Assembly (NCBI GenBank): GCA_002951815.1
Contig: CP019454.1
Span: 124,001-188,000 of the forward strand
DNA length: 64,000 bases
Source: Sulfobacillus thermotolerans
Lineage (GTDB): Bacteria; Bacillota; Sulfobacillia; Sulfobacillales; Sulfobacillaceae
Reading direction: 5' to 3'
Within the stretch, counting starts at the first letter, position 1. Each line of letters opens with the position of its first letter. Positions 1-64,000 of this stretch are shown piece by piece. Below the pieces are notes generated by a model. The model worked only from the letters and a program-made list of their open reading frames with translations, searched no databases and had not been told where the DNA came from. A program made the position numbers and the translations under genes.

Positions 1-2
1 TC

Positions 3-638
3 ACCGTCCTCGACCCGTCCCGAGCTCGTCGGGTGGCCCAGGTGGAACAAGCGCTCCAGGATCTCCAGACGGTCATTCGGCAGAGCCGCGCGGCCACGGA
101 TGGCGAACGCATTGCTGAGCGCGTCGTGAGTCTGGCCGACCCGGATGCCCGGCCCATTAAGAAAGGGAAACTCGGTCAGCCGGTTCAATTGGGCTACAAA
201 GTCCAGATCATCGAGGCGGAAGACGGGTTCGTCACCGGCTACACCGTGAGCATGGGAAATCCACCCGATACGGATGCCCTCGGCCCAGCCCTGGACCAGC
301 ATCGCGCCCACTTTGGCCGCGATCCGGACATCGTCGCGACCGACCGGGGCTACGACAGTGCGGCAAATCAACGCGATTGTGGCCATCGCGGCATTAAAAC
401 GATCGCCATCCCGAAACGCGGTAAGAAATCGGCCACCCGCCTGGCCGAGGAACGGCGTCCCGCCTTTCGCCGGGCGCAACGCTGGCGCGCCGGCGGTGAA
501 GGCACGATTAGCCGGTTGAAACGAAAATACGGGCTGCGCCGAAGTCGTTATCGTGAATACGAGGCTGTCTCTACCGGCATTGGCCTCGGAATTTTTACCC
601 ACAATGTGCGCCGCTGGGCCCAGCGGCACATCGCGTAG
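3..638 (+). CDS. DDE transposase, C-terminal part (runs off left edge)
   Basis: The frame is open from the window edge, so the N-terminus lies outside. It reads as the catalytic C-terminal half of an IS5/ISNCY-like DDE transposase. An Asp sits in ATDRGYDS and the catalytic Glu in GGEGTISRLKRKYGLRR, followed by a typical basic tail ending NVRRWAQ. The enzyme would cut and join IS ends. No terminal inverted repeat could be identified downstream because the left end is not visible. It is one of several transposon remnants in this island; the exact IS family is uncertain. Confidence 0.8.
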   Translation, partial: TVLDPSRARRVAQVEQALQDLQTVIRQSRAATDGERIAERVVSLADPDARPIKKGKLGQPVQLGYKVQIIEAEDGFVTGYTVSMGNPPDTDALGPALDQHRAHFGRDPDIVATDRGYDSAANQRDCGHRGIKTIAIPKRGKKSATRLAEERRPAFRRAQRWRAGGEGTISRLKRKYGLRRSRYREYEAVSTGIGLGIFTHNVRRWAQRHIA

Positions 639-1000
639 GAATCCACCCCGGATGGAAATGCCATAAAGCGGCACTTTCCTCTGTCGGGTTCGTCGACGTC
701 GCGGTCTCCGGACTTTTTCAGCAGAATCTACCTATGCGCCAATTGGTCATGCGTTAATGTCGCTTACACAGGCTTCGAGCAGACTTCTCTGTACGCTTGT
801 CACGACTTATCATACCATGTAACGTGTCACAAGCCACACCGATAGTCGCGTTTTGCGGGCTTATTGTTGCCATGGAATATGATGATTGCTTTCGGGGCGG
901 TTGCGGATGATAGCTGCTGTTGTGAAGGCATCATTGACTGGTTGTGAGAGTACACCCCACTTTTCACGGAGGTTGACAGCAACTGCACACAGCGGATATG
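639..1000. other. Intergenic stretch, no gene seen
   Basis: No reading frame here has recognisable protein sequence. It separates the IS transposase end from the resolvase remnant and probably contains the right end of the IS, which cannot be proved without a second copy. Confidence 0.5.
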
Positions 1001-1150
1001 GAGTTCCGGAGTCTCCAAGAAAACATGGACACCATAACATCCGGCGGACAGCTCATCTTCCACATTTTTGGGACCTTGGCCGAGTTTGAACGCGCGCTGA
1101 TTCGGGAGCGCACTCGGGCGGGGTTAACCGGCATTCAGGTTGTCAGGTAG
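1001..1150 (+). pseudogene. Serine resolvase/invertase fragment
   Basis: About 49 codons read as the middle of a small serine recombinase. SLQENMDT is followed by TSGGQLIFHIFGTLAEFER and LIRERTRAG, the region spanning the end of the catalytic domain and the long helix E of Tn3/Hin-type resolvases. The N-terminal part with the catalytic Ser and the C-terminal helix-turn-helix are absent, and the frame stops soon after at TAG. It is a dead remnant that adds to the mobile-element debris at this end. Confidence 0.75.
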
Positions 1151-2069
1151 GATCTGTGCGGGGCATATCAAGGGTGGGCAGACTTGACATGATAACGCGT
1201 CACACAGCCGGTACTTGCCCGAATGCCAGCGGGTCGGATGAGCAGAAGACTCAAGATTGCTATTGGAAGGGCTAGCATATTAGCGCCGCTCGCCATTGTT
1301 ATCGATGTATTGGGTCTGGGCGTGATTTGTTTGGCGGAATTTTTGACCGCATTTATCGAAGCCATGCCGGTCGTCAATGTCTCCCTGCAAATGCGGCGAC
1401 TGCAACATCAAAACCCTCAACGCCAATGGCACCCTAATAATCATTATGATATTGAAGGATCGTCTGTAGTCGTGGTTCATTGCGATATTATTGTTACGGA
1501 ACGCCATTGGGCTCATAGGCTTCAACGTGCCAAATTGCCCGAGCGCCATCGGACAACAGTGTTAAGGAACATTCCCGACCTAATCGCCCATCTCGTTCGC
1601 GCTTGACCGCATCATTGATCCGGTGGTGATTGGTGTAGCATCACATAGTGTAAACCGTGTGATATCTTCTTGTTCCCCATTGCGTCTTTCGCTTTCAGCC
1701 GCGCTCACGGGTTCGTCTCCACTTATGAGCTACCCGTTCCTATTGGTGGTTATTCAATGCTTCATTCCGCAATGACTCCAACCGTTATCCGCCAAGATAG
1801 CCCAGTACCGTGCTAATGGGATCCGGCCCGTTTGGCATTTTCTATACCTCCTGTTTTAGGCACCAGTATACTGGCCCATTCTGGTAAGATAAGGGTACAT
1901 GGTTACGACGTCAAAAGGGGAGAAAACAGCGGTTGAAAGTAGGGGTGCTCAGCAGGCCAGGATGGCCGATCCCATATGCCAACGCCGTCCATGTCGCTTG
2001 ACAAAAACCATAAAAAAGCGCATGCTCTTGACATTATAAAATCAAGTAGGACATACTGGAGGTGATATT
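1151..2069. other. 919 bp without a convincing gene
   Basis: A 127-codon frame at 1223-1606 (+) has a hydrophobic start, but I could not match it to a family and the opposite strand is equally open. It may be decayed coding sequence. Otherwise the stretch contains only the upstream region of the next gene. Confidence 0.45.
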
Positions 2070-2528
2070 TTGTCAAGTAACAATTTTCCTATTCCTCTTG
2101 ATTTGGTACAACCCTTAGCGGATAGTCTTCCATCAGCATATGAGCAGGTATGGCAGGAATTACACAACGCTGTTGGCAAGCCCCATTTCAATGAAAGCCT
2201 AAACACTGTAAGACGGTTGCATGTAGCGAGGGCCTTGGAGTCGGCTGTGAAGGCGCATCAGTTACCGTTTTCCATTCAGTATCATGAACTGGACTCCGGA
2301 TTCAAAAGGCTCATGCTGGTGTGTCATGAGCCGGAACTGATTCTTATGGAATGTTTCATTAGTCAGCACCAACATTTTCCTTATCCCTCACGATATCGAG
2401 ATGAATTACGCGCGTTATGGAACCGATCGTGGGGCAATGATTTATTCACTGAGGCGCCTCGCCGAAACCCAGCGGACCCGCTCGTGGCTTACTTGGCTTA
2501 TAGGGGACGGCCTCCGTTGTTAGAATAG
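2070..2528 (+). CDS. Hypothetical protein, 152 aa
   Basis: Not recognised. A TTG start is chosen because a strong GGAGGTGA ribosome site lies just upstream; the next in-frame ATG is well inside the protein. The product is soluble, with no signal or membrane segment, and is rich in aromatic residues and His in its middle. It lies 149 bp upstream of an XRE/ImmA gene and the PLD-ATPase gene on the same strand, so it may belong to one putative defence or regulatory operon. This role is inferred from position only. Confidence 0.6.
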   Translation: MSSNNFPIPLDLVQPLADSLPSAYEQVWQELHNAVGKPHFNESLNTVRRLHVARALESAVKAHQLPFSIQYHELDSGFKRLMLVCHEPELILMECFISQHQHFPYPSRYRDELRALWNRSWGNDLFTEAPRRNPADPLVAYLAYRGRPPLLE

Positions 2529-2677
2529 GTGTTCGTGGGCATTCCTCATCCAGCCCTTGAGCAGTGGGCCGATTGGCGGCCCTTGCAAATCAATCACAGA
2601 GCGCTACCAGAAACAACTTCTGATCAGCTACCTATGCAGAGTAAGGTCCAACGACCTCAGGAAGAGGAAGACCCGTT

Positions 2678-3832
2678 ATGATACGCACTAAATCCATATC
2701 AAGCCTGACACCGTTTGTTGCTCAGCGGTTACGCGAAGCGCGTCTGGCGAGGCGCTTTACGTTGCAGGAACTTGCTGATGAACTCGGCGTTTCAAAACAG
2801 GTCATATCGCAATATGAGTTGGGGCTCACCGTTCCGTCCGATGATACTTTAGGTAAGTTGAGCAGAATTTTGAACCGACCGATGGCCTTTTTCTTTTGGC
2901 CCGTTCATGGTCAGAATGATGGGATGAGCGCCGTGTTTTTTCGTAAAGGCACGCGTGCATCGGTGAAGGAAGCCGGCCCTGTGCATAGCTATCTGTCATG
3001 GCTTAGCGAACTCGTGACCTTAGTCGAACAGTGGATTTCTCTGCCGCCGGTGTCCTTGCAGCCCATCACGCATGCGGAATATCCTTATTCCCCTGAGGAT
3101 CTCGAAGCCGCGGCCCAAGCGACTCGTCGGGCCATGAAACTAGGAAACGGACCGATTGCGAATGTGACGCGCCTCCTAGAGCATCATGGTGCCGTGGTGG
3201 CTCACTGGCCGTTTACCGCTGCGCCAATTGACGCGGGAAGCCAGTGGATAAACCGGCGGCCTCTGATTCTCACAGGCCGCATCGGTGTATCGATGGTACG
3301 GCAGCGGTTAAGTGAGGCGCATGAATTGGGGCATATGGTGCTTCATGCTACGTTAGACGAACACACCGTGAAAACAGCCCACAAAATTATCGAACAGGAA
3401 GCGGATTATTTTGCGGGAGCTTTTCTCATGCCTGCCGAGACCTTCGGCCAAGAATGTCTGATTCCTTCATTATCGTTTCTTCAAGGGCTTAAACCACGTT
3501 GGAAGGTTTCCATCGCGGCAATGATTCAACGCGGAGAACAAATAGGGATATTTTCGAAGGAAGATGTCGGGCGACTGTTCAAGCAACTCAACGCGAGGAG
3601 ATGGCGTCACATCGAACCGTTTGATGCGGAATGGGACGTCGAAGAACCGGTATTATTTCGTCAAGCCTTGGAGCTTCTTGATCGCGACCAAGTGGACATT
3701 TTTACAGAATTCCGCAATGAGCTACCCCTTCCGCTTGACGAGATTGTAGCCCTGACGCATGTAGAACCAGAGCACTTTGAAACGAACAGGCTCAAGCTCA
3801 AACGGAGCGGCTTGTCACGTGTTCCGGAGTAA
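2678..3832 (+). CDS. XRE-family regulator fused to ImmA/IrrE-type metallopeptidase
   Basis: An HTH_3 domain (residues about 15-70, with LADELGVSKQVISQYE) is fused to a zinc peptidase domain carrying HELGH at 215-219. A later Glu, in EQEADYFAGAFLMP, fits the third zinc ligand. Such proteins bind DNA and cleave a repressor, usually in stress, toxin-antitoxin or mobile-element control. The ATG is preceded by a purine-rich GAGGAAGA. It lies immediately upstream of the PLD-ATPase gene (24 bp) and probably regulates it. Length (384 aa) is normal for the fused family. Confidence 0.9.
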   Translation: MIRTKSISSLTPFVAQRLREARLARRFTLQELADELGVSKQVISQYELGLTVPSDDTLGKLSRILNRPMAFFFWPVHGQNDGMSAVFFRKGTRASVKEAGPVHSYLSWLSELVTLVEQWISLPPVSLQPITHAEYPYSPEDLEAAAQATRRAMKLGNGPIANVTRLLEHHGAVVAHWPFTAAPIDAGSQWINRRPLILTGRIGVSMVRQRLSEAHELGHMVLHATLDEHTVKTAHKIIEQEADYFAGAFLMPAETFGQECLIPSLSFLQGLKPRWKVSIAAMIQRGEQIGIFSKEDVGRLFKQLNARRWRHIEPFDAEWDVEEPVLFRQALELLDRDQVDIFTEFRNELPLPLDEIVALTHVEPEHFETNRLKLKRSGLSRVPE

Positions 3833-3855
3833 AACTACATGGACTCGTTTATCTG

Positions 3856-5116
3856 ATGTATAGACTCGACGGTATTCGTTACGCCATCCTCGCGAAAGGG
3901 GATCTTGTGTTGCCGAAAAACTTACCGCGGTCCACCCCACCTGAGACGTTATCGTTGTTCGATGAGGCGGCTCAGCCAGCGTTGACGGTAGTGCAGGCTC
4001 GGTTTCTGGGAGAGACCGCGGCCAGCCTGGCCGATCTATTTTCCGGGTTTGATACGCTCCAGGCGTTAACGTACTCGTCCAGCGTCCCCATGATTGCCGC
4101 CATTTTACCGTGGTTTCGCCACGTTGATATCGTGTTTGGGTACGACGAGATTGTCCCCCAAGATGTGCGCCAATTGATGGCTCTTCAACATGCGGTGACG
4201 GAGCAATTGCAAACGCTTCTAAAGGATTTGGCCCCGCGGCAGCAGGTGCTGGCCCACGCTTTGCACGAGGGGGCTATCGTGTTTCGCACCCTGACGCATC
4301 AGGTGTCGCATAAGAAAACCTATTTGCTCTCGGGAGCCGATCGTCCGCCCCGCGTCATTGTGGGATCGGCCAACTTGTCCACTCCGGGGCTCAGTGGCCG
4401 TCAATGGGAAAATTTGATTGTTTTTGATGATGATCCGTCCGCCTTCACGTACTATTCCCGGGATTGGCAGTGCGCCGTGGACGCCGCGAGCTTGGTCGCG
4501 CCACAGGTGCTATTGGGTGCCGAAACTGTGGAACTCGAGGATGTCCCGGTCCTGCGTCAGGTCATCCGGACGCAAAAGATGGTGGTAGTGACCCACACCG
4601 ACAATCAGGCACCAGAAGCGGAGGCGGCACGAGCCTTCGTCGTGCGGGCCACCGAGTTGACCGAATCCTACCGCGATGTCCCACTCATGCCCGATGGGAA
4701 CGGGCAGACGGTGATTGTCCCCCAGACCGTGCAAAAGATGGCGGCCATCTGGCGGGGTCAACGGGCCGCCGAGGAACCGGAATCCCGTCATGTTCCCCGG
4801 TTGGACATGACTTGGCAGGACCCGCCAACGTGCCGATTCAATGATCGCGCTTGGGATTTAGCCCCGGACGAGGAGGCGATCCGGCACGACGTGCGGTGGC
4901 TGGTGCAATATTTTGCGGGATTTGACCGGTTTATCGGTGCCGATCCCGGCGCCCTGCAACGCCAATACTATGCGCTGTTGAATTGGCTCCTGTTGGCTCC
5001 CATACTGCCTCTGTTGCGCGTACAAGCGTTGGCCCACGGGCACCATGGGTATCTCTATCCGATGGTGGCGATTGTCTATGGCAAGAGCAACGCGGGTAAA
5101 ACCGATTTTCTCAAAA
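3856..5116 (+). pseudogene. PLD-nuclease/P-loop ATPase gene, 5' part (split by Tn7-like element)
   Basis: The first 420 codons of a gene whose remainder is at 36659-37455. The N-terminal half has a phospholipase-D-like motif: SHKKTYLL, then a gap, then VGSANLSTPG, as in PLD-type restriction and effector nucleases. The C-terminal part reaches a Walker A loop (GKSNAGKT). The transposon begins one base into the next codons, giving a short hybrid tail that stops at 5143-5145. Joining 5116 to 36659 restores the frame and a 685-aa protein. A role in phage or plasmid defence is an inference from the nuclease-ATPase combination and island context. The gene is inactive as it stands. Confidence 0.85.
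5112..5116. repeat. Target site duplication, left copy (CAAAA)
   Basis: CAAAA immediately precedes the TGTTG left end and is repeated exactly after the right end at 36654-36658. Five bases is the duplication length made by Tn7-family transposases. Confidence 0.93.
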
Positions 5117-5264
5117 TGTTGCACGCAAAAAATTATCTAACCTAGCGATCCCAAAAATCCGCATGGATCGACCTCAGTCCGTCATGTTGGCGACAATAAT
5201 TGTCTAACCTCACACTAAATTCTCCAAGGACAACCTTCCCCGCAAGACAAATAATTATCTAAAC
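5117..5264. repeat. Left transposon end with three transposase-binding-like repeats
   Basis: Three direct copies of an A/T-rich motif ending in CTAAC or CTAAA lie at 5127-5142, 5193-5209 and 5247-5264, with the shared core AATTATCTAA or AATTGTCTAA. Three spaced sites over about 150 bp is the layout of the Tn7 left end, where TnsB binds. Binding here is inferred from the repeat pattern. Confidence 0.85.
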
Positions 5265-5343
5265 TGGGGACGTTTAAGGCCTCTCATGTGTCACCCGTCC
5301 TTCGCCATTCAGGTATTATAAGAGCATCCGGTTCGCCTCAAGG

Positions 5344-6296
5344 ATGTCATCACATGGGGAGGCCCAACATCATATGCATGCGCGGACTCAACACGTCACC
5401 CAAGCGATATACTGGGAAGTCGCCGCGATCCTTTGGATGATTGTCGAAGCCATCTTGTCTCTTGAAGCGGGCTATCAAGCCCATTCGCTGGCTCTGACGG
5501 GCTTCGGTGTTGGCGCTAATGCAATTTGTCATGACTTCGGCTAACACGACTGTCATGAGGTCCCTAGTATTTTGCATGTTCAGGGGCTCCCTGAGTGATA
5601 CAGGACACAGCCCTATGGGCTGGGACTCCTCTTTGGCGAACGGCCTAAAAGACAAGGCCTACGCCAAACCCGGAGTGATATTTTTCCTACATGGTTCGTT
5701 CCCACATCCTCTACGTACTCCCGATTGGTCAAACCCTGGACTGCAAAAATAGTGACACCGATTATGAGCCAATCCTATGACAAAAAGAATTAGCCAAAAC
5801 ACCTTCGGGATGGATAGTCTGATTGAACTCGTGTCTGCCGGCATCCTGGTCTGGCGATTGCGCATCGAAGCCCGCGGCGCTGACGACCATGCCGTGGACC
5901 GCGCGGAAGCCAAGGCAGCGCGGTGGGCCGTCGGGCTCTTAGGACTGCTCTTTCGGTGGGGCCTTCTGGGCACTGATCAGGCGAAGTACCGTGCGCCCGA
6001 GTCCGCTCGGAATCGCCGTGATGATCATTTCTGGCCTCCTCATGGTCCTGTTTGCCCGCCAAAAACAGCGACTGGGGGTGGCGTTACAGAGTACGGCGTT
6101 GCAGGTGGATGCCGCAGAAAGTTGGACCTGTGCGTACATGGCTTGGGCGGGATTAGGTGGCACACTGGGTGTATGGGCCTTAGGGTGCACTTGGATGGAC
6201 CCTGTGGCCGCTCTCGCCATTGCCTATTGGGTGGCCCGAGAAGCCTGGGAAGCATTCGAAGAAGTGCGGGAAACAGAGGGCCCGGAACCTCAATAG
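5344..6296 (+). pseudogene. Cation-efflux (CDF-like) membrane protein, disrupted
   Basis: Three segments in different frames together read as a CDF-related cation transporter. 5344-5506 holds the first helices, ending ...LALTGFG. 5803-about 5960 begins GMDSLIELVSAG. 5991-6296 holds the last helices (PSPLGIAVMIISGLLM ... DPVAALAIAYWVAREAWEAFEE). The first break is an exact 296-bp insertion with a target duplication; removing it restores TGFGMDSLIELV. The second is a frameshift around 5945-5990. The product would have been a metal or cation exporter, but the gene is dead. It is the first cargo gene inside the left end. Confidence 0.85.
5507..5802. mobile_element. MITE-like insertion, 296 bp
   Basis: The ends GTGTTGGCGCTAAT and (reading inward) GTGTTTTGGCTAAT form imperfect inverted repeats; further inside both share TTTGTCAT. 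CTTCG is duplicated at 5502-5506 and 5803-5807, and excision restores the host reading frame. It has no credible coding sequence. The mobilising transposase is unknown; a 5-bp duplication and TGTT ends would suit a Tn7/Tn3-like or related enzyme acting in trans. Confidence 0.8.
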
Positions 6297-6409
6297 GGCG
6301 GATCTGGTCCCCATCCATCGACCATGCGGAGATCGTGCGGTGATGGCGATCCTTTCCTTATCCTCATCACACAATCCGGTGAAATGGTCATCATCCAGGG
6401 GGTGTCTGT

Positions 6410-6574
6410 ATGCTCACCGTCTATGGCGCAACGGTCGTCACCCTCATGATGGTTTTTTACGGGTTGGAGAACCGTTCTCCGTGGTTTACGTTAGCGTTCG
6501 CCGTCTCGTGTCGGGGATCGGCCAGTTACGGGTTCATGGCCGGGGCTATGACCGCAAAACGATCACGGATCTGA
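6410..6574 (+). pseudogene. Truncated small conserved membrane protein, 54 codons
   Basis: The start MLTVYGATVVTLMMVFYGLE and ENRSPWFTLAFA match the beginning of a small conserved membrane protein that often ends with an FGxVEAxW-type helix. Here the match stops after YGFMAGA and the last ten residues come from the antisense strand of the methyltransferase gene that converges on it. The C-terminal half is therefore lost. The function of the family is unknown to me. Confidence 0.6.
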
Positions 6575-7122
6575 GAGGGTTCCATGGCCATCACCGAGGT
6601 CAATTCCGCAAGGGTCCAAAAATGGGCTCCGTGATACACCGATGTCGGATCGGCTTGGGCCCGCGTGCGATAGTGGCGGGCCCACGGTCCCGTGCCGTGA
6701 ATCAAGCCCAATATCAAGCGCCCGCCGGGTTTGATGATGCGCATCGCTTCTATCAATATAGCCTCCGGATGGGCCACAAATTCCAGGGTCACTTGCATCA
6801 GCCCGGCATCGAAGGAAGCTGACGCCCAAGGTAAGTGGGTTAGATCGCCGCGGACCCCCTCTAGGCGCCCCGATGACATCCTTTTGCTGCGGGCTTTGGC
6901 CAACATCGCTTCGGACTCGTCCACACCGACCACTGCACATCCCGCATCGGCCATCCAGAGGGCATAGGTTCCAGTTCCACAGCCCAAATCCACCACACGC
7001 TCTCCCCGGTGAGGATCCAATAACTCAGCCACCATTTGGCGCTCGACGGCCTCCACAAACGATCCCAAGGGCGTGGCACAAAAAGCGTCATAGCGGTCCG
7101 CGACGGGATCAAAGCGCGCCAT
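6526..7122 (-). CDS. Class I SAM-dependent methyltransferase (C-terminus probably truncated)
   Basis: A Methyltransf_11-type protein of 198 aa. VVDLGCGTGTYALWMADAG is the SAM-binding motif I, VVGVDESEAML is motif II and RIIKPGGRLILGLIHGTG is the post-III region. It resembles ubiE/arsenite-type small-molecule methyltransferases; the substrate is unknown. The 3' end abuts and overlaps the truncated small membrane gene, and members of this family usually continue for another 30-60 residues. A deletion that trimmed both convergent genes is likely. It is one of three methyltransferases in the cargo. Confidence 0.8.
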   Translation of the reverse strand: MARFDPVADRYDAFCATPLGSFVEAVERQMVAELLDPHRGERVVDLGCGTGTYALWMADAGCAVVGVDESEAMLAKARSKRMSSGRLEGVRGDLTHLPWASASFDAGLMQVTLEFVAHPEAILIEAMRIIKPGGRLILGLIHGTGPWARHYRTRAQADPTSVYHGAHFWTLAELTSVMAMEPSQIRDRFAVIAPAMNP

Positions 7123-7185
7123 GGGCTTTTACCTCCTCTTTCATGAGGCGTAGTCGGAGAGATGGCGTGTCCAGCGGCCATGATT

Positions 7186-7518
7186 TCACCAAGTACCCCG
7201 CGTGCCCCCACCGCCACATCCAGCGCCACCAGAGGGTCCGCACCCAGGACCTGAACCCCGGTTTCGACGGAACGTCTCCGCAAGCTCTGTGTCATGATGT
7301 TCGGTGTGAAGGAGATCCTCGACGAGCCTCTCGAACTCGGGTTTCGAGATGAGCCCCTGCGCATAGCGTTCTCGCGCCAGGTCCAACGGATTAGGGGGTG
7401 GGCCATTCGAGGAACCCCACTGATGTCCGTTCACCACGCGAGTGACCAGGGCCCAGCCCACCAAGACCATCATCACCATCCCAAATAGCGGGAAAACCCA
7501 TCCCCATCCGATCATCAT
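7186..7518 (-). CDS. SHOCT-domain small membrane protein
   Basis: 110 aa. An N-terminal membrane helix (VFPLFGMVMMVLVGWALV) is followed by a SHOCT segment, DLARERYAQGLISKPEFERLV. SHOCT modules are short helical oligomerisation or C-terminal modules common in Firmicute membrane proteins. The tail from about residue 85 is Gly-, Cys- and Arg-rich and may be read-through into decayed sequence. The start is the first of two adjacent ATG codons. It is closely related to the SHOCT protein at 25290-25610. Confidence 0.75.
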   Translation of the reverse strand: MMIGWGWVFPLFGMVMMVLVGWALVTRVVNGHQWGSSNGPPPNPLDLARERYAQGLISKPEFERLVEDLLHTEHHDTELAETFRRNRGSGPGCGPSGGAGCGGGGTRGTW

Positions 7519-7714
7519 CGGCACAATGCCCACGTCCCTTCTGGCATGACTGATGTCGACGCCTTGCGCTGGCCACGCTCCTCCCGTCCGCGAAACTTCC
7601 AACGGCCATCGACGCACCACCTGTTTGACCCGCAGGATCAAGCCTGACAGGGTCGCGTTCGGACGTCGTTCACCACCGAAGTCGCGGGATTGGGCCGGTG
7701 GCCTTCGAAGTAGA

Positions 7715-8190
7715 CTACCACCATTGCGCCCACCAATGACGCTCAAACGCCACCTTACCTGCATGCCAATGTCGCCCCGGTTTGTACGCGTGGATGGCGG
7801 GTGCGGGCTCGGCATAAAAATTGCCGCGCGCAAGACCGGCGATGCCCCGACCCATTTCAATGAAACACTCGCCGGCGCCATCAAATGTCGCCCCTGTTCC
7901 CCGCTCCGCGAGCCGGTTTGCAATGATGTCCGCGACCACCTCCCCCTGACGGTGGGCAAAGACGCCGGCCTTGGGCAGGGGTTTACCGAGCGCCAACGGA
8001 ATGCCGGTGACGTCCCCAATGGCGAACACATTGGAAAATCGGGTTTCCAAGGTGTGGCGGTCGACCGCCACCCAACCATCGGCCGGAGCCAGACCCGAAG
8101 CCGCTACCTCGGCGGGCACCCGGTGGGGCGGCACGTAGGCTAAGAGGTCATAGGAGACGTCCGCGTCGTCGGAGAACTCGTGTCGATTCC
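7715..8190 (-). pseudogene. FAD/NAD(P) oxidoreductase, C-terminal fragment
   Basis: It reads as the last third of a sulfide:quinone reductase/flavocytochrome-like flavoprotein. DLLAYVPPHRVPAEVAASGL, then the FAD-binding motif NVFAIGDVTGIPL, KPLPKAGVFAHRQGEVVADII and the tail AHKV-type region are present. The N-terminal Rossmann half is missing: homology begins abruptly near 8190 and an in-frame stop lies just upstream. The truncation coincides with the left side of the DDE/ATPase transposition module. SQR-like enzymes oxidise sulfide at the membrane; this copy cannot work. Confidence 0.8.
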
Positions 8191-8399
8191 CACGTTATTG
8201 AGCCGTTAGAGGCCCTTCTTTTCTCATGTTGTCGTGCCGCCCCGGGGCGGCAAATTTTTTTTCGGGGAATTCGACCGCCTCGCTTGTCTTTCGCGCGCCG
8301 TTGTGCTGTGGTAGTAAGCAAAGACGGTGACCACGGAAGGAGATGATAAGAAAACAGGCGTAAACGTCTTGACCAGACCCCGCCTGTTTTCTGTAGCGT

Positions 8400-9103
8400 A
8401 TGGATACTCCACGCATGATGATTATACCATCGGCCGAGCGTGTGTTGCCGCTCTATGCGCAGTATTTAGCCGACACATTGGAGACGGTCTGGCGGCCGTG
8501 TGATCGGTGCCAGCGGCGTCGCACGTTGAATCTCGGCCACGGCCGCTGGGTGGAATGTGCCCCCGGGCAAAGCATCGTCTTGATCTTGCGCCATGTGCGT
8601 TGCCGTCGCTGTCATACGGTGGAAACCGTTTTTCCGCCGTGGCTCCTACCCAATGAATCCTTGACGGTGGAAATGATGGAAAGTATGTTGACGGCCATTG
8701 AAATCCGCGGGGAATCTTTGGAGACCGTGCCGCGGCGCATCAGGTCTCCGTGGAGCGGGTGCAAGCGCTGTGGCATCGATGGCGGGCGGTGCTGCCGGAG
8801 TGGCCCTATCAAGTGGAACAGGAGGCCGCGGTCTCGACCGCCGCCCCGTTGGTGGATACCCAAACCTGGCAGCCTCCGGCCACGGCGCGGAGCGCGAGCT
8901 GGGCGTGGCTCCAAGTCGCGTGGCAGGCCCTCGCCCTGCTCTGGGGTCTCGCGCCTCCTCCCAGTGGATGGGTATTTTGGCGCACCGTGGCGCCGGAGTG
9001 CATGCCGGCGGCCCCCATTTCCGCGCACTGTCACCTCGGGCAGCGATTACGCCAGCCAGGGGGGCGAGCGCCACCCACATTGCCCCTGATACAGTGCGGA
9101 TAA
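8400..9103 (+). pseudogene. DUF6431-like zinc-ribbon protein of a transposition module, frameshifted
   Basis: The first about 110 codons have two Cys pairs (CDRCQRRR and HVRCRRCHTVETV, with WVECAPG between), as in DUF6431 proteins that precede DDE integrase/ATPase pairs. Near 8730, after GESLETV, the coding sense moves to another frame, continuing AAAHQVSVERVQALWHRW and ending at 9103. One missing base would explain it. No slippery heptamer is evident, so this is more likely a mutation than programmed frameshifting. It lies directly upstream of the DDE and ATPase genes. Confidence 0.7.
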
Positions 9104-9148
9104 ATCCGATACGCTCAAGAGAGCCCCAAGAAAGGAGTGTGAAGGCTC

Positions 9149-10537
9149 TTGACGGATGAGGAACGGGAGGCCTGGGCGTTGTTCCGCTATCGCCTGATTA
9201 GCCCCCTCTTAGATCCGGCGGCCTCGGCGGCGGATCGCCGGGATTTTTGGCAATATCTGCACGATCATCCCCCGACCAATCCCTTTGGGCACCCGTGGGT
9301 GCCCTCGACGCGGGTTATTCGTCATTATTGTCAGCGTTACCGGGAGGGCGGCTTCGACGCATTACGCCCGGCACGCCGGGCGGATTGGGGATCCCGGCGC
9401 GCTATTCCTCCCGATTTGTGGGCGCAAGCCGTCGCCTTCAAACAGGAAGTGCCGGAACGCAGTGCCACGCAGGTGCTGGCGTTATTGACGGCTTGGTGTG
9501 CCTCGGTTGCGGGGGACCCCGCGGCGGTCGCCCGCATCAGTCCGAGCACGCTCTACCGCCACTGGCACCGCGCGGGCATTACGCGGCGTCGGCTCCATGC
9601 CGCGGCTCCCAAGCGATACCGCCGGTGGGAGGCTCCGGCTCCCGGGGCGCTCTGGCAAACGGACGTGATGAACGGACCCTACCTGCCCGATCCGACGGCC
9701 GACGATCCCGACCGCACACGCGCGACCTATTGCCTCATGCTGCTGGACGATTATTCCCGGCGCATTGTGGCGGGGCGCTTTGTCTGGCATGCCGACAGCG
9801 AGACCTTAGAACAACTGTTGGCGGAAGCGTGGCAACGCTGGGGCGTCCCCGAAAAACTCTACACCGACAACGGCGGCATTTATGTCAGCCACCGATTAGA
9901 AATCGTGCTCGCCCGGCTCGCCGTCCGCTTAACCCATACGCCGCCGTACACGCCCTCCGGGAAAGGAAAACAAGAGCGGATTTGGGGACATATCCAATCC
10001 TCATTCTTACCCGAATTGCGGGTGCAACCCGCCGAGTCCCTCGGGCAATTGAACACGTGGTTTAGTGCCTGGTGTGACGAACACTATCACCGGCGCGTGC
10101 ACGGGGAGACAGGGGAAACCCCGTTGCAGCGGTGGGGAACGGGCGGAGTCCATCGGGCCCTCTCCTGGGAAGCCCTGCGCGCGGCCTTGCGCCAGCAAGT
10201 CGAACGGGTCGTGGACAAAACGGGGCAAGTGCACTGGCGGGGACAGCGGTGGATCGTCCCGGAAGGCCTGTGGCAAGTCAAAGTGCAGTTGCGCTTTACC
10301 CAGGACACGGCGGACACAGTGGAAGTGTGGTTTGAAGACACGTATTATGGCCCTGCCGTCCGCGCGGACCAGCACGATCCGGGCCACCCGGACCGACCTG
10401 TGCCCCCCGCGGCCTCCACGGCGGGACCCGGTATCAGTTATTTGGAAGTCTTAGCCGCCCAACAAGCGCAGCGCCGGGCACACGGGATTGCGTATCATCA
10501 GCTGTCTCCGGCAGGAAAGGAGCCGTCATCCTCATGA
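9149..10537 (+). CDS. DDE-type integrase/transposase (Mu/Tn552-like)
   Basis: 462 aa. An N-terminal helix-turn-helix region (RVIRHYCQRYREGGFDAL) precedes an rve-type catalytic core: Asp in LWQTDVMNG, Asp in YTDNGGIY and Glu in GKGKQERIWGH. A Mu-transposase-like C-terminal beta domain follows. The TTG start follows an AAAGGAG site. It overlaps the ATPase gene by ATGA, so the two are translationally coupled. It should catalyse strand transfer with the ATPase as target selector. Element ends could not be assigned with certainty. Confidence 0.9.
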   Translation: MTDEEREAWALFRYRLISPLLDPAASAADRRDFWQYLHDHPPTNPFGHPWVPSTRVIRHYCQRYREGGFDALRPARRADWGSRRAIPPDLWAQAVAFKQEVPERSATQVLALLTAWCASVAGDPAAVARISPSTLYRHWHRAGITRRRLHAAAPKRYRRWEAPAPGALWQTDVMNGPYLPDPTADDPDRTRATYCLMLLDDYSRRIVAGRFVWHADSETLEQLLAEAWQRWGVPEKLYTDNGGIYVSHRLEIVLARLAVRLTHTPPYTPSGKGKQERIWGHIQSSFLPELRVQPAESLGQLNTWFSAWCDEHYHRRVHGETGETPLQRWGTGGVHRALSWEALRAALRQQVERVVDKTGQVHWRGQRWIVPEGLWQVKVQLRFTQDTADTVEVWFEDTYYGPAVRADQHDPGHPDRPVPPAASTAGPGISYLEVLAAQQAQRRAHGIAYHQLSPAGKEPSSS

Positions 10538-11352
10538 TGTGGTGGGAATATTTTGGCGCGCAGCAGGCCCCGTTTGGCCGCAATTTATCGGCGGAGACGC
10601 TCTATCTCTCGCCGCCCTTAGCGGAATGCCAGGCCCGGCTGCACGCCGTGATTCGGGATCGGGGCGTGCTTGCCGTGACCGGCGAGTCGGGCGCCGGGAA
10701 GACGACGGCATTGCGCGCGACCGTCGCCGCGCTACCGCCCAGTCAGTTTCTCCCGCTCTATCTTCCGGTACAAGAAGACTGGACTCCCCGCGTGATGTAC
10801 CGGGCGGTCGCGTATGAATTGGGTTTGCTGCCCAGTGGGCAGGCGCTCGAGACCGAACGGACGGTGCGGCAAACGCTCTGGGCCTTAGCGACCCAGCAAA
10901 ATCGCTTGCCCCTCTTACTTTTGGATGAGGCGCATCTCTGTTCCCCGCATTTACTGCAGTCCTTGCGCCAGTTGCTGAATTTCTCCATGGACAGTACCGC
11001 GCCGCTCGTCCTGATCTTGGCCGGACATACCGAACTCCGGCGCAAGCTGTCTCTCCGCCCCTTGGAAGCGCTGCGCCAGCGGATTACGGTCGCCTATCAT
11101 GTGCGCGCGTTAACCGCGGAGGAGACCATCGTGTATGTGACCCATCATCTACATCAGGTGGCGATTGACCGCCCCGTCTTTACCGACAGTGCCTTGCAAG
11201 CCGGGGTGGAATGGTCCCAGGGCCTCCCCCGCCGCATTAACACGTGGGCCACCGCCTGCTTGCTGGCGGCGTACAGTGGACAACACCCCGTGATTGATGA
11301 CGAGGTCGTCGCTACAGCGCAGGCCGAATTGCAATGGGCGGGGGCGTTGTAA
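10534..11352 (+). CDS. AAA+ ATPase, ExeA/TniB-like transposition partner
   Basis: 272 aa with Walker A (TGESGAGKTTALR) and Walker B (LPLLLLDEAHLC), plus sensor-like residues in VLILAGHTELRRKLSL. It is the GspA/ExeA-type AAA ATPase family, to which TniB/IstB-like transposition helpers also belong. The start ATG overlaps the stop of the DDE gene. Its likely role is target DNA capture and stimulation of the DDE enzyme. Confidence 0.88.
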   Translation: MMWWEYFGAQQAPFGRNLSAETLYLSPPLAECQARLHAVIRDRGVLAVTGESGAGKTTALRATVAALPPSQFLPLYLPVQEDWTPRVMYRAVAYELGLLPSGQALETERTVRQTLWALATQQNRLPLLLLDEAHLCSPHLLQSLRQLLNFSMDSTAPLVLILAGHTELRRKLSLRPLEALRQRITVAYHVRALTAEETIVYVTHHLHQVAIDRPVFTDSALQAGVEWSQGLPRRINTWATACLLAAYSGQHPVIDDEVVATAQAELQWAGAL

Positions 11353-11372
11353 TCACCCAGAAAAGGAGCGCA

Positions 11373-11861
11373 ATGAGAATGAGAACCGTCAAACAAATGA
11401 CGTGCTACCGCGTCCAACCTCTCCGGCAATTCCCGGGGGTCATGGTGTGGACCCCCGAGCACCAGCGGGCTGACCGGGTGCAGGATTTCCTCGAATTTGC
11501 GGTGAGCCAAGGACGCCCCCTGCGGCGCGTGCGCCGCACGGGCCGCATTCTCGCGGAGGCGGCGACCTGGATCTACTACACCCACACCGATTGGAGCGCC
11601 ATGACGTTGGCCCGCTGGGGGGACTATCTCACCACAATCGTCGCGGCGGGGCCGCCCATGGATGCGGCGCGATTATTTCCCGTAGTCGATGCGCTCTATG
11701 AATTTTATGCGTTTTGGTGGTGGATCGATCCGCCATTTCTCCCGTATCAGCCCTGGCCCCAGCAGGAACGCCGTCGTCATCAATGGGTGCAGCATTGGTG
11801 GAGTTACCGCGCACATATCCAAGACTTCCCCGGGGACTTTCTCGATCCACTGCCATTTTAA
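11373..11861 (+). CDS. Hypothetical protein of the transposition module, 162 aa
   Basis: Not recognised. The ATG is preceded by AAAAGGAGCGC. The product is Trp/Tyr- and Arg-rich (WTPEHQRADRVQDFLEFAV, FYAFWWWIDPPFLPYQPWPQ), with no signal peptide. It follows the ATPase gene by 20 bp and is followed by a strong hairpin, so it is the last gene of the module. It could be an accessory factor for this transposon family; that is inferred from position. Confidence 0.65.
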   Translation: MRMRTVKQMTCYRVQPLRQFPGVMVWTPEHQRADRVQDFLEFAVSQGRPLRRVRRTGRILAEAATWIYYTHTDWSAMTLARWGDYLTTIVAAGPPMDAARLFPVVDALYEFYAFWWWIDPPFLPYQPWPQQERRRHQWVQHWWSYRAHIQDFPGDFLDPLPF

Positions 11862-11862
11862 C

Positions 11863-11921
11863 GGGCGAGTAGAGGGGTCGATCACCCTTGATCGGCCCCT
11901 CTACTCTGCCCAAAGGGCGGT
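11863..11921 (+). terminator. Strong hairpin after the transposition module
   Basis: The arms around AGTAGAGGGG and CCCCTCTACT, extended by GGGC/GCCC and CGATCA/TGATCG, make a long imperfect stem starting two bases after the stop codon. There is no T-run, so it may be a factor-dependent terminator, an mRNA stabiliser, or part of the element end. Confidence 0.6.
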
Positions 11922-12894
11922 CAGCTAACGTGAGAAAACTGTGGACGCCGATCCTGAGACTCGACACTCCTAGCAGGACCAAGTCTTCCGTTCCGTCTCA
12001 CGTCTTCGCCCACGCCATCGCGATCAGACGGGGCCCAAGGACGCAGAGAGGCTATTGATGAATCCCCACACGGACTGGGGTTCGACCGCCAGTTCGCGAC
12101 CCACGAGGGGGTTCCGAAGAAACTACGATAGGGAACAAACGGTGGCTGCAAAAGGATCAGACGCGCCACCACACGATGCGGGCGCCCCCATCCCGACGCT
12201 CAGTGTAGGACTCCCGTCACCAACCCCAGTGCAATTCCTGCCCCCGCGCCACTCAGTCCTTGGAACGACCTGCCGCAACGAGGTCCTGTTGTTTCTCCCC
12301 CTTCCGTTCCTTCACGGGAAAACGCAGGGGACCTATCCCCTGCACCCCAGCGCTCGCCGCGAGGCAGGCCCAGCAAGGGATTGCTGGGCCGTGAAATAGC
12401 GTGGGGAGCATCGAGTCACCCGTCAAGGCTCAATAAACGCTTCGCGGCCTTGACGGGTTCACCCATTCGGCCACTGTGCCCATCAAATCCTGGACTACGA
12501 ATACCGTCAACTGCTGGGCATTATGTGATAGCAGAAACAGTCATGATCTGACCCCCTCCCTGTCTCAATACGCCCTGTGATAAAGTTTCGCGCTGACCCG
12601 TGCGAATTCCTAGACTGTCCTTCGCCTCAGATCCCAGAACTTATTGGGTTACCAGGTGCTTTTTTCCACGCCATGCCCAGTCGTGAACGTTCTCCTGCGG
12701 AACAGGGGAACTCACAAGACGCAACGCCGTTCTCTGAGTTTGGTGAGGTTGCAATTCCCATGGACGCCATCGCGTCGAGTGCCCGGAGGACAAGCATTGC
12801 ACCAGACTAACCTAGAACCGGTGAAGGGGTCCCATGACACCTACCGTGAAATCGCATAAAATAATAACGATAGCGACAGGGGTGAGCGCACGCC
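11922..12894. other. 973 bp without a convincing gene; two perfect hairpins
   Basis: No frame shows family resemblance. Two perfect stem-loops are present: GGCCCAGCAA with its complement at 12367-12390, and ACCCGTCAAGGC with its complement at 12418-12458. They probably derive from terminators of lost genes. The right end of the transposition module should lie in this stretch. Confidence 0.5.
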
Positions 12895-13101
12895 ATGATG
12901 GCAATGATGTGGGTAGGAACCGTGATATGGTTAGGCATTTTAGTCGTCTTGGCCGTGGCGGTCTCGGTATGGTTTCATCATGTCCAAAGCTGGCGCCAGG
13001 CTCCGGATGATCCGCTAGCCATCTTGCAGTTGCGCCTTGCCCGCGGAGACATTTCCCTCGACGAATATCAAGAACTCCGTCGACACCTAGAAACGCGTTA
13101 G
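12895..13101 (+). CDS. SHOCT-domain small membrane protein
   Basis: 68 aa. One membrane helix (residues about 5-27) is followed by DDPLAILQLRLARGDISLDEYQELRRHL, a clear SHOCT motif. It converges on the sensor kinase gene with a 4-bp overlap of the 3' ends. Related in layout to the proteins at 17847-18089 and 19661-19864. Function unknown; the repeated presence of these proteins in the copper cargo suggests a membrane or metal-stress role. Confidence 0.85.
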   Translation: MMAMMWVGTVIWLGILVVLAVAVSVWFHHVQSWRQAPDDPLAILQLRLARGDISLDEYQELRRHLETR

Positions 13102-14126
13102 TCGGTCCGACCGGGGAGACGCAGGCACACCCGTGCCCCGCCCCAGGGGCTGTTCCCGATGGTGAGCGACCCGCCGTGCGCTTGGAGCAATGCCACCGCG
13201 ACCGCCAACCCCAAGCCGACGCCCGACGATCGTGGATCCCGATAAAACGGTCGGGTGACCAGCGTGTGTTGTGCCACCGGAATGCCGGGCCCGCTATCGT
13301 CCACACAACATTCTACTCCCTCGGGCAAGCCACGCCACGTAATGGCAATCCGCCCCCCCTGGGGCGTATGGCGTAAAGCATTATCCACTAAATTGGTCAA
13401 CACCTGGTCCATGCGATCCCGGTCCACCTCCACCTCGACGGGCTCCCCCGTCCCGACTAGGCTGATGTGCTGAAGGTCCGCCAGGGGTCCAAACTTTAAC
13501 ACGATCTCCTCAATTTGTACGTCCAACCGGTAAGAGGCACGATGCAATGCGGAGGGGGAAGACTTCAGGGTTTCAATGAGAAGCAAATCATTCACCAGAC
13601 GGGTCAGGCGCTGCACTTCCCGGAGGAGCGTGGTCCATCGTTCCGGCGTCGCACGCAACGCACCCGTCGCCAAACCCTCCAGGTTCCCCCGTAACACCGT
13701 CAGCGGCGTTTTCAATTCGTGCGCGACACTGGCCAGAAACATCTCCCGCTCGGATTGAGCCATCGCGAGCCGGCGGGCCATTTGATTCAAGGCATAGCTT
13801 AATTGCCCCCAAGGCCCGGTATCGGGGACCGGCAGCGGCTCCCAACGCCCTTCCTCCAACTGATTAATCCAGGCGACGATATCGAGCCAATCGCGCGCTA
13901 AGAGCTGGTCTACGCGGCGCACCACCACCCATCCGATCCCGGCCAGGCTGATCCAGACCATCCCTGCCACCAGAAGATAAATCTCGGCAATAGCCCCACT
14001 CCGCCGAGATATCAACCCCGCCCAGAGCGTTCCGAGCCCCACGGTCAGCCCCAACGCGAGACCCATGCCGATGGTCAGGATCAACCAGAGACCTAGGGCC
14101 CACCGGGGCCCGGATCGTCGCGCCAA
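13098..14126 (-). CDS. Sensor histidine kinase
   Basis: 342 aa with two membrane helices (about 10-38 and 48-71), a HAMP-like linker, a HisKA domain with the phospho-accepting His136 in SVAHELKTPL, and a HATPase domain (N box NLVDNALRHTP, G1 DSGPGIP, G2 GVGLGLAVA). There is almost no extracytoplasmic loop, so sensing is probably within or at the membrane. It overlaps the 3' end of the response regulator gene and forms a two-component system with it. Its position in a copper cargo suggests metal or envelope-stress sensing, an inference. Confidence 0.93.
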   Translation of the reverse strand: MARRSGPRWALGLWLILTIGMGLALGLTVGLGTLWAGLISRRSGAIAEIYLLVAGMVWISLAGIGWVVVRRVDQLLARDWLDIVAWINQLEEGRWEPLPVPDTGPWGQLSYALNQMARRLAMAQSEREMFLASVAHELKTPLTVLRGNLEGLATGALRATPERWTTLLREVQRLTRLVNDLLLIETLKSSPSALHRASYRLDVQIEEIVLKFGPLADLQHISLVGTGEPVEVEVDRDRMDQVLTNLVDNALRHTPQGGRIAITWRGLPEGVECCVDDSGPGIPVAQHTLVTRPFYRDPRSSGVGLGLAVAVALLQAHGGSLTIGNSPWGGARVCLRLPGRTD

Positions 14127-14818
14127 CGGTATCCCACCCCTCGAATCGTGTCAATATACCGCGGTGCTTCGACGGAGTCTCCCAGTTTTTTTCGCAAGCG
14201 GGCAATCTCCATATCGACCGCGCGATCAAACACCTCGCCGACGTCGCCCCAAATCCGGTCGAGCAATTCCTCTCGGGTCCACACTCGGCCCGGGTTGGTC
14301 GCAAGATACCTCAGCAGTTCAAACTCCAAGGTGGTGAGTTCCATGAGAGCATCCCAGCGCCAGACTTGCCGTCGGGGGATGTCGATCACTAAATCCTTCG
14401 CCACGACGCGGTCACGCGAACCCTCGGGCCGATCCTGCCCCCGGCGGCGCAATGCGCCACACCGCGCGAGCACTTGACCGGGACTAAACGGCTTCACGAC
14501 GTAGTCATCCGCGCCGAGCTGCAACGCCCGAATAATGTCCGCTTCCTGATCCCGCACCGTCAACATCAGAATCGGGATGGTCGTGTGCGCACGCAGGGCC
14601 CGAATGGACGCCAGACCGTCACTATCGGGCAGTTGCCAGTCCAACACAATGACCTGGGGGACATGATCCGCCAACCGCGCTAACGCCTCCGTGAGCGAAC
14701 CCGCCGTCGCCACTGACCAGCCCCACGGTTCGCCATACGCGGTCAACACCTCAATAATCCCCGGATCGTCGTCGATGATGAGGAGAGAATCTTTCGCGGA
14801 ATATTGGGTCGCATCCAT
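14093..14818 (-). CDS. OmpR/PhoB-family response regulator
   Basis: 241 aa. The receiver domain has the acidic pocket (IIDDDPG), phospho-acceptor Asp60 in VIVLDWQLPD and Lys in YVVKPF. The C-terminal winged helix carries LTTLEFELLRYLATNPGRVWTREELLDRIWG. The ATG at 14818 is preferred over a GTG 12 bp upstream because AAGGTGGAG sits at the right distance. It is first in a two-gene unit with the sensor kinase. Probable targets are the cargo genes; no binding repeats were identified. Confidence 0.93.
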   Translation of the reverse strand: MDATQYSAKDSLLIIDDDPGIIEVLTAYGEPWGWSVATAGSLTEALARLADHVPQVIVLDWQLPDSDGLASIRALRAHTTIPILMLTVRDQEADIIRALQLGADDYVVKPFSPGQVLARCGALRRRGQDRPEGSRDRVVAKDLVIDIPRRQVWRWDALMELTTLEFELLRYLATNPGRVWTREELLDRIWGDVGEVFDRAVDMEIARLRKKLGDSVEAPRYIDTIRGVGYRWRDDPGPGGP

Positions 14819-15079
14819 AGGTTTCTCCACCTTGAGCCGATATCTCTTGCACTGATCTTAGTATACCATGAGATCTTCAAGGGTTCGTGGGCCGTGATCC
14901 GAAGCGCTGGAGACAGAGACAGCGCCCACCCGCATTGGGCGGACGGTGTCCGTGTGGGGCGGCGAGCCCAAATTCCATCCCCCAGAGAGAGTCCGCACGG
15001 CAGAATTGCAATAGTCACCCCGTCCCGCTCATGGCGTCCACGGGCCCAGATCAGCCATCACGGGCAACGACGCGCTATT

Positions 15080-15862
15080 CTATGTTTTTCGGGGTGTCCA
15101 AGACACGATTGCCCACCGATGAGACGAAGGCGTCAGGGTGCCCCCCCGAGTCCCCCAACCTTCCCGCACGAGGGTAGCCAAGTGCTCCCGCTCCGCATCG
15201 GTGTCAATTTGCAACAGGTCCGCCAACCCGTCCAGCACTTTGTGCGGATCACGCCAAAATCCGTCCCGTGGGGGATCCTCCACGACGCGCACATCAGCCA
15301 CAATGCCCTCATTCCACAGCAAGGTATAGACGTCGCGAAACACCGGAGGGGTCGGCGTGGGACGATCCGGATGGAAAACCGCCCACAGATCGTCGAGTCC
15401 CGAAAACATGTGATCCACATGGATCGCCATCACACAGCGGACCGTCGCCGCCGCCTCCATGGCCTGCACGAATTGCCGGGGGTCGGGGGAAAAATGAATC
15501 ACGAAGGCGGCCAATGCCACCTCGACCATCGGCACCTCCACGCCCGGCCACAATCCGGCGACCGTGTGCACCCTCGAGTCCAATTTGTTGGTGATTAAGG
15601 CCTGGTGCAACTGGTCTCGCATCAGGGCCGACGGTTCAATCGCCCAGACGTCACACCCCATGGCCGCCAGCGGAACCGTGAACCGGCCGATACCGGCCCC
15701 AATGTCCACCACGGAGCGCTGAGGGCCCAGATGCGCCATGACTTCTTGGGTGACGGGATGATCTTTCAGATCGTGGTCCGACGGGCTCCGAAGCGCGTCG
15801 GCCATGTGGTGCATCGACTTCTCGGGGATGACCACCGCTTTCCATGGATGTTGCTCGCTCAT
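15080..15862 (-). CDS. Class I SAM-dependent methyltransferase, 260 aa
   Basis: SVVDIGAGIGRFTVPLAAMGCDV is the SAM-binding motif and WAIEPSALMRDQL the acidic loop. The C-terminal half (YTLLWNEGIVADVRVVEDPPRDGF and DPHKVLDGLADLLQI) resembles UbiE/MenG-like small-molecule methyltransferases, but the substrate cannot be read from sequence. It ends WAIVSWTPRK. It stands alone, with 237 bp before the next gene upstream. Confidence 0.82.
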   Translation of the reverse strand: MSEQHPWKAVVIPEKSMHHMADALRSPSDHDLKDHPVTQEVMAHLGPQRSVVDIGAGIGRFTVPLAAMGCDVWAIEPSALMRDQLHQALITNKLDSRVHTVAGLWPGVEVPMVEVALAAFVIHFSPDPRQFVQAMEAAATVRCVMAIHVDHMFSGLDDLWAVFHPDRPTPTPPVFRDVYTLLWNEGIVADVRVVEDPPRDGFWRDPHKVLDGLADLLQIDTDAEREHLATLVREGWGTRGGTLTPSSHRWAIVSWTPRKT

Positions 15863-16099
15863 TGTCCCATTCCCTTCATCATTTCTCCGCGTTCCTCACG
15901 CTGGGCCTTGCCGTTCCGCCATCAGACAATTGCCCGAGTATTCTCAGTGAATCTCGCGAGGCGTCCTCTGAAACCCCACGGGCATCGTGTGTGAGCCAAC
16001 CCCCTGTGATCGTGCGAGCGCATGGGAACCCCATCCGTTTGCGCTGGGTGGCTCCTGACAGAATTCCCTCATCACCCGCCGATCGTGACCGCGCCCAGT

Positions 16100-16741
16100 T
16101 CAGACTCCGCTGCTCTTCACGGCACGACCGCGAATCACGGGGAGGAGCCCTCCCGCACGTACCGTTTCACAATAAGTCAATGTCAAGGGGGACTGCCGTA
16201 CGGCAGTTTCCACATCACGGGTCAACCGACACCCTCCGCCCAGGCACCGCCACACCGGTTCGATTCCCTGTTGCACCATGCCGGCCAGTCGATGGGGATT
16301 GGCGATATGCTCTAAAAAGAGATACTGCCCACCCGGTACCAGCACGCGTGTGATTTCTTCCAACCCGCGTGCCACATCTCCGACGCTACAGAGCACCAAG
16401 CTACTGATGACCGTATCAAAGGCCCCTTCGGTAAAGGGCATCGCCTCGGCCGACGCTCCGACAATGGCCCACTCCGGAAACCTACGGGACAGGGTCCGGC
16501 GCATGGTCGCATCCGGTTCCAGCAGCACCACATCCGTGGTCCCTTCTCCCAAGGCGGGCACATCCAATCCTGTGCCCGCTCCGATGATAAGCGTTCGTCC
16601 CCATGCCTGCGCATTTTGGGCGCGACGTGCGTCCCCTAATGCCCGTTCCAGAGCACGTTCCGCTCGGGGATACCCACGGCTAAACCACGGGTGATCGACG
16701 GGAGCACGGGGTAAAGCGTCATCGGGATCGTCACCTGGCAT
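16100..16741 (-). CDS. Class I SAM-dependent methyltransferase, 213 aa
   Basis: LIIGAGTGLDVPAL is motif I, VVLLEPDATMRRTLSRR motif II and RVLVPGGQYLFLEHIANP the post-III strand. It is similar to METTL7/phospholipid-type methyltransferases (FDTVISSLVLCSV, PVWRCLGGGCRLTRD). The ATG at 16741 directly follows the stop of the blue copper protein gene; a TTG 12 bp upstream would overlap it. Tight coupling implies a shared transcript with the copper protein. A role in modifying a membrane lipid or small toxic molecule is possible. Confidence 0.85.
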   Translation of the reverse strand: MPGDDPDDALPRAPVDHPWFSRGYPRAERALERALGDARRAQNAQAWGRTLIIGAGTGLDVPALGEGTTDVVLLEPDATMRRTLSRRFPEWAIVGASAEAMPFTEGAFDTVISSLVLCSVGDVARGLEEITRVLVPGGQYLFLEHIANPHRLAGMVQQGIEPVWRCLGGGCRLTRDVETAVRQSPLTLTYCETVRAGGLLPVIRGRAVKSSGV

Positions 16742-16742
16742 T

Positions 16743-17519
16743 TTATGCCACAACGAACTGGCCCGCCATACCCTGGGCCGCGTGACCGGGCACGGGGCAA
16801 ATGTAGTAATAGGTCCCTGCCGTGGTGGCGGTAAATTGCGTGCTCCGATGATATTGGCCCTGGCTCGTCTCGGGTAAAATCGGCATAATAAAGGCCCCCG
16901 AGAACGCGGCAGGCCCTTGCATCATGGCCATCTCACGAAAGGGGGGGCGCGCCGTCGTGACGTCAAATCCATGCAAATAGCCCTGGTCAGCATTGACCAA
17001 ATCCACCGTGATCTGGGCCCCCTGCGGTACCACCACCTTGGGGTTGATGAGCCCGTCAATTTCCCACTGCATGCCCTTGATGTGCAGTGCCGCCGGGGCC
17101 GCCAACGGCACAAGCAAGGCCTGCGTGCTGTGATACGTAATGGTGTTGGTCGTCCGGTCGATGGTGACCCCTTGTTCACTCTGCTGCACCAACTTCGCCA
17201 CTTGGGCGGGGGTCCACACCGATCCCGAAGCCGCTCCCATCATCCCTCCGCCGCCGGATCCGACATAGCCCATCGCGGCGTGCGTATTGCCCAGGTATTG
17301 GTTCATCGCCGAGGCCATCATGCCGCCGAGACCCGAAGACGCTCCCGCGCCCGACCCCCCCATCATGGCGCTAAAACGTCCCAAACTTCCCGACTGCGGG
17401 ACAGACCCCGGCGTCGATGTCGATAGGGCAGAGCCGTGGGTAGCAGCAAAGGCCACCCCGCCTATCGTGCCGGCTGCCAACAATCCTAGGCCCACGACAA
17501 GGCCGTTGACTCGCTTCAT
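16743..17519 (-). CDS. Sulfocyanin/rusticyanin-like blue copper protein
   Basis: 258 aa. An N-terminal signal or membrane anchor (LVVGLGLLAAGTIGGVAFAA) and a Gly/Met/Ser-rich linker precede a cupredoxin domain. The type-1 copper ligands are visible: a His in YLHGFDV and Cys241, His246 and Met251 in CPVPGHAAQGM, with the C-x4-H-x4-M spacing of rusticyanin and sulfocyanin. It would carry electrons outside the membrane or bind copper. The ATG at 17519 follows AAAAGGAGTGGAG. The Met-rich linker (MMGGSGAG, GGMMAS) may bind copper too. It is co-transcribed with the downstream methyltransferase. Confidence 0.9.
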   Translation of the reverse strand: MKRVNGLVVGLGLLAAGTIGGVAFAATHGSALSTSTPGSVPQSGSLGRFSAMMGGSGAGASSGLGGMMASAMNQYLGNTHAAMGYVGSGGGGMMGAASGSVWTPAQVAKLVQQSEQGVTIDRTTNTITYHSTQALLVPLAAPAALHIKGMQWEIDGLINPKVVVPQGAQITVDLVNADQGYLHGFDVTTARPPFREMAMMQGPAAFSGAFIMPILPETSQGQYHRSTQFTATTAGTYYYICPVPGHAAQGMAGQFVVA

Positions 17520-17731
17520 GATTCTCCACTCCTTTTCCCATGCTCTTCGTTTCGCTAATTCTTTAGTGTTTCGATGGATCGCGACCCATCCCAAAGGTTC
17601 ACACTCGTCAACGACGCTATCGTCCCATCATCCCATCATCTCCCCACCGCTGAATCCCATACAACCCATCGCGATGCGCGCGGTCCCCATGATGCGGCCG
17701 CTTATCCTTGCGGCTACGCTTGATTTCGCCG

Positions 17732-17806
17732 TTAAGCGACTACTCCACCTATCGTGCCGGCTGCCAACAATCCTAGGCCCATTACAAGCCCGTTGAGCCG
17801 CTTCAT
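17732..17806 (-). pseudogene. Duplicated leader of the blue copper protein gene
   Basis: 24 codons, MKRLNGLVMGLGLLAAGTIG plus GVVA, then a stop, nearly identical to the first codons of the gene at 16743-17519. Upstream nucleotides also match (CCTAGGCCCA...). This looks like the stump of a tandem second copy after deletion of the copper-binding part. Confidence 0.75.
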
Positions 17807-17846
17807 CGTCCTCCACCCCTTGGTCCCGATTTTCACTCACCGACGC

Positions 17847-18089
17847 TTAATCGCGTAGGTGGGCGCGCAACTCCTCGTATTCATCGGGCGTAATCTCCCC
17901 ACGCGCTAATCGCAATCGCAATTGCGTCAGGGGATCGACCGCCGCAGCGGGGGGCCCCGACCGGTTGGCCGGAATCAAGGCCCGAATGGCCCATACAATG
18001 ACGACGATGACACCGGCCAGAATCAACAGGCCCAATAGCCCCATGATCCACATTCCCGCCAAACCACCGCCGACCCCGAATCCCATCAT
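17847..18089 (-). CDS. SHOCT-domain small membrane protein
   Basis: 80 aa. A Gly/Met-rich start is followed by one long membrane helix (MGLLGLLILAGVIVVIVWAI) and a C-terminal SHOCT motif, DPLTQLRLRLARGEITPDEYEELRAHL. It lies upstream of the blue copper protein on the same strand, separated by the duplicated leader. Function unknown. Confidence 0.85.
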   Translation of the reverse strand: MMGFGVGGGLAGMWIMGLLGLLILAGVIVVIVWAIRALIPANRSGPPAAAVDPLTQLRLRLARGEITPDEYEELRAHLRD

Positions 18090-18306
18090 GATCCCTGACC
18101 TCCTTCCGTTCAGACCATTGTGGTCATCTTTAGGGTATCCACCTTTTGTGTCAGCCGTATATCCTCCGTGTCACAGAACGGTCACATTCCCTCAACTGGT
18201 GGTTTTCACTCGATGGAGCGTTGCGTGTAAGGCAGCACTCGATAATTAATTTCATTTCTCTAAAGGAAAACGCGCATGCGATGTGGAATGATCTCCCAAC
18301 GAACTA

Positions 18307-18766
18307 ATGGGAGGCGCGATTGCATTGTACACAGGAGACATCGAGCGCCAGTTGCTGGAAAAATTTCAGCGGACTTTCCCGTTTCTCGATGAGAAGTTGC
18401 GCCGCTTGATCGCGGCGAGTGAAGCCATCGCGCTGGGTTATGGCGGCATCGTGATGGTGTCCCGGGCGTCGGGACTTTCGGAGCCGACGGTGCGTAACGG
18501 GATGCTCGAGTTGGAAGATCCCCAGGCGGTCCCGCGCGACCGGATCCGCCGGCCCGGAGCGACCGTTAGAGACGTTCGAAACGGTGGTCCAATGCATCGC
18601 CCATACGCGGACCCGACGGGGGGGCCTGGGGCGCGCCGAATTGGATGAACGGGAATACGAGAAGGGCCGGAAGGTGGATGACGACACATTCGACGCCCTG
18701 AACATCGTGCGCCAGGACTTTCACGGGGAGTGGAATTATGTGGTTAAACCACAACCCAAATCCTAA
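18307..18766 (+). pseudogene. ISAzo13-family transposase remnant
   Basis: The first frame contains the typical N-terminus (FLDEKLRRLIAASEAIALGYGG, then SRASGLSEPTVRNGMLELE, then RIRRPGA). A second frame from about 18600 gives the C-terminus (ELDEREYEKGRKV, then LNIVRQDFHGEWNYVVKP). The catalytic core between them is deleted and a frameshift joins the pieces. It is an inactive insertion relic within the cargo. Confidence 0.8.
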
Positions 18767-19050
18767 AGGTTATTGTTACGCGTTGCCTAAGCAGACTGCT
18801 GACGACAATGGGCAGACCAATTTCCAAGTGCACAGCACACTCCGCAAGTCTCAACGCACGACAGGTTCCCTTGGGGAGAGCAGTCCCAGGGAACATGAGC
18901 TCCGAGGATGCTGTGGTCGTGGTCCCGGTGCCATCCAATCCTGCACCAGGCTGGATGTAGACGGTAATTACCAGGCCCTGAGGATCTCTCAGGGCGGGAT
19001 TCGGGGCTACCGCAGGAGTCCTTCTCTGGCGTTAACCACCTCCGCCCTCT

Positions 19051-19398
19051 CTATGAACGCTCGACCGGCCTGTTCTCGCGCTTCCACTGGTCCATGCCCC
19101 CTTTCAGATGTTGCACATCGGTAAATCCCATTTTCAGCAAGTCCCAGGCCGCCGCTTGACTGCGGTGGCCCGTTTTGCAAATAAGCAACACGGGAATATT
19201 TCGATCCACTTTCTCCATTTCCCGCGCCATAGTGCCCAGTGGAGCCAGCATCGCGTCAGGAAGATGGCCGCTTTGATACTCTTCTGCCCTACGGACATCA
19301 ACCACCATGGGCTGCGTCTGCTGAATGAACCCGTCAATCTGCGCGGGGTTCAAATCTTTCAATTGGCGCGGATGTCTAAATAAATTTATCAAATTCAT
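19051..19398 (-). CDS. Rhodanese-like sulfurtransferase, single domain
   Basis: 115 aa. VVDVRRAEEYQSGHLPDAM is the CH2A-type motif and ICKTGHRSQAAAW is the active loop with the catalytic Cys. LKGGMDQWKRENRPVE closes the domain. Cytoplasmic, with no signal peptide. It would transfer sulfane sulfur to thiols or cyanide, and such proteins are common beside copper and sulfur genes in acidophiles. The gene is monocistronic. Confidence 0.92.
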   Translation of the reverse strand: MNLINLFRHPRQLKDLNPAQIDGFIQQTQPMVVDVRRAEEYQSGHLPDAMLAPLGTMAREMEKVDRNIPVLLICKTGHRSQAAAWDLLKMGFTDVQHLKGGMDQWKRENRPVERS

Positions 19399-19660
19399 GA
19401 ATGCCCCGACCTTTCTTATGGGTTCAGAGTGGCTTCTCTCTCACTTTCCTGAGTGATCTCCCGTTTATCCTGTCACAAGAATGTGGAACAGCGCCGTAAA
19501 GAGATGGGTGGGCAAGCTGTCGAAAGTCATGGGAAGTCCTGTGATTCACCAGAATCGTGACTGCCGGGTCTTTGCACGTCCTCGCCGATGCTCCCGGATG
19601 AGTATGCGGGGGCATCCGCCACGGTGGAGAACATCGCCAGTCACCCGGGACTCCTTCCCC

Positions 19661-19864
19661 CTAAAGCAGATGCCTAAGCCTTTCGTATTCGTCGTGCGAA
19701 ATTTCCCGCCGCTGATACCGAATGCGCAGAATGGCTAAGGGATCGTCGCGGTGGCGCACCGCCCCGGAATCTCGAAGCCACAGCCCCAAACCCACCAGTA
19801 ACCCGAGGTTGATCACGATCCACAGCAGCGCACTGATCACCATCCATCTCCCCATGGTTCCCAT
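19661..19864 (-). CDS. SHOCT-domain small membrane protein
   Basis: 67 aa. One membrane helix (MVISALLWIVINLGLLVGLGLWL) precedes DDPLAILRIRYQRREISHDEYERLRHLL. The ATG at 19864 has AAAGGGGG upstream at the right spacing. Closest in layout to the 12895-13101 protein, which shares DDPLAIL. Function unknown. Confidence 0.85.
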   Translation of the reverse strand: MGTMGRWMVISALLWIVINLGLLVGLGLWLRDSGAVRHRDDPLAILRIRYQRREISHDEYERLRHLL

Positions 19865-20846
19865 GACGTGCCCCCTTTGACCCCTGTGACTCCGATAAAC
19901 CGATAGGAAGACGGCCCTCCGCAATGGATTCGCGCCAGTTGTGCGCACCCCGGGCGACCCGTGCTCTATTCGCCTAGCGGGAAGTGGGCCAATGACCGTA
20001 TGGGTGAAGCCTGGCCAGGTCACGCCGCGCTCTTTTATGACACAAGCCTTGCGCGACCATCCTCAGAATGCCACACCCATGTGTCCGGTCCATGTCAGAA
20101 CGGTCACAATTCTGTCACAACCTCCGCAACGCCCCCCACAAAGAGGTCATGCCGGGCTGATTATGCCCTTTCTGTCCCCGTTATCCCAGCCCGAGGCGAA
20201 GCGTGGTGTGGCGTCGACGAGGCCATTTGTCGATATCCCCAGAACCCTAGACTACGGACATCCGCACACCCTGAAAAAATGGGCCCACCATCGTTCCTGG
20301 TGGCCATGATCGGTGCAAAATCTCAGGATCAGCCCCCTCCACACTCGGTCTACGTTCGATGAGGTTAACTTATGTCCACCCTAGTAGGGTAATAACCTGG
20401 GAGCATTCACAATCCCTGGGAATTAACGCAGACAATACCGCTATTCAGCATAAGTCCGCCAGTGCAATCCAGAACCCCCACGGTTCGATAGGTTCACACA
20501 ATTCCCGGCCCTCTCGCTTTGAGGCGGGATGACTTGCCCGGATCCCTCCCCTCCACGAATCCGAGCCCTTGTGCAGCCGCATCCGATCATCGGACGGGCT
20601 GCACAAGGGCCTCGCGTATTATCAGACTCCACATCATAAAGTCACAAAGAAGAGGGGTTGATTGTCCGGCGAAGCAGTCCGTCATGCCGTGTTGCGCGGG
20701 CCCCGGCCCGAGATAAATCGTTGGTCAGACTCCCAGATCTCTCGCGTTTTCTTTCAGGGCTCGGCCGCCAATCATCAGAAAGTTTTTCCTCGACCACGGG
20801 TTTCTGATCCCGAGCCTGTCCATACTATTGAGGTGAGGGGGTCAGG
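19865..20846. other. 982 bp without a convincing gene
   Basis: Several frames are open but none resembles a protein family and codon use is irregular. The only clear structure is the large hairpin at 20565-20610. Probably decayed sequence between cargo genes. Confidence 0.5.
20565..20610. other. Large perfect hairpin
   Basis: GCCCTTGTGCAGCC pairs perfectly with GGCTGCACAAGGGC, and the 18-nt loop itself contains CCGAT/ATCGG. It lies 237 bp beyond the stop of the 20847-21296 gene. No T-run follows on either strand, so a simple intrinsic terminator is doubtful. Confidence 0.6.
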
Positions 20847-21296
20847 TTACCCCGATAACGCCCGTAGGGCCATAAAATAGGTGGTAAACGCCGAAAGCCA
20901 CCCGACCGCCATGGTATAGGACGCGCTATTATGCTGACCATTCATAAAAAACGTGAGCCCTCCATACCCGGCGACCAGCACCGAGATGAGTCCAATGACG
21001 GTGATGATCATGAAGGGAGTTTGTTTCACACGGACGACCATGATCACTATCGCGATCGCCCCGAGCGCCAAGAGCATCCCCACAATCATATGCACCATGA
21101 ACACGGGATCCGAAAACCCCACCGACATCATGCGTCCCATGCCAGGCATCAAAGCCCCCGATCCTTGCACGGTGACTCGGGGAAGGGCAATAAACAAATT
21201 CGTATACATCCCCAAAAGGAATTGGATCAGTAACGCGATAATCATCATCACCGCCATCATCCGCACGGGGGATGCCAGGGGAGATTTATGTGTCAC
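20847..21296 (-). CDS. Four-helix integral membrane protein, 149 aa
   Basis: Not recognised as a named family. Four membrane helices are visible: MMAVMMIIALLIQFLLGMYT, VHMIVGMLLALGAIAIVIMV, MIITVIGLISVLVAGYGGL and MAVGWLSAFTTYFMALRAL. The His in FMVHMIVG and the layout recall small cytochrome-b-like or DUF-type heme membrane proteins, without proof. A GTG at 21296 is chosen because GGAAAGGAG lies 8 bases upstream. Confidence 0.8.
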   Translation of the reverse strand: MTHKSPLASPVRMMAVMMIIALLIQFLLGMYTNLFIALPRVTVQGSGALMPGMGRMMSVGFSDPVFMVHMIVGMLLALGAIAIVIMVVRVKQTPFMIITVIGLISVLVAGYGGLTFFMNGQHNSASYTMAVGWLSAFTTYFMALRALSG

Positions 21297-22210
21297 GCCA
21301 ACACTCCTTTCCGAACACAACACTTCTATGATTCCCCCTTTTTGCCTCGATCTATCCTGCAGCATTCTGCGGTGTGACGGCCCGAACGCGAATCCTCGAC
21401 GTGGGATGGGCGCGCACGGGCTCATGGGCCTCAACGAGACGGGTATGGCGGCATATTAGTCCCCAGGACGCTGCCTAAAAGGGGTCATGCCAACAAAACG
21501 CGCAAGAACCGTGCTAGAACTGGAGGCCAACACCCATGACAAGACCTATGATCCTGCGGGTGTCTCAATCAGTAAACCAAAAAACCTCCCACTGAGGTCT
21601 GAGGACCCCGTCTGGGCGATTGACAAGATGGGTGAGCATAAAAGGGTCAATATCCACGACCATAGCGAGGATTCTTGTCTGCACTCTCCAGTCAATGGCA
21701 CAGATACCGTGGAAAATTCGCGCGTTGTGTTGGCGGCACTCCTTCAAGGAATGGGTATCTGTTCGGTTTCCAGGGCCCCGACCCAATACGCCAGGCGCAG
21801 GACGAAAACGGTAGGAACAGAGCTCGACGGGCGTGGCCGCCGCAAGCCGGGACACCCCATCACTCCGTTCGTGGCCCCCCGCCTCGAGCCACGACGCGAG
21901 GACGGCGGTTTAGCCTGTTGTCCCACGCATCCGCGAACACCGGGCCCCAACCCGTTTTATGCGATGACTCCCCACCATCACGTGCGAACGATACAAAAGC
22001 CACTCGCTACACGAAGAAATTCCCACACACCACAAAGATTGGTCACGGCAACGCAAAATAACGGGAGAAAACCAGGAGCCGAAACCCCGGACATGCAGGG
22101 CAGACACATCGTCTTGATGATCGCGCCATCCGTTGAGTGTTGAGCCGATGGACAGAAGATGAAGCCACTTTGCAACGACTTCAGCCGCCGCCAAGTGGCC
22201 CCCAGGGTTT
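21297..22210. other. 914 bp without a convincing gene; possible relic
   Basis: A minus-strand frame at 21565-21855 contains a stretch (DWRVQTRILAMVVDIDPFML, then THLVNRPDGVLRPQWEVFWF) that looks like real protein and may be a decayed gene I could not name. The rest, including a long plus-strand frame, has the composition of non-coding sequence. Confidence 0.4.
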
Positions 22211-22417
22211 TTACTCGACCTGGTACCCTGCTGTCTGGACCGCCCGGGTCAAATCCGCGCGGGACGCCTTGGTGGGATCAAAGGTCACCTTGGCCCAGGC
22301 CCCCTCCAAATTGACCTCCGCAGCCCGAACGCCCTCCACACTTTTCAATGCTTGGGTCACCGTCATCACACAGTGCTGGCAGGTCATGCCTTTCACGGGC
22401 AGTTCCACACGTTCCAT
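22211..22417 (-). CDS. copZ: Copper chaperone, HMA domain
   Basis: 68 aa, one heavy-metal-associated domain. The metal motif is GMTCQHC, with Cys13 and Cys16, and the ferredoxin-like pattern continues with SVEGVRAAEVNLEGAWAKV and ADLTRAVQTAGYQV. It would bind Cu(I) and deliver it to the ATPase encoded 41 bp upstream on the same strand, with which it forms an operon. Confidence 0.93.
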   Translation of the reverse strand: MERVELPVKGMTCQHCVMTVTQALKSVEGVRAAEVNLEGAWAKVTFDPTKASRADLTRAVQTAGYQVE

Positions 22418-22458
22418 CCTGGTTCCTCCTCCCCATCATGTTTTGTTCTCGACCACCG

Positions 22459-24927
22459 TCAGACGTGTTGTCCCGCCGGTTGGGAGATCTGCGCCTCGCT
22501 GGTGGGCAGGCGCATGCCACGCAGTAACAACGAGTTGGTAACCACCGACACCGAACTGAAGGCCATCGCGGCCCCCGCAATCATGGGGGATAGGAAACCC
22601 AACGCCGCCAGGGGGATCAAAATCACGTTGTAAATCATGGCCCAAAACAGATTTTGCCGAATCTTGCCGAGCGTCTTTTTACCGACGGTCAGCGCCCGCA
22701 GGATTCCCGAAATTTCGGGAGCCATCAAGGTGATGTCGGCCGCCTCAATAGCGACATCGGTCCCCGAACCGACAGCCATCCCGACATCTGCCGCGACCAA
22801 TGCCGGGGCATCGTTGATCCCATCCCCGACCATGAGCACATGGTAGCCTTCGTGACGCAATTGTTCGATCACCCGCGCTTTATCCTGCGGCATCAATTCG
22901 GCAAAAATCCGATCCACGCCCAGCTTGTGACCGACGGCCTCGGCCGTCGGGGTTTGGTCTCCCGTCAGCATGGCCACCTGGATCTTGCGGCGATGCAGAG
23001 CCTGGATGAGGTCTACCGCGTCATCGCGGACAAAATCGGCCACCGCCAGCGTGCCCACCCACTGGCCGTCCCGCGCCACCCACACCACGGTCGCCCCCTC
23101 TTGTTGCCACCGGGTCCAGGTCTCCTCCGGGTCTGGCGGCAAGGACACCCCATAGGCGTGAAGGAGAGCGGCATTCCCGACCAAGACCTCGGCCCCGTTT
23201 ACCGTGCCGACCACCCCTTGGCCTGCCTCGGTATACACATCCTCCGCAGGGGGTACGCGAACCCCCTGCTCGGTAGTCGCCCCCACGATGGCCCTCGCCA
23301 AAGGATGACTCGACTCCTGTTCTAAGGCCGCTGCCCACCCCAAGACCTCGGCGTCTGCGACATCTTCGGCCGCCCGCATTGCCTGCACGCGAGGACGCCC
23401 TGCCGTTAAGGTGCCGGTCTTATCCATCGCGACCAAGGTTACCCCCGACACCTTTTCCAGGGCCTCCCCACTCCGATATAAGATGCCCCGTTTGGCCCCG
23501 ACGCCAGAGCCCACCATGACAGCGGTGGGAGTGGCTAATCCCAAGGCACAAGGACAGGCGACCACCAACACGGCGACCGCCGCCAAAATGGCATGGCGCC
23601 AATCGCCGGTGCCCAATCCCCACGCTCCGAGGGTAATCAGCGCAATGCCCATCACAATGGGCACAAAAACACTGGCGACGCGGTCGGCGAATCGTTGCAC
23701 AGGGGCTTTCGTCGCCTGCGCCTCCTCAACGGTGCGCACAATGTGTGCCAAGGTGGTGTCGTGCCCTACCCGCGTCGCTTCGATGATGAGCGTCGTCGAC
23801 CCGTTGACGGTTCCCGCCGACACGGTGCTCCCTGGGTGTTTTTCTTGGGGCATCGGCTCTCCGGTCAACATGGCTTTATCAACTGCCCCGATACCTTCCA
23901 CTACCTCACCGTCCACCGGAATTCGATCCCCGGCCCGAACTTGGATCTGATCTCCCGCTTGCACGCTGTCCGTCGCCACCGTCTCCCAGTCCCCCACGGG
24001 GGTTCTGCGCCGGGCCTCGTGGGGCTGCAACGCTAATAATTCGGCAATGGCCGCGCCCGTGCGGCCTTTGGCCAGGGCCTCAAAATATTTGCCCAGGATA
24101 ATCAGCGTGATAACCGTAGCCGATACGTCAAAATACAATGGCCCGCCAACGCCCCAGTCATAGACTGAAAGTCCCCAGGCGGCCAGGGTGCCCAGCGCCA
24201 CTAACACATCCATATTGGCATTGCGATGACGCAGGTTCATCCAGGCCCGCCGCGTAAAGCTCATGCCGGGGCCCCATTGGACGACGGTGGCGCTCAACGC
24301 CACCACAATCGGCATCGCGAGCCATGTGGGGCCAATCCCAAGCAGCGTGTGCACCATAGCCACCCAGACGGGGAGGGTAAAGATCAGGGCCATCCCGAAA
24401 TTTCTTCGGGCGCGGGCGAGTTCCGCCCGACGTGGATCAGACGAGGGGACGGCGGGCGCGACTTCCGCGTCAAAGCCTCCCTGGCGCAAGGCCGCTTGCA
24501 CCGCATCCAGGCGACCCACGCCGCGCACCAAGTCCACGGTGACGGATCCCGTGGTCATGTTGGCCCGCACGTTTGCCACCCCGTCCAGAACCTCCAACAT
24601 CGATTCGACCCGTTGACGGAGGGGCTCCTCATCGATCCCGGGAACCCATAGCGTCACCGTATCGTGGCGGACCGTGTAGCCCAGTTGCGTCACGGCGTGC
24701 ATAAGTTCGGGCAGGGCCACTTGACCGGCGTCAAATCGGATATCCGCCCGTTCCAGCGCCAGATTCACCTGGGCCTTGGTGACACCCGGCTGTTGCTTCA
24801 ACGTCTTTTCAATACTGAGGGCACACGTGGCACACGTCATTCCCCCGATTTCCAGCGTCACGCCGCCTGCGGCCGACCCCGAGGGTGCGCTCACTCCGTT
24901 TCCGTGCTCTACAGTGTCTGTGGCCAT
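22459..24927 (-). CDS. copA: Copper-exporting P1B-type ATPase
   Basis: 822 aa. The N-terminal HMA domain has GMTCATC. A second HMA-like domain has lost its CxxC (GIDEEPLRQRV). A membrane core carries the Cu-translocating CPC motif (ACPCALGLATPTAVMVGSG). The phosphorylation site is DKTGTLTAGRP, and the ATP-binding and hinge motifs are TGDQ and GDGINDAPAL. It pumps Cu(I) out of the cytoplasm. It is followed by copZ. CsoR and a YHS gene lie upstream in the same orientation, so copper-responsive control is likely. Confidence 0.96.
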   Translation of the reverse strand: MATDTVEHGNGVSAPSGSAAGGVTLEIGGMTCATCALSIEKTLKQQPGVTKAQVNLALERADIRFDAGQVALPELMHAVTQLGYTVRHDTVTLWVPGIDEEPLRQRVESMLEVLDGVANVRANMTTGSVTVDLVRGVGRLDAVQAALRQGGFDAEVAPAVPSSDPRRAELARARRNFGMALIFTLPVWVAMVHTLLGIGPTWLAMPIVVALSATVVQWGPGMSFTRRAWMNLRHRNANMDVLVALGTLAAWGLSVYDWGVGGPLYFDVSATVITLIILGKYFEALAKGRTGAAIAELLALQPHEARRRTPVGDWETVATDSVQAGDQIQVRAGDRIPVDGEVVEGIGAVDKAMLTGEPMPQEKHPGSTVSAGTVNGSTTLIIEATRVGHDTTLAHIVRTVEEAQATKAPVQRFADRVASVFVPIVMGIALITLGAWGLGTGDWRHAILAAVAVLVVACPCALGLATPTAVMVGSGVGAKRGILYRSGEALEKVSGVTLVAMDKTGTLTAGRPRVQAMRAAEDVADAEVLGWAAALEQESSHPLARAIVGATTEQGVRVPPAEDVYTEAGQGVVGTVNGAEVLVGNAALLHAYGVSLPPDPEETWTRWQQEGATVVWVARDGQWVGTLAVADFVRDDAVDLIQALHRRKIQVAMLTGDQTPTAEAVGHKLGVDRIFAELMPQDKARVIEQLRHEGYHVLMVGDGINDAPALVAADVGMAVGSGTDVAIEAADITLMAPEISGILRALTVGKKTLGKIRQNLFWAMIYNVILIPLAALGFLSPMIAGAAMAFSSVSVVTNSLLLRGMRLPTSEAQISQPAGQHV

Positions 24928-25075
24928 CGTCTATCCCCCTCCCGTATTCCCATCCCACTTCCCGCCACGCGGCCTAAGGCACCGCGCAAAAATAACTTGA
25001 TTAACTTGAAATGCGGATCCAAGTGTTTATGGCTTTCAAATCCTCGTCCTGGTTCAGGTAATTAATGCGCGCTGC

Positions 25076-25243
25076 CTAACCGGGCTTTTGGGGCGTGGTA
25101 TGCTTGAGATAGGGGCCGGGATCCGCCAGGAAGGCCCGGGCACAGCCTTCGCAACAGAAATAATAGGTGTGACCCTGATAGTCCCGTGCAATGGCCGTAG
25201 TCGGATCCACGGCCATCTGACACACCACATCGTGCTCCATCAT
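25076..25243 (-). CDS. YHS-domain small metal-binding protein
   Basis: 55 aa. A YHS domain is clear: CQMAVDPTTAIARDYQGHTY, then YFCCEGCARAFLADPGPYL, with Cys8 and the CCEGC cluster as likely metal ligands. The ATG is preceded by AAGGAGAGG. It lies between the SHOCT gene and copA on the same strand. YHS modules occur in copper ATPases and small metal chaperones, so a role in copper handling next to CopA is likely. Confidence 0.88.
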   Translation of the reverse strand: MMEHDVVCQMAVDPTTAIARDYQGHTYYFCCEGCARAFLADPGPYLKHTTPQKPG

Positions 25244-25289
25244 AATCCTCTCCTTATCGTGTGCTTATCATGCGTTTCCCCCGTGCCCG

Positions 25290-25610
25290 TTACCAGGGTT
25301 TTCCCTCCGTTTTCACGAGCCTTTCGACCAGGGCGTCAAATTCATTTGGGGATATGAGGCCCTGGGCGTACCGCTCCCGCGCGATCACCAAAGGGTCTGG
25401 GCGTGAGGCGGACGCTGGAGGCACGGATTCACGGAATTCCGCGCTCACACCCGTTCCGCATCCTCTGGGGGGACCGCATCCGGGGCCAAATGCAACCGAG
25501 TGCCGATGCCGTGGGCTCTGTGACCCCATCGCCCGCCGAACGACGAGCATCGCGGCGATGCCGAATAGCGGAAAAACCCACCACCAACCGTAACCGAGTA
25601 TTATGGACAT
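25290..25610 (-). CDS. SHOCT-domain small membrane protein
   Basis: 106 aa. A short membrane helix (WWWVFPLFGIAAMLVVRRAM) is followed by a Gly/Pro/Cys-rich linker and DPLVIARERYAQGLISPNEFDALVERL. The ATG at 25610 follows AAAGGAGGG. The start overlaps the end of csoR, so the two are coupled. It closely resembles the 7186-7518 protein (shared GWWWVFPLFG-type helix and RERYAQGLIS), suggesting duplication within the cargo. Confidence 0.88.
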   Translation of the reverse strand: MSIILGYGWWWVFPLFGIAAMLVVRRAMGSQSPRHRHSVAFGPGCGPPRGCGTGVSAEFRESVPPASASRPDPLVIARERYAQGLISPNEFDALVERLVKTEGKPW

Positions 25611-25999
25611 GGCGTATCGCCCTCCTTTCTGGAAGCCCCATTCAATCCGGCAGAGTCCGGGGCATGGCATCCGCAAAACGCCCCCTCGACCAAGGAATGC
25701 AAGGGAGCCTCCGGCTCAATGGCATCGCCCGTGCTGAATGGCATGTACTTCAGGGCCTCCATCAGTTCGGCAATAATCTCGGACCCCAGGCCGCGATGAA
25801 TAGCATCCGAAACACACGTCCGCAAATGATTTTGCAACAAAATCCGCTGGACTTGCTCCAAACTCGCTTGGACGGCCGACACCTGCTTCATGATGTTGAC
25901 GCAATAGACGTCGTCGTCGACCATCCGCCGCACACTTTCCAGATGGCCGGCAGCCACTTTGAGCCGGAGCGCCGCCGATTGTTTGAATTCCGGTTCCAT
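25601..25999 (-). CDS. csoR: CsoR-family copper-sensing repressor
   Basis: 132 aa, all-helical. The metal ligands Cys33, His58 and Cys62 have exactly the 25- and 4-residue spacing of CsoR (C36/H61/C65 in the mycobacterial protein). An extra Cys/His-rich tail (EGAFCGCHAPD) is unusual. Cu(I) binding should release it from DNA and derepress export genes. The ATG follows GGAGGAGATTCG. It heads a leftward run of SHOCT, YHS, copA and copZ genes, and a palindromic operator candidate lies just upstream. Confidence 0.93.
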   Translation of the reverse strand: MEPEFKQSAALRLKVAAGHLESVRRMVDDDVYCVNIMKQVSAVQASLEQVQRILLQNHLRTCVSDAIHRGLGSEIIAELMEALKYMPFSTGDAIEPEAPLHSLVEGAFCGCHAPDSAGLNGASRKEGDTPCP

Positions 26000-26017
26000 C
26001 GAATCTCCTCCATCCCA

Positions 26018-26034
26018 CCCCACCCCGGGTGGGG
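26018..26034 (-). promoter_or_regulatory. Candidate CsoR operator
   Basis: A perfect palindrome, CCCCACCC-C-GGGTGGGG, lies 19 bp upstream of the csoR start. G/C-rich dyads with runs of C and G are typical CsoR operators, so autoregulation is plausible. Binding has not been shown. Confidence 0.6.
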
Positions 26035-26102
26035 TTAGCGTCATTCTAGATCCTCTCCTCTCCGTTGTCAAGGATCGGCCCCGACCTGCATCGCGTCCTC
26101 GC

Positions 26103-27245
26103 TCACACGCGTCGTCCTCGCTCGACAGACAATGTCTCGGCACCCCGCTTAGCACGAAGCCAGGGAATGAACCGAAGGGCAGGAACATCGGCAAGGGGTT
26201 TTTGACTCCACGCCGCCGTCCCCAACAGTAGCGCGAAGACGGGGGCGGTATTTGGGTCGGTGCCCACGCCCCCGAGGACGCCAAAATCCTGCCCCAGCCA
26301 CCATAACACCCCGAGCCACCCCATGGTGACCGCCATCGTGCCACGGCCATAGGGTCGCCATGCCCACAAAAGCGCGAGGAGACTCATCATTCCCACGATG
26401 ACGCCATTGGCCACCAGACCGTGGTGCGTGACCCAGTGGGCGGTGGCGTAAATTGGCCCTGACAGCCAGAGCGGTTGCGCATTTTGGGCAGCATTTTGGA
26501 AGAGAGTTCCGAGGGCGGGTCCCGACCAAAATCCCGCCCCCGGCCACGCCTGCACCAGAGCCGCCCAGAGCCATAGGCCTGTGGCGCCCCATCGCACCCC
26601 ACGGCGCACCTGTCCGGCTAACCACATCGCATCCGGCAGGAGGAGCAATCCGGCGCTCGCCATATAGAAGAGGACCGATCCGGGATCTCCGATGACGAGG
26701 GACGCCTGGCCGGTCAGAATGCCGCCCATCCCTTCCCCTAAAATCCAGACGAATAAACCCCAAAACAGGGATGTCCACAGGGCCCAGCGCCCCCAGGAGC
26801 GCCAACGACCTGCTAACAAGGCTAGTCCTATGCCGAGTTGCACAAACACCGCGACCACGTCGGCCGTGATCGGCGCATTCGACCAGGCTTGAATCCCCCA
26901 CCCCATCACACGTACCACCCAGCCTGGCTGTCCCAACAAATTGGGCGCGATCACCATTTCTAAAAAGGCGTAATTGGGCATAGCCGGCTGTAGTTGTAAG
27001 AGGCCGTCCAACACCCACAAAGCCCCCAGTGCCCGCCAGAGCCCCTCTTTTCCCCATATTTTCGGCGCCCGATCGCAGAGGTCCTCCCGCGACACGGACG
27101 GCGATTCAGATTCCGCAATGAGCCGCCAAACCCAACGGATCAGCACCACCGCCAGTCCGATGGTGATCAGCACTACGACTACGGTGAGCACGGCATGATA
27201 AAATTGTGCCACGACCTCTGGTTGAATCATGGACGCTAATGACAT
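26103..27245 (-). CDS. Polytopic integral membrane protein, 380 aa
   Basis: About nine hydrophobic helices are visible, starting with VVVVLITIGLAVVLIRWVW and including LFWGLFVWILGEGMGGIL and LWLWAALVQAWPG. A cytosolic loop between helices 1 and 2 is polar (ESESPSVSREDLCDRAPKIW). I do not recognise a named family; DoxX/TQO-like quinone-linked proteins or copper-associated membrane proteins are possibilities. The ATG has GGAGGTGAG upstream. It precedes csoR on the same strand, with the putative operator between. Confidence 0.82.
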   Translation of the reverse strand: MSLASMIQPEVVAQFYHAVLTVVVVLITIGLAVVLIRWVWRLIAESESPSVSREDLCDRAPKIWGKEGLWRALGALWVLDGLLQLQPAMPNYAFLEMVIAPNLLGQPGWVVRVMGWGIQAWSNAPITADVVAVFVQLGIGLALLAGRWRSWGRWALWTSLFWGLFVWILGEGMGGILTGQASLVIGDPGSVLFYMASAGLLLLPDAMWLAGQVRRGVRWGATGLWLWAALVQAWPGAGFWSGPALGTLFQNAAQNAQPLWLSGPIYATAHWVTHHGLVANGVIVGMMSLLALLWAWRPYGRGTMAVTMGWLGVLWWLGQDFGVLGGVGTDPNTAPVFALLLGTAAWSQKPLADVPALRFIPWLRAKRGAETLSVERGRRV

Positions 27246-27427
27246 GGATGCCTCTCACCTCCTTACGACCGCGTATTCTTAATGGGGTTCGAGTAACGGA
27301 ACGAAAAATGCAGTAGGCACTACCGCCGGGTGAGCCGCCTCAACGGCCGCAGTCGCCCTTGAGCCACCGATTCGGGCACCTGAAACGAGTATTGGCCCAA
27401 CATGGTGATGTGGTGATGCCCCGAGGA

Positions 27428-27888
27428 TCACGGAGTCAGTGCCCGCCGGACGGCGGCAATCACGCGCGTCATCGCAATGTGCATGGTATGCGGGGACACC
27501 ATGGCAAACACAATCGTCCCCCGAGGATTGATGACAAAGATTGCATGGGTGTCCATGGGGAATGGTGAGGTGCCGTTGCCGGCCAGAATCTTGTCGTGTG
27601 GCAGGGAGCTACCGGAAATGGCATACGTCTTCACTCCTCGCGACTGAAACAGCGCCTGTGCCTGTTGCAACTCGACCAGTTGCTGTAGACAGGCCGATCA
27701 CGTATCGGCCTCGTAGAAAAAGACCACACTAACGTACCCCACAGGCGGAAACCGTACCGGCCCCAATGATGAGAGGGCGCGAAACGCGGGAACCCGGGAG
27801 GCCATCGTCCGATCCCCCACACGGCCACCAGACTGAGTAGGCCCAAAAGAATTCCCACCAGGCTCCGAGACGGTTTCAACGGCGCCAC
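27428..27888 (-). pseudogene. Membrane-anchored redoxin with in-frame TGA and frameshift
   Basis: An AhpC/TSA-redoxin-like protein is recognisable: a TM anchor (LVGILLGLLSLVAVWGIG), then in another frame RVPAFRALSSLGPVRFPPVG, YVSVVFFYEADT, TGA, SACLQQLVELQQAQALF, and a C-terminal redoxin part (THAIFVINPRGTIVF). The TGA (27698-27700) falls where the first Cys of a CxxC motif (xSAC) belongs, and a SECIS-like hairpin follows at 27667-27683. A frameshift near 27810-27830 separates anchor and domain, although an internal ATG at 27805 could start the domain alone. A pseudogene is most likely; a selenocysteine gene is not excluded. Confidence 0.65.
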
Positions 27889-28407
27889 ATCCTCCCCTAC
27901 GATGATTATCCCCGAGGTCGCCTAGCGGACACCCCTCGATCCCATCACGCCTCCCGCCAGTGATAGTCCCCATGCTATCGCCAGACCAGGAGCCATGCGA
28001 TAAGATCGCCGTCTGTTGCCACCCTGACTACGATTATCCTGGTTAATCGTAGTCAGGCAATGTATCACGTCAATAACAATCCTGTAACCGTAGTGTCACA
28101 CCGGACGTTTTGTTCGCCACCCATGCCATGATTTTTGGGGTATCCGGATTTTGGTGTGAAATTACCTTTCTCGACCTTTTGAGAAATCCCCCGATTCGCC
28201 GGAATACCGTGTGGAAATCCTGATGGGATAACATCCATTCCTCGACTGGTCATGTCCTTTGATATGACCTGACCCTGTCATGGGTGTTCCGTATAAGCAG
28301 GCATAACACGCTCCTTGACAACTCTCCTGCATCAGTCTATAGCTGATCTACCCTCGATCGCTTATGTAAGAAAACATGGAGACAGTATTGCACCTGAATC
28401 ATCGACA
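27889..28407. other. 519 bp without a gene, between cargo and tns genes
   Basis: Nothing coding was recognised. A perfect 13-bp dyad lies at 28024-28056. This stretch separates the cargo from the 3' end of tnsE. Confidence 0.55.
28024..28056. other. Perfect 13-bp inverted repeat
   Basis: CTGACTACGATTA and TAATCGTAGTCAG flank a 7-base loop. It is symmetrical, without a T-run, and lies about 350 bp beyond the tnsE stop. It could be a bidirectional transcription block between tns genes and cargo, or a protein-binding site. Confidence 0.6.
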
Positions 28408-29967
28408 TTACACCATGTTGGAACGGGTTCCCCACATGATCCGTGCCCAGTCCGTCAGCAAGGCGGCCCACCGTCGTGGAGGACGAGACAGATGGCGAAG
28501 AAGATGATAGTGGGAGCCCCATTGCCGATCTAAAGCGGAGCCATTCCACCCGCCCTCACGGAACAAAAGAGAGGGCAGCAATGTTTTAATCTCGTCCTGA
28601 TCGAGAATATTGGCCACAATGAGCGTCGAAATGGGATATTTGTCTGGTCGAGCAAATTCGAGAATAGTGGCTTCATCCCCGGATGGTAATACCACACGCA
28701 CCATAGCCACTCGTCGAGGCTTCCCGTCGACCGTCCAAAACCCCTGCTCACCGAGGCTATCAAAAACATGGACGGCAACGTACCCTTGAGCGTCCTGCTT
28801 CATCCATTGGATCGCCGCCCAAAAGTCGTTAAGCCCGTCGTCGCTATCCCTCTGCAACAACTCCCCCTGTGGACTCTCCAAGGCGACGTCAACGGACTGC
28901 CTCTTGGCCCCGGAACCCACATCAGCGCCACTCACCCTGAACTCTGTCCGTTCTTTCGTCAACACACGCCAATTTCGCGTCCTACGACTCTCCACCGCCC
29001 ACCGCCGGACTTGAATCCTATGAGTATCACGGATGGCCCCCATGCCATCAACCAGAATTGACCCAGAACCAGTTGCGGCAACCCGTTTGTCGAGCGCCAG
29101 ATCTTTTCCGGCCGCATCCACACGGTGCCACCGGATTTTGGTCTCATTCCACTCTGGCTCAAGCTTGCTTTGGGGATGGCGCCAAAGTACCTGGTGAACC
29201 GGCAAGGGGTACAACTTGGCCTCAAGAACTTCATAGACCAATAGGGTAGCTGCCAGCATCGGTTGACCCCGAACGACCAAGTTTCGTACATCAGGGGGAG
29301 GACATGCCATGCGGCCCGAGTCTATACGTCGCTGATACGGGTATAAGGCATCCCAACATCGGCGAAGTGACGGATCCAGCAAAAGATGAGCTAACTGCAA
29401 CACCGTGGCTCGCGTGAGCAGCCGAACCGGCATATCCTTACTGAACTCCATGTACAGGATGTCCCCTTTGATGTCGTAATCTCGCACGATGGTATCAAGA
29501 AACGATGGTTGCAGACATCCCAAGGCGAGAAATCGCGTGGGAGCCACCACGGACCGAACGGCTTCGAATTGGGGCACCACGACCGTCCGTGCCCCACGAG
29601 AATACACCCAACAGAACTCGGCCAAATTCATCGCCGTTCGAAGGGGATACCCCGTTCGGGGAATGACCTGGCCTGCTTCCGCGATTTGAACATCCCATTG
29701 ATCCAAGTCGTCTATCGCGATTAGGCTCCCTTGCGATGCATCCCGCACCGGAACTCCGTTGCGATATAAGCGCCCGAGTTCGAGCCAAGGCAAAAAGCCC
29801 CAGGGAACCGACACTTCGTGGAGGCGTTGGGAATCATCCTGAAAGACAACCGTCGTCATCCATTGACCACTCACGGGGTCGCGCTGGGGCGAACGAATCC
29901 AATAAAGGGCGACGACTTGATTGCGGGCAAATGGCCAGGGACTCCAACGAATCCTACGAGTGGGCAT
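28408..29967 (-). CDS. tnsE: TnsE-like target-selection protein
   Basis: 519 aa, close to Tn7 TnsE (538 aa) and in its genomic position, last in the tns block. The C-terminal part resembles the TnsE domain (LFREGGWNGSALDRQWGSHY, then WAALLTDWARIMWG). In Tn7, TnsE binds recessed 3' ends and the sliding clamp and directs insertion into replicating, often lagging-strand or conjugating DNA. The ATG at 29967 overlaps the end of the tnsD-like gene by 14 bp. Identification rests on position, size and C-terminal pattern. Confidence 0.78.
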   Translation of the reverse strand: MPTRRIRWSPWPFARNQVVALYWIRSPQRDPVSGQWMTTVVFQDDSQRLHEVSVPWGFLPWLELGRLYRNGVPVRDASQGSLIAIDDLDQWDVQIAEAGQVIPRTGYPLRTAMNLAEFCWVYSRGARTVVVPQFEAVRSVVAPTRFLALGCLQPSFLDTIVRDYDIKGDILYMEFSKDMPVRLLTRATVLQLAHLLLDPSLRRCWDALYPYQRRIDSGRMACPPPDVRNLVVRGQPMLAATLLVYEVLEAKLYPLPVHQVLWRHPQSKLEPEWNETKIRWHRVDAAGKDLALDKRVAATGSGSILVDGMGAIRDTHRIQVRRWAVESRRTRNWRVLTKERTEFRVSGADVGSGAKRQSVDVALESPQGELLQRDSDDGLNDFWAAIQWMKQDAQGYVAVHVFDSLGEQGFWTVDGKPRRVAMVRVVLPSGDEATILEFARPDKYPISTLIVANILDQDEIKTLLPSLLFREGGWNGSALDRQWGSHYHLLRHLSRPPRRWAALLTDWARIMWGTRSNMV

Positions 29968-31840
29968 AAGTGGTCCCAACCTCGGAGTCACAAAGCCGGG
30001 CGGCTTTATCTCGGATTGCCGGAAGATGTGCTAAGTCCGTTCGGATTCCGGCCGCACACAAGAGCTCCCATGTTTTTAGGGGCTGGCCTGTGTGCCAAAA
30101 GTTCACTGCCGCCATGTCCAGTCGGCGCAGGGCAAACGCAATCCGATCCTCCACCACCGCGGAAATGGCTTGCATGGTTAGGGGAAGTTTATCGCTATGA
30201 CGCTCAAACCAACTGCTATAACCCAACTCCCGGAAAATGGCTTTGGCCGTCACCCGCACAATGGGGTCTTCTTGTTGCTTTAAACGGGTGACAATGGCAG
30301 GAACTTGGGCAGCGCAGTCACGGTCTCTTTGAGCCCAATCCACACGGCTTATCCGTTCAGGCCGCACTGTTGGTGCGGCAGGAGGCTGATAATCCGTGAG
30401 CCATTCCCGATCATGGCGATACAGCCACGCCCAAACCGCCGGCGCCATCTGACGCAGTGCGGTACGTCCCATGGCCGGATACTGTGCTTGCACATCAAGC
30501 CAATGTTGGCGGTAATCTTCGATCGAACCTTGCTGAGGAGTCTTGCCGGGAGAGAGAGGTCGTTGCCATCTTCCCAGCTGCAATCGAGTTGCGTGATATT
30601 TCACTGTCGCGGGATCCACGCCTAAAATCCGCGCCGCCCCGCGAAGGGACACCGTCGCGTCCTCGCTCAGCTTTTTAAGTTTTGCTTCCCAAATAGGGCC
30701 AAATTGGACGACCGTCGCGTCAAGATACGGATCTCCATCGATCGCGCAACGGTAACTAAAGCCACATGAACAGGAGAAAACGCCTACTTTCCCCTCCCTT
30801 GTCTGACGAAGCTGGCTTTGTGCCTCCGATATGAGAGGTTGCCCATAATGGACGGCTACTCGATTAAGACACGGCCAGAGTCGATTCACTTGGAGAGAAG
30901 GCCTTTTAGGTTGCAATAACGTGTCCATCGTCATCCCGAGAAAATGCGTCAACAACAGATGCTTGAAGGGATGTTGGGAACCTTTGGGATGGCGGACCAT
31001 TCGTAAGACCCACGCTTGCTCACCGTCCTCGGTTAGCCCGCAACCCATCGCTCGCAGCCAATCGCGGCCATAAAACTGCTCAAATTGTTGCACAAATTCC
31101 CGTGCCCGAATCCGACCGTTCGTGTTCGCCAGATCCCGGTTCTGCAACTGTTCCATGTAGCGCTGTCTTAACGCATCCAACCCTACCGCCACGCGAGATT
31201 GCGAAAGCAAACCCCAACTTTGGTGGGCGACAAAGGTATTCAGATCGGGTTGGGCATTGGCGCCAGGGTATAACGCAGGTTCCTTATATGCCGTCGCCTC
31301 CAAGATATCAAAGCCCTGACGTCGCCCCGAACTATGAATGGCCACCTGACTCGGGTAGATCGACGTCCCGGAATGATGGGGGCACACGGTCAAACCAGGG
31401 AGTTGGTGCACCCGATGCCAATAGGCCTCTCCATAGGCCGTGCGGTCTGCTTCCACGCATTGTGGACAGTACTGTAACACTTGCGGCGTCTTGACGGTTG
31501 ATGCCATGATGCCGGCACGTCCGGAAATCCCCGATCCCGACCCACGTCTCATGGCAAGGCGGACCTCTTCCAGTTGGCTTGCCGCAAGAAATGGAGAAAA
31601 ATAGGGGAGCAAGGTGTGACGATCGATGATTTCGTCGGATGAGTACCGATGGCCTGCCGGCAAATGGCTTATTAAGGCGTCCACGTGCCCAGGCAAATCC
31701 ACAACCGCCACTACCGTGTTGCTTCCGAACAAGTCTTCCAGTGTCGTTTTTTGATTGCCCCACATCATCCGTTCCTGATATCTGGCACACACGCTATAAA
31801 GCAATTCATCCGGATACGGATCGGGAAAGACTGTAATCAT
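29954..31840 (-). CDS. tnsD: TnsD/TniQ-family target-site selector
   Basis: 628 aa. The N-terminal TniQ domain (FPDPYPDELLYSVCARY) is followed by a zinc finger, CPQCVEADRTAYGEAYWHRV, then HQLPGLTVCPHH, as in TnsD. A long C-terminal region with DNA-binding repeats (SLRGAARILGVDPATVKYHATRL) would read the attachment sequence. In Tn7, TnsD recognises a fixed attTn7 site; the preferred site of this element is unknown. It follows tnsC by 12 bp. Confidence 0.92.
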   Translation of the reverse strand: MITVFPDPYPDELLYSVCARYQERMMWGNQKTTLEDLFGSNTVVAVVDLPGHVDALISHLPAGHRYSSDEIIDRHTLLPYFSPFLAASQLEEVRLAMRRGSGSGISGRAGIMASTVKTPQVLQYCPQCVEADRTAYGEAYWHRVHQLPGLTVCPHHSGTSIYPSQVAIHSSGRRQGFDILEATAYKEPALYPGANAQPDLNTFVAHQSWGLLSQSRVAVGLDALRQRYMEQLQNRDLANTNGRIRAREFVQQFEQFYGRDWLRAMGCGLTEDGEQAWVLRMVRHPKGSQHPFKHLLLTHFLGMTMDTLLQPKRPSLQVNRLWPCLNRVAVHYGQPLISEAQSQLRQTREGKVGVFSCSCGFSYRCAIDGDPYLDATVVQFGPIWEAKLKKLSEDATVSLRGAARILGVDPATVKYHATRLQLGRWQRPLSPGKTPQQGSIEDYRQHWLDVQAQYPAMGRTALRQMAPAVWAWLYRHDREWLTDYQPPAAPTVRPERISRVDWAQRDRDCAAQVPAIVTRLKQQEDPIVRVTAKAIFRELGYSSWFERHSDKLPLTMQAISAVVEDRIAFALRRLDMAAVNFWHTGQPLKTWELLCAAGIRTDLAHLPAIRDKAARLCDSEVGTTYAHS

Positions 31841-31852
31841 GCCATCCTCCGC

Positions 31853-33529
31853 TTAACTAACAAACGCCTCCATTGATTGGATCCATCCTGCATTTTTCAA
31901 CGCGCCGTAGGCCGACCTCCCCGCTTTGAGACCTGTTTGCACGACCGATTTTAGGACCAAACTCTCAGGAGCACCCTCTTGCTTCTGAGAGGGACGTTTT
32001 TTCACCGCTTCCGGCGTCTGCGCGCTCGGTGAATCCTCGGAGCCTGGCGTTGATTGCATGAGAGCTCGTGCCTTCTCCAACGCATGGTGCCTGTCATCAA
32101 GGAGAGAAGTGGCTTCATCCGACTGGATGAATTCTACCGCCTGTCGGGCCACTATCTTAGGTACTCCTGCCTCGATCAACCACCCGACTAAGGCGGACTC
32201 GCCCGTAACCGATGAACTCTGGTCAGCCGGTTTTCTCAGGGAATCAAGCCGTCCCATGGTCGTCACGGACCGCTCGGCCTCTGCAAGATACCGTTCGACA
32301 TCCAACGGCACCACATCGTCGACGCCTTGCAACAAGCGGATATTGCCCGTTCGAAGCGCTTCTAAAATGGGGGACGCTAGCCGCAAGCTGTCTTTGGCCA
32401 CCGATCGAATCAGAGCTGGGGTGATGGTGTCATCATTTCGGGTAATCGCCCGTGCTTGCGCCAGCATGTACAACTTCACCGCAAAATCGGTGATTCCCTG
32501 GCTGGCATCATACAATGCATCTCGCAAGGCTGGCGTCAAGGGAACGAGCCGTCGCGTATATTGAAATCGCCAGAGGGATTCGACGAAGAATTGCCACACC
32601 TCATCATTGGCCATGCGATCCCAGATAAAGTCGCCCTGACCGGTCCCTCGACGCGTTTGCCGAAATTCGCCACTTAAGAGCGCTTGGGCCTTGTAGGTGC
32701 CCACCAGAACTACGGGAAGGCCGATGGTGTTGACCAGTTGGACAAAGAAATTCAACATCTTGCGGGAACCACCACTTTTGGCCTCGCTGAGATGCTGGAT
32801 CTCATCAATCACCAGCACGCCCAGACCGTGCAAGGCCGCCACTCGGGCCATGCGCGGCAATAATTCATCCACCGTGTGCCGACCCGAGGCATAGCGCTCA
32901 TAATAGCGGGAGCCCAACAAATCATCGATTGCCTGAAAGAAATTTAAGCAGAGTCCCTTAATGGAGCCGTCAAAGGGGCAGTCCAACTTCAGCCAGACCA
33001 CCTGCATCACGGTCAGCGGCCGCCCCGCATATTCGTGGTGGCCAATGATTTGAGGGTAGAGCGACAGAACGCGCTCGACCGACGTGGTTTTCCCCACTCC
33101 GCTCATGCCCAAGATGGTAAATCCCGTAGCGGTCGACCGCGTTGCTGACGAGAGACTGCCCGCGTTTCCGATACGGTCGGCGTTTTCATGCAAATGGGCC
33201 ACAAATCGGGGATCGCGGGGATTGCGCGCCAAATAGCCAATGCGAATCATCCGCGAAAAGCGTTGTTCCAGTTCCAAATGCACCGGCAAGGGTTCAAAAA
33301 ATTGCAAAGTGTTTTGAATGAGATGAAGCCGATAGTGGGCTGGCATGTCCCGATCCTGCAAAGAATAGAGCGGGGCATAGGTTAATTGTTGACCCACCTC
33401 TTCCTCCGACCAGATGGGGGGCAAGGCCTCAATGAAAGGATTTCCTTGGTACGTCGCAATCGGCGGGGTCTGATAGTCCGCGTCGATGCGACGCCCTTGG
33501 CCCACTAAAATCCTCAGCTCGTCGCTCAT
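31853..33529 (-). CDS. tnsC: TnsC-like AAA+ regulator of transposition
   Basis: 558 aa, matching Tn7 TnsC (555 aa). Walker A is GMSGVGKTTSVERVL and Walker B is GVLVIDEIQHL, with VLVGTYKAQALL as a sensor region. TnsC links the target selectors (TnsD or TnsE) to the TnsAB transposase and provides target immunity. The ATG overlaps the tnsB stop. The C-terminal tail is Lys-rich and contains the probable TnsA-interacting region by analogy. Confidence 0.95.
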   Translation of the reverse strand: MSDELRILVGQGRRIDADYQTPPIATYQGNPFIEALPPIWSEEEVGQQLTYAPLYSLQDRDMPAHYRLHLIQNTLQFFEPLPVHLELEQRFSRMIRIGYLARNPRDPRFVAHLHENADRIGNAGSLSSATRSTATGFTILGMSGVGKTTSVERVLSLYPQIIGHHEYAGRPLTVMQVVWLKLDCPFDGSIKGLCLNFFQAIDDLLGSRYYERYASGRHTVDELLPRMARVAALHGLGVLVIDEIQHLSEAKSGGSRKMLNFFVQLVNTIGLPVVLVGTYKAQALLSGEFRQTRRGTGQGDFIWDRMANDEVWQFFVESLWRFQYTRRLVPLTPALRDALYDASQGITDFAVKLYMLAQARAITRNDDTITPALIRSVAKDSLRLASPILEALRTGNIRLLQGVDDVVPLDVERYLAEAERSVTTMGRLDSLRKPADQSSSVTGESALVGWLIEAGVPKIVARQAVEFIQSDEATSLLDDRHHALEKARALMQSTPGSEDSPSAQTPEAVKKRPSQKQEGAPESLVLKSVVQTGLKAGRSAYGALKNAGWIQSMEAFVS

Positions 33530-35688
33530 TTTGGCTCCTCCCCATGCTTTTTTAGCCTCCGAAGCAGGGTAATCCGATCCGGCGGGGGCACATAGACCTC
33601 CTCATCCGATAGTTGGGCGGAGCTAGGACTCTTGGCTTCCTCTTGGCCGAGACGCCATCCTTGGGTGCTGCGGTCTTCATCGCGCTCAATCTGACGATTG
33701 GCACGAATGGACTTCACCCGAGCGCGTTTACTGCTGCCATCCCGTGTGTTTTCAGCGTCGGCCTGGGCTTGTTGGACCACTTTGGCCATTTCAGCATGCA
33801 ATTCGGCTTGTGCTTGGCGTTCTCGAGTCTCGCGATGGACTGTGCGTTCTGCCTGCGCTTGCTTCCATGCCTCGTAATCCCACCACGTATACCCGCGAAA
33901 CTGTTGATTGCGATCCAATAAGGTGCCCGGTTCAATGCCCGTTCCATTGTCATCGCGCAAGTAGATGACGTCCATTACCCGGGGATCGAATGCAATAGCT
34001 ACACGAAATGTCCCGCGAGCTCGAGCCCGCTCATACCACTGTTCGCGAATGGCGCGCTCCGTAGTATAGAGAACTCCCCGAAACTGGATACCCCGCGGCG
34101 TTACCGAAGCTTCCGCTCCCGGTAGTAAGTTTAACCGCAGGACATCATGAGGCACCGACCGTAGATGGCCGGAACGATGGGTAATCCCCCACTGCCATAG
34201 ATCCCACGGATACGGCTCCACGTGGTCCGCCATCATGTCCTCGGTCATGGGATAGGAATCCAATCGTTGATACAGGTTATGATCGCGTACCGAAAAGACC
34301 AAGAGATGGGTAAATTCGTCCAATGTTAGCACCGCATCGAGGCGATAATCCGGTTCGCCCCGTTCCCGGTCCTTCACCACTGCTCCAGGCAACTGACCAA
34401 CGAGGTTGAGATTCATCAACCGAAAGTTCTGCTCGATAATCGCTTTCAAGTCCCCACGGTAGGGCGGCGTGTTAGCCACGCGAATCGCCAACGCATTGAC
34501 CAACTGGTCGGCATTATAGCCCTCTAGTTCGCCCCGGTCGGCCAAAATGGCATCCGGTAGGTGTTGCGCCGACCACCACGAAACATCCTCAATGCCAAAT
34601 CGGCCGCAAAATCCCGATTTATCACTCGCCGCGTTTTCCAATGCCAACATCGCGCCCAACCAACTCGGTCCTTCCAGGCTGACGGACAAGCCGACAATCA
34701 TGCGACTAAAAACGTCTTCTACCATATACACCACGGGTCGACCGATCACGCGGTTACGGTCCCATCGGCTGACTAAATAAACGTCAGCAATTGTGGCATC
34801 GATCTGATACAGAGAGCCGGGACCTTGGGCCATCTTGGTAGAATCCCCCGTGATAGGCCGTCGGCTTAACGCGTATCGCCGTTCACCCAGACGCCGCTTT
34901 TGAGAATCTTCCCATTCCCGTTCCTTTTCGTACCAATAACGGAATTGGCCGAAGCTCGGAAGGTCACTAACCGGCGGGAGGATAGGCACCAAAATATCGC
35001 CCCGTTTGTCATACCCCTGATGGAATAGATGTTCCAACATGAGCTGATACGCCTCTTTCAGTGTGTGGGCCTTCCGTGTTTCATAAAACAGGCGGATCCC
35101 GCGGCGAAATTTTTCCCGGATTCCCTCATCCACATTGATTCCGAATTCGTCTGCGACCGTATTTGTCCGTCGGGGCGGTCGGCCGCGCTTGCGTTCGCTT
35201 ACCCCCTTGGTCTTACCTCGGCCGCCACGACGTTCATATTCGGGCAACAAGGCATTTTTCGTTTGACCACCACGCCAATAACGCCGAAGATATCCATAAA
35301 TCGTTGTCTTCGTGACCCCAGCACGCGCCGAAATGTCGGCAATCAACGGTCCTCGCGTCTCCGGGCGATAAATGGCCTCGTCCGCCATTTCCACCAACGG
35401 CTGAATAATCTGCCACGCTTGATCCCGTTGAACACGTTGGGATTCCGTTACCAGGTCATCCGGACGCATTCCCTTTAAAAACGGGTCTTCCGCCAAAACC
35501 CGAGCTATGCCTTGACTGACCGCACTCTCCAAGTCTTTGAGGCGACGCCAGACAGGCAGCGCTTTGGGATCCCGGACATTGAAAAGGTATACATCGGTAT
35601 AAGAAAGATCCATCCACAGTAGCCGCTCCGTCAGGGGATCGCCGTTTTCCCCAAGCCATTCAATGAGCTGGTTGACTGCCCAATTCAT
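33526..35688 (-). CDS. tnsB: TnsB transposase
   Basis: 720 aa (Tn7 TnsB has 702). Catalytic residues are Asp297 (YQIDATIADVYLV), Asp384 (AILADRGELEG) and Glu419 (KAIIEQNFRLMN); the spacings of 87 and 35 nearly equal those of Tn7 TnsB (88, 35). N-terminal helix-turn-helix segments (ADISARAGVTKTTIYGYLRR) should bind the end repeats. It cuts 3' ends and joins them to target DNA. It overlaps both tnsA and tnsC by ATGA-type junctions. Confidence 0.97.
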   Translation of the reverse strand: MNWAVNQLIEWLGENGDPLTERLLWMDLSYTDVYLFNVRDPKALPVWRRLKDLESAVSQGIARVLAEDPFLKGMRPDDLVTESQRVQRDQAWQIIQPLVEMADEAIYRPETRGPLIADISARAGVTKTTIYGYLRRYWRGGQTKNALLPEYERRGGRGKTKGVSERKRGRPPRRTNTVADEFGINVDEGIREKFRRGIRLFYETRKAHTLKEAYQLMLEHLFHQGYDKRGDILVPILPPVSDLPSFGQFRYWYEKEREWEDSQKRRLGERRYALSRRPITGDSTKMAQGPGSLYQIDATIADVYLVSRWDRNRVIGRPVVYMVEDVFSRMIVGLSVSLEGPSWLGAMLALENAASDKSGFCGRFGIEDVSWWSAQHLPDAILADRGELEGYNADQLVNALAIRVANTPPYRGDLKAIIEQNFRLMNLNLVGQLPGAVVKDRERGEPDYRLDAVLTLDEFTHLLVFSVRDHNLYQRLDSYPMTEDMMADHVEPYPWDLWQWGITHRSGHLRSVPHDVLRLNLLPGAEASVTPRGIQFRGVLYTTERAIREQWYERARARGTFRVAIAFDPRVMDVIYLRDDNGTGIEPGTLLDRNQQFRGYTWWDYEAWKQAQAERTVHRETRERQAQAELHAEMAKVVQQAQADAENTRDGSSKRARVKSIRANRQIERDEDRSTQGWRLGQEEAKSPSSAQLSDEEVYVPPPDRITLLRRLKKHGEEPK

Positions 35689-36518
35689 GAGACACCCACC
35701 TCCGAGGAGAGCTCGCCCGGACGTTGCAAGACAAGCGGTTGGCTCAAATTAAACGGTGCCATCCAATTTGTTCGCCACGCACGCGTCGCCAACAAATGGC
35801 GGGCAACGGACAAACTCGTTCCCGGATCCAATCCCAGCCGATCATCGACAGCCCGTACAACATCCGATAACGGTTGAACCTTCAGCAAGGCCTGTTCCAA
35901 AACCACGCGGATACGTTGGATATCGGACGACGCCAGCGGTGAGAGAACATCGGAAAATCGATACGGCTGGAGCCACTCCAAATTATCAGCCAAGCTCCTG
36001 GGAATATCCTGTTCCGTGACAATATGCCACGGCACCTGGCGCTTTGCCCAATATTGGCGTTCCAATTCGAGTTTTTCTAACACTCGTGGGCGAGAGAGTT
36101 GATTGGATGGCTTGATACTGAGGACTTGTTCTCCTGTTCCCTCTCCCTGTTTGACGGTAATGAGAAAGTCGGATGTGAGCACTGTAGGAATTTGGGTTTT
36201 GGGATCGCGAGGATGTTTAATCCCCAGAGATTCCGCTAAAGCTAGGGTTTCATCGAGCGGCAAAAGCGGAAACTGTTCGCGAATATCCGTAATCCGCTCC
36301 GACCAATCCAGAATCAAAAAACACCGATGTTCAAGTTGACTTAACAGATGATGGACGCGGCCAGTCTTTACACCCTTCACCCGGCTAGCTAATCCTTGGG
36401 ACGGGACATCTTGCACCAAAAGCCACGGCTTATAATCCACCCCACGTCCGGTGCCCCGTCCTTCTTTGGTTCGCCGTTCAATGGTGTTAGGAGTGCTTTC
36501 TCGTTTACGTTTGGCCAA
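35685..36518 (-). CDS. tnsA: TnsA endonuclease
   Basis: 277 aa from a TTG at 36518, chosen because AAGGAGGGCGACA precedes it; a longer in-frame start at 36593 would run into the end hairpin. The restriction-enzyme-like core shows Glu63 (LLSQLEHRCFLILD), Asp117 (LTSDFLI) and Lys136 (VLSIKPSNQL), matching E63/D114/K132 of Tn7 TnsA. It cuts the 5' ends, making transposition cut-and-paste. It is the first gene of the tns operon and sits next to the right end, as in Tn7. Confidence 0.96.
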   Translation of the reverse strand: MAKRKRESTPNTIERRTKEGRGTGRGVDYKPWLLVQDVPSQGLASRVKGVKTGRVHHLLSQLEHRCFLILDWSERITDIREQFPLLPLDETLALAESLGIKHPRDPKTQIPTVLTSDFLITVKQGEGTGEQVLSIKPSNQLSRPRVLEKLELERQYWAKRQVPWHIVTEQDIPRSLADNLEWLQPYRFSDVLSPLASSDIQRIRVVLEQALLKVQPLSDVVRAVDDRLGLDPGTSLSVARHLLATRAWRTNWMAPFNLSQPLVLQRPGELSSEVGVS

Positions 36519-36550
36519 TGTCGCCCTCCTTATAATTAAAAAACAAAGAG

Positions 36551-36590
36551 GTACAGTTAGAACAAGCGTTTTCCCTTGTTCCAACTGTAC
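36551..36590. promoter_or_regulatory. Palindromic operator-like hairpin upstream of tnsA
   Basis: GTACAGTTAGAACAAG and CTTGTTCCAACTGTAC form 16-bp arms with one mismatch around an 8-base loop. It lies between the tnsA start and the right-end repeats. It could be an operator for tns expression, a barrier to read-through from outside, or a replication/recombination structure. Confidence 0.65.
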
Positions 36591-36607
36591 CATGTTCTTC
36601 CAACACA

Positions 36608-36653
36608 GTCTAGGTAATTTTTATCGAGTCTAGCTAATTTTTTACTCTCAACA
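36608..36653. repeat. Right transposon end with two binding-like repeats
   Basis: Reading inward from 36653: TGTTG, then GTAAAAAATTAGCTAGAC (36645-36628) and GATAAAAATTACCTAGAC (36625-36608), tightly packed. The compact spacing contrasts with the three spread sites at the left end, the same asymmetry as in Tn7. Confidence 0.88.
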
Positions 36654-36658
36654 CAAAA
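36654..36658. repeat. Target site duplication, right copy (CAAAA)
   Basis: Exact repeat of the CAAAA at 5112-5116, immediately outside the right end. Confidence 0.93.
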
Positions 36659-37455
36659 CCGTGTCTCGGCTCATGTTTGGCATGGATGTGCTGGTGCCCG
36701 CCCTCGAGTTTTCAAAATCCAAATACCGAGGATGGGCGGCGCAAGCGCACGCGTTTCCGCTGATCGTGGATGATATTCAAAACCGCCGGTTTCACGACCA
36801 TGCCATCGAATTGATCAAGAGTAGCGATTATTTTCGCACCTTCCCGGCCCCCTGTATGGTTTTTAGCGCGAACACGGATATCGAGGGCCTTCCCAGCGAG
36901 GTGACCAAACGGGCCTATGTGGTGCCGATTACCGCGAGCATTCCCGTGGCCGCCGCCGCGAAGGACCGGTTTACCGCGCAGGTGCAACAGCACGTGGGGA
37001 CGGCTTTATACCGGGCCTACTGTGCCCGGGTTTTGCCGGCGGTGCGACGGCTGGCCAACGCCTGGGACAATCCCGAACCACCCGATCCGTACCAGGTGGC
37101 TTCCACGGTATTGTACGACCTCGTCGGCCACGCCCTGGACGGCAACCCGCCTTCCTGGTGTCACACAGTGACGCTGGACACCTATCTGACCTCGCACGAT
37201 GTGAAAATTCGGGACACATTGCACCGTTTGTGGAAGACCCGACCGGACCTCTTCGTCATCCGACGGCCCGACAACCATGTCGTTTTGACAGCCAGCAATC
37301 CGTCCGAAATTAAAACCTGGAAAACCAACATCCCCGATTACTTAATCGTGCAACAGGCCGGATTGTCTCTGATTTTACACCTACGCGAAACGGAAGCGTT
37401 TTTGGGTCTGCGGTTGAACCGGCCGTTCCTTTCCCGGTGGTGGCACCCCAAATAA
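36659..37455 (+). pseudogene. PLD-nuclease/P-loop ATPase gene, 3' part
   Basis: The frame continues directly from 5116 (...DFLK then TVSRLMFGMDVLVPALEF) with no base gained or lost once one CAAAA is removed. It contains a Walker-B-like strand, AFPLIVDDIQNRRF, and a following SANTD sensor-type motif (CMVFSANTD), so it completes the ATPase domain begun before the element. The rest is helical, with no membrane segment. Any translation here would start at an internal codon and lack the P-loop, so the product is presumed non-functional. Confidence 0.88.
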
Positions 37456-38558
37456 GAAGGGGCCGTAAGCTCGATGACCCTCCGTTTCTGCCAAACGGTT
37501 TCCTTCACTGCTCGGTTGAGGAGGTTGACTAAACTTCATCGGCATTACGCAGGGCCAGGATTTGGGAGAGAGGGGGTTTCAAGCGGAAACTCCCCGAGTC
37601 GCTAAAGCTATTGGTAGCGTAACTGGTCTCGAACATATTGAGCGTCTTCCAGACCGTATATTCCCAGGTCTATCAACTCGGCAATGGTCCTCATGTCATA
37701 TTCACGAGACCGCTGTGCCGTGTCCACCCAATCTTTTCATCTCTCGGCCATCTCCCACTGGCTCGTGGCCTTTCGTGTGGGCAATAATGGTCATCTTGTC
37801 CGAACGGGGCCGAAATCCTAGGGTGAGGTCCTCGTGGATCGTCAGGAATATGGCCCTCAAGGGTCAACTCTACGTTTTTCATAAGATCCCTCCATGGTTC
37901 AGAATCTTACATTGCAGCATGAAAGCGCGTGACCGGACGGTACAACGGGGAGACTCATCAGGGAATGGACAATGATTCGATAGGGACAAGAGTAATGAAC
38001 GATGTGTACGCGCTATGGTAGGAAGTATCATGGCAAATATCACAATGGTTACCACAAATCGAAGCGGAGATAACCCCATGAAACCATATGGTGTGTTGTC
38101 ACAGGGTGGGTAGCGCCAGAAGAAGTCACTGCGTGGGGGGAGCCCGACAATGCGAGCACGGGATGGGGGGCCTATCGGCGTAACCCAGAGACAGGAGTTA
38201 TTGAAACCGAATGGTGGCATTGGCAAGACACCGAGGGGGCAATGCGGCTTGCAGCAGAACAGAGGACAGGGTCCTCTCCGTCCGACACAACAGAAACGTC
38301 ATGACGTCTCATGGAGACCTACAGCAGAACGGATTTGGGGAAAAGACCGGGGCGATGTGGATACCCCCCATGCTTGTCTATGAGGGGCTACGTAGCTTTC
38401 TGAGGATGATCTTCGCGCTTCTGCGTCCCGGACCCCGACAATTCAGGGGAATAAGCAGCGAAGGCGCATACCCTTTTATCCAAATCAACAGGGGGCTCGG
38501 CATGTTATCGGCTTTCGGGAGTTCCATGCGCGTTGTTGATGGAGAACGGTTACCGTAC
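37456..38558. other. 1.1 kb without a convincing gene
   Basis: Open frames exist on both strands but none carries recognisable domains or good ribosome sites. Probably decayed island DNA between the disrupted ATPase gene and the next operon. Confidence 0.5.
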
Positions 38559-38605
38559 CATGCCAAGCCCCCGGGGTGAATAACGAACGCCGGGGGCTTG
38601 GCATG
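38559..38605 (-). terminator. Perfect 15-bp hairpin terminator
   Basis: CATGCCAAGCCCCCG and CGGGGGCTTGGCATG flank a 17-base loop, ending two bases past the stop of the 38608-38820 gene. A strong G/C stem right after a stop codon suggests transcription termination, though no T-run follows. Confidence 0.65.
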
Positions 38606-38607
38606 AA

Positions 38608-38820
38608 CTATTTTCCAGGTTTGTAAAGAAACGACCACCATCCGACGTTGACACCGACCCGTATGACGGCAGAAATGCAAAGCAATCCCATCACGATGCC
38701 GAAAAGCGTTTCAATGAGATTGTTAGTCCGCCAGCGCATGAGATACGTCACGCTAAAATACGCGGCACCGCAACCAATGACCGCCCAAATAACTGTCGGC
38801 GACCAAGCAATGGATTTCAT
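38608..38820 (-). CDS. Small two-helix membrane protein, immunity-like
   Basis: 70 aa with two membrane helices (TVIWAVIGCGAAYFSVTYLM and TLFGIVMGLLCISAVIRVGV) separated by a short basic loop (RWRTNN). AAGGAGAACATC precedes the ATG. It lies 18 bp downstream of a secreted-protein gene on the same strand. Small basic membrane proteins in this position are often self-immunity proteins for exported peptides; that reading is inference. No named family recognised. Confidence 0.7.
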   Translation of the reverse strand: MKSIAWSPTVIWAVIGCGAAYFSVTYLMRWRTNNLIETLFGIVMGLLCISAVIRVGVNVGWWSFLYKPGK

Positions 38821-38838
38821 GATGTTCTCCTTCCTGCA

Positions 38839-39636
38839 TTAGGGGACATTGGCATAAATGCCGACGGGAATAGGATTAGTGTACACGAAGTTGATATGGA
38901 CACCAAAATTGCCTCCCTGATTGTTGGTGTTATTAATGATATTCGCATAAGCGCCGATAACGAGTCCACTCAAGCCTATAAGCCATGACCCTTCCCACGT
39001 AAACAATGAGGCAATGCCAGTTCCTGTCGCAATGGCCGTCATATTATTGACAAGATTCTTCGTCGCGGAGTTATTCGCCATCTGGGAAGTCCCCCACCAG
39101 AAATATTCTGTATACCAATAGGGAGTTCTTGCGATGAACCAATCATAGTCCATACCATAGGTGCCAAATGAGCGAATCATTATGCCATTGGATAGAGGCT
39201 GGCGTGCGATGGATAAGCCAGTGCTCCCAAGCACTGGCTGCAATTGCCCCGCATTAATCTGTTGGTCATAATGCGTAATTGCCTGCTGGGCCCATGCGAT
39301 TTCAGGACCTGTTAACCCGGATTGTTGCCAGCCTAACGGGGACACGGATACGGTCCCGTTCGGAGCTTGGGTGAGTTCATTATCCACTACCGCGATTGTC
39401 TGTTGCAACTGCGTTAAGGTCAGAGGAAATGAGGTCGGCGGATTGGCGACTCCGGGTCCTACCACGGGCATCCCCGCCGTACTTGCAGGCATTCCGTGAG
39501 TGAGGGGCTGGAGAACGCGAACAGGTCCGGCAACAGGCGTAGAAACGGAGTTCGGCACCCAGTAGGCAAACGTAGGCCCACTGAGCGCCAAAATGGGTAA
39601 TATTGTAGCGAATCCTATACGTGTTCTCTTATTCAT
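38839..39636 (-). CDS. Secreted protein with hydrophobic C-terminal region
   Basis: 265 aa. A clear signal peptide (MNKRTRIGFATILPILALSG, then PTFAYW) follows an AGGAGGAATAAC ribosome site. The mature part is Pro/Gln-rich, then Trp/Tyr-rich (DYDWFIARTPYWYTEYFWWG). It ends with a hydrophobic Gly/Asn-rich stretch (SWLIGLSGLVIGAYANIINN) and a polar tail. There are no Cys residues. It may be a surface protein or the precursor of an antimicrobial peptide paired with the small downstream membrane protein. No family recognised. Confidence 0.75.
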   Translation of the reverse strand: MNKRTRIGFATILPILALSGPTFAYWVPNSVSTPVAGPVRVLQPLTHGMPASTAGMPVVGPGVANPPTSFPLTLTQLQQTIAVVDNELTQAPNGTVSVSPLGWQQSGLTGPEIAWAQQAITHYDQQINAGQLQPVLGSTGLSIARQPLSNGIMIRSFGTYGMDYDWFIARTPYWYTEYFWWGTSQMANNSATKNLVNNMTAIATGTGIASLFTWEGSWLIGLSGLVIGAYANIINNTNNQGGNFGVHINFVYTNPIPVGIYANVP

Positions 39637-40016
39637 GTTATTCCTCCTGAACTCGGTATGATGTTGTTGTTGGATTATTGTTCCAGCAACTAGAGTCAAT
39701 GCTAACACATCGCACGGTGGGTTGAAGGGGTCTTGCCTTCTGCCAAGAGGCCACCCATTGGACTTTTTATCTGACACTATACGATAGGAATCGACACGCA
39801 GGTCGATGCAAAAGACGACCTTGCGATGATTATGTTGGGCAGGTTGTAAAACGGTACCTAGCAGAAGAGAAAGGAAACCCATTTTGCGGGAATAAGAGAC
39901 CATGACAGGAATGGGCCTCGCATCGTTATCGATCCTAATTGGGCAGAGCGCGTTAGGATGTGACGGCAATCCGGTTTCGATGGGATTCGTCGAACCAGGG
40001 TACTACGCATGTGGCC
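39637..40016. other. 380 bp intergenic region
   Basis: No credible gene. It contains the promoter of the secreted-protein gene and the 3' flank of the ImmA gene. Confidence 0.5.
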
Positions 40017-40613
40017 CTAAAGCGGGCCTCTTCTTGATGCGTTAGCTTTTAAGGCCCGAAAATACTGGAAATACTCTTCGAAGACCCGATCTCCATTCAA
40101 GCGCGCTGACCACGGGGGAACGTCGACGATGTATCCGTAGTTTCCTAATGCACTGATCAGGGCATTATAGCCAACGCCATACCGCTTGGTTAAACGAGTG
40201 ACAAGGCCTTCCTCGTGTTCGCGAACAGCCCAGGCTTTAAGGCTCAAAGGATGTCCTACCCATTCACCTAATACCTGTCTCACATCATTGCGCGGTAATA
40301 ATACAGCTTCGGCGTAGGCATTGCATTCCCATTCTTTATGGCCTACCCAAAGACATCGATGGCCCAGTTCATGGCCAATAGTAAATCGTCGCTCCCAAGG
40401 CTGATGGGATATGTCTATATAAATACGAGAACCATTACTGCACCCATGAAAGTTATTAACGTCAGTAACAATTATCGAGACTACCTCGTAATGCAAGGCT
40501 TCAGCAATCGCAATCATCGGTCGAGGAACGCTGTGTAACGTGCGCGGAACATCGGCCATCATGGCGTCAGCTGTATCGTGTACTTCTCGACGTATGTTGA
40601 GCAAATCGTTCAT
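40017..40613 (-). CDS. ImmA/IrrE-family metallopeptidase
   Basis: 198 aa. The zinc motif is HELGH at 81-85, with the third-ligand region NAYAEAVLLPRNDV. Proteins of this type cleave a partner XRE repressor to switch mobile elements or stress genes. The ATG lies 7 bases after the stop of the double-HTH regulator gene, so the pair is co-translated. Together they resemble the ImmR/ImmA control of integrative elements. Confidence 0.9.
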   Translation of the reverse strand: MNDLLNIRREVHDTADAMMADVPRTLHSVPRPMIAIAEALHYEVVSIIVTDVNNFHGCSNGSRIYIDISHQPWERRFTIGHELGHRCLWVGHKEWECNAYAEAVLLPRNDVRQVLGEWVGHPLSLKAWAVREHEEGLVTRLTKRYGVGYNALISALGNYGYIVDVPPWSARLNGDRVFEEYFQYFRALKANASRRGPL

Positions 40614-40620
40614 GTATCCG

Positions 40621-41235
40621 TCAGGAATCGCTACCACGCGCCTTCTCAATGAGATCAATATAATCCATGATTTTCTGAATTTCTTTCTCAGATAACCCGC
40701 GCTGGCGAAACGACAAGACCATATTATCGGCACCAATTGAGGGGTGCCCATCCAGGTCCTGCAATAAATCACCGATTGTCACTCCGAGCACTTCAGCAAT
40801 TTGTTGAAGTCGTGGGATGGGGACGCCGGCCATACCTGATTCAAGACGAACAATCTGTTGGTGACCTACACCTACGTTTTGCGCCAGATGGTCGACCGAG
40901 AGCCCGCTTATCCGGCGATACCGTCGAACACGCCCGCCGATGAGTTTCCAAACATGGCGATCCAATTCGCTTGTCTCAGGGGATTCTTGCGCATAGTTCG
41001 GTGCTGAGTCAGCGACGACTGGCGGAGTCCGCGCTAATAACGCATCAACAGATACCCCATAATAATCGGCCAACAAGGCCAATTTATCGGGTGGGGGCAT
41101 TCGTTCTCCCCGTTCGTACATGCCTAACAGGGATGTACCGATATTCAGTTCTCGGGCCACTTGCTCGAGTGTCTTTCCCGTATTGGATCGCAGAGTGCGC
41201 AAGATCTGGCCGATGCGCTTCATATCAATACCCAT
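40621..41235 (-). CDS. Transcriptional regulator with two tandem XRE domains
   Basis: 204 aa. The first HTH_3 covers about residues 7-65 (LEQVARELNIGTSLLGMYER) and the second about 105-160 (VDHLAQNVGVGHQQIVRLES). Two fused domains in one chain suggest it binds paired half-sites alone. AGGGTTGTT precedes the ATG. A perfect palindrome lies 11 bp upstream of the start. The cognate peptidase gene follows immediately. Confidence 0.92.
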   Translation of the reverse strand: MGIDMKRIGQILRTLRSNTGKTLEQVARELNIGTSLLGMYERGERMPPPDKLALLADYYGVSVDALLARTPPVVADSAPNYAQESPETSELDRHVWKLIGGRVRRYRRISGLSVDHLAQNVGVGHQQIVRLESGMAGVPIPRLQQIAEVLGVTIGDLLQDLDGHPSIGADNMVLSFRQRGLSEKEIQKIMDYIDLIEKARGSDS

Positions 41236-41246
41236 AACAACCCTCA

Positions 41247-41283
41247 GTGGAATACTTATTGTTTTGTATTATAAGTATTCCAC
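41247..41283. promoter_or_regulatory. Palindromic operator of the tandem-XRE gene
   Basis: GTGGAATACTTAT and ATAAGTATTCCAC are perfect 13-bp arms separated by 11 bases, overlapping the promoter region of the double-HTH regulator. Similar half-sites (ATAAGTGCTTA, TTAAGTGG) recur at about 41335-41360. Autoregulation by the regulator is likely. Confidence 0.7.
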
Positions 41284-41387
41284 TCGCTAACGAAATACTA
41301 ACCGCACTATTTGCGTTATTAACTATGAGTGCTATACTATAAGTGCTTAACTTTAAGTGGTATTAACAAGTCGTAGGCACGGGAGAC

Positions 41388-41633
41388 TTATTCATGCGCC
41401 GAGTGTGGGATGTTTTGCTGATTGGTCAGTCCGCACAGCCAATCCAACGAGCAGTCCAGGACTTCAGCCAGGGCGATGAGCGTTGGGACGGAGGGCCATG
41501 CTTTGCCGTGTTCAATGGCGTGCAGACTTTGCGGACGGATGCCTATTTGCACCGCCAACTGACGCGAAGACCAGCCCTTTTCCTGACAACGCTGACGCAC
41601 CCGTTCACCCAAAATATTTTTCGTGGATTCCAT
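41388..41633 (-). CDS. XRE-family repressor-like protein, 81 aa
   Basis: One HTH_3 domain (SRQLAVQIGIRPQSLHAIEHG, then SVPTLIALAEVLDCSLDWL). The ATG follows AAGGGGAACTT. It is divergent from the regulator at 41711, sharing a 77-bp intergenic region with a palindrome. It closely resembles the 41962-42207 protein (shared WPSVPTLIALAEVL), so the two arose by duplication. Confidence 0.9.
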   Translation of the reverse strand: MESTKNILGERVRQRCQEKGWSSRQLAVQIGIRPQSLHAIEHGKAWPSVPTLIALAEVLDCSLDWLCGLTNQQNIPHSAHE

Positions 41634-41678
41634 AAGTTCCCCTTGCCATCAGTTATCAACTTATATTATTCTTAATGT

Positions 41679-41695
41679 ATCAGTTATTAACTGAT
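41679..41695. promoter_or_regulatory. Palindromic operator between divergent XRE genes
   Basis: ATCAGTT-ATT-AACTGAT is a perfect dyad, with an additional half-site ATCAGTTAT about 30 bp to the left (41649). It sits in the divergent promoter of the 41388 and 41711 genes. Confidence 0.7.
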
Positions 41696-41710
41696 ACCGA
41701 GGTGATTTCA

Positions 41711-41941
41711 GTGACGATGATGCGTGAACGCCGATTGGCCCAAGGCTGGTCTCAACAGGAATTGGGCCGTCGTGTGGGATGCACCAAACAACACATCTCC
41801 GATTTGGAAAAGGGCAAAGTCTTGCCCTCTCTGCGCCTGCTACACCGCTTAGCGGTTGCTCTCCATGTGACGGATACCGATTTGCTTAGCGACAGTATAG
41901 CAGACGTTTGCGCGGCATCCGTCGGGAAGGGGCGGCCATGA
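41711..41941 (+). CDS. XRE-family regulator, 76 aa
   Basis: HTH_3 domain with WSQQELGRRVGCTKQHISDLE and SLRLLHRLAVALHVTDTDLL. A GTG at 41711 is chosen because GAGGTGATT precedes it; a longer frame would start inside the operator. It is divergent from the 41388-41633 gene, forming a two-repressor switch similar to cI/cro. Confidence 0.87.
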   Translation: MTMMRERRLAQGWSQQELGRRVGCTKQHISDLEKGKVLPSLRLLHRLAVALHVTDTDLLSDSIADVCAASVGKGRP

Positions 41942-41961
41942 TGCCCCACGTTTCGACGCGG

Positions 41962-42207
41962 TTAGCCTGTGGTAGGAGGACCCTTGGAGGGCGGTTCGCT
42001 TGTCAGACCCAACAGGTAGTCCGTCGACACCTCCAAGACTTCGGCCAACGCAATCAAGGTCGGCACGGAGGGCCATCGCCGACCACGCTCAAAATATCCG
42101 ATCAGCACATCGCTCACACCGATCTGGTTCGCCAGGGCTTGTTTTGTCCACTGTTTGGTCAGCCGCGCGGACGTGAGGCGCTGTCCTAGCACAGTTTTTC
42201 GATCCAT
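41962..42207 (-). CDS. XRE-family repressor-like protein, 81 aa
   Basis: HTH_3 domain with KQALANQIGVSDVLIGYFERG and SVPTLIALAEVLEVSTDYLL. AGAGGTTTACC precedes the ATG. It is divergent from the 42297 gene across a region with two identical-type palindromes. Paralogue of the 41388-41633 protein. Confidence 0.9.
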   Translation of the reverse strand: MDRKTVLGQRLTSARLTKQWTKQALANQIGVSDVLIGYFERGRRWPSVPTLIALAEVLEVSTDYLLGLTSEPPSKGPPTTG

Positions 42208-42221
42208 GGTAAACCTCTTGT

Positions 42222-42270
42222 CTAACCTTTAGTTAGGATTTATAATATCGATAAGCTAACTTTCAGTTAG
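42222..42270. promoter_or_regulatory. Twin operators CTAAC-N5-GTTAG
   Basis: The dyad CTAAC-N5-GTTAG occurs twice (42222-42236 and 42256-42270), 34 bp centre to centre, about three helical turns, so a repressor could bind both on the same face. They lie between divergent XRE genes and differ from the operator of the neighbouring pair. Confidence 0.75.
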
Positions 42271-42296
42271 GTTATCGGACGTAAGGAGCGGTGCCT

Positions 42297-42503
42297 ATGC
42301 GACAAGTCTACATGCGCGACCTCAAACGTTGGCGGGAACACCGCGGTTTGAGTCAGGCTGACCTTGGCCGCTTAGCGGGCTGCTCGGATGCCTTTATTTC
42401 GATGCTCGAAAACGGCAAAAAGGCTGGGTCCCTCGATACCCTTGAACGCCTTGCTGCCGCCTTGCATGTCTCCACTGATCAACTGCTTGGTATGGATCAT
42501 TAG
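42297..42503 (+). CDS. XRE-family regulator, 68 aa
   Basis: HTH_3 domain with LSQADLGRLAGCSDAFISMLE and SLDTLERLAAALHVSTDQLLG. The ATG at 42297 has AAGGAG eight bases upstream. Partner of the divergent 41962-42207 gene, and a paralogue of the 41711-41941 protein. Confidence 0.87.
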   Translation: MRQVYMRDLKRWREHRGLSQADLGRLAGCSDAFISMLENGKKAGSLDTLERLAAALHVSTDQLLGMDH

Positions 42504-42591
42504 TTCAGTATAGCAGAACCCATCTCCGGGCGGGAGGTGGTCGACTTCCCGGGCATCACTCTGCCTACTTTACCCTTAATGGAGGTGCCTG

Positions 42592-43032
42592 ATGCACCAT
42601 TTAACATGGAGTAGTTCCGATGCCGCCGTGGCCCAAGCCTTGTTGACCCTTTCTCCCACCAAAGGGGTGATTGTCGGCCCCGGATGGGTGGACATTGCCA
42701 CCGAGGGCGAGATCGGTCGACAAAAGCGGCGTCAGCGGATCGAAGAATTGATGCCGGGCATTTTTGTTGCGGTCCATGGAGATACCAGCGCTGTCCGCGC
42801 GATGATTGCCCTGCTGGCTGCCGTTGATGCGGCGCGGTTCGCTGCCGCCGCCCGCGCGTTTCGTGCACGCAATCCCGCTCCAGCCATTGGGCATTGGGTG
42901 CCGCGCCGCGCGAAACGCATGCGGACGGTCGCCCACGGCTGGGGCCGAAGCGGCCCTGTGGGGTGTGCGCGCGTCAGGGGGCTCGACGAGGTGGTAGACC
43001 GCGCGTGGAGGGAGTCCCAGCACCAATCCTGA
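42592..43032 (+). CDS. Hypothetical protein, 146 aa
   Basis: Not recognised. GGAGGTGCCTG precedes the ATG. The first half is mixed alpha/beta (VIVGPGWVDIATEGEIGRQK); the middle is an Ala-rich helix (RAMIALLAAVDAARFAAAAR) and the C-terminus is basic (HWVPRRAKRMRTVAHGWG). No membrane segment or signal. It follows the regulator array on the same strand and precedes another unknown gene by 15 bp, suggesting a small operon controlled by the array. Confidence 0.65.
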   Translation: MHHLTWSSSDAAVAQALLTLSPTKGVIVGPGWVDIATEGEIGRQKRRQRIEELMPGIFVAVHGDTSAVRAMIALLAAVDAARFAAAARAFRARNPAPAIGHWVPRRAKRMRTVAHGWGRSGPVGCARVRGLDEVVDRAWRESQHQS

Positions 43033-43047
43033 TGAGGAGATGATAGG

Positions 43048-43353
43048 ATGGCGACATTACCAGATGGCAGTTCACACGATACGATTCTCAAAGCCGTAGA
43101 TTTCGCTCTTAAGCCCTTTGTGGGAACAACCGTCACCTTATCCGGTTGGAAAACGAGCCCGGCCGGCGGTGTGTTAAGCGCTATTTATGCGGGGGGCCTG
43201 ATGATCCAGGGGCCTGCGTATCGTGTGTGGATTAACACCACCGATTTGTGGATGGGCCTCGTGCGGCTGGCCGGGGATGCCGGGGCGGCGCTTGACGCGG
43301 CGTTTGCGCTGGTCCGTCAGGGCGAAGCGCCGTGGGAGGCCGTTTGTGGGTAA
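43048..43353 (+). CDS. Hypothetical protein, 101 aa
   Basis: Not recognised. GAGGAGATGATAGG lies just before the ATG. The sequence looks like a small beta-rich protein (VGTTVTLSGWKTSPAGGVLS, then AIYAGGLMIQGPAYRVWINT) with an Ala-rich C-terminal helix. It forms a pair with the 42592-43032 gene and converges on the serine recombinase gene. Confidence 0.65.
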   Translation: MATLPDGSSHDTILKAVDFALKPFVGTTVTLSGWKTSPAGGVLSAIYAGGLMIQGPAYRVWINTTDLWMGLVRLAGDAGAALDAAFALVRQGEAPWEAVCG

Positions 43354-43376
43354 GGCCTTTCTATCCCTCGCTGCCG

Positions 43377-44879
43377 TTACGTGGGGGGCGCGGCGGCTGT
43401 GTCCCCGGCGTAACGAATGATGATTTCGTCTTTCACCAGCTCGATGCGGTGAATATACTGCTTCAGCAATTCCCGCCGTTCGTGCAGGGTGGCGGCGTGC
43501 TGAAAGGCTGTAGGCGCTGCCGCTAATTCGGCGGCAAGACGTTGCGCTTCCTCGGTGGAGGTCACCGGGGACTCTGTGGTTGTGAGTTCTGCTAAACGCG
43601 CAGTGATCCGGGCTTCTTCGTGATCAATCCGCGCCAGCGCTTCTTTATATTGGGGAATGGTAAACGCTCCTTGGAGTAAGGCATCTTCGGCACGCGTTCG
43701 CATGGTTTGGATATCGTCCAGACGGCGCGTGAGGCGTTGGTGTTCTCGGCGGGTGTCGCGTTGGTTATGCTCTTGGGCGATTTTCCATTCCGCCCAGGCT
43801 TGCACCTCAGCCGCGGTCGGATGGGCCATGCGCGTGAGCCAATCCTCGACCACCGCCGTTTCAACGGCGTCCACGGCGACGGTATTCGGTTGGCACAGGC
43901 CTTGCATGTGGTACGCCCGGCAGGTATAGCGGGGCTTGCGCCCGCGCCCGCCTTTGATGACCGTCATCGGCTTGCCGCAATAGCCACAATAGACCAATCC
44001 ACTGAGGAGATAGGGCGAATCCGCTTGACGCCCGCTATGTTGTCCCCGCGCTTGGAGAATGCGTTGGGCGGCTTCCCATGTTGCGCGATCCACAAGGGCC
44101 GGATGGGCGTCGGGTACGATCAGTGGCTCGTCTCGATGCCGCTTATGGGTGACGCCGGTGCGTTCTTTGAAAAATTCTAAGGCGCCGTGTTGGAGATCCC
44201 CCGCATTGGCGGGACGCCGCAGCAACCGCAAGATTTCCGGCGCTCCCCATTGACTGGTGCCCGTTTGGGTGGGGATCTCTTGTTGATTCAAACGTTTAGC
44301 AATTTCCCGCCCGCCAATGCCTTCGTGGACGTACCACGCATAAATTTGACGCACGACCGGAGCTTGGTCAGGGTGGGGTTCTAGTTTGTCCCCAGCAAAG
44401 CGAAAGCCATACGGGGGCCGCCCTCCATGATGTTTACCTTGGCGGGCCCGTTCTTCCAAACCGCCTTTAACTTTCCGTGCCAATTGCTTGCGAAAATAGT
44501 GGGCAAAGACCGACAGAATCATCATCTTCAGTTCGCCATCCGGCGTGGTCAAGTCGAGATCATCGGCCACGCCTGCGAATCGACAGCCGACCCGTTGTAA
44601 GTCTTCGAGGAAGAGTAACGTCGAGACCATATCGCGGGCTAAGCGGTCGAGTTCGTTGACGACGACGACGCGAATGTGTTCGCGCTCGACCCGCTGTAAA
44701 ATCTCTTGGAGCTCGCGGTAATTGGAACCGCCCGATTGGACGTATTCCACGACATCAATGAGATCCCAATTGCGTTGCACGCAATAGTCTGTAATGCGTT
44801 GCCGTTGATGGGGAATGGAAAATCGGTCGCCCGTGGCTTGCTCTTGGGTCGAGACACGGGCGACGCCCAGTGCGCGCAT
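43377..44879 (-). CDS. Large serine recombinase (integrase)
   Basis: 500 aa. The resolvase domain carries the nucleophile Ser10 (VARVSTQEQ) and Arg residues in ELDRLARD. A recombinase domain (HGGRPPYGF, IAKRLNQQEIPTQTG) and a zinc ribbon (CGYCGKP...CRAYHMQGLC) follow, then a coiled coil. This is the integrase type of phages and integrative elements, and it catalyses att-site recombination without a host factor. AGGAGGG precedes the ATG. Its att sites could not be established; the island border in htrA, 3.3 kb away, is one candidate. Confidence 0.94.
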   Translation of the reverse strand: MRALGVARVSTQEQATGDRFSIPHQRQRITDYCVQRNWDLIDVVEYVQSGGSNYRELQEILQRVEREHIRVVVVNELDRLARDMVSTLLFLEDLQRVGCRFAGVADDLDLTTPDGELKMMILSVFAHYFRKQLARKVKGGLEERARQGKHHGGRPPYGFRFAGDKLEPHPDQAPVVRQIYAWYVHEGIGGREIAKRLNQQEIPTQTGTSQWGAPEILRLLRRPANAGDLQHGALEFFKERTGVTHKRHRDEPLIVPDAHPALVDRATWEAAQRILQARGQHSGRQADSPYLLSGLVYCGYCGKPMTVIKGGRGRKPRYTCRAYHMQGLCQPNTVAVDAVETAVVEDWLTRMAHPTAAEVQAWAEWKIAQEHNQRDTRREHQRLTRRLDDIQTMRTRAEDALLQGAFTIPQYKEALARIDHEEARITARLAELTTTESPVTSTEEAQRLAAELAAAPTAFQHAATLHERRELLKQYIHRIELVKDEIIIRYAGDTAAAPPT

Positions 44880-44953
44880 ACTATAGTCCCTCCTGGCACA
44901 GACCGTGACCTAATTCACGTCCATGGTTCATATGGTACAGGGAAAGGAGTGTG

Positions 44954-45130
44954 ATGGGGATGAAAGTCACCGCCATCGGCACACTGACCCCGGCGCAACA
45001 AAAACAATTAGCGTATGATATGTTAGAATTCTTGTATCAAGCGCATCGCCAGGCAGACAAGAATCGCGTACCTACGCCGGAGCCGGGGTTACATGATCCT
45101 GCTGCCCCATGTCACAGTCCTCGCTCATGA
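44954..45130 (+). CDS. Small protein divergent from the recombinase
   Basis: 58 aa, not recognised: LTPAQQKQLAYDMLEFLYQA is followed by HRQADKNRV and a Pro-rich tail. AAAGGAG precedes the start; an internal ATG at 44960 is also possible. The gene is divergent from the integrase with a 74-bp shared promoter region. Small proteins beside serine integrases can be recombination directionality factors; that is only a positional guess. Confidence 0.55.
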   Translation: MGMKVTAIGTLTPAQQKQLAYDMLEFLYQAHRQADKNRVPTPEPGLHDPAAPCHSPRS

Positions 45131-45283
45131 TATGCGTAGTGTGCCAGAATTAGCCACGGATGTCACGCGGAGGAGGAGCTCAAGAATTGGGGAAGAGGGA
45201 GGCTTTGCTCATATTGGACGTCAATCTAAGCCCCGTCATCGCAAAGGGGGAATCTACAGCCATCAGGCACACGGCCCGTCAAT

Positions 45284-45415
45284 GTGGCCCAAGTGCGCCA
45301 ACTTAGTCCTTTCCGTTATCCCAGAGGCAAGACGCGGCTCATACCGGACATCAAACGGTGGTTGACGCGCTTCGACGCCCCAGCATTGTTTGTGGAGCCC
45401 TTCGCAGGCGATTGA
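45284..45415 (+). pseudogene. DNA adenine methylase (D12-class) N-terminal fragment
   Basis: About 43 codons read VAQVRQLSPFRYPRGKTRLI, then a short helix, then PALFVEPFAGD, stopping at TGA. That is the beginning of Dam/D12-class methylases (RYPGGK...FVEPFAGGG, the SAM-binding motif). The rest of the enzyme is missing. Probably a leftover from a restriction-modification or phage gene. Confidence 0.65.
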
Positions 45416-45538
45416 ATATATAACGGGCTGATATGTACCTCTAAACTAAAAAGTGACGAAGATCTGCGACTCACCATATACCCACCGCCTCTTTTGCAGG
45501 ATTTCTCGAATAATAGGATTTCCTTCAGCTACTGCTTG

Positions 45539-45829
45539 TTACAGCTCTTCTGGGGCTCGCACCAAAATATCCGATGCGATGATTCGTGGTCCTAGAGCTA
45601 TTTGATATTTGATAGCCCGTTGGCGAGAAAGACATACATTCTGTTCAATGATCAAGAAATCGAAGTCGCTCTGTCGTTCGCAGCGTGCTGTGCTTCCGAA
45701 CCAAAGAGTACGATGGCTACCGGATGGCCAGCTCCCATCAGCATTCCGCGACTGGAGGCTAAGTTTTCTGGATGCCGATCGACCTCTCGACCTCTGGAAG
45801 GGAACAAGTGTAGCACTGGGCAGTAACAT
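45539..45829 (-). pseudogene. Nucleotidyltransferase (MNT-type) fragment
   Basis: The readable part contains FGSTARCERQSDFDFLIIEQ, the GS-x9-DxD motif of minimal nucleotidyltransferases, then RQRAIKYQIALGPRIIASDI and LVRAPEEL. The N-terminal beta strand (VAIVLFGS) lies in the neighbouring frame, so a frameshift splits it. Such proteins act as MntA antitoxins in HEPN/MNT pairs; no HEPN partner is present. Confidence 0.6.
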
Positions 45830-45945
45830 TTGTGGTTCTTGTCCTCACCCTAGCATGGGGCAGCCAATTGTAGGATAGCGAAGGATCGGTTACACTACAG
45901 AATAAAGAGTTGAGCTCGATTGGTTGCGCATAAGGGGGATATGAA

Positions 45946-46869
45946 ATGGGAGGCGCGAGTCAAGAGCGTGCCATTCGGTATTTCACCCTTCTTTCGATAC
46001 TCGGCAACACGCGTCAGGCGCGAGAAATGATGGATCGTGGTGAAGAGTATCGTAACTTTGTTCTTGGGGGTACGGTTAGTAATTTGTTAACCAAGACGGT
46101 AGGGTTGAACACGCTACGATCAACCCTATCCAAAGTCACATCGGCATTTAAAAAATTGAAGCATTATTATATTGTCGAACAGGGTTCAGCTGAGTATCCT
46201 GTGCTATTAACACAGATCCATAATCCCCCACGGTTCTTATTCTTAAAAGGTGACGTCAGTTTGTTAAAGCAACCGATTGTTTCCATAGTAGGAACCCGAA
46301 ATGCGAGCGATCTTGGACGTTGGCGGGCGGGCAAGCTTGCAGCCCTTTTGAGCCGCCGGGGGATTGTTGTCGCGTCGGGCTTAGCCAAAGGAATCGATGC
46401 TGCTGCGCATCACGGTACACTTCTGGCGCAGGGACGGACGATTGCGGTTTTAGGCACGCCACTCAATCAGGCGTATCCCAAAGAAAATGCTGAATTACAA
46501 GACCAGATAGCAATTGAAGGCTTATTAGTTTCACAGTTTGCCCCTTCGATGGCTGTTAAGCGTTATAATTTTCCTCAGCGTAATGCGACGATGAGTGGAA
46601 TTAGTGTTGCTACTGTGGTGATTGAGGCGGGAGAGACGAGTGGCGCTCTAATCCAAGCGGATTATGCCATCAAGCAAGGTCGTATTGTTTTTATACCACA
46701 AAGTGCTGTCGATAATGACAATTTGCAGTGGCCCAAGAAGTTCTTAGCGCGATCTCCAAATGCCTTTAAATTCAGGACGATAGAAGAGGTCGACAACGTG
46801 CTGGCAACCACATTAAAGACTTTTGGGCGGTCCGTGTCATCAGTGCGTGTCACGCAGGTTAGCGAGTAA
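45946..46869 (+). CDS. DprA/Smf-like Rossmann-fold protein, defence-associated
   Basis: 307 aa. The SMF domain is clear: SIVGTRNASDLGRWRAGKLA, SGLAKGIDAAAHHGTLL, TIAVLGTPLNQAYPKENAEL, FPQRNATMSG and IEAGETSGALIQADYAIKQG. The N-terminal 80 residues are not the helical domain of competence DprA. DprA binds single-stranded DNA and loads RecA. Here it is paired with a phosphoribosyltransferase/topoisomerase-zinc-ribbon gene 5 bp downstream and surrounded by defence relics, so it is more likely part of an immune operon than competence. AAGGGGGA precedes the ATG. Confidence 0.85.
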   Translation: MGGASQERAIRYFTLLSILGNTRQAREMMDRGEEYRNFVLGGTVSNLLTKTVGLNTLRSTLSKVTSAFKKLKHYYIVEQGSAEYPVLLTQIHNPPRFLFLKGDVSLLKQPIVSIVGTRNASDLGRWRAGKLAALLSRRGIVVASGLAKGIDAAAHHGTLLAQGRTIAVLGTPLNQAYPKENAELQDQIAIEGLLVSQFAPSMAVKRYNFPQRNATMSGISVATVVIEAGETSGALIQADYAIKQGRIVFIPQSAVDNDNLQWPKKFLARSPNAFKFRTIEEVDNVLATTLKTFGRSVSSVRVTQVSE

Positions 46870-46874
46870 CGACA

Positions 46875-48077
46875 ATGGTTTGGCACCCGACTGGTCTATT
46901 TATCCATATATCGAATCCCGCTCAAATTTCTAATCGGGTGTTGTCGCAATGTTGTCCGTCAGTCGAGTGGATTGGGGACTTTGATGACCATGCACAACAA
47001 TATCGATGGGGGTCTGTACCGACTAGTCACATCTCATTAAACCCAGAGCACCCCTTTCCCCTTGCCCGCGCCATTAACGATTTCTTGGAACAAAACCAGT
47101 ACGCGCCTGGTCAGGCGCTTCTGATTACGGACCAAGAAAAGGATCTTATCGATGCCGTGTGGTGCCATGTGCGTGTGGTGTTTGTCGGTAGTTCTATTAC
47201 CGGGGAAACTTTCCCTGATGCATGGTGCCCAAACGTGGCTGCATTAACAACATGGCCGCAACATCAGTTTGTAGGCGAGTTGAGGTCTGAGGATTGGCAT
47301 TCCAAGGGCGGTTTATTAATACGCGAGCTTCGCCCTGCGAACTATTCTGCGAATGCTATCTTATGGGGAACTGGTCGATATTTTGCCAAGAACGACCCAC
47401 GCTCAGATATTCATTTATTAACCAAACGACTTTTATTGCTGAAGAGTTGGCGACAGGGAGTGATAGACCCTGCGCTCATCCATATCATGAGAGACAGCCT
47501 CGCAATCATTGAACACAATTCACCACCCTTCACAATGATTACGGCAATTCCTCCTAAGCCTCGTTCACCAGATCGTTTGGGAACACTGTTGCGTCAAGCT
47601 TTTCCGGAGGACACGCGGGTCCATACATCTTTGATTCATATAACGAGACCGATGGAAAAACAATCACAACTAGGACGCACGGCACGAAAAGATAATGTGG
47701 CCGATGCCTACCGCCTCTCTGCCTCATCGTTGGGGGGTCAACGCATTTTGGTTGTGGATGACATTGTAACTACGGGGGCTACGCTATCTGTAGTGGCGAT
47801 GCAATTGGAACAATGCGGCGCGGATGTGACTTGTTTGGCATTAGCGGTCGATCAACATTCTGACTCTGAGAGCACGCGGCGATTGCCGTGCCCATCTAAT
47901 TCTTGTGATGGGCATATGGTCATCAAACTCAATAGAGCCTCTTTTCGTCCCTTTTGGGGGTGTACAAATTATGCCCGGGGGTGCAATAAAACATTAGACT
48001 ACAGGTCCGGCATAAATGGCTATCTACAGTTATTTCCTAGTAGTGCGATTATCAAGGACTGGGATCTACCTTTTTGA
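46875..48077 (+). CDS. Phosphoribosyltransferase with topoisomerase-type zinc ribbon
   Basis: 400 aa. The N-terminal 230 residues are unrecognised. A ComFC-like type I phosphoribosyltransferase domain follows, with the PRPP motif ILVVDDIVTTGATL and the helix SVVAMQLEQCGADV. The C-terminus is a four-Cys zinc ribbon of the topoisomerase-I type (CPSNSC, then FWGCTNYARGC). It should bind DNA through the ribbon and may transfer ribose-phosphate or make a signal. Immediately follows the DprA-like gene; the two form one operon. Confidence 0.85.
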   Translation: MVWHPTGLFIHISNPAQISNRVLSQCCPSVEWIGDFDDHAQQYRWGSVPTSHISLNPEHPFPLARAINDFLEQNQYAPGQALLITDQEKDLIDAVWCHVRVVFVGSSITGETFPDAWCPNVAALTTWPQHQFVGELRSEDWHSKGGLLIRELRPANYSANAILWGTGRYFAKNDPRSDIHLLTKRLLLLKSWRQGVIDPALIHIMRDSLAIIEHNSPPFTMITAIPPKPRSPDRLGTLLRQAFPEDTRVHTSLIHITRPMEKQSQLGRTARKDNVADAYRLSASSLGGQRILVVDDIVTTGATLSVVAMQLEQCGADVTCLALAVDQHSDSESTRRLPCPSNSCDGHMVIKLNRASFRPFWGCTNYARGCNKTLDYRSGINGYLQLFPSSAIIKDWDLPF

Positions 48078-48219
48078 GGTTAGGGGGCGCATACTTTTGT
48101 ACATGGAAGGATACATAGGAACCGCTGAAGAGAATGGGACCAATCCTGCATAATGATCTTTTGCGAAGACCCTCCGCGTCCGCAGGGGGGATTCTAGCAA
48201 GACCAGAAATGTCCCATGG

Positions 48220-48237
48220 CCCTACCTCTAGGTAGGG
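48220..48237. repeat. Palindrome at the htrA/island junction
   Basis: CCCTACCT-CT-AGGTAGGG is a perfect dyad ending one base before the surviving htrA sequence. It marks the border between accessory and core DNA and could be an attachment-site remnant or a terminator stem. Confidence 0.5.
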
Positions 48238-48238
48238 T

Positions 48239-48598
48239 ATGGGATTTGCGATTCCTAGTGACACGGTGAAAGAGATTTCGCAACAGTTAATTTTATATGG
48301 GCATGTGAAACGGCCGTGGTTAGGAGCTACCGTGGAGTCATCAGGTCCGCGGTCATTTGGATTGCTGGTGGTGGGGGTGGTTCCGTCAGGTCCTGCTGCG
48401 CGAGCTGGTATTCAGCCAGGCGACTTTATTGTGGCCGCCGACGGAATTCCTGTTCACCAAAAAGAAGATATTGTGAGGGTTTTTCAGAATGTGGGAGTCG
48501 GTCGGGCCGTGCGTCTTGACATTATGCGGGGAACTCAACGTTTGCAAAAAGTCGTTACACTACAGGAACTGCCGATGAAGCCGCGCCAAGCGGGGTAG
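48239..48598 (+). pseudogene. HtrA/DegP-type serine protease, PDZ-domain remnant
   Basis: 119 codons begin exactly at the conserved MGFAIPSDTVKEI that follows the protease domain of HtrA and continue through one PDZ domain (RPWLGATVESS, GPAARAGIQPGDFIVAADGI, GVGRAVRLDIMRG). The membrane anchor and catalytic triad are missing, and a stop codon lies two codons upstream. In Firmicutes htrA commonly precedes rlmH, which occurs here 0.8 kb downstream, so this is the native locus, truncated by the island. Confidence 0.88.
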
Positions 48599-48607
48599 AT
48601 ATAGGAG

Positions 48608-48638
48608 GCTCTCTCGCATTCTCGTTATGCGGGAGAGC
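48608..48638 (+). terminator. Hairpin terminator after the htrA remnant
   Basis: GCTCTCTCGCA and TGCGGGAGAGC pair around a 9-base loop, ten bases past the stop codon. No strong T-run follows. Confidence 0.6.
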
Positions 48639-48947
48639 TCGACGACGCGTTATCGACAAGACGTTCTTTACCGTTGTGCTAATGAAAACCGTAAGCTATG
48701 GTGGCGGCAAGCATCTTTACTAATCGTGAAAGCGGATAGCTATTCGGCAAAGGCGGGGATTCTAAGGGGCACGGCCTTGGCAGGATGCTAGGTGCATCCA
48801 TAAGGTGGCTTACATAGATGGCGCAATCTTTGGGCCTTGCTCTGTGGCTACAGAGGTTAAAGCTATAGAGGGAGACTGTGGAACATAAGGAGCGAGCGCG
48901 TGTAAGAAAAACTCCCACGCATGCCAGTTCCTGCGTGAGAGCTTTCC
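48639..48947. other. 309 bp intergenic region
   Basis: No credible gene; a long minus-strand frame here lacks coding character. Confidence 0.45.
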
Positions 48948-49280
48948 TTATCCACGAGGAGGAAATGCCCAGTGCCAGAACCAGGGCCATCCCATTGTGG
49001 CGAAGAGTGTTGTCGCGACGGCCAAAACCGAAATCCATAAAATGTGGCGCGTGACAGGCCATTGCCGATCGGGATGACCGCCCCAAATAAGCGAGAGCAG
49101 AAGCGCGCTACCCAAGGTCGTAAGGGCTAGGACGAAAATATGGGGAAGGGATAAGGAGCGGCTGCCCACGGCTGACCGAATCAAGACGATAGAGGATCCC
49201 CCGCCAAATGTCGCTGCGAGTGCTGATAATAAAGCGTGGCCAGCCGTTTGCCGATTTTCAGCGGGATTGTCTTCATGCAC
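48948..49280 (-). CDS. Small three-helix membrane protein, 110 aa
   Basis: Not recognised as a named family. A GTG at 49280 is chosen since GAGGGG precedes it. Helices are at ALLSALAATFGGGSSIVLIR, IFVLALTTLGSALLLSLIWG and ILWISVLAVATTLFATMGWP; the end WFWHWAFPPRG is aromatic. It is opposite in direction to its neighbours, between the htrA remnant and rlmH. Confidence 0.65.
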   Translation of the reverse strand: MHEDNPAENRQTAGHALLSALAATFGGGSSIVLIRSAVGSRSLSLPHIFVLALTTLGSALLLSLIWGGHPDRQWPVTRHILWISVLAVATTLFATMGWPWFWHWAFPPRG

Positions 49281-49434
49281 TAGAAACCCCTCATTTCTGT
49301 CAGAGTTCTCTATGTGATATGTATGTGCAATATGGGCCAATAGTACAAGCTACGAAGCCTCTTTCTGGCCCTCGAGCCGCAAAACCTGTAAACTGAAAAG
49401 GCAAAGGAAACAGGGGATGGGAAAGGAGAGGGCG

Positions 49435-49905
49435 ATGGCACGGGGCTGGCGCATGCTTACGGTAGGACGCCCCAAAGACAAGCGGGTTACCCAGTTGATA
49501 GATGACTACCGTCAACGGCTCACCCCGTGGATGCCAGTGCAGTGGGACAGCGTCACAGAAATCGGTTATCGTTCGGGCCAGGAGCTTGAAACCCAAGAAC
49601 GCGAAGGAAGACTTCTGCTGGACAAAATCTTGCCGAGTGACTGGGTCATCATTTTGGATATCATGGGACAATCTTTGAATTCCGTCGACCTGAGTGCCAA
49701 AATGGCGCACTATTATGACCAAAGTCTCCCTGTGGTGTTTGTGGTAGGGGGGAGTTTGGGATTGTCGGCCCGCATTAAGGACCGTGCCAACTGGCGCTGG
49801 TCGCTATCTCCGTTAACCTTGCCGCATGCGCTGGCGCAACTTCTCGTCATGGAACAAATTTACCGGGCCTTTAGCATCATACATCACCATCCCTACCATA
49901 AATAG
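49435..49905 (+). CDS. rlmH: 23S rRNA (pseudouridine-1915 N3) methyltransferase
   Basis: 156 aa, SPOUT superfamily, normal length. The core motifs WVIILDIMGQSLNSVDLSAK, VVFVVGGSLGLS and LTLPHALAQLLVMEQIYRAF, and the terminal HHHPYHK, are diagnostic. It methylates helix 69 of 23S rRNA in the assembled ribosome. The ATG at 49435 is preceded by GGAAAGGAG. Its position after htrA is conserved in Firmicutes. Confidence 0.97.
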   Translation: MARGWRMLTVGRPKDKRVTQLIDDYRQRLTPWMPVQWDSVTEIGYRSGQELETQEREGRLLLDKILPSDWVIILDIMGQSLNSVDLSAKMAHYYDQSLPVVFVVGGSLGLSARIKDRANWRWSLSPLTLPHALAQLLVMEQIYRAFSIIHHHPYHK

Positions 49906-49947
49906 CGAGAACCTCCAAAGACACAGAACGAAAGGCGGAATGATGGC

Positions 49948-50997
49948 GTGGCAAAGCTCTTTGAACCATTTCGTGTAAAAGATCTGACGGTAAAAAATCG
50001 CATTATGATGTCGCCGATGTGCCAATACTCTGTGTGGGAGCACGATGGCCGACCTAATGATTGGCACTATGTTCATTACATATCGCGGGCCGTGGGTGGT
50101 GCCGGACTGGTGATGATGGAAATGACGGATGTCGAGCCGGATGGCCGCATTACGGTTCGTGATTTGGGGCTGTGGTCCGATGATCAAATTGACGCGTATG
50201 CTCGTGTCATTGAGGGGATTCATGCGTACGGGGCCAAAGCTGGCATTCAAATTGCCCATGCGGGCCGCAAGGCTGAATCGCCGGAACTAAGTCCCGTGGG
50301 ACCGTCGCCCATTGCGTTTTCCGACCGGTACCGCACACCCAAAGAGCTTAGTCGCGACGACATCAAGCGGCTTGTTGCGGCGTTTGCACAAGCGGCGCGT
50401 AGGGCTGTCAAGGCAGGAGCGGATACGGTGGAAATCCACGGTGCACATGGATATTTAGTCCATCAATTCATGTCTCCGCTCTCAAATCAACGCGATGATG
50501 AATACGGAGATTATGCACGCTTCGGGACCGAGGTTACCCAGGCTGTGAAGAGTGAATTGCCGGCGGGCATGCCACTTATCATGCGGGTATCGGCGACAGA
50601 ATATCATCCGCAAGGCTACGACATTGACCAACTCGAATCGATGGCCCGCCAATACCGAGACCATGGCGTGGATGTTTTTGATGTGTCCTCCGGCGGTAAT
50701 GCCCCTGTTGTTCCTGCGTTCTTTCCCGGCTACCAAGTGCCCTACGCAGAGCGTCTACGCAAGGCCTTAGGCGTTCCTGTGATCGCCGTGGGAATGCTGG
50801 AGGCGCCAGCGTTGGCCGAATCCGTGTTGCAACAAGAACAGGCCGATATGATCGCGATTGCTCGCGGGATGCTGCGTGATCCCTATTGGGCCAACACCGC
50901 CGCGGCAGCCTTGGGGGAAGGGATCCAAGTGCCCAAAGCTTACGACCGTGCGTTTGGGCCGGATTTCGTCAGCAAGACGCGTGGGAATCCCTCATGA
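49948..50997 (+). CDS. namA: NADPH dehydrogenase, Old Yellow Enzyme family
   Basis: 349 aa FMN-dependent TIM-barrel ene-reductase of the YqjM/NamA class. Recognisable are the N-terminal Cys in MSPMCQYS (typical of YqjM), the substrate-binding His pair region VEIHGAHGYLVHQFMSP, and FMN-binding VPVIAVGMLE and MIAIARGMLRDPYW. It reduces activated C=C bonds with NADPH, in detoxification of electrophiles. The GTG start follows GAAAGGCGGAA. The stop overlaps the start of the MazG-like gene (ATGA). Confidence 0.95.
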   Translation: MAKLFEPFRVKDLTVKNRIMMSPMCQYSVWEHDGRPNDWHYVHYISRAVGGAGLVMMEMTDVEPDGRITVRDLGLWSDDQIDAYARVIEGIHAYGAKAGIQIAHAGRKAESPELSPVGPSPIAFSDRYRTPKELSRDDIKRLVAAFAQAARRAVKAGADTVEIHGAHGYLVHQFMSPLSNQRDDEYGDYARFGTEVTQAVKSELPAGMPLIMRVSATEYHPQGYDIDQLESMARQYRDHGVDVFDVSSGGNAPVVPAFFPGYQVPYAERLRKALGVPVIAVGMLEAPALAESVLQQEQADMIAIARGMLRDPYWANTAAAALGEGIQVPKAYDRAFGPDFVSKTRGNPS

Positions 50998-51317
50998 CGG
51001 TTGCCGACATGCAAGCCCGGGTCGATGCGTGGATCAGCCAATTTGAGGAGGGGTATTTCTCTCCTCAAGGCATGATCTTGCGGCTGACCGAAGAACTGGG
51101 TGAGTTAGCCCGTGAAGTCAATCATCAATTTGGCGAAAAACCTAAAAAACCTAGTGAGCCAGAAGGCTCGTTAGCGATGGAGCTAGGCGACCTGTTGTTT
51201 GTGGTGGTTTCATTTGCTAATGCCTTAGGACTGGATTTAAATGACGTCTTTAACGCGGTCATGGCCAAGTATGAAGAGCGGGATAAGGGGCGTTGGACAC
51301 CGAAAGCTTCACAATAA
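50994..51317 (+). CDS. MazG-like nucleotide pyrophosphohydrolase
   Basis: 107 aa. The all-alpha NTP-PPase motifs are present: RLTEELGELAREVNH (EExxE) and LAMELGDLLFVVVSFANAL (ExxD). It hydrolyses NTPs or dNTPs to monophosphates with Mg2+, clearing damaged nucleotides. Translationally coupled to namA by ATGA. Confidence 0.93.
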   Translation: MTVADMQARVDAWISQFEEGYFSPQGMILRLTEELGELAREVNHQFGEKPKKPSEPEGSLAMELGDLLFVVVSFANALGLDLNDVFNAVMAKYEERDKGRWTPKASQ

Positions 51318-51353
51318 GACGCTTGGGGTTTGGAGAAGAGCAAGGAGGCGCTT

Positions 51354-52100
51354 ATGGATTTATCAGCGATTCTTCCCATTCCAGATTTGATGGCCGCCAA
51401 GAATTTGATCGTGTTTTCACCGCATCCGGACGATAATGAAGTCGGCGCCGGTGGCACGATTGCCAAACTGATCGACCAAGGCTGCCAAGTGACGTATGTT
51501 ATTGCGACCTCTGGTCAAGCGGGTAGTGAAGATGGACAGATGTCGCCCGATGAACTAGCTGCCATCCGCAAAAAGGAACAGCAAGCGGCTTTGGAGATTT
51601 TAGGGGGCGGACGCCTCATCTTTTTGGACTATCCGGATACGCAACTAAAAAAATATGAAGAGGCGCTAGGCCAAGACATCATTCGTGTGATTCGGGACAT
51701 ACGACCTGATTTCGTGATGGCGCCCGATCCTTGGCTGCCTTACGAAGCCCATCCGGATCACCGTACATTGGGGCATCAGGTGTCTACGGGGGTCATTATG
51801 GCCCCTTTTGCATTAGCCCAACCGGATTTAGGTACGCCCGTCCCTTCTCCCGCCATCGCCTATTATGGCAGTGCATGGCCGAATACGGTGATCGATGTCA
51901 CCGAGACGTTTGACCGCAAAATCCAAGCGCTTTCGGCGCATCAAAGTCAGTTTAGCCCACCGCTCGGGCCCCAGCTGATGATGTATCTGACCTTAATGGC
52001 CCAAGAGACGGGTAGACCCAAAGGAGTAGAGCGAGCAGAGCCTTTTAAGGTATTGACGCCGCATCATCTGCACTTTAATGCCTTTACCTGGCAGTCTTAA
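51354..52100 (+). CDS. PIG-L family deacetylase (BshB-like)
   Basis: 248 aa. The zinc motif PHPDDNEVGAGGTI and the later HPDHRTLGHQ are classic for LmbE/PIG-L enzymes. BshB2-type members deacetylate GlcNAc-malate in bacillithiol synthesis, and this length and the PHPDDNE sequence fit, though other N-acetylglucosaminides are possible. AAGGAGGCGCTT precedes the ATG. It is in the same direction as namA and the MazG gene and probably co-transcribed. Confidence 0.9.
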   Translation: MDLSAILPIPDLMAAKNLIVFSPHPDDNEVGAGGTIAKLIDQGCQVTYVIATSGQAGSEDGQMSPDELAAIRKKEQQAALEILGGGRLIFLDYPDTQLKKYEEALGQDIIRVIRDIRPDFVMAPDPWLPYEAHPDHRTLGHQVSTGVIMAPFALAQPDLGTPVPSPAIAYYGSAWPNTVIDVTETFDRKIQALSAHQSQFSPPLGPQLMMYLTLMAQETGRPKGVERAEPFKVLTPHHLHFNAFTWQS

Positions 52101-52359
52101 AAGTTGCAGGGAATATTCCGCAAAATCTCGATGCTTGCCAGTCACAGGGCAAAGCGGTAGGCTACAGATAGTCTGAATGAAGAAAAGGGAAAGCAAGACG
52201 TTCTTTTCCTCGTGGTGGGGAGAGGCGATGTGCTCCCCAATTTGCCAGCATCTTCTGACAGACGAGAGGGTTCGTCCAATCCGGTCAGAGCTCTGCCGCT
52301 GATAAGAGCTTTTGGACAGGGCGAGGATACACCCAGCGACACAAGGAGGATCAACGACG

Positions 52360-53766
52360 ATGGCACCAAATCACTACGATCTCATAGTGCTGGGCGGTGG
52401 AACGGGGGGGTATGTCGCGGCCATTCGTGCAGCACAGCTGGGACTCCACACGGCTTTAGTGGATAAAAGCAAGGTGGGGGGAACATGCTTGCACCAAGGC
52501 TGTATTCCCACAAAAGCGTTACTGAATACCGCTGAACTGCTCCACACCATCCAACATTTGCCTGACTATGGGCTTACGGGTCAGAATATGGGACTCGATT
52601 ATCCGAAGGCCTTGGCGCGCAAGGATAAAGTGGTAGACCAACTGTACCGCGGCGTGCAATTCTTGCTCAAGAAGAACAAGGTGACGGTCTATGAGGGATT
52701 TGGCCAGTTGGCCGATGCTAGCCACTTAACCGTTACGGCAGCGGATGGCACAGTCACAACGCTCGAAGCGACCGATATTCTGATTGCGACTGGATCTGTG
52801 CCGCGCGAAATTCCGGGTATGGCCTTTGATGGTGCCCGGATTATCAGTTCCGACGACGTTCTCAAACGCCCCACAGTGCCATCCTCTATCGTCATTTTAG
52901 GGGGCGGAGCGATTGGGGTCGAGTTTGCCTCAATGTACAATGACTTTGGGGCCCAAGTGACATTGGTGGAAATGTTGCCGCACATTTTACCCCAAGATGA
53001 CGATGAAATTGCGGGCCAATTGACCAAAATGCTGACTCGCCGCGGTGTGAAAATCTACGCCGGATCCAAATTCGATACCGATAGTCTGAAAGTCAATGAT
53101 GATGGTATTCAGGCCGAGGTGGTGTTGCCCGATGCCAGTCGGGTCGCCGTGGCCGGGGAAGCTTTGCTGGTCGCTGTAGGCCGGAAAGCTGTTATTGATG
53201 GGCTGGGCCTCGACAAAGCCGGAGTGGAGACGGCACGCGGGTTTATTACGGTCGATGACCACTACCGCACCAATGTGCCGCATATCTACGCCATTGGCGA
53301 TGTGATTGGCGGCTATTTGCTGGCTCACGTGGCAGCCGCTGAAGGGATGATCGCGGTAGAAACCATGGCCAATGCGGACCCGGAGCTCTTGGATCCCCAC
53401 CGTGTCCCTCGCATTACGTATTCTCGGCCAGAAGTAGCGTCCGTAGGCCTGACGCAAAAAGAAGCTGAAGCCCAGGGTTATACGGTCAAAGTGGGGACAT
53501 TTCCGTTTCGGGCGAATGGCAAATCCCTTATTTTGGGGGATGCTGATGGCATGGTAAAATTAATCGCTGATAAGCAAACGGATGCGTTACTTGGGGCTCA
53601 TATTGTGGGTCCACATGCGTCCGACCTCATCAACGAATTGGCTTTGGCCAAATTCCTTGAAGCGACGTCATGGGAAGTGGCGGAGAGCATTCATGCGCAT
53701 CCGACAGTGTCCGAGGTTCTGCATGAAGCCGCGCTTGCTGTGGACGGTCGCGCCATTCATATGTGA
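52360..53766 (+). CDS. lpdA: Dihydrolipoyl dehydrogenase (E3)
   Basis: 468 aa flavoprotein disulfide reductase. FAD site LGGGTGGYVAAIRAA, redox disulfide GGTCLHQGCIPTK, NAD site ILGGGAIGVEFASM, and the C-terminal His-Glu pair HAHPTVSEVLHEA are all intact. It reoxidises dihydrolipoamide of the E2 encoded downstream, passing electrons to NAD+. AAGGAGGATCAACGACG precedes the ATG. It leads the 2-oxoacid dehydrogenase operon. Confidence 0.97.
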   Translation: MAPNHYDLIVLGGGTGGYVAAIRAAQLGLHTALVDKSKVGGTCLHQGCIPTKALLNTAELLHTIQHLPDYGLTGQNMGLDYPKALARKDKVVDQLYRGVQFLLKKNKVTVYEGFGQLADASHLTVTAADGTVTTLEATDILIATGSVPREIPGMAFDGARIISSDDVLKRPTVPSSIVILGGGAIGVEFASMYNDFGAQVTLVEMLPHILPQDDDEIAGQLTKMLTRRGVKIYAGSKFDTDSLKVNDDGIQAEVVLPDASRVAVAGEALLVAVGRKAVIDGLGLDKAGVETARGFITVDDHYRTNVPHIYAIGDVIGGYLLAHVAAAEGMIAVETMANADPELLDPHRVPRITYSRPEVASVGLTQKEAEAQGYTVKVGTFPFRANGKSLILGDADGMVKLIADKQTDALLGAHIVGPHASDLINELALAKFLEATSWEVAESIHAHPTVSEVLHEAALAVDGRAIHM

Positions 53767-53802
53767 GCCAAAAAGCCGGTACGCCGGAAGGGGGAACGGA
53801 AT

Positions 53803-54801
53803 ATGGCGCAGAGAGAACCAGTCTCTGGGCTACCAGTCGATCGAGAAAAATTAAAGACCATGTATTATTACATGGTATTAAGTAGAAGACTTGACGAGCG
53901 CATGTGGATTCTTAACCGTCAAGGGAAAGCGCCGTTTGTCATCTCCTGTCAAGGGCAGGAAGGCGCACAAGCCGGGGTGGTTATGGCCTTGGATTCTCAG
54001 GTCGACTGGATTGCGCCTTATTACCGCGACCTGGCTGTCGTATTGGCATTTGGTATGACGCCACGGGAAGTGATGCTGGGGTTTTTGGGCAAGGCGGATG
54101 ACCCGAGCTCTGGCGGCCGGCAAATGCCTGCGCATTATGGACATCGTGCACGGCGGATTTTTACGGGATCGTCGCCGGTGGCCACGCAGGTGACACAGGC
54201 GGCGGGGCTGGCATGGGCGTTCAAGCTGCGTCATGAGGCCGCAGTGGCGGTGGCCTTTTTAGGAGAAGGTTCCACCAACCAAGGGGAGTTTCACGAGGCC
54301 TTAAACTTTGCGGCGGTGCAGCGCGTGCCGCTCATTGTAGTGGTCGAGAACAATGGCTACGCTATTTCGGTGCCGCAGAACCATCAAATGGCGATTCATA
54401 ATGTTGCAGACCGGGCTGCGGGGTACGGAATTGTGGGCGTTGTCGTACAGGGCTCTGACCCGCTTGCGGTGTATGAGGCGGCGCATGCGGCGCGAGAAAG
54501 AGCCTTGGCTGGCGGGGGACCCACGTTGATTGAGGCCAAAACGTATCGCTATACCGCACACTCGAGCGATGATGATGACCGCAGTTATCGTAGTCGGGAG
54601 GAATTGTTGCGGGAAAAGGCGGATGATCCGGTTGTGGTCTTCCGAGAATCTCTCATGCGCCTAAACGTATGGGACGAGCGGCAAGAGGAACGGTTGCAAC
54701 AAGAAGTGCGGGCGGTGGTCGATGATGCGACAGAGTATGCATTAAACGCGGCGATGCCAGACCCCTCGACCTTAATGGACCACGTGTATGAGAAGGATTG
54801 A
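53803..54801 (+). CDS. 2-oxoacid dehydrogenase E1 alpha subunit, first copy
   Basis: 332 aa, thiamine-diphosphate enzyme. The TPP motif is GEGSTNQGEFHEALNFAAV...ENNGYAISVP; the phosphorylation-loop region is RYTAHSSDDDDRSYRSREE. The SSDDD loop is typical of branched-chain or acetoin-type E1. It decarboxylates a 2-oxoacid with the E1 beta encoded two genes downstream. It lies 36 bp after lpdA. Confidence 0.94.
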   Translation: MAQREPVSGLPVDREKLKTMYYYMVLSRRLDERMWILNRQGKAPFVISCQGQEGAQAGVVMALDSQVDWIAPYYRDLAVVLAFGMTPREVMLGFLGKADDPSSGGRQMPAHYGHRARRIFTGSSPVATQVTQAAGLAWAFKLRHEAAVAVAFLGEGSTNQGEFHEALNFAAVQRVPLIVVVENNGYAISVPQNHQMAIHNVADRAAGYGIVGVVVQGSDPLAVYEAAHAARERALAGGGPTLIEAKTYRYTAHSSDDDDRSYRSREELLREKADDPVVVFRESLMRLNVWDERQEERLQQEVRAVVDDATEYALNAAMPDPSTLMDHVYEKD

Positions 54802-54815
54802 TGAAAGGAGTGGGG

Positions 54816-55796
54816 ACATTGGCATCTTTAAATATGACCCCGGAGTTGCTCAAGGAGATGTATTACACCATGGCTCTATCGCGGGCCTTGGATGACCGGA
54901 TGTGGATTCTGAACCGGCAAGGGCGAGCACCTGTGGTGTATTCTGCTAACGGCCATGAGGCTGTCCAGGTGGGAGCTGCGATGGCTTTGAACCGGGGCGA
55001 AGATTGGATTGTGCCTTATTACCGGGATTTAGCGATGGTATTGGCTTATGGCATGACCCCACGTGAGGTGATGTTACACCTTTTAGGACGTGCGGACGAC
55101 CCGAACTCGGGCGGCCGTCAGATGCCAGCACATTGGGGCCTTAAGCGACGGCACATTTTAACGACTGGGTCTGTGGTGGCAACCCAGGATGTGCACGCAG
55201 CAGGTCTGGCGTTGGCATCGAAGGTGCTGAAAGATGGCCGGGTCTCTATGGCCTCTTTTGGGGAAGGGTCCACGAGTCAAGGAGAATTTCATGAGGCGCT
55301 GAATTTTGCTGCGGTGCATAAGCTCCCTGTCATTTTTCTCAACGAGAACAACGGATATGCTATTTCCGTTCCTGCACGCAAGCAAATGGCCATTATGGAC
55401 GTTGCCGCGCGGGCCCAAGGCTATGGGATGCCGGGCGTCATTGTGGACGGCAATGACCCGGTTAAGGTCTACGAAGTGACGCGAGAGGCGGCAGACAGAG
55501 CACGCCGCGGAGAAGGGCCGACCTTAATCGAAGCGAAAACCTACCGATTTGTGCCGCATTCCAGCGACGATGACGACCGGGCTTACCGGAGTCGTGAGGA
55601 AGTCGCGGAGTGGAAAAAGCGGGACCCGGTGATTACGTTTGAAAAGCGTCTCCTCGACGAGAAGGTCATGACGGAAGAAGAATTAAAGGCATTCCAGCAG
55701 CGGATCAAGGATGAAGTGAACGACGCCACAGAGTATGCAGAAAAAGCGCCGTTGCCTGATCCCGCGACGCTTTGGCAGCATGTCTACGCTGATTAA
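54816..55796 (+). CDS. 2-oxoacid dehydrogenase E1 alpha subunit, second copy
   Basis: 326 aa, a clear paralogue of the preceding gene with the same motifs (GEGSTSQGEFHEALNFAAV, ENNGYAISVP, FVPHSSDDDDRAYRSREE). A TTG start is chosen because GAAAGGAGTGGGGACA lies directly before it; the ATG 18 bp upstream would sit on the ribosome site. Both copies look active. The C-terminal helix LRLNVWDERQ of copy 1 and LLDEKVMTEE of copy 2 differ most. Why two alpha subunits are encoded is unclear. Confidence 0.94.
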   Translation, partial: TLASLNMTPELLKEMYYTMALSRALDDRMWILNRQGRAPVVYSANGHEAVQVGAAMALNRGEDWIVPYYRDLAMVLAYGMTPREVMLHLLGRADDPNSGGRQMPAHWGLKRRHILTTGSVVATQDVHAAGLALASKVLKDGRVSMASFGEGSTSQGEFHEALNFAAVHKLPVIFLNENNGYAISVPARKQMAIMDVAARAQGYGMPGVIVDGNDPVKVYEVTREAADRARRGEGPTLIEAKTYRFVPHSSDDDDRAYRSREEVAEWKKRDPVITFEKRLLDEKVMTEEELKAFQQRIKDEVNDATEYAEKAPLPDPATLWQHVYAD

Positions 55797-55895
55797 ATCC
55801 ATCCCATTTCCCTTGAATGCTCAAACGAGCAATCACCACAAAGGAGGGCAGTCCCGGCCAAAGGGAAACGGGGAGTATCGCAGCCGGGGATCCGT

Positions 55896-56879
55896 ATGGC
55901 GGTAATGAGTTATTTGGAAGCAATACGTGAAACATTGCGGCAAGAAATGCGCCACGATGAGCGCATCATCATTTATGGGGAAGATGTTGGCGTACGGGGT
56001 GGGGTGTTCCGGGTTACGGAAGGCTTGCAAAAAGAATTTGGCGAGGACCGGGTGATTGATTCGCCGTTGGCGGAAGCGGCCATTGTTGGAACAGCCATAG
56101 GGGCTGCGGTGAATGGCTTGCGTCCTGTGCCAGAGATTCAGTTTGCGGACTTTATTTTTCCGGCCATTAACCAGATTGTGCAAGAAGCGGCTCGTATTCG
56201 TTACCGGTCCAATGGGGCCTTTGGGGTCCCGCTGGTCATTCGGGCGCCTTTTGGGGGCGGTGTCCATGGGGCGTTGTACCATTCCCAGAGTGTCGAGGCG
56301 TTTTTTGCCCACGTTCCCGGATTAAAAGTGGTGATTCCGAGTACGCCCTATGACGCCAAAGGATTGTTGGCAGCAGCTATCCAAGACGAAGATCCAGTAC
56401 TGTATTTTGAACACAAGGCGGCCTATCGCTCGATTAAAGGGGAAGTGCCTGATGAGCGTTATCTCATCCCCATTGGCAAAGCCGACCTCAAACGAACCGG
56501 TAAGGATGTCTCCATCATTACGTATGGGTTGATGGTCAACTATGCGTTGAAAGCGGCCGAAACCTTGGAAAAAGAGGGGATTTCGGTAGAAATTCTTGAT
56601 TTACGCAGCATTCGGCCCTTGGACGTGGAGATGATCTTAGAGACCGCCAAGCGGACCGGGAAAGTGCTCATTGTGCATGAAGATAACTTGACGGGAGGTA
56701 TTGGTGGCGAAGTGAGCGCTTTAATCGCGGAGCATGCGCTGTTCCACTTAGACGCACCAATTATGCGTCTAGCTGGACCGGACGTCCCCGCGATGCCTTA
56801 CAGTCCACCCCTGGAACATGCGTTTATGGTTACCAGCGACAAAATCACTGAGGCCGCCCGCAAGCTCGCCAAGTTCTAA
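55896..56879 (+). CDS. 2-oxoacid dehydrogenase E1 beta subunit
   Basis: 327 aa transketolase-like beta chain. Motifs: YGEDVGVRGGVFRVTEGLQK, DSPLAEAAIVGTAIGAAVNG, RPVPEIQFADFIFPAINQI, the potassium/TPP region, and the C-terminal VLIVHEDNLTGGIGGEVSAL. It completes E1 with one or both alpha chains. A 99-bp gap separates it from the second alpha gene and contains an AAAGGAGGG that is too far upstream to be its ribosome site. Confidence 0.95.
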   Translation: MAVMSYLEAIRETLRQEMRHDERIIIYGEDVGVRGGVFRVTEGLQKEFGEDRVIDSPLAEAAIVGTAIGAAVNGLRPVPEIQFADFIFPAINQIVQEAARIRYRSNGAFGVPLVIRAPFGGGVHGALYHSQSVEAFFAHVPGLKVVIPSTPYDAKGLLAAAIQDEDPVLYFEHKAAYRSIKGEVPDERYLIPIGKADLKRTGKDVSIITYGLMVNYALKAAETLEKEGISVEILDLRSIRPLDVEMILETAKRTGKVLIVHEDNLTGGIGGEVSALIAEHALFHLDAPIMRLAGPDVPAMPYSPPLEHAFMVTSDKITEAARKLAKF

Positions 56880-56908
56880 ATGCAGGTCGGATGGCAAGGA
56901 GGAGAATT

Positions 56909-58219
56909 ATGGCAGAAGTTGTGCTTATGCCCCAATTAGGGGAGTCCGTTACAGAAGGCACGATTGGTCAATGGCTCAAGAAGGTCGGTGATACGGTCGA
57001 AAAATATGAGTCTCTGCTTGAAGTGACGACAGATAAGGTGAACGCCGAGGTGCCCGCGCCCATAGGGGGCACGGTCAGCAAGATATTGGCGGAAGAAGGG
57101 CAAACCGTTGCGGTCGGCACCCCAATTTGTGAGATTACAGCGTCAGGCGAGTCGTCTGCAGATACGGCCCCAGCAGCAGCACCCGCTGCCGCAAAATCCG
57201 CTTCGGCCCCGGCTGCAGCGCCGTCCGAAATGGCTCAACAGCCCGTGCCTGAGACGGCGGGGAGCAAGGATTTGCGCGGGCGCTATTCCCCTGCGGTTCG
57301 CCGCTTGGCAGAAGAAAATCACATTAATCCCGACGCCGTTACAGGGACCGGAGCACAAGGGCGCGTCACACGAGATGATATCTTGCGGGCTGCCGCTGCC
57401 AAACCTCTAGAAACGGCACAACCCGTCTCTACCGAACCGGTCACACGGCCAGCTCCCGTACCCCCAGGCCCACCGTCCGCGCCTGTCAGTGCTCCTGCAG
57501 CGGCCGCTGCGGTGATCGATGCCGATGATGAAGTGGTGCCGCTGTCTTCGGTGCGCAAGGTTATTGCCGACCGTATGATGCGTTCCAAAGCGACCGTGCC
57601 GCATGCATGGCTCATGATGGAAGTGGACGTCACTTCGCTGGTGGCCTTACGGGAGAGCCTCAAAGAGGAATTTAAGGCCCGCGAAGGGGTGTCACTGACC
57701 TACATGCCGTTTATGTTGCGAGCGGTGGTGCAGGCGTTGAAAGCGGTTCCGGAAATGAATGCGCAGTGGAACGGAGATAGTATTGTTCTAAAGAAACACG
57801 TGAACATCGGAATGGCGACGGCGACCGATCGCGGCCTCATTGTGCCGGTCATCAAGGATGCGGATCAGAAGAACATCGTAGGGCTGGCCAAGGCCTCTCA
57901 AGATCTGGTGAAACGGGCCCGGAGCGGTCGCCTGACGATGGATGATTTGACGGGAGGTACGTTTACCGTCGACAATACCGGGGCTATTGGCACTGTGCTG
58001 ACATACCCCATTATCAATGCCCCCGAAGTAGGCATTGTGACCATGGAAGCCATTGTTAAGCGCCCCGTCGTGATCCAGGATATGGTGGCCATCCGATCTA
58101 TGATGAATGTCTGCATTTCCTTCGATCACCGGGTGGTGGACGGAGCGGAGGCAGGGAAATTTATTCAGGTGATCAAGCAAAACCTGGAATCGATTGGGCC
58201 TTCCACTTCGCTGTACTAA
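56909..58219 (+). CDS. 2-oxoacid dehydrogenase E2 (dihydrolipoyl acyltransferase)
   Basis: 436 aa. The lipoyl domain carries the modified Lys in [11 protein letters not shown]. Two Ala/Pro linkers flank a subunit-binding domain ([20 protein letters not shown], then [15 protein letters not shown]). The catalytic domain ends with [16 protein letters not shown], containing the active His and Asp. It forms the core of the complex and transfers acyl groups to CoA. The ATG at 56909 follows AAGGAGGAGAATT. lipA and lipB for its lipoylation follow. Confidence 0.96.
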
Positions 58220-58259
58220 TACTTTAGGGGATCACGAGAAGAGGGAAAGGAGTGCGAAG

Positions 58260-59156
58260 ATGGAGTCATTGCCAATCATACACACCGACCGCAAAGCCCC
58301 ATCACAACCTTTGCCACCATGGCTGAAGGTGCGCTTGACGCAAGGAAAAAACTATGTGGACCTCAAGAATTTGATGCGGTCTCAGACCCTGCATACCGTG
58401 TGTGAAGAGGCCTTATGTCCCAATATTTATGAGTGCTGGGAAAGCCGTACGGCCACGTTCTTAATCTTGGGGGACATTTGTACGCGCAATTGCGGATTCT
58501 GCGCGGTAACGACAGGGCGTCCTACGGGACTGGATTGGGAAGAGCCTCTGCGTGTGGCGCAAAGTGTCGAGGACATGGGCCTTAAGCATGTGGTGATTAC
58601 ATCCGTGACGCGAGACGATGTGCCTGATGGGGGATCCGCAATTTTTGCCGAGACCATTCGGGCGATTCGCCGCCGTGTGCCGACTTGTACCATCGAGGTG
58701 CTGACACCGGATTTCTTAGGGAATTGGGACGCGCTGATTACCGTGGCCGATGCTCATCCTGAAATCTTCAATCACAATACCGAAACGGTTCCTCGTTTGT
58801 ATCGCCATGTACGCCCTAAGGCGAAATACGAACGGAGCATGGAGTTTCTGCGCCGTGTCAAGCTTCATGACCCATCCATTGTCACGAAATCGGGCATTAT
58901 GGTGGGCCTTGGGGAAACACGAGAGGAAATTCATCAGGTGTTCGAAGACTTACGTGCCAATTTGGTGGATGTGTTGACGGTAGGGCAATACTTGCGTCCT
59001 GATGCCAAACATCTCCCCGTCGAACGGTATTACCCGCCGGAGGAGTTTGCGGAAATCAAAGAGGAAGCTTTGGCTCTGGGCTTCAGCCATGTGGAATCAG
59101 GTCCTTTAGTGCGGAGCTCGTATCACGCAGCGTCGCAAGTCCCTGAGGTGCGCTAA
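58260..59156 (+). CDS. lipA: Lipoyl synthase (radical SAM)
   Basis: 298 aa. Both Fe-S clusters are visible: the auxiliary cluster [12 protein letters not shown] and the radical [11 protein letters not shown], with a C-terminal RSSYHA Ser motif. It inserts two sulfurs into octanoyl-E2 or GcvH. The ATG at 58260 follows GGGAAAGGAG. It precedes lipB by one base, so the two are coupled. Confidence 0.97.
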
Positions 59157-59157
59157 A

Positions 59158-59853
59158 ATGTCACAGGCTGCCTATGTCGTCGATTTAGGAACGATGGCCT
59201 ATCTTCCGGCGTGGGATTTGCAAAAGCAAGTGGGACAACGTGTCGGACTAGGGGCTTTGCCCGATATTGTGTTGTTGGTCGAACACCCACCCGTTTATAC
59301 GTTGGGGCGGGCGGCACGCGGATCGCATGAAAATTTGGTCTGGGATGCGGCACAGCGCGCCCAAGAAGGCATTGAGTTTGTGGAAGTCGACCGGGGCGGA
59401 GACGTGACTTATCATGGCCCCGGCCAATTAGTCGGATATCCCATCTTTGACTTGAATCGCCACGGCCGCGATTTGCATCGTTATTTGCGCGATCTTGAGG
59501 AAGTCTTGATCCGCACACTGCAGGACTTTGGCATTGAAGCGGGCCGCATGCCGCCTCACACGGGTGTTTGGGTCGGTCATGACAAAGTGGCGGCGATTGG
59601 GGTCAAGGCGAGCAAATGGATTACCCAACACGGTTTTGCCTTAAACGTCGATCCGAATTTAGAGCATTTTACCGGGATTATTCCGTGTGGGATTCACGAT
59701 AAAGGGGTGACCTCGATGCGCCGGTTGTTAGGGACATCGATCACCCTCGAACAAGTCAAGCCGGTAGTCATTCGCCATTTAGCCGAAGTGTTTGACGTGG
59801 CACTGACGCCTGTTTCGCTGCAAAGCTTGGATGTCCACGCGAACACTGTGTGA
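59158..59853 (+). CDS. lipB: Octanoyl-ACP:protein octanoyltransferase
   Basis: 231 aa. Motifs: DRGGDVTYHGPGQLVGYP (substrate pocket), KVAAIGVKASKWITQHGFAL (Lys), and the acyl-thioester Cys in GIIPCGIHDKGVTSM. It moves octanoate from ACP to E2/GcvH before LipA acts. It is the end of the operon, and a terminator hairpin follows. Confidence 0.97.
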   Translation: MSQAAYVVDLGTMAYLPAWDLQKQVGQRVGLGALPDIVLLVEHPPVYTLGRAARGSHENLVWDAAQRAQEGIEFVEVDRGGDVTYHGPGQLVGYPIFDLNRHGRDLHRYLRDLEEVLIRTLQDFGIEAGRMPPHTGVWVGHDKVAAIGVKASKWITQHGFALNVDPNLEHFTGIIPCGIHDKGVTSMRRLLGTSITLEQVKPVVIRHLAEVFDVALTPVSLQSLDVHANTV

Positions 59854-59874
59854 AAATCGTTAAACACATGCTAC

Positions 59875-59916
59875 GGCAAGCCTTTTCCTGATGAAGGAAG
59901 GGCTTGCCCGCGTTTT
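59875..59916 (+). terminator. Intrinsic terminator after lipB
   Basis: GGCAAGCC...GGCTTGCC arms with a T/A-rich inner stem (TTTTCC/GGAAGG) are followed by CGTTTTA, 22 bases after the lipB stop. Confidence 0.8.
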
Positions 59917-60030
59917 AGGGGCAAATGGACACGGGTAATTGCTGCGGGTGGCCCTAGGCGCTTTTTCGCACGGATGGTACAGTGAGGAAGGATGAGATAG
60001 TCATCCTAATGGGAAAGTGGGGAAGCCACA

Positions 60031-60354
60031 ATGATGCATGAGACCGAACGCTACCCGGATTGGGCTCGCAGCATGAAGCATGCGCAAGAAGATATTGGCT
60101 TGTTAATGGCGCATTTGATGGAATGGAAGGCAATTTTCGATCAGGAACTGCCGACTGATACGGCAGCGGGCGCTTTAGACCGGGCCGTAACCGCGTTAGA
60201 GCTGGCGACATCCGAAATGATGGTGGTGCTGTCCGCGTTGGACGGAGACGATATGCCGTATCAAGAGACGGAAGGGGATGCATTCTCCTCCATGCGCCGC
60301 AACGCTCCCGATTTATACGACGACCCGACGGAAGAGGAGTTAGACGAGGATTAA
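60031..60354 (+). CDS. Hypothetical acidic protein, 107 aa
   Basis: Not recognised. It is predicted mostly helical, with a very acidic C-terminal tail (YDDPTEEELDED). No signal or membrane segment. It converges on the tRNA gene. Conserved small acidic proteins of this kind are common beside lipoate genes in acidophilic Firmicutes only as a general impression; no function is assigned. Confidence 0.65.
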   Translation: MMHETERYPDWARSMKHAQEDIGLLMAHLMEWKAIFDQELPTDTAAGALDRAVTALELATSEMMVVLSALDGDDMPYQETEGDAFSSMRRNAPDLYDDPTEEELDED

Positions 60355-60367
60355 CCTTTGGGCGAGA

Positions 60368-60458
60368 TGGAGACGGTCATTGGGAATCGAACCCAACCAA
60401 TCCCTTCGGGATTGCCGATCGGTTTGCAGCCGATGGGGAACCCAGTTCCATGACCGTC
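60368..60458 (-). tRNA. tRNA-Cys(GCA) with a tRNA-Sec-like body
   Basis: 91 nt including encoded CCA. The acceptor stem is 8 bp (GACGGTCA/TGACCGTC), joined directly to a 5-bp T stem (TTGGG/CCCAA) with loop TTCGATT: the 8/5 plan of bacterial tRNA-Sec. The D arm is short (GGAAC/GTTCC, tiny loop). The anticodon arm is ATCGG-CTGCAAA-CCGAT, giving GCA (Cys). The long variable arm is a perfect 7-bp stem, CAATCCC-GAA-GGGATTG. The discriminator is U73. GCA plus U73 are cysteinyl-tRNA synthetase identity elements. It lies 17 bp after a glutaredoxin-like gene on the same strand. Confidence 0.9.
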
Positions 60459-60475
60459 AAATTTGTTTGGACGGG

Positions 60476-60721
60476 CTATGACGGTACAAGGTAACGGCGC
60501 AAGTCCCGTGTCTGAAATCCCACGACAATATGTTCGGTGCCGTCTTGACTACGAATGATGGTCGTCGGGGTGGCGTCCGAGCCCAGCGCTATGACTTCAT
60601 CAATCCATGCGGGATTTTTTCGGATATCGCGTTCCTCAAATGCGATTTGATGATGAAGAAGCCAAGCCTTCTCTTGTTGACAGGAATGGCATCCTGGTTG
60701 TGTATAGACAATCACTTCCAT
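60476..60721 (-). CDS. Glutaredoxin/NrdH-like redox protein
   Basis: 81 aa thioredoxin-fold protein with redox motif CHSC in YTQPGCHSCQQEKAWL, cis-Pro in DATPTTII, and C-terminal VVGFQTRDLRRYL. It would reduce disulfides in the cytoplasm. The ATG at 60721 follows AAGGGAGGCG. The tRNA-Cys-like gene begins right after it on the same strand, so both may be on one transcript. Confidence 0.88.
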   Translation of the reverse strand: MEVIVYTQPGCHSCQQEKAWLLHHQIAFEERDIRKNPAWIDEVIALGSDATPTTIIRSQDGTEHIVVGFQTRDLRRYLVPS

Positions 60722-60937
60722 ACCCGCGCCTCCCTTCGTGCGGGTATTATTATACCCATTTGCTAGACCATAATCTAGGATTGGGAATGACAAGATAAAA
60801 GCTTCATACCCAATGGGGTATGTATTCAACCGCGCCTACGAAAAAATGGTTCTAAAGGATTAGGGGGTAAGGGGCTTTGGTATCATTGACGCGCTTCCCA
60901 TTTATGGATATAAGTAAATAAGAATGAGGTGTTAAAG

Positions 60938-61363
60938 ATGTATGAACCCTTAGCAGAAGTCTACCGTGCCCTCGGGGACGGATATCGGTTGCGGATTTTG
61001 GCGATGTTGAAGGTGCGCGAAACCTGTGTGTGCGAAATGGTGGCGTTGTTGCCCATTACGCAATCAGCGGTGTCGCAGCATCTGAGAAAGCTGAAACAAG
61101 CGGGATTGGTGCAGGAAAGACGGCAAAAATACTGGATATACTATCGCCTTAATGAGGCGATGGCCGCTCCCGTCGCGAGTCTGGTGCGGGCCTTACCGGA
61201 AGAACCGAGCGATGTGCAGTGGCTAACGACGCATGCCGTGGGATGGCCTTGTAGTGTCGCAGAAAATGGGGCTCGCAAGACGAACGATGCCGCGGACGAG
61301 GAGGGAGAAGCTGTGTCAGGGCACCATGGGCACAGCGAACGCGATGCAGGATTATACCGTTGA
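60938..61363 (+). CDS. ArsR/SmtB-family transcriptional regulator
   Basis: 141 aa winged helix with LRILAMLKVRETCVCEMVAL (the CxC site of arsenic- or metal-sensing ArsR proteins) and recognition helix ITQSAVSQHLRKLKQAGLV. The His-rich C-terminal end (SGHHGHSER) may add metal ligands. ATG at 60938 follows GAGGTGTTAAAG. Overlaps the OsmC gene downstream, so it probably controls it. Confidence 0.92.
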   Translation: MYEPLAEVYRALGDGYRLRILAMLKVRETCVCEMVALLPITQSAVSQHLRKLKQAGLVQERRQKYWIYYRLNEAMAAPVASLVRALPEEPSDVQWLTTHAVGWPCSVAENGARKTNDAADEEGEAVSGHHGHSERDAGLYR

Positions 61364-61757
61364 TGTGGCAAGAACGTCAGACGGAATAGCGGATGCGTCG
61401 GTGCGGTCGTTTCATTTAACCTTAGGAGCGCGCCGCGGTGCGTTGTCTTTGGGATTCAATCCCGTGGAAACGTTGCTTTCTGCACTAGGGTCTTGCTTGA
61501 TGACGTCATTGGCGATGGTGTCGGAGTTGTCACGGGTGCCCATTACCACGATGCATATGCATCTTCGTGGAACACGTCAAGATAAGCCACCGGTTTTGGT
61601 GGCCGTGGAATATCATCTGACGGTGGTCACGGATTTGGGGCGCGAACGGGTCGATCGGTTGATAGAGTTGGCCCACAAAAACAGCACGGTTTTTCAAACA
61701 TTGTCGGGAGCAGTGCCGATATCCGGGACGTGGGATTACGACTCCTCTGGTTCCTAA
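61326..61757 (+). CDS. OsmC/Ohr-family peroxidase-like protein
   Basis: 143 aa. OsmC fold with GFNPVETLLSALGSCLMTSLA containing the conserved Cys, and C-terminal AHKNSTVFQTLSGAVPI; the second catalytic Cys of Ohr proteins is replaced (NSTV instead of NCxV), so peroxidase activity is doubtful. It overlaps the arsR-like gene by 38 bp. The ATG at 61326 has only a weak ribosome site, consistent with coupling. Confidence 0.85.
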   Translation: MGTANAMQDYTVDVARTSDGIADASVRSFHLTLGARRGALSLGFNPVETLLSALGSCLMTSLAMVSELSRVPITTMHMHLRGTRQDKPPVLVAVEYHLTVVTDLGRERVDRLIELAHKNSTVFQTLSGAVPISGTWDYDSSGS

Positions 61758-61934
61758 GCGATTTTAGATGCAGGAAGAAGGAATTAGTCTGTTGTGCCTA
61801 ATTGTTGGACCCAACGCCGGGACAAGATAGGGACGAATGACCCTAGGGAATCGAGAATGTCTTGCGTAAGCTTAAGCTGTGGTCAGTCTCAAGAAGCTTA
61901 CGAGGCTGTAGACGCAACGGAGGGAGTGAGGACG

Positions 61935-62591
61935 ATGTACAACTACAACAGCTACAGTGTGTCAGACGGCATTGATGGCAAGCTGATGGGAAAGACCTTA
62001 GCCTATTTGGTGTTGCTGTTAGGGATATTAATGATTGGCAGCGTGATCGGGGTGGGACTCGGTTCGGTCGGGCTGTGGGTGGGCTTCATCCTCGCCATTT
62101 TATCGACGATTATGGTCTCGCGCCGGGTCGGCAACAGCGGGCAGGCTTTGATGTGGGGCATTTTGGCGGCCATCGGTATGGGAATGATGATTTCGACCGT
62201 CTTGTGGTATGCCATTCTTTATCAAGGGCCGCTCCTCTTTACGACCGTCATTGCTTTGCTGCTGGCGGTGTTGGTTGCCGCCGCGGTCGTCGCATGGATT
62301 CCGTGGGATTTTAGCAAAATGGGGCCCTTGCTGTTTGTCGGTTTGATTGTCTTGCTGGTGGTCGGCCTGTTGTCGATGGTGATTCCGAGTATGGGCGGCG
62401 TGATGATGTCCCAGGCTTACAACATTATTGGTGTCGTGATATTTACCGGGTATTTGATGGTGGACTTTGGCATCATGCGCTACCGGTCACGGGCCTTTCC
62501 CGAGGACGGCATGGCCATCATGCTTGCGGTCTCACTGCTCGTCGACATTGTCAACTTGTTCCTCTTCTTGCTGCGATTGGGGCGGCGCTGA
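61935..62591 (+). CDS. BI-1/YbhL-family membrane protein
   Basis: 218 aa with seven predicted membrane helices. The C-terminal pattern (FTGYLMVDFGIMRYRS, then LLVDIVNLFLFLLRLGRR) is that of the Bax-inhibitor-1 family (SLYLDIxNLFLxLLR). Members leak Ca2+ or H+ in a pH-dependent way. ATG at 61935 has GGAGGGAGTGAGGACG upstream. A terminator overlaps its stop codon. Confidence 0.85.
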   Translation: MYNYNSYSVSDGIDGKLMGKTLAYLVLLLGILMIGSVIGVGLGSVGLWVGFILAILSTIMVSRRVGNSGQALMWGILAAIGMGMMISTVLWYAILYQGPLLFTTVIALLLAVLVAAAVVAWIPWDFSKMGPLLFVGLIVLLVVGLLSMVIPSMGGVMMSQAYNIIGVVIFTGYLMVDFGIMRYRSRAFPEDGMAIMLAVSLLVDIVNLFLFLLRLGRR

Positions 62592-62608
62592 GCCGTCCCT
62601 CTTTTTTT
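62579..62608 (+). terminator. Intrinsic terminator
   Basis: GGGGCGGC and GCCGTCCC pair around GCTGA, followed by a TCTTTTTTT run; a textbook Rho-independent terminator overlapping the BI-1 gene stop. Confidence 0.88.
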
Positions 62609-62761
62609 ATCGCATCCCCTGATTCTTCCCCATATTTACTGCACTCACATCATGCAATTGCTGGAGCACGACCGGGTTTGTGTTCGCTTAGCGGCGAGCT
62701 AGCTTTGCTATTGGCTACGGGCCGATGAATTCCATTGGCCCGACGGAGAGGATGATAAATC

Positions 62762-64000
62762 ATGCAAACATTGATGTTCGATGTCGTGACCATAGGAGGA
62801 GGACCGGGCGCCACCCCGGGGGCTCAGTTGCTGGCTCAAAAAGGGCAGAAGGTGGCCATTGTGGAAAAGGGAGCGGGACTCGGCGGCACGTGTTTATTTG
62901 AGGGCTGCATTCCGTCCAAGATCTTCTTAGAATCTGCCGCGCGGATCCGTGCGATTGGAGTGGATGTAGCCTTTGGCGTGCAAGGAGCCCATTTTGACTC
63001 GATTAATTTAGACCGCATCCGGGCACGCAAGCAGGAGATTTTGGCAAAGCGGGCGGGTGGTGCTCAAGTCGCGTGTGACAAGCTTGGAATAACCGTGATC
63101 CAAGGCGTTGCCGACCTTCTTGATCCGCACCATGTGACTGTTCAGACGGCGAATCACGAGACGATTCTTCTTGAGGCCAAGACGCTGGTCATTGCACCCG
63201 GGTCCGTCTCTCGTCCCTTGGAGGTGCCCGGCGCAGATAATGAGGGGCTGTGGACCAGTCAAGAGGCGTTAGAGCTTGCCGAAATTCCCAAGTCTCTCTG
63301 CATTATCGGCGGGGGATACATTGGCATGGAACTGGCGACCTTGTATCACGCACTCGGAAGTCAGGTGCACATTTTAGAGGCCGGTCCTCGCATTTTGCTT
63401 ACCGAAGATCCTGGCATCGCGGATCATCTCGTGCAGACATGGCAGAAAACGGGGGTATCCATCCCCATTGAAACGGGCATTACGCTCGACGCCATTGAAA
63501 GTACCGGGAAAGCTTTGGGCCATCAGCGCGTGCATTACCGCGCTGCGAACGGTGAAGTCCGCATACTCGAGGCGGACCGCGTCTTGATAGCGGTAGGGCG
63601 GGCCCCGGCCACGTCTCATCTCCATTGGGATCGGGTAGGCATTACCCTAGGGGCCCGAAAGGAAGTTCCGGTCAATGAGTTCTATCAAACCGTCGTTCCC
63701 AGCATTTATGCTCCGGGGGACGTCAATGGGGAGGTGATGCTGGCGCATGCCGCAACGCGTCAATCCCTCATTGCCGCGCAGCATATCTTGGGCCGAACGA
63801 CGGTTCCCAACGCGCTGGTAGTGCCCCATGTGGTCTTTACGGACCCGGAAATTGCCGCCGTTGGTGCCGATAGCCGTGACTTAGCTGCGCATCCGCAATG
63901 GGCCATGACATCTTGGCCGTATCGTCAAGACGCCCGGGCGTTGATTATGGGGGACGCGGAAGGTTTTGCGCAGATGATTTGGGATCAAAAGACGCATGCG
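62762..64000 (+). CDS. Dihydrolipoamide dehydrogenase-like flavoprotein (runs off right edge)
   Basis: The frame is open from ATG 62762 (after GAGAGGATGAT) to the window end. FAD site VTIGGGPGATPGAQLLA (with unusual ATP replacing GYxxA), disulfide GGTCLFEGCIPSK, NAD site IIGGGYIGMELATLYHALGS, and second FAD motif PSIYAPGDVNGEVMLAHAA are present. It is a second Lpd/mercuric-reductase-like enzyme, 413 codons so far. Its C-terminal dimer domain is cut off. The partner complex is unknown. Confidence 0.93.
   Translation, partial: MQTLMFDVVTIGGGPGATPGAQLLAQKGQKVAIVEKGAGLGGTCLFEGCIPSKIFLESAARIRAIGVDVAFGVQGAHFDSINLDRIRARKQEILAKRAGGAQVACDKLGITVIQGVADLLDPHHVTVQTANHETILLEAKTLVIAPGSVSRPLEVPGADNEGLWTSQEALELAEIPKSLCIIGGGYIGMELATLYHALGSQVHILEAGPRILLTEDPGIADHLVQTWQKTGVSIPIETGITLDAIESTGKALGHQRVHYRAANGEVRILEADRVLIAVGRAPATSHLHWDRVGITLGARKEVPVNEFYQTVVPSIYAPGDVNGEVMLAHAATRQSLIAAQHILGRTTVPNALVVPHVVFTDPEIAAVGADSRDLAAHPQWAMTSWPYRQDARALIMGDAEGFAQMIWDQKTHA

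Follow-up and report, generated by a model that had tools for sequence, protein, structure and literature searches.

A short gene in a Sulfobacillus genome raises the question of which amino acid is delivered, and at which codons, by a tRNA that joins the body of a selenocysteine tRNA to the anticodon and discriminator of a cysteine tRNA. The gene lies in the window, i.e. the whole 64-kb stretch of DNA analysed here, which spans positions 124001-188000 of a single-contig genome of 3,317,203 bases. It is 91 nt long with the CCA encoded, and occupies window positions 60368-60458 on the minus strand, with its 5' end at 60458. ARAGORN calls a tRNA-Cys(GCA) at this position, the sole tRNA across the window, and the Rfam model for tRNA-Sec (RF01852) matches it above its gathering cut-off of 47 (49.7 bits, E 3.7e-8). 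The features are the following.

60368-60458, minus strand: selC*-type tRNA-Cys(GCA) with an 8/5 acceptor branch (layout, ARAGORN, RF01852, fold)
60451-60458, minus strand: 5' strand of the 8-bp acceptor stem, GACGGTCA, paired to 60372-60379
60437-60449, minus strand: D arm, a tRNA-Sec-like long D stem of 5 bp (GGAAC/GTTCC) with a 3-nt loop (TGG)
60418-60434, minus strand: anticodon arm ATCGG-CTGCAAA-CCGAT, 5-bp stem
60425-60427, minus strand: anticodon GCA (layout, ARAGORN)
60398-60414, minus strand: long variable arm of 7 bp (CAATCCC/GGGATTG) with a GAA loop (layout, fold)
60380-60396, minus strand: T arm, a perfect 5-bp stem (TTGGG/CCCAA) free of a bulge, loop TTCGATT
60372-60379, minus strand: 3' strand of the 8-bp acceptor stem, TGACCGTC, paired to 60451-60458
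60371, minus strand: discriminator U73, a CysRS identity base
60476-60721, minus strand: glutaredoxin-family gene, 17 nt upstream of the tRNA (Pfam PF00462)

Read from the 5' end, the layout of the first half is GACGGTCA, T, GGAAC-TGG-GTTCC, CC, ATCGG-CTGCAAA-CCGAT, CGG, and that of the second half CAATCCC-GAA-GGGATTG, G, TTGGG-TTCGATT-CCCAA, TGACCGTC, T73, CCA. All eight acceptor pairs are Watson-Crick, and the fold of -39.8 kcal/mol (z = -3.04) was equalled by none of 200 shuffles. The original prediction had described a Sec-type body with the CysRS identity elements GCA and U73, which is borne out by the layout and by the match to the tRNA-Sec covariance model that it had pointed to. It had also described an 8-bp acceptor, a 5-bp T stem, a 7-bp variable arm and complete pairing of all stems at 60368-60458; this anatomy is right, because layout, ARAGORN, the tRNA-Sec model match and the fold agree. 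The D arm is indeed present, but it is not the "minimal" arm that had been proposed. No standard 7/5 fold was found that scores better. Besides RF01852, no Rfam family matches the locus at E <= 1, and it is absent from the 51 genome matches of RF00005, the general tRNA model. A scan of the window for CTGCAAA-N26-36-GGTTCRANTCC-N10-11-TCCA gave one occurrence, against zero expected.

The rest of the genome shows that Sec decoding is in place in this host. A true tRNA-Sec with anticodon UCA and G73 is present, as is selA (544 bits). One selB gene exceeds the cut-off (354 bits) and lies far from the tRNA; likewise a single cysS exceeds its cut-off, and no cysS* duplication was found in the genome. 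The host selD carries an in-frame UGA within SKSG-UGA-GCKLGPEDL (SKSG-U-GCK), followed shortly 3' by GTTAGGTCC-GGA-GGACCTAAC, a 9-bp SECIS-like hairpin. An ordinary tRNA-Cys(GCA) of the form GGCGACG...CGTCGCC-U-CCA is encoded as well, so that the genome check suggested by the original prediction, for a normal tRNA-Cys and for selA, selB, selC and selD, found all of them. Since the genome has both a UCA tRNA-Sec and a normal tRNA-Cys, the tRNA in the window is not the host's Sec tRNA, nor is it the sole Cys tRNA. Two simple explanations thereby fall away, namely that the gene is the only tRNA-Sec of the host with its anticodon altered, and that it stands in for a missing tRNA-Cys.

That Sec-like tRNAs with altered anticodons had been surveyed in bacteria before was correctly stated in the original prediction (PMC7609411). 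According to the account in PMC7609411, selC* tRNA-Cys is an established class of tRNAs with GCA (or UCA), U73 and a tRNA-Sec-like body (Mukai et al. 2017), reported from Firmicutes, Thermodesulfobacteria, Nitrospirae and Proteobacteria. The Sulfobacillus tRNA shares with this class the 8-bp acceptor, the long variable arm, U73 and GCA, and likewise coexists with a true selC, the Sec pathway and a normal tRNA-Cys. Unlike the textbook members, it has a perfect 5-bp T stem that lacks the 51a bulge; this bulge, with a modified 8/4 branch, is frequent in selC* tRNA-Cys and reported to be dispensable for charging. Unlike some members, its locus has no adjacent selB* or cysS*, an arrangement reported for delta-proteobacterial subgroups only and not for the whole class. 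It also differs in that the eighth acceptor pair is A.G in most sister genera, and in its host, an acidophile from a genus cultivated on ferrous iron in air (PMC7409299) and not an anaerobe. Canonical tRNA-Sec resembles it in the 8/5 branch, the long D stem, the long variable arm and in passing the Rfam tRNA-Sec cut-off, but has UCA and G73 instead of GCA and U73, and the host has its own selC. From canonical 7/5 tRNA-Cys it is set apart by the 8/5 branch, the 7-bp variable arm and the absence of the locus from the RF00005 matches. As judged from these core features, the tRNA is best placed with the selC* tRNA-Cys, in an 8/5 subtype. Superwobble through a 4-bp anticodon stem was considered and rejected: the stem has 5 bp here, and PMC13092985 is silent on tRNA-Sec-like tRNAs.

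The closest functional precedent is the tRNA-Cys(GCA) of Desulfotomaculum nigrificans, which, as summarized in PMC11415595, is carried by SelB instead of EF-Tu and decodes the UGA codons for Sec as Cys (Vargas-Rodriguez et al. 2018). The Sulfobacillus tRNA resembles it in the GCA anticodon, the tRNA-Sec-like fold and a host with a single SelB; it differs in that the tRNAs of D. nigrificans-related Desulfotomaculia have a bulged 5-bp T stem, and in that function has been tested for the D. nigrificans tRNA. By this analogy we propose, with a probability of roughly three in four, that the Sulfobacillus gene encodes a selC*-type accessory tRNA-Cys, which would be charged by CysRS and delivered by SelB to insert Cys for Sec at SECIS-marked UGA codons when selenium or Sec-tRNA is short. 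The single ordinary CysRS of the host would recognize U73 and GCA and charge the tRNA with Cys, while the 13-layer acceptor branch, together with the long D and variable arms, would direct the Cys-tRNA to the single SelB and away from EF-Tu. SelB would then bring Cys to the marked UGA codons by near-cognate GCA.UGA reading, which requires a third-position mismatch because the GCA anticodon fits UGU and UGC. In this way selenoproteins such as SelD could still be made, with Cys replacing Sec, under scarcity of selenium or Sec-tRNA. Charging, SelB delivery and UGA decoding in Sulfobacillus are what we infer from D. nigrificans; selenium scarcity as the physiological reason is a published hypothesis, in which synthesis of selenoproteins under such scarcity was posited for the CysRS*/SelC* pair (PMC9437257). 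The original prediction had left open which residue is inserted and at which codons. For the class, this question is largely settled by the published work: Cys, via SelB, at Sec UGA.

The anticodon itself suggests a different target. Being cognate to UGC and UGU, it would allow SelB to take the Cys-tRNA, or a Sec-tRNA made on the same molecule, to Cys codons that are marked by a SECIS-like hairpin. A precedent exists in the GCA tRNA-Sec of Aeromonas salmonicida, which according to PMC11415595 serves Sec insertion at targeted Cys codons (Mukai et al. 2016). The two tRNAs are alike in having a tRNA-Sec body with GCA; unlike the Sulfobacillus tRNA, in which U73 marks Cys, that of A. salmonicida is a Sec tRNA. 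The discriminator is informative here: the host tRNA-Sec and all four host tRNA-Ser have G73, whereas the selC*-type tRNA has U73, which makes charging by SerRS and the SelA route unlikely. As a UCA tRNA-Sec is present in the host besides, we regard delivery to marked Cys codons as improbable.

Cys-for-Sec insertion at UGA by an accessory tRNA can be viewed against the record of the gene in its relatives. Close homologues were sought among 60 relatives by DNA match and covariance model, and not by an anticodon pattern. Further intact copies are present in 14 genomes, all inside the order, and GCA, U73 and the long arm are kept in 15 of the 15 intact copies. The anticodon loop, U73 and the encoded CCA are conserved in nearly all of them, and acceptor pairs 1-7 remain near GACGGTC/GACCGTC throughout. 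The four Sulfobacillus copies have A-U as pair 8; most other genera show A.G at this layer, and one genome (G035) T.C. The expectation that the 8/5 pairing would persist in relatives therefore stands for Sulfobacillus, with its Watson-Crick eighth pair, but not for most sister genera. In the canonical tRNA-Sec of the same taxonomic class (e.g. L001:1501-1596), the eighth acceptor pair is almost always a G.A mismatch. Because the eighth layer is A.G in the sister genera and G.A in this tRNA-Sec, what the selC*-type tRNA and tRNA-Sec both seem to preserve is the number of 13 layers and not strict pairing over 8 bp. In one genome (G029) the usual tRNA-Sec is joined by a divergent second tRNA-Sec(UCA), the 8/5 branch of which pairs completely (L313, G029:C73:140575-140669).

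In some selB-bearing genomes of the order the tRNA copy is absent or broken. The decay forms comprise shortened anticodon loops, broken arms and deletion of the anticodon arm. In G007 (L057) the anticodon arm is deleted while the T arm and the acceptor can still be read, and G031 contains two damaged copies (L055, L064). Since some lineages have no copy or decayed copies only, the selC*-type tRNA gene is dispensable in the order.

A wider set of homologues was collected from genome_contigs with a pattern that required the anticodon loop of tRNA-Cys, a long variable region, a T loop and TCCA. More than 100 stretches matched, and at least 87 loci with a tRNA-Sec-like body remained after removal of false matches. 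As the pattern demanded GCA and U73, these letters were excluded as evidence of conservation in this set. Of the 87 loci listed, 50 have a perfect 8/5 branch; in 23 others the branch is 8/5 but the T stem is bulged, and the last 14 show an 8/4 branch with a bulge. Because 50 of the 87 are perfect 8/5, the 51a bulge is treated here as a mark of a subtype and not as class-defining. The hosts of the listed loci are Nitrospirota, Desulfotomaculia and relatives, deltaproteobacteria, Actinomycetota (among the matches listed: Geothermincola, Solincola and Thermoleophilia), Chloroflexota and Sulfobacillia. When an 8/5 model was applied to 42 diverse homologues, 95.3% of the pair cells could pair, and the covariation score was 0.62 versus 0.21 for shuffled alignments; controls with slid alignments were also exceeded. 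Covariation, covariance models and homologues together rule out chance hairpins as the source of the fold.

Some tRNAs found in these searches stand apart. About 40 viral contigs of IMG/VR (L184, L189, L193, L205 and others) carry tRNAs that combine GCA and U73 with a 7/5 body and whose variable region is long and class II-like; they form a group separate from selC*. With nearly all IMG/VR matches having such 7/5 bodies, outside the selC* class, a phage origin was ruled out. Another acceptor (GGCTGGT or GGCCGGT) is found in long-arm tRNAs with GCA and U73 from Desulfopila, UASB270 and a Planctomycetaceae MAG (L155, L181, L118), which possibly form a separate subtype. One Nitrospira MAG (L069, L077) contains two selC*-selB pairs in addition to a UCA tRNA-Sec, and the T stem is bulged in one of the two tRNAs only.

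A link with selenium use emerges from the genomes that carry the tRNA. In a phylum sample of 398 genomes there were 22 carriers, and a control pattern had none. All 22 carriers possess selB, versus 263 of the 398 genomes overall (hypergeometric P = 8e-5, with kinship ignored), and the Desulfotomaculia-like carriers have one SelB each. A UCA tRNA-Sec is also found in 11 of the 12 carrier genomes checked from other lineages. Among the loci listed from outside the Sulfobacillia, 35 of 79 have selB, YedE or YedF within 5 kb, a number that becomes 42 of 79 when LysR and 2-hydroxyglutaryl-CoA-dehydratase-type genes within 5 kb are included. Representative neighbours were confirmed as SelB, YedE, YedF and the selenium-metabolism LysR by passing TIGR00475, TIGR04112, TIGR03527 and NF040786 (the selenium-associated LysR). 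Neighbours of these types had already been linked to selenium use by comparative genomics (PMC5322559).

Within 5 kb of the 20 Sulfobacillia loci no selenium-type neighbours were found; in the Sulfobacillus order no selB* or cysS* lies beside the tRNA, and the window holds no selenium-gene operon around it. The neighbours in the window are the glutaredoxin gene, lipB, lipA, a small unknown ORF, ArsR and OsmC. The order glutaredoxin gene to tRNA, on the same strand, recurs in three other Sulfobacillus genomes (tblastn: L225, L226, L227), with a spacing of 17 to about 210 nt across the four loci. As two of the four loci have a terminator-like hairpin (by eye) between the two genes, this arrangement is read as conserved order and not as a functional operon. 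A promoter scan of 60200-61000 gave zero sigma-70-like sites, which is uninformative. Elsewhere in the window, a tandem diverged pair of pyruvate dehydrogenase E1-alpha-like genes (53803-55796) precedes E1-beta-like, E2-like, lipA and lipB genes.

These distributions also bear on whether the tRNA might merely be an oddly shaped minor tRNA-Cys isoacceptor that works through EF-Tu at all UGU and UGC codons. With GCA, U73 and an encoded CCA it should be accepted by CysRS, but the host has a normal tRNA-Cys(GCA), every carrier of the tRNA in the phylum sample also has selB (22/22), the tRNA is dispensable and decaying in sister lineages, and its D. nigrificans relative does not use EF-Tu by the account in PMC11415595; an isoacceptor role is thus very unlikely. 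A regulatory, non-translational RNA, such as a sponge for SelB or CysRS that senses Cys or selenium status, would also agree with the linkage seen in other phyla, where the selenium-associated LysR, YedE and YedF lie close by, but is highly improbable given that almost every intact copy in the order retains the anticodon loop, U73 and encoded CCA, which points to charging and decoding, and that the related D. nigrificans tRNA is described as decoding (PMC11415595).

The selC* tRNA-Cys class, with one member tested for function, is already known. In the reviews consulted, through which the reports of Mukai (2016, 2017) and Vargas-Rodriguez (2018) are cited here, Sulfobacillus was not found named as a selC* host. 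Added here are a Sulfobacillia branch with decayed copies, a purine-purine eighth layer at a position shared with tRNA-Sec, and a cross-phylum linkage of selC* to the selenium regulon. More tentatively, and with some doubt on our side, selC* could serve bacteria that decode Sec as a general fallback supplying Cys for Sec. In several phyla it would belong to the selenium regulon (LysR_Se, YedE, YedF, SelB), in Sulfobacillus it would operate with a single SelB and a single CysRS, and each lineage could keep or lose it according to selenium supply.

If Cys is indeed inserted for Sec by the accessory tRNA, one UGA codon would mean Sec or Cys in the same cell, decided by which tRNA SelB carries. 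Sulfobacillus would then extend Cys-for-Sec recoding to an acidophile, in which one SelB and one CysRS would suffice. The linkage to genes of selenium transport and regulation in several phyla makes the proposed role in selenium scarcity directly testable.
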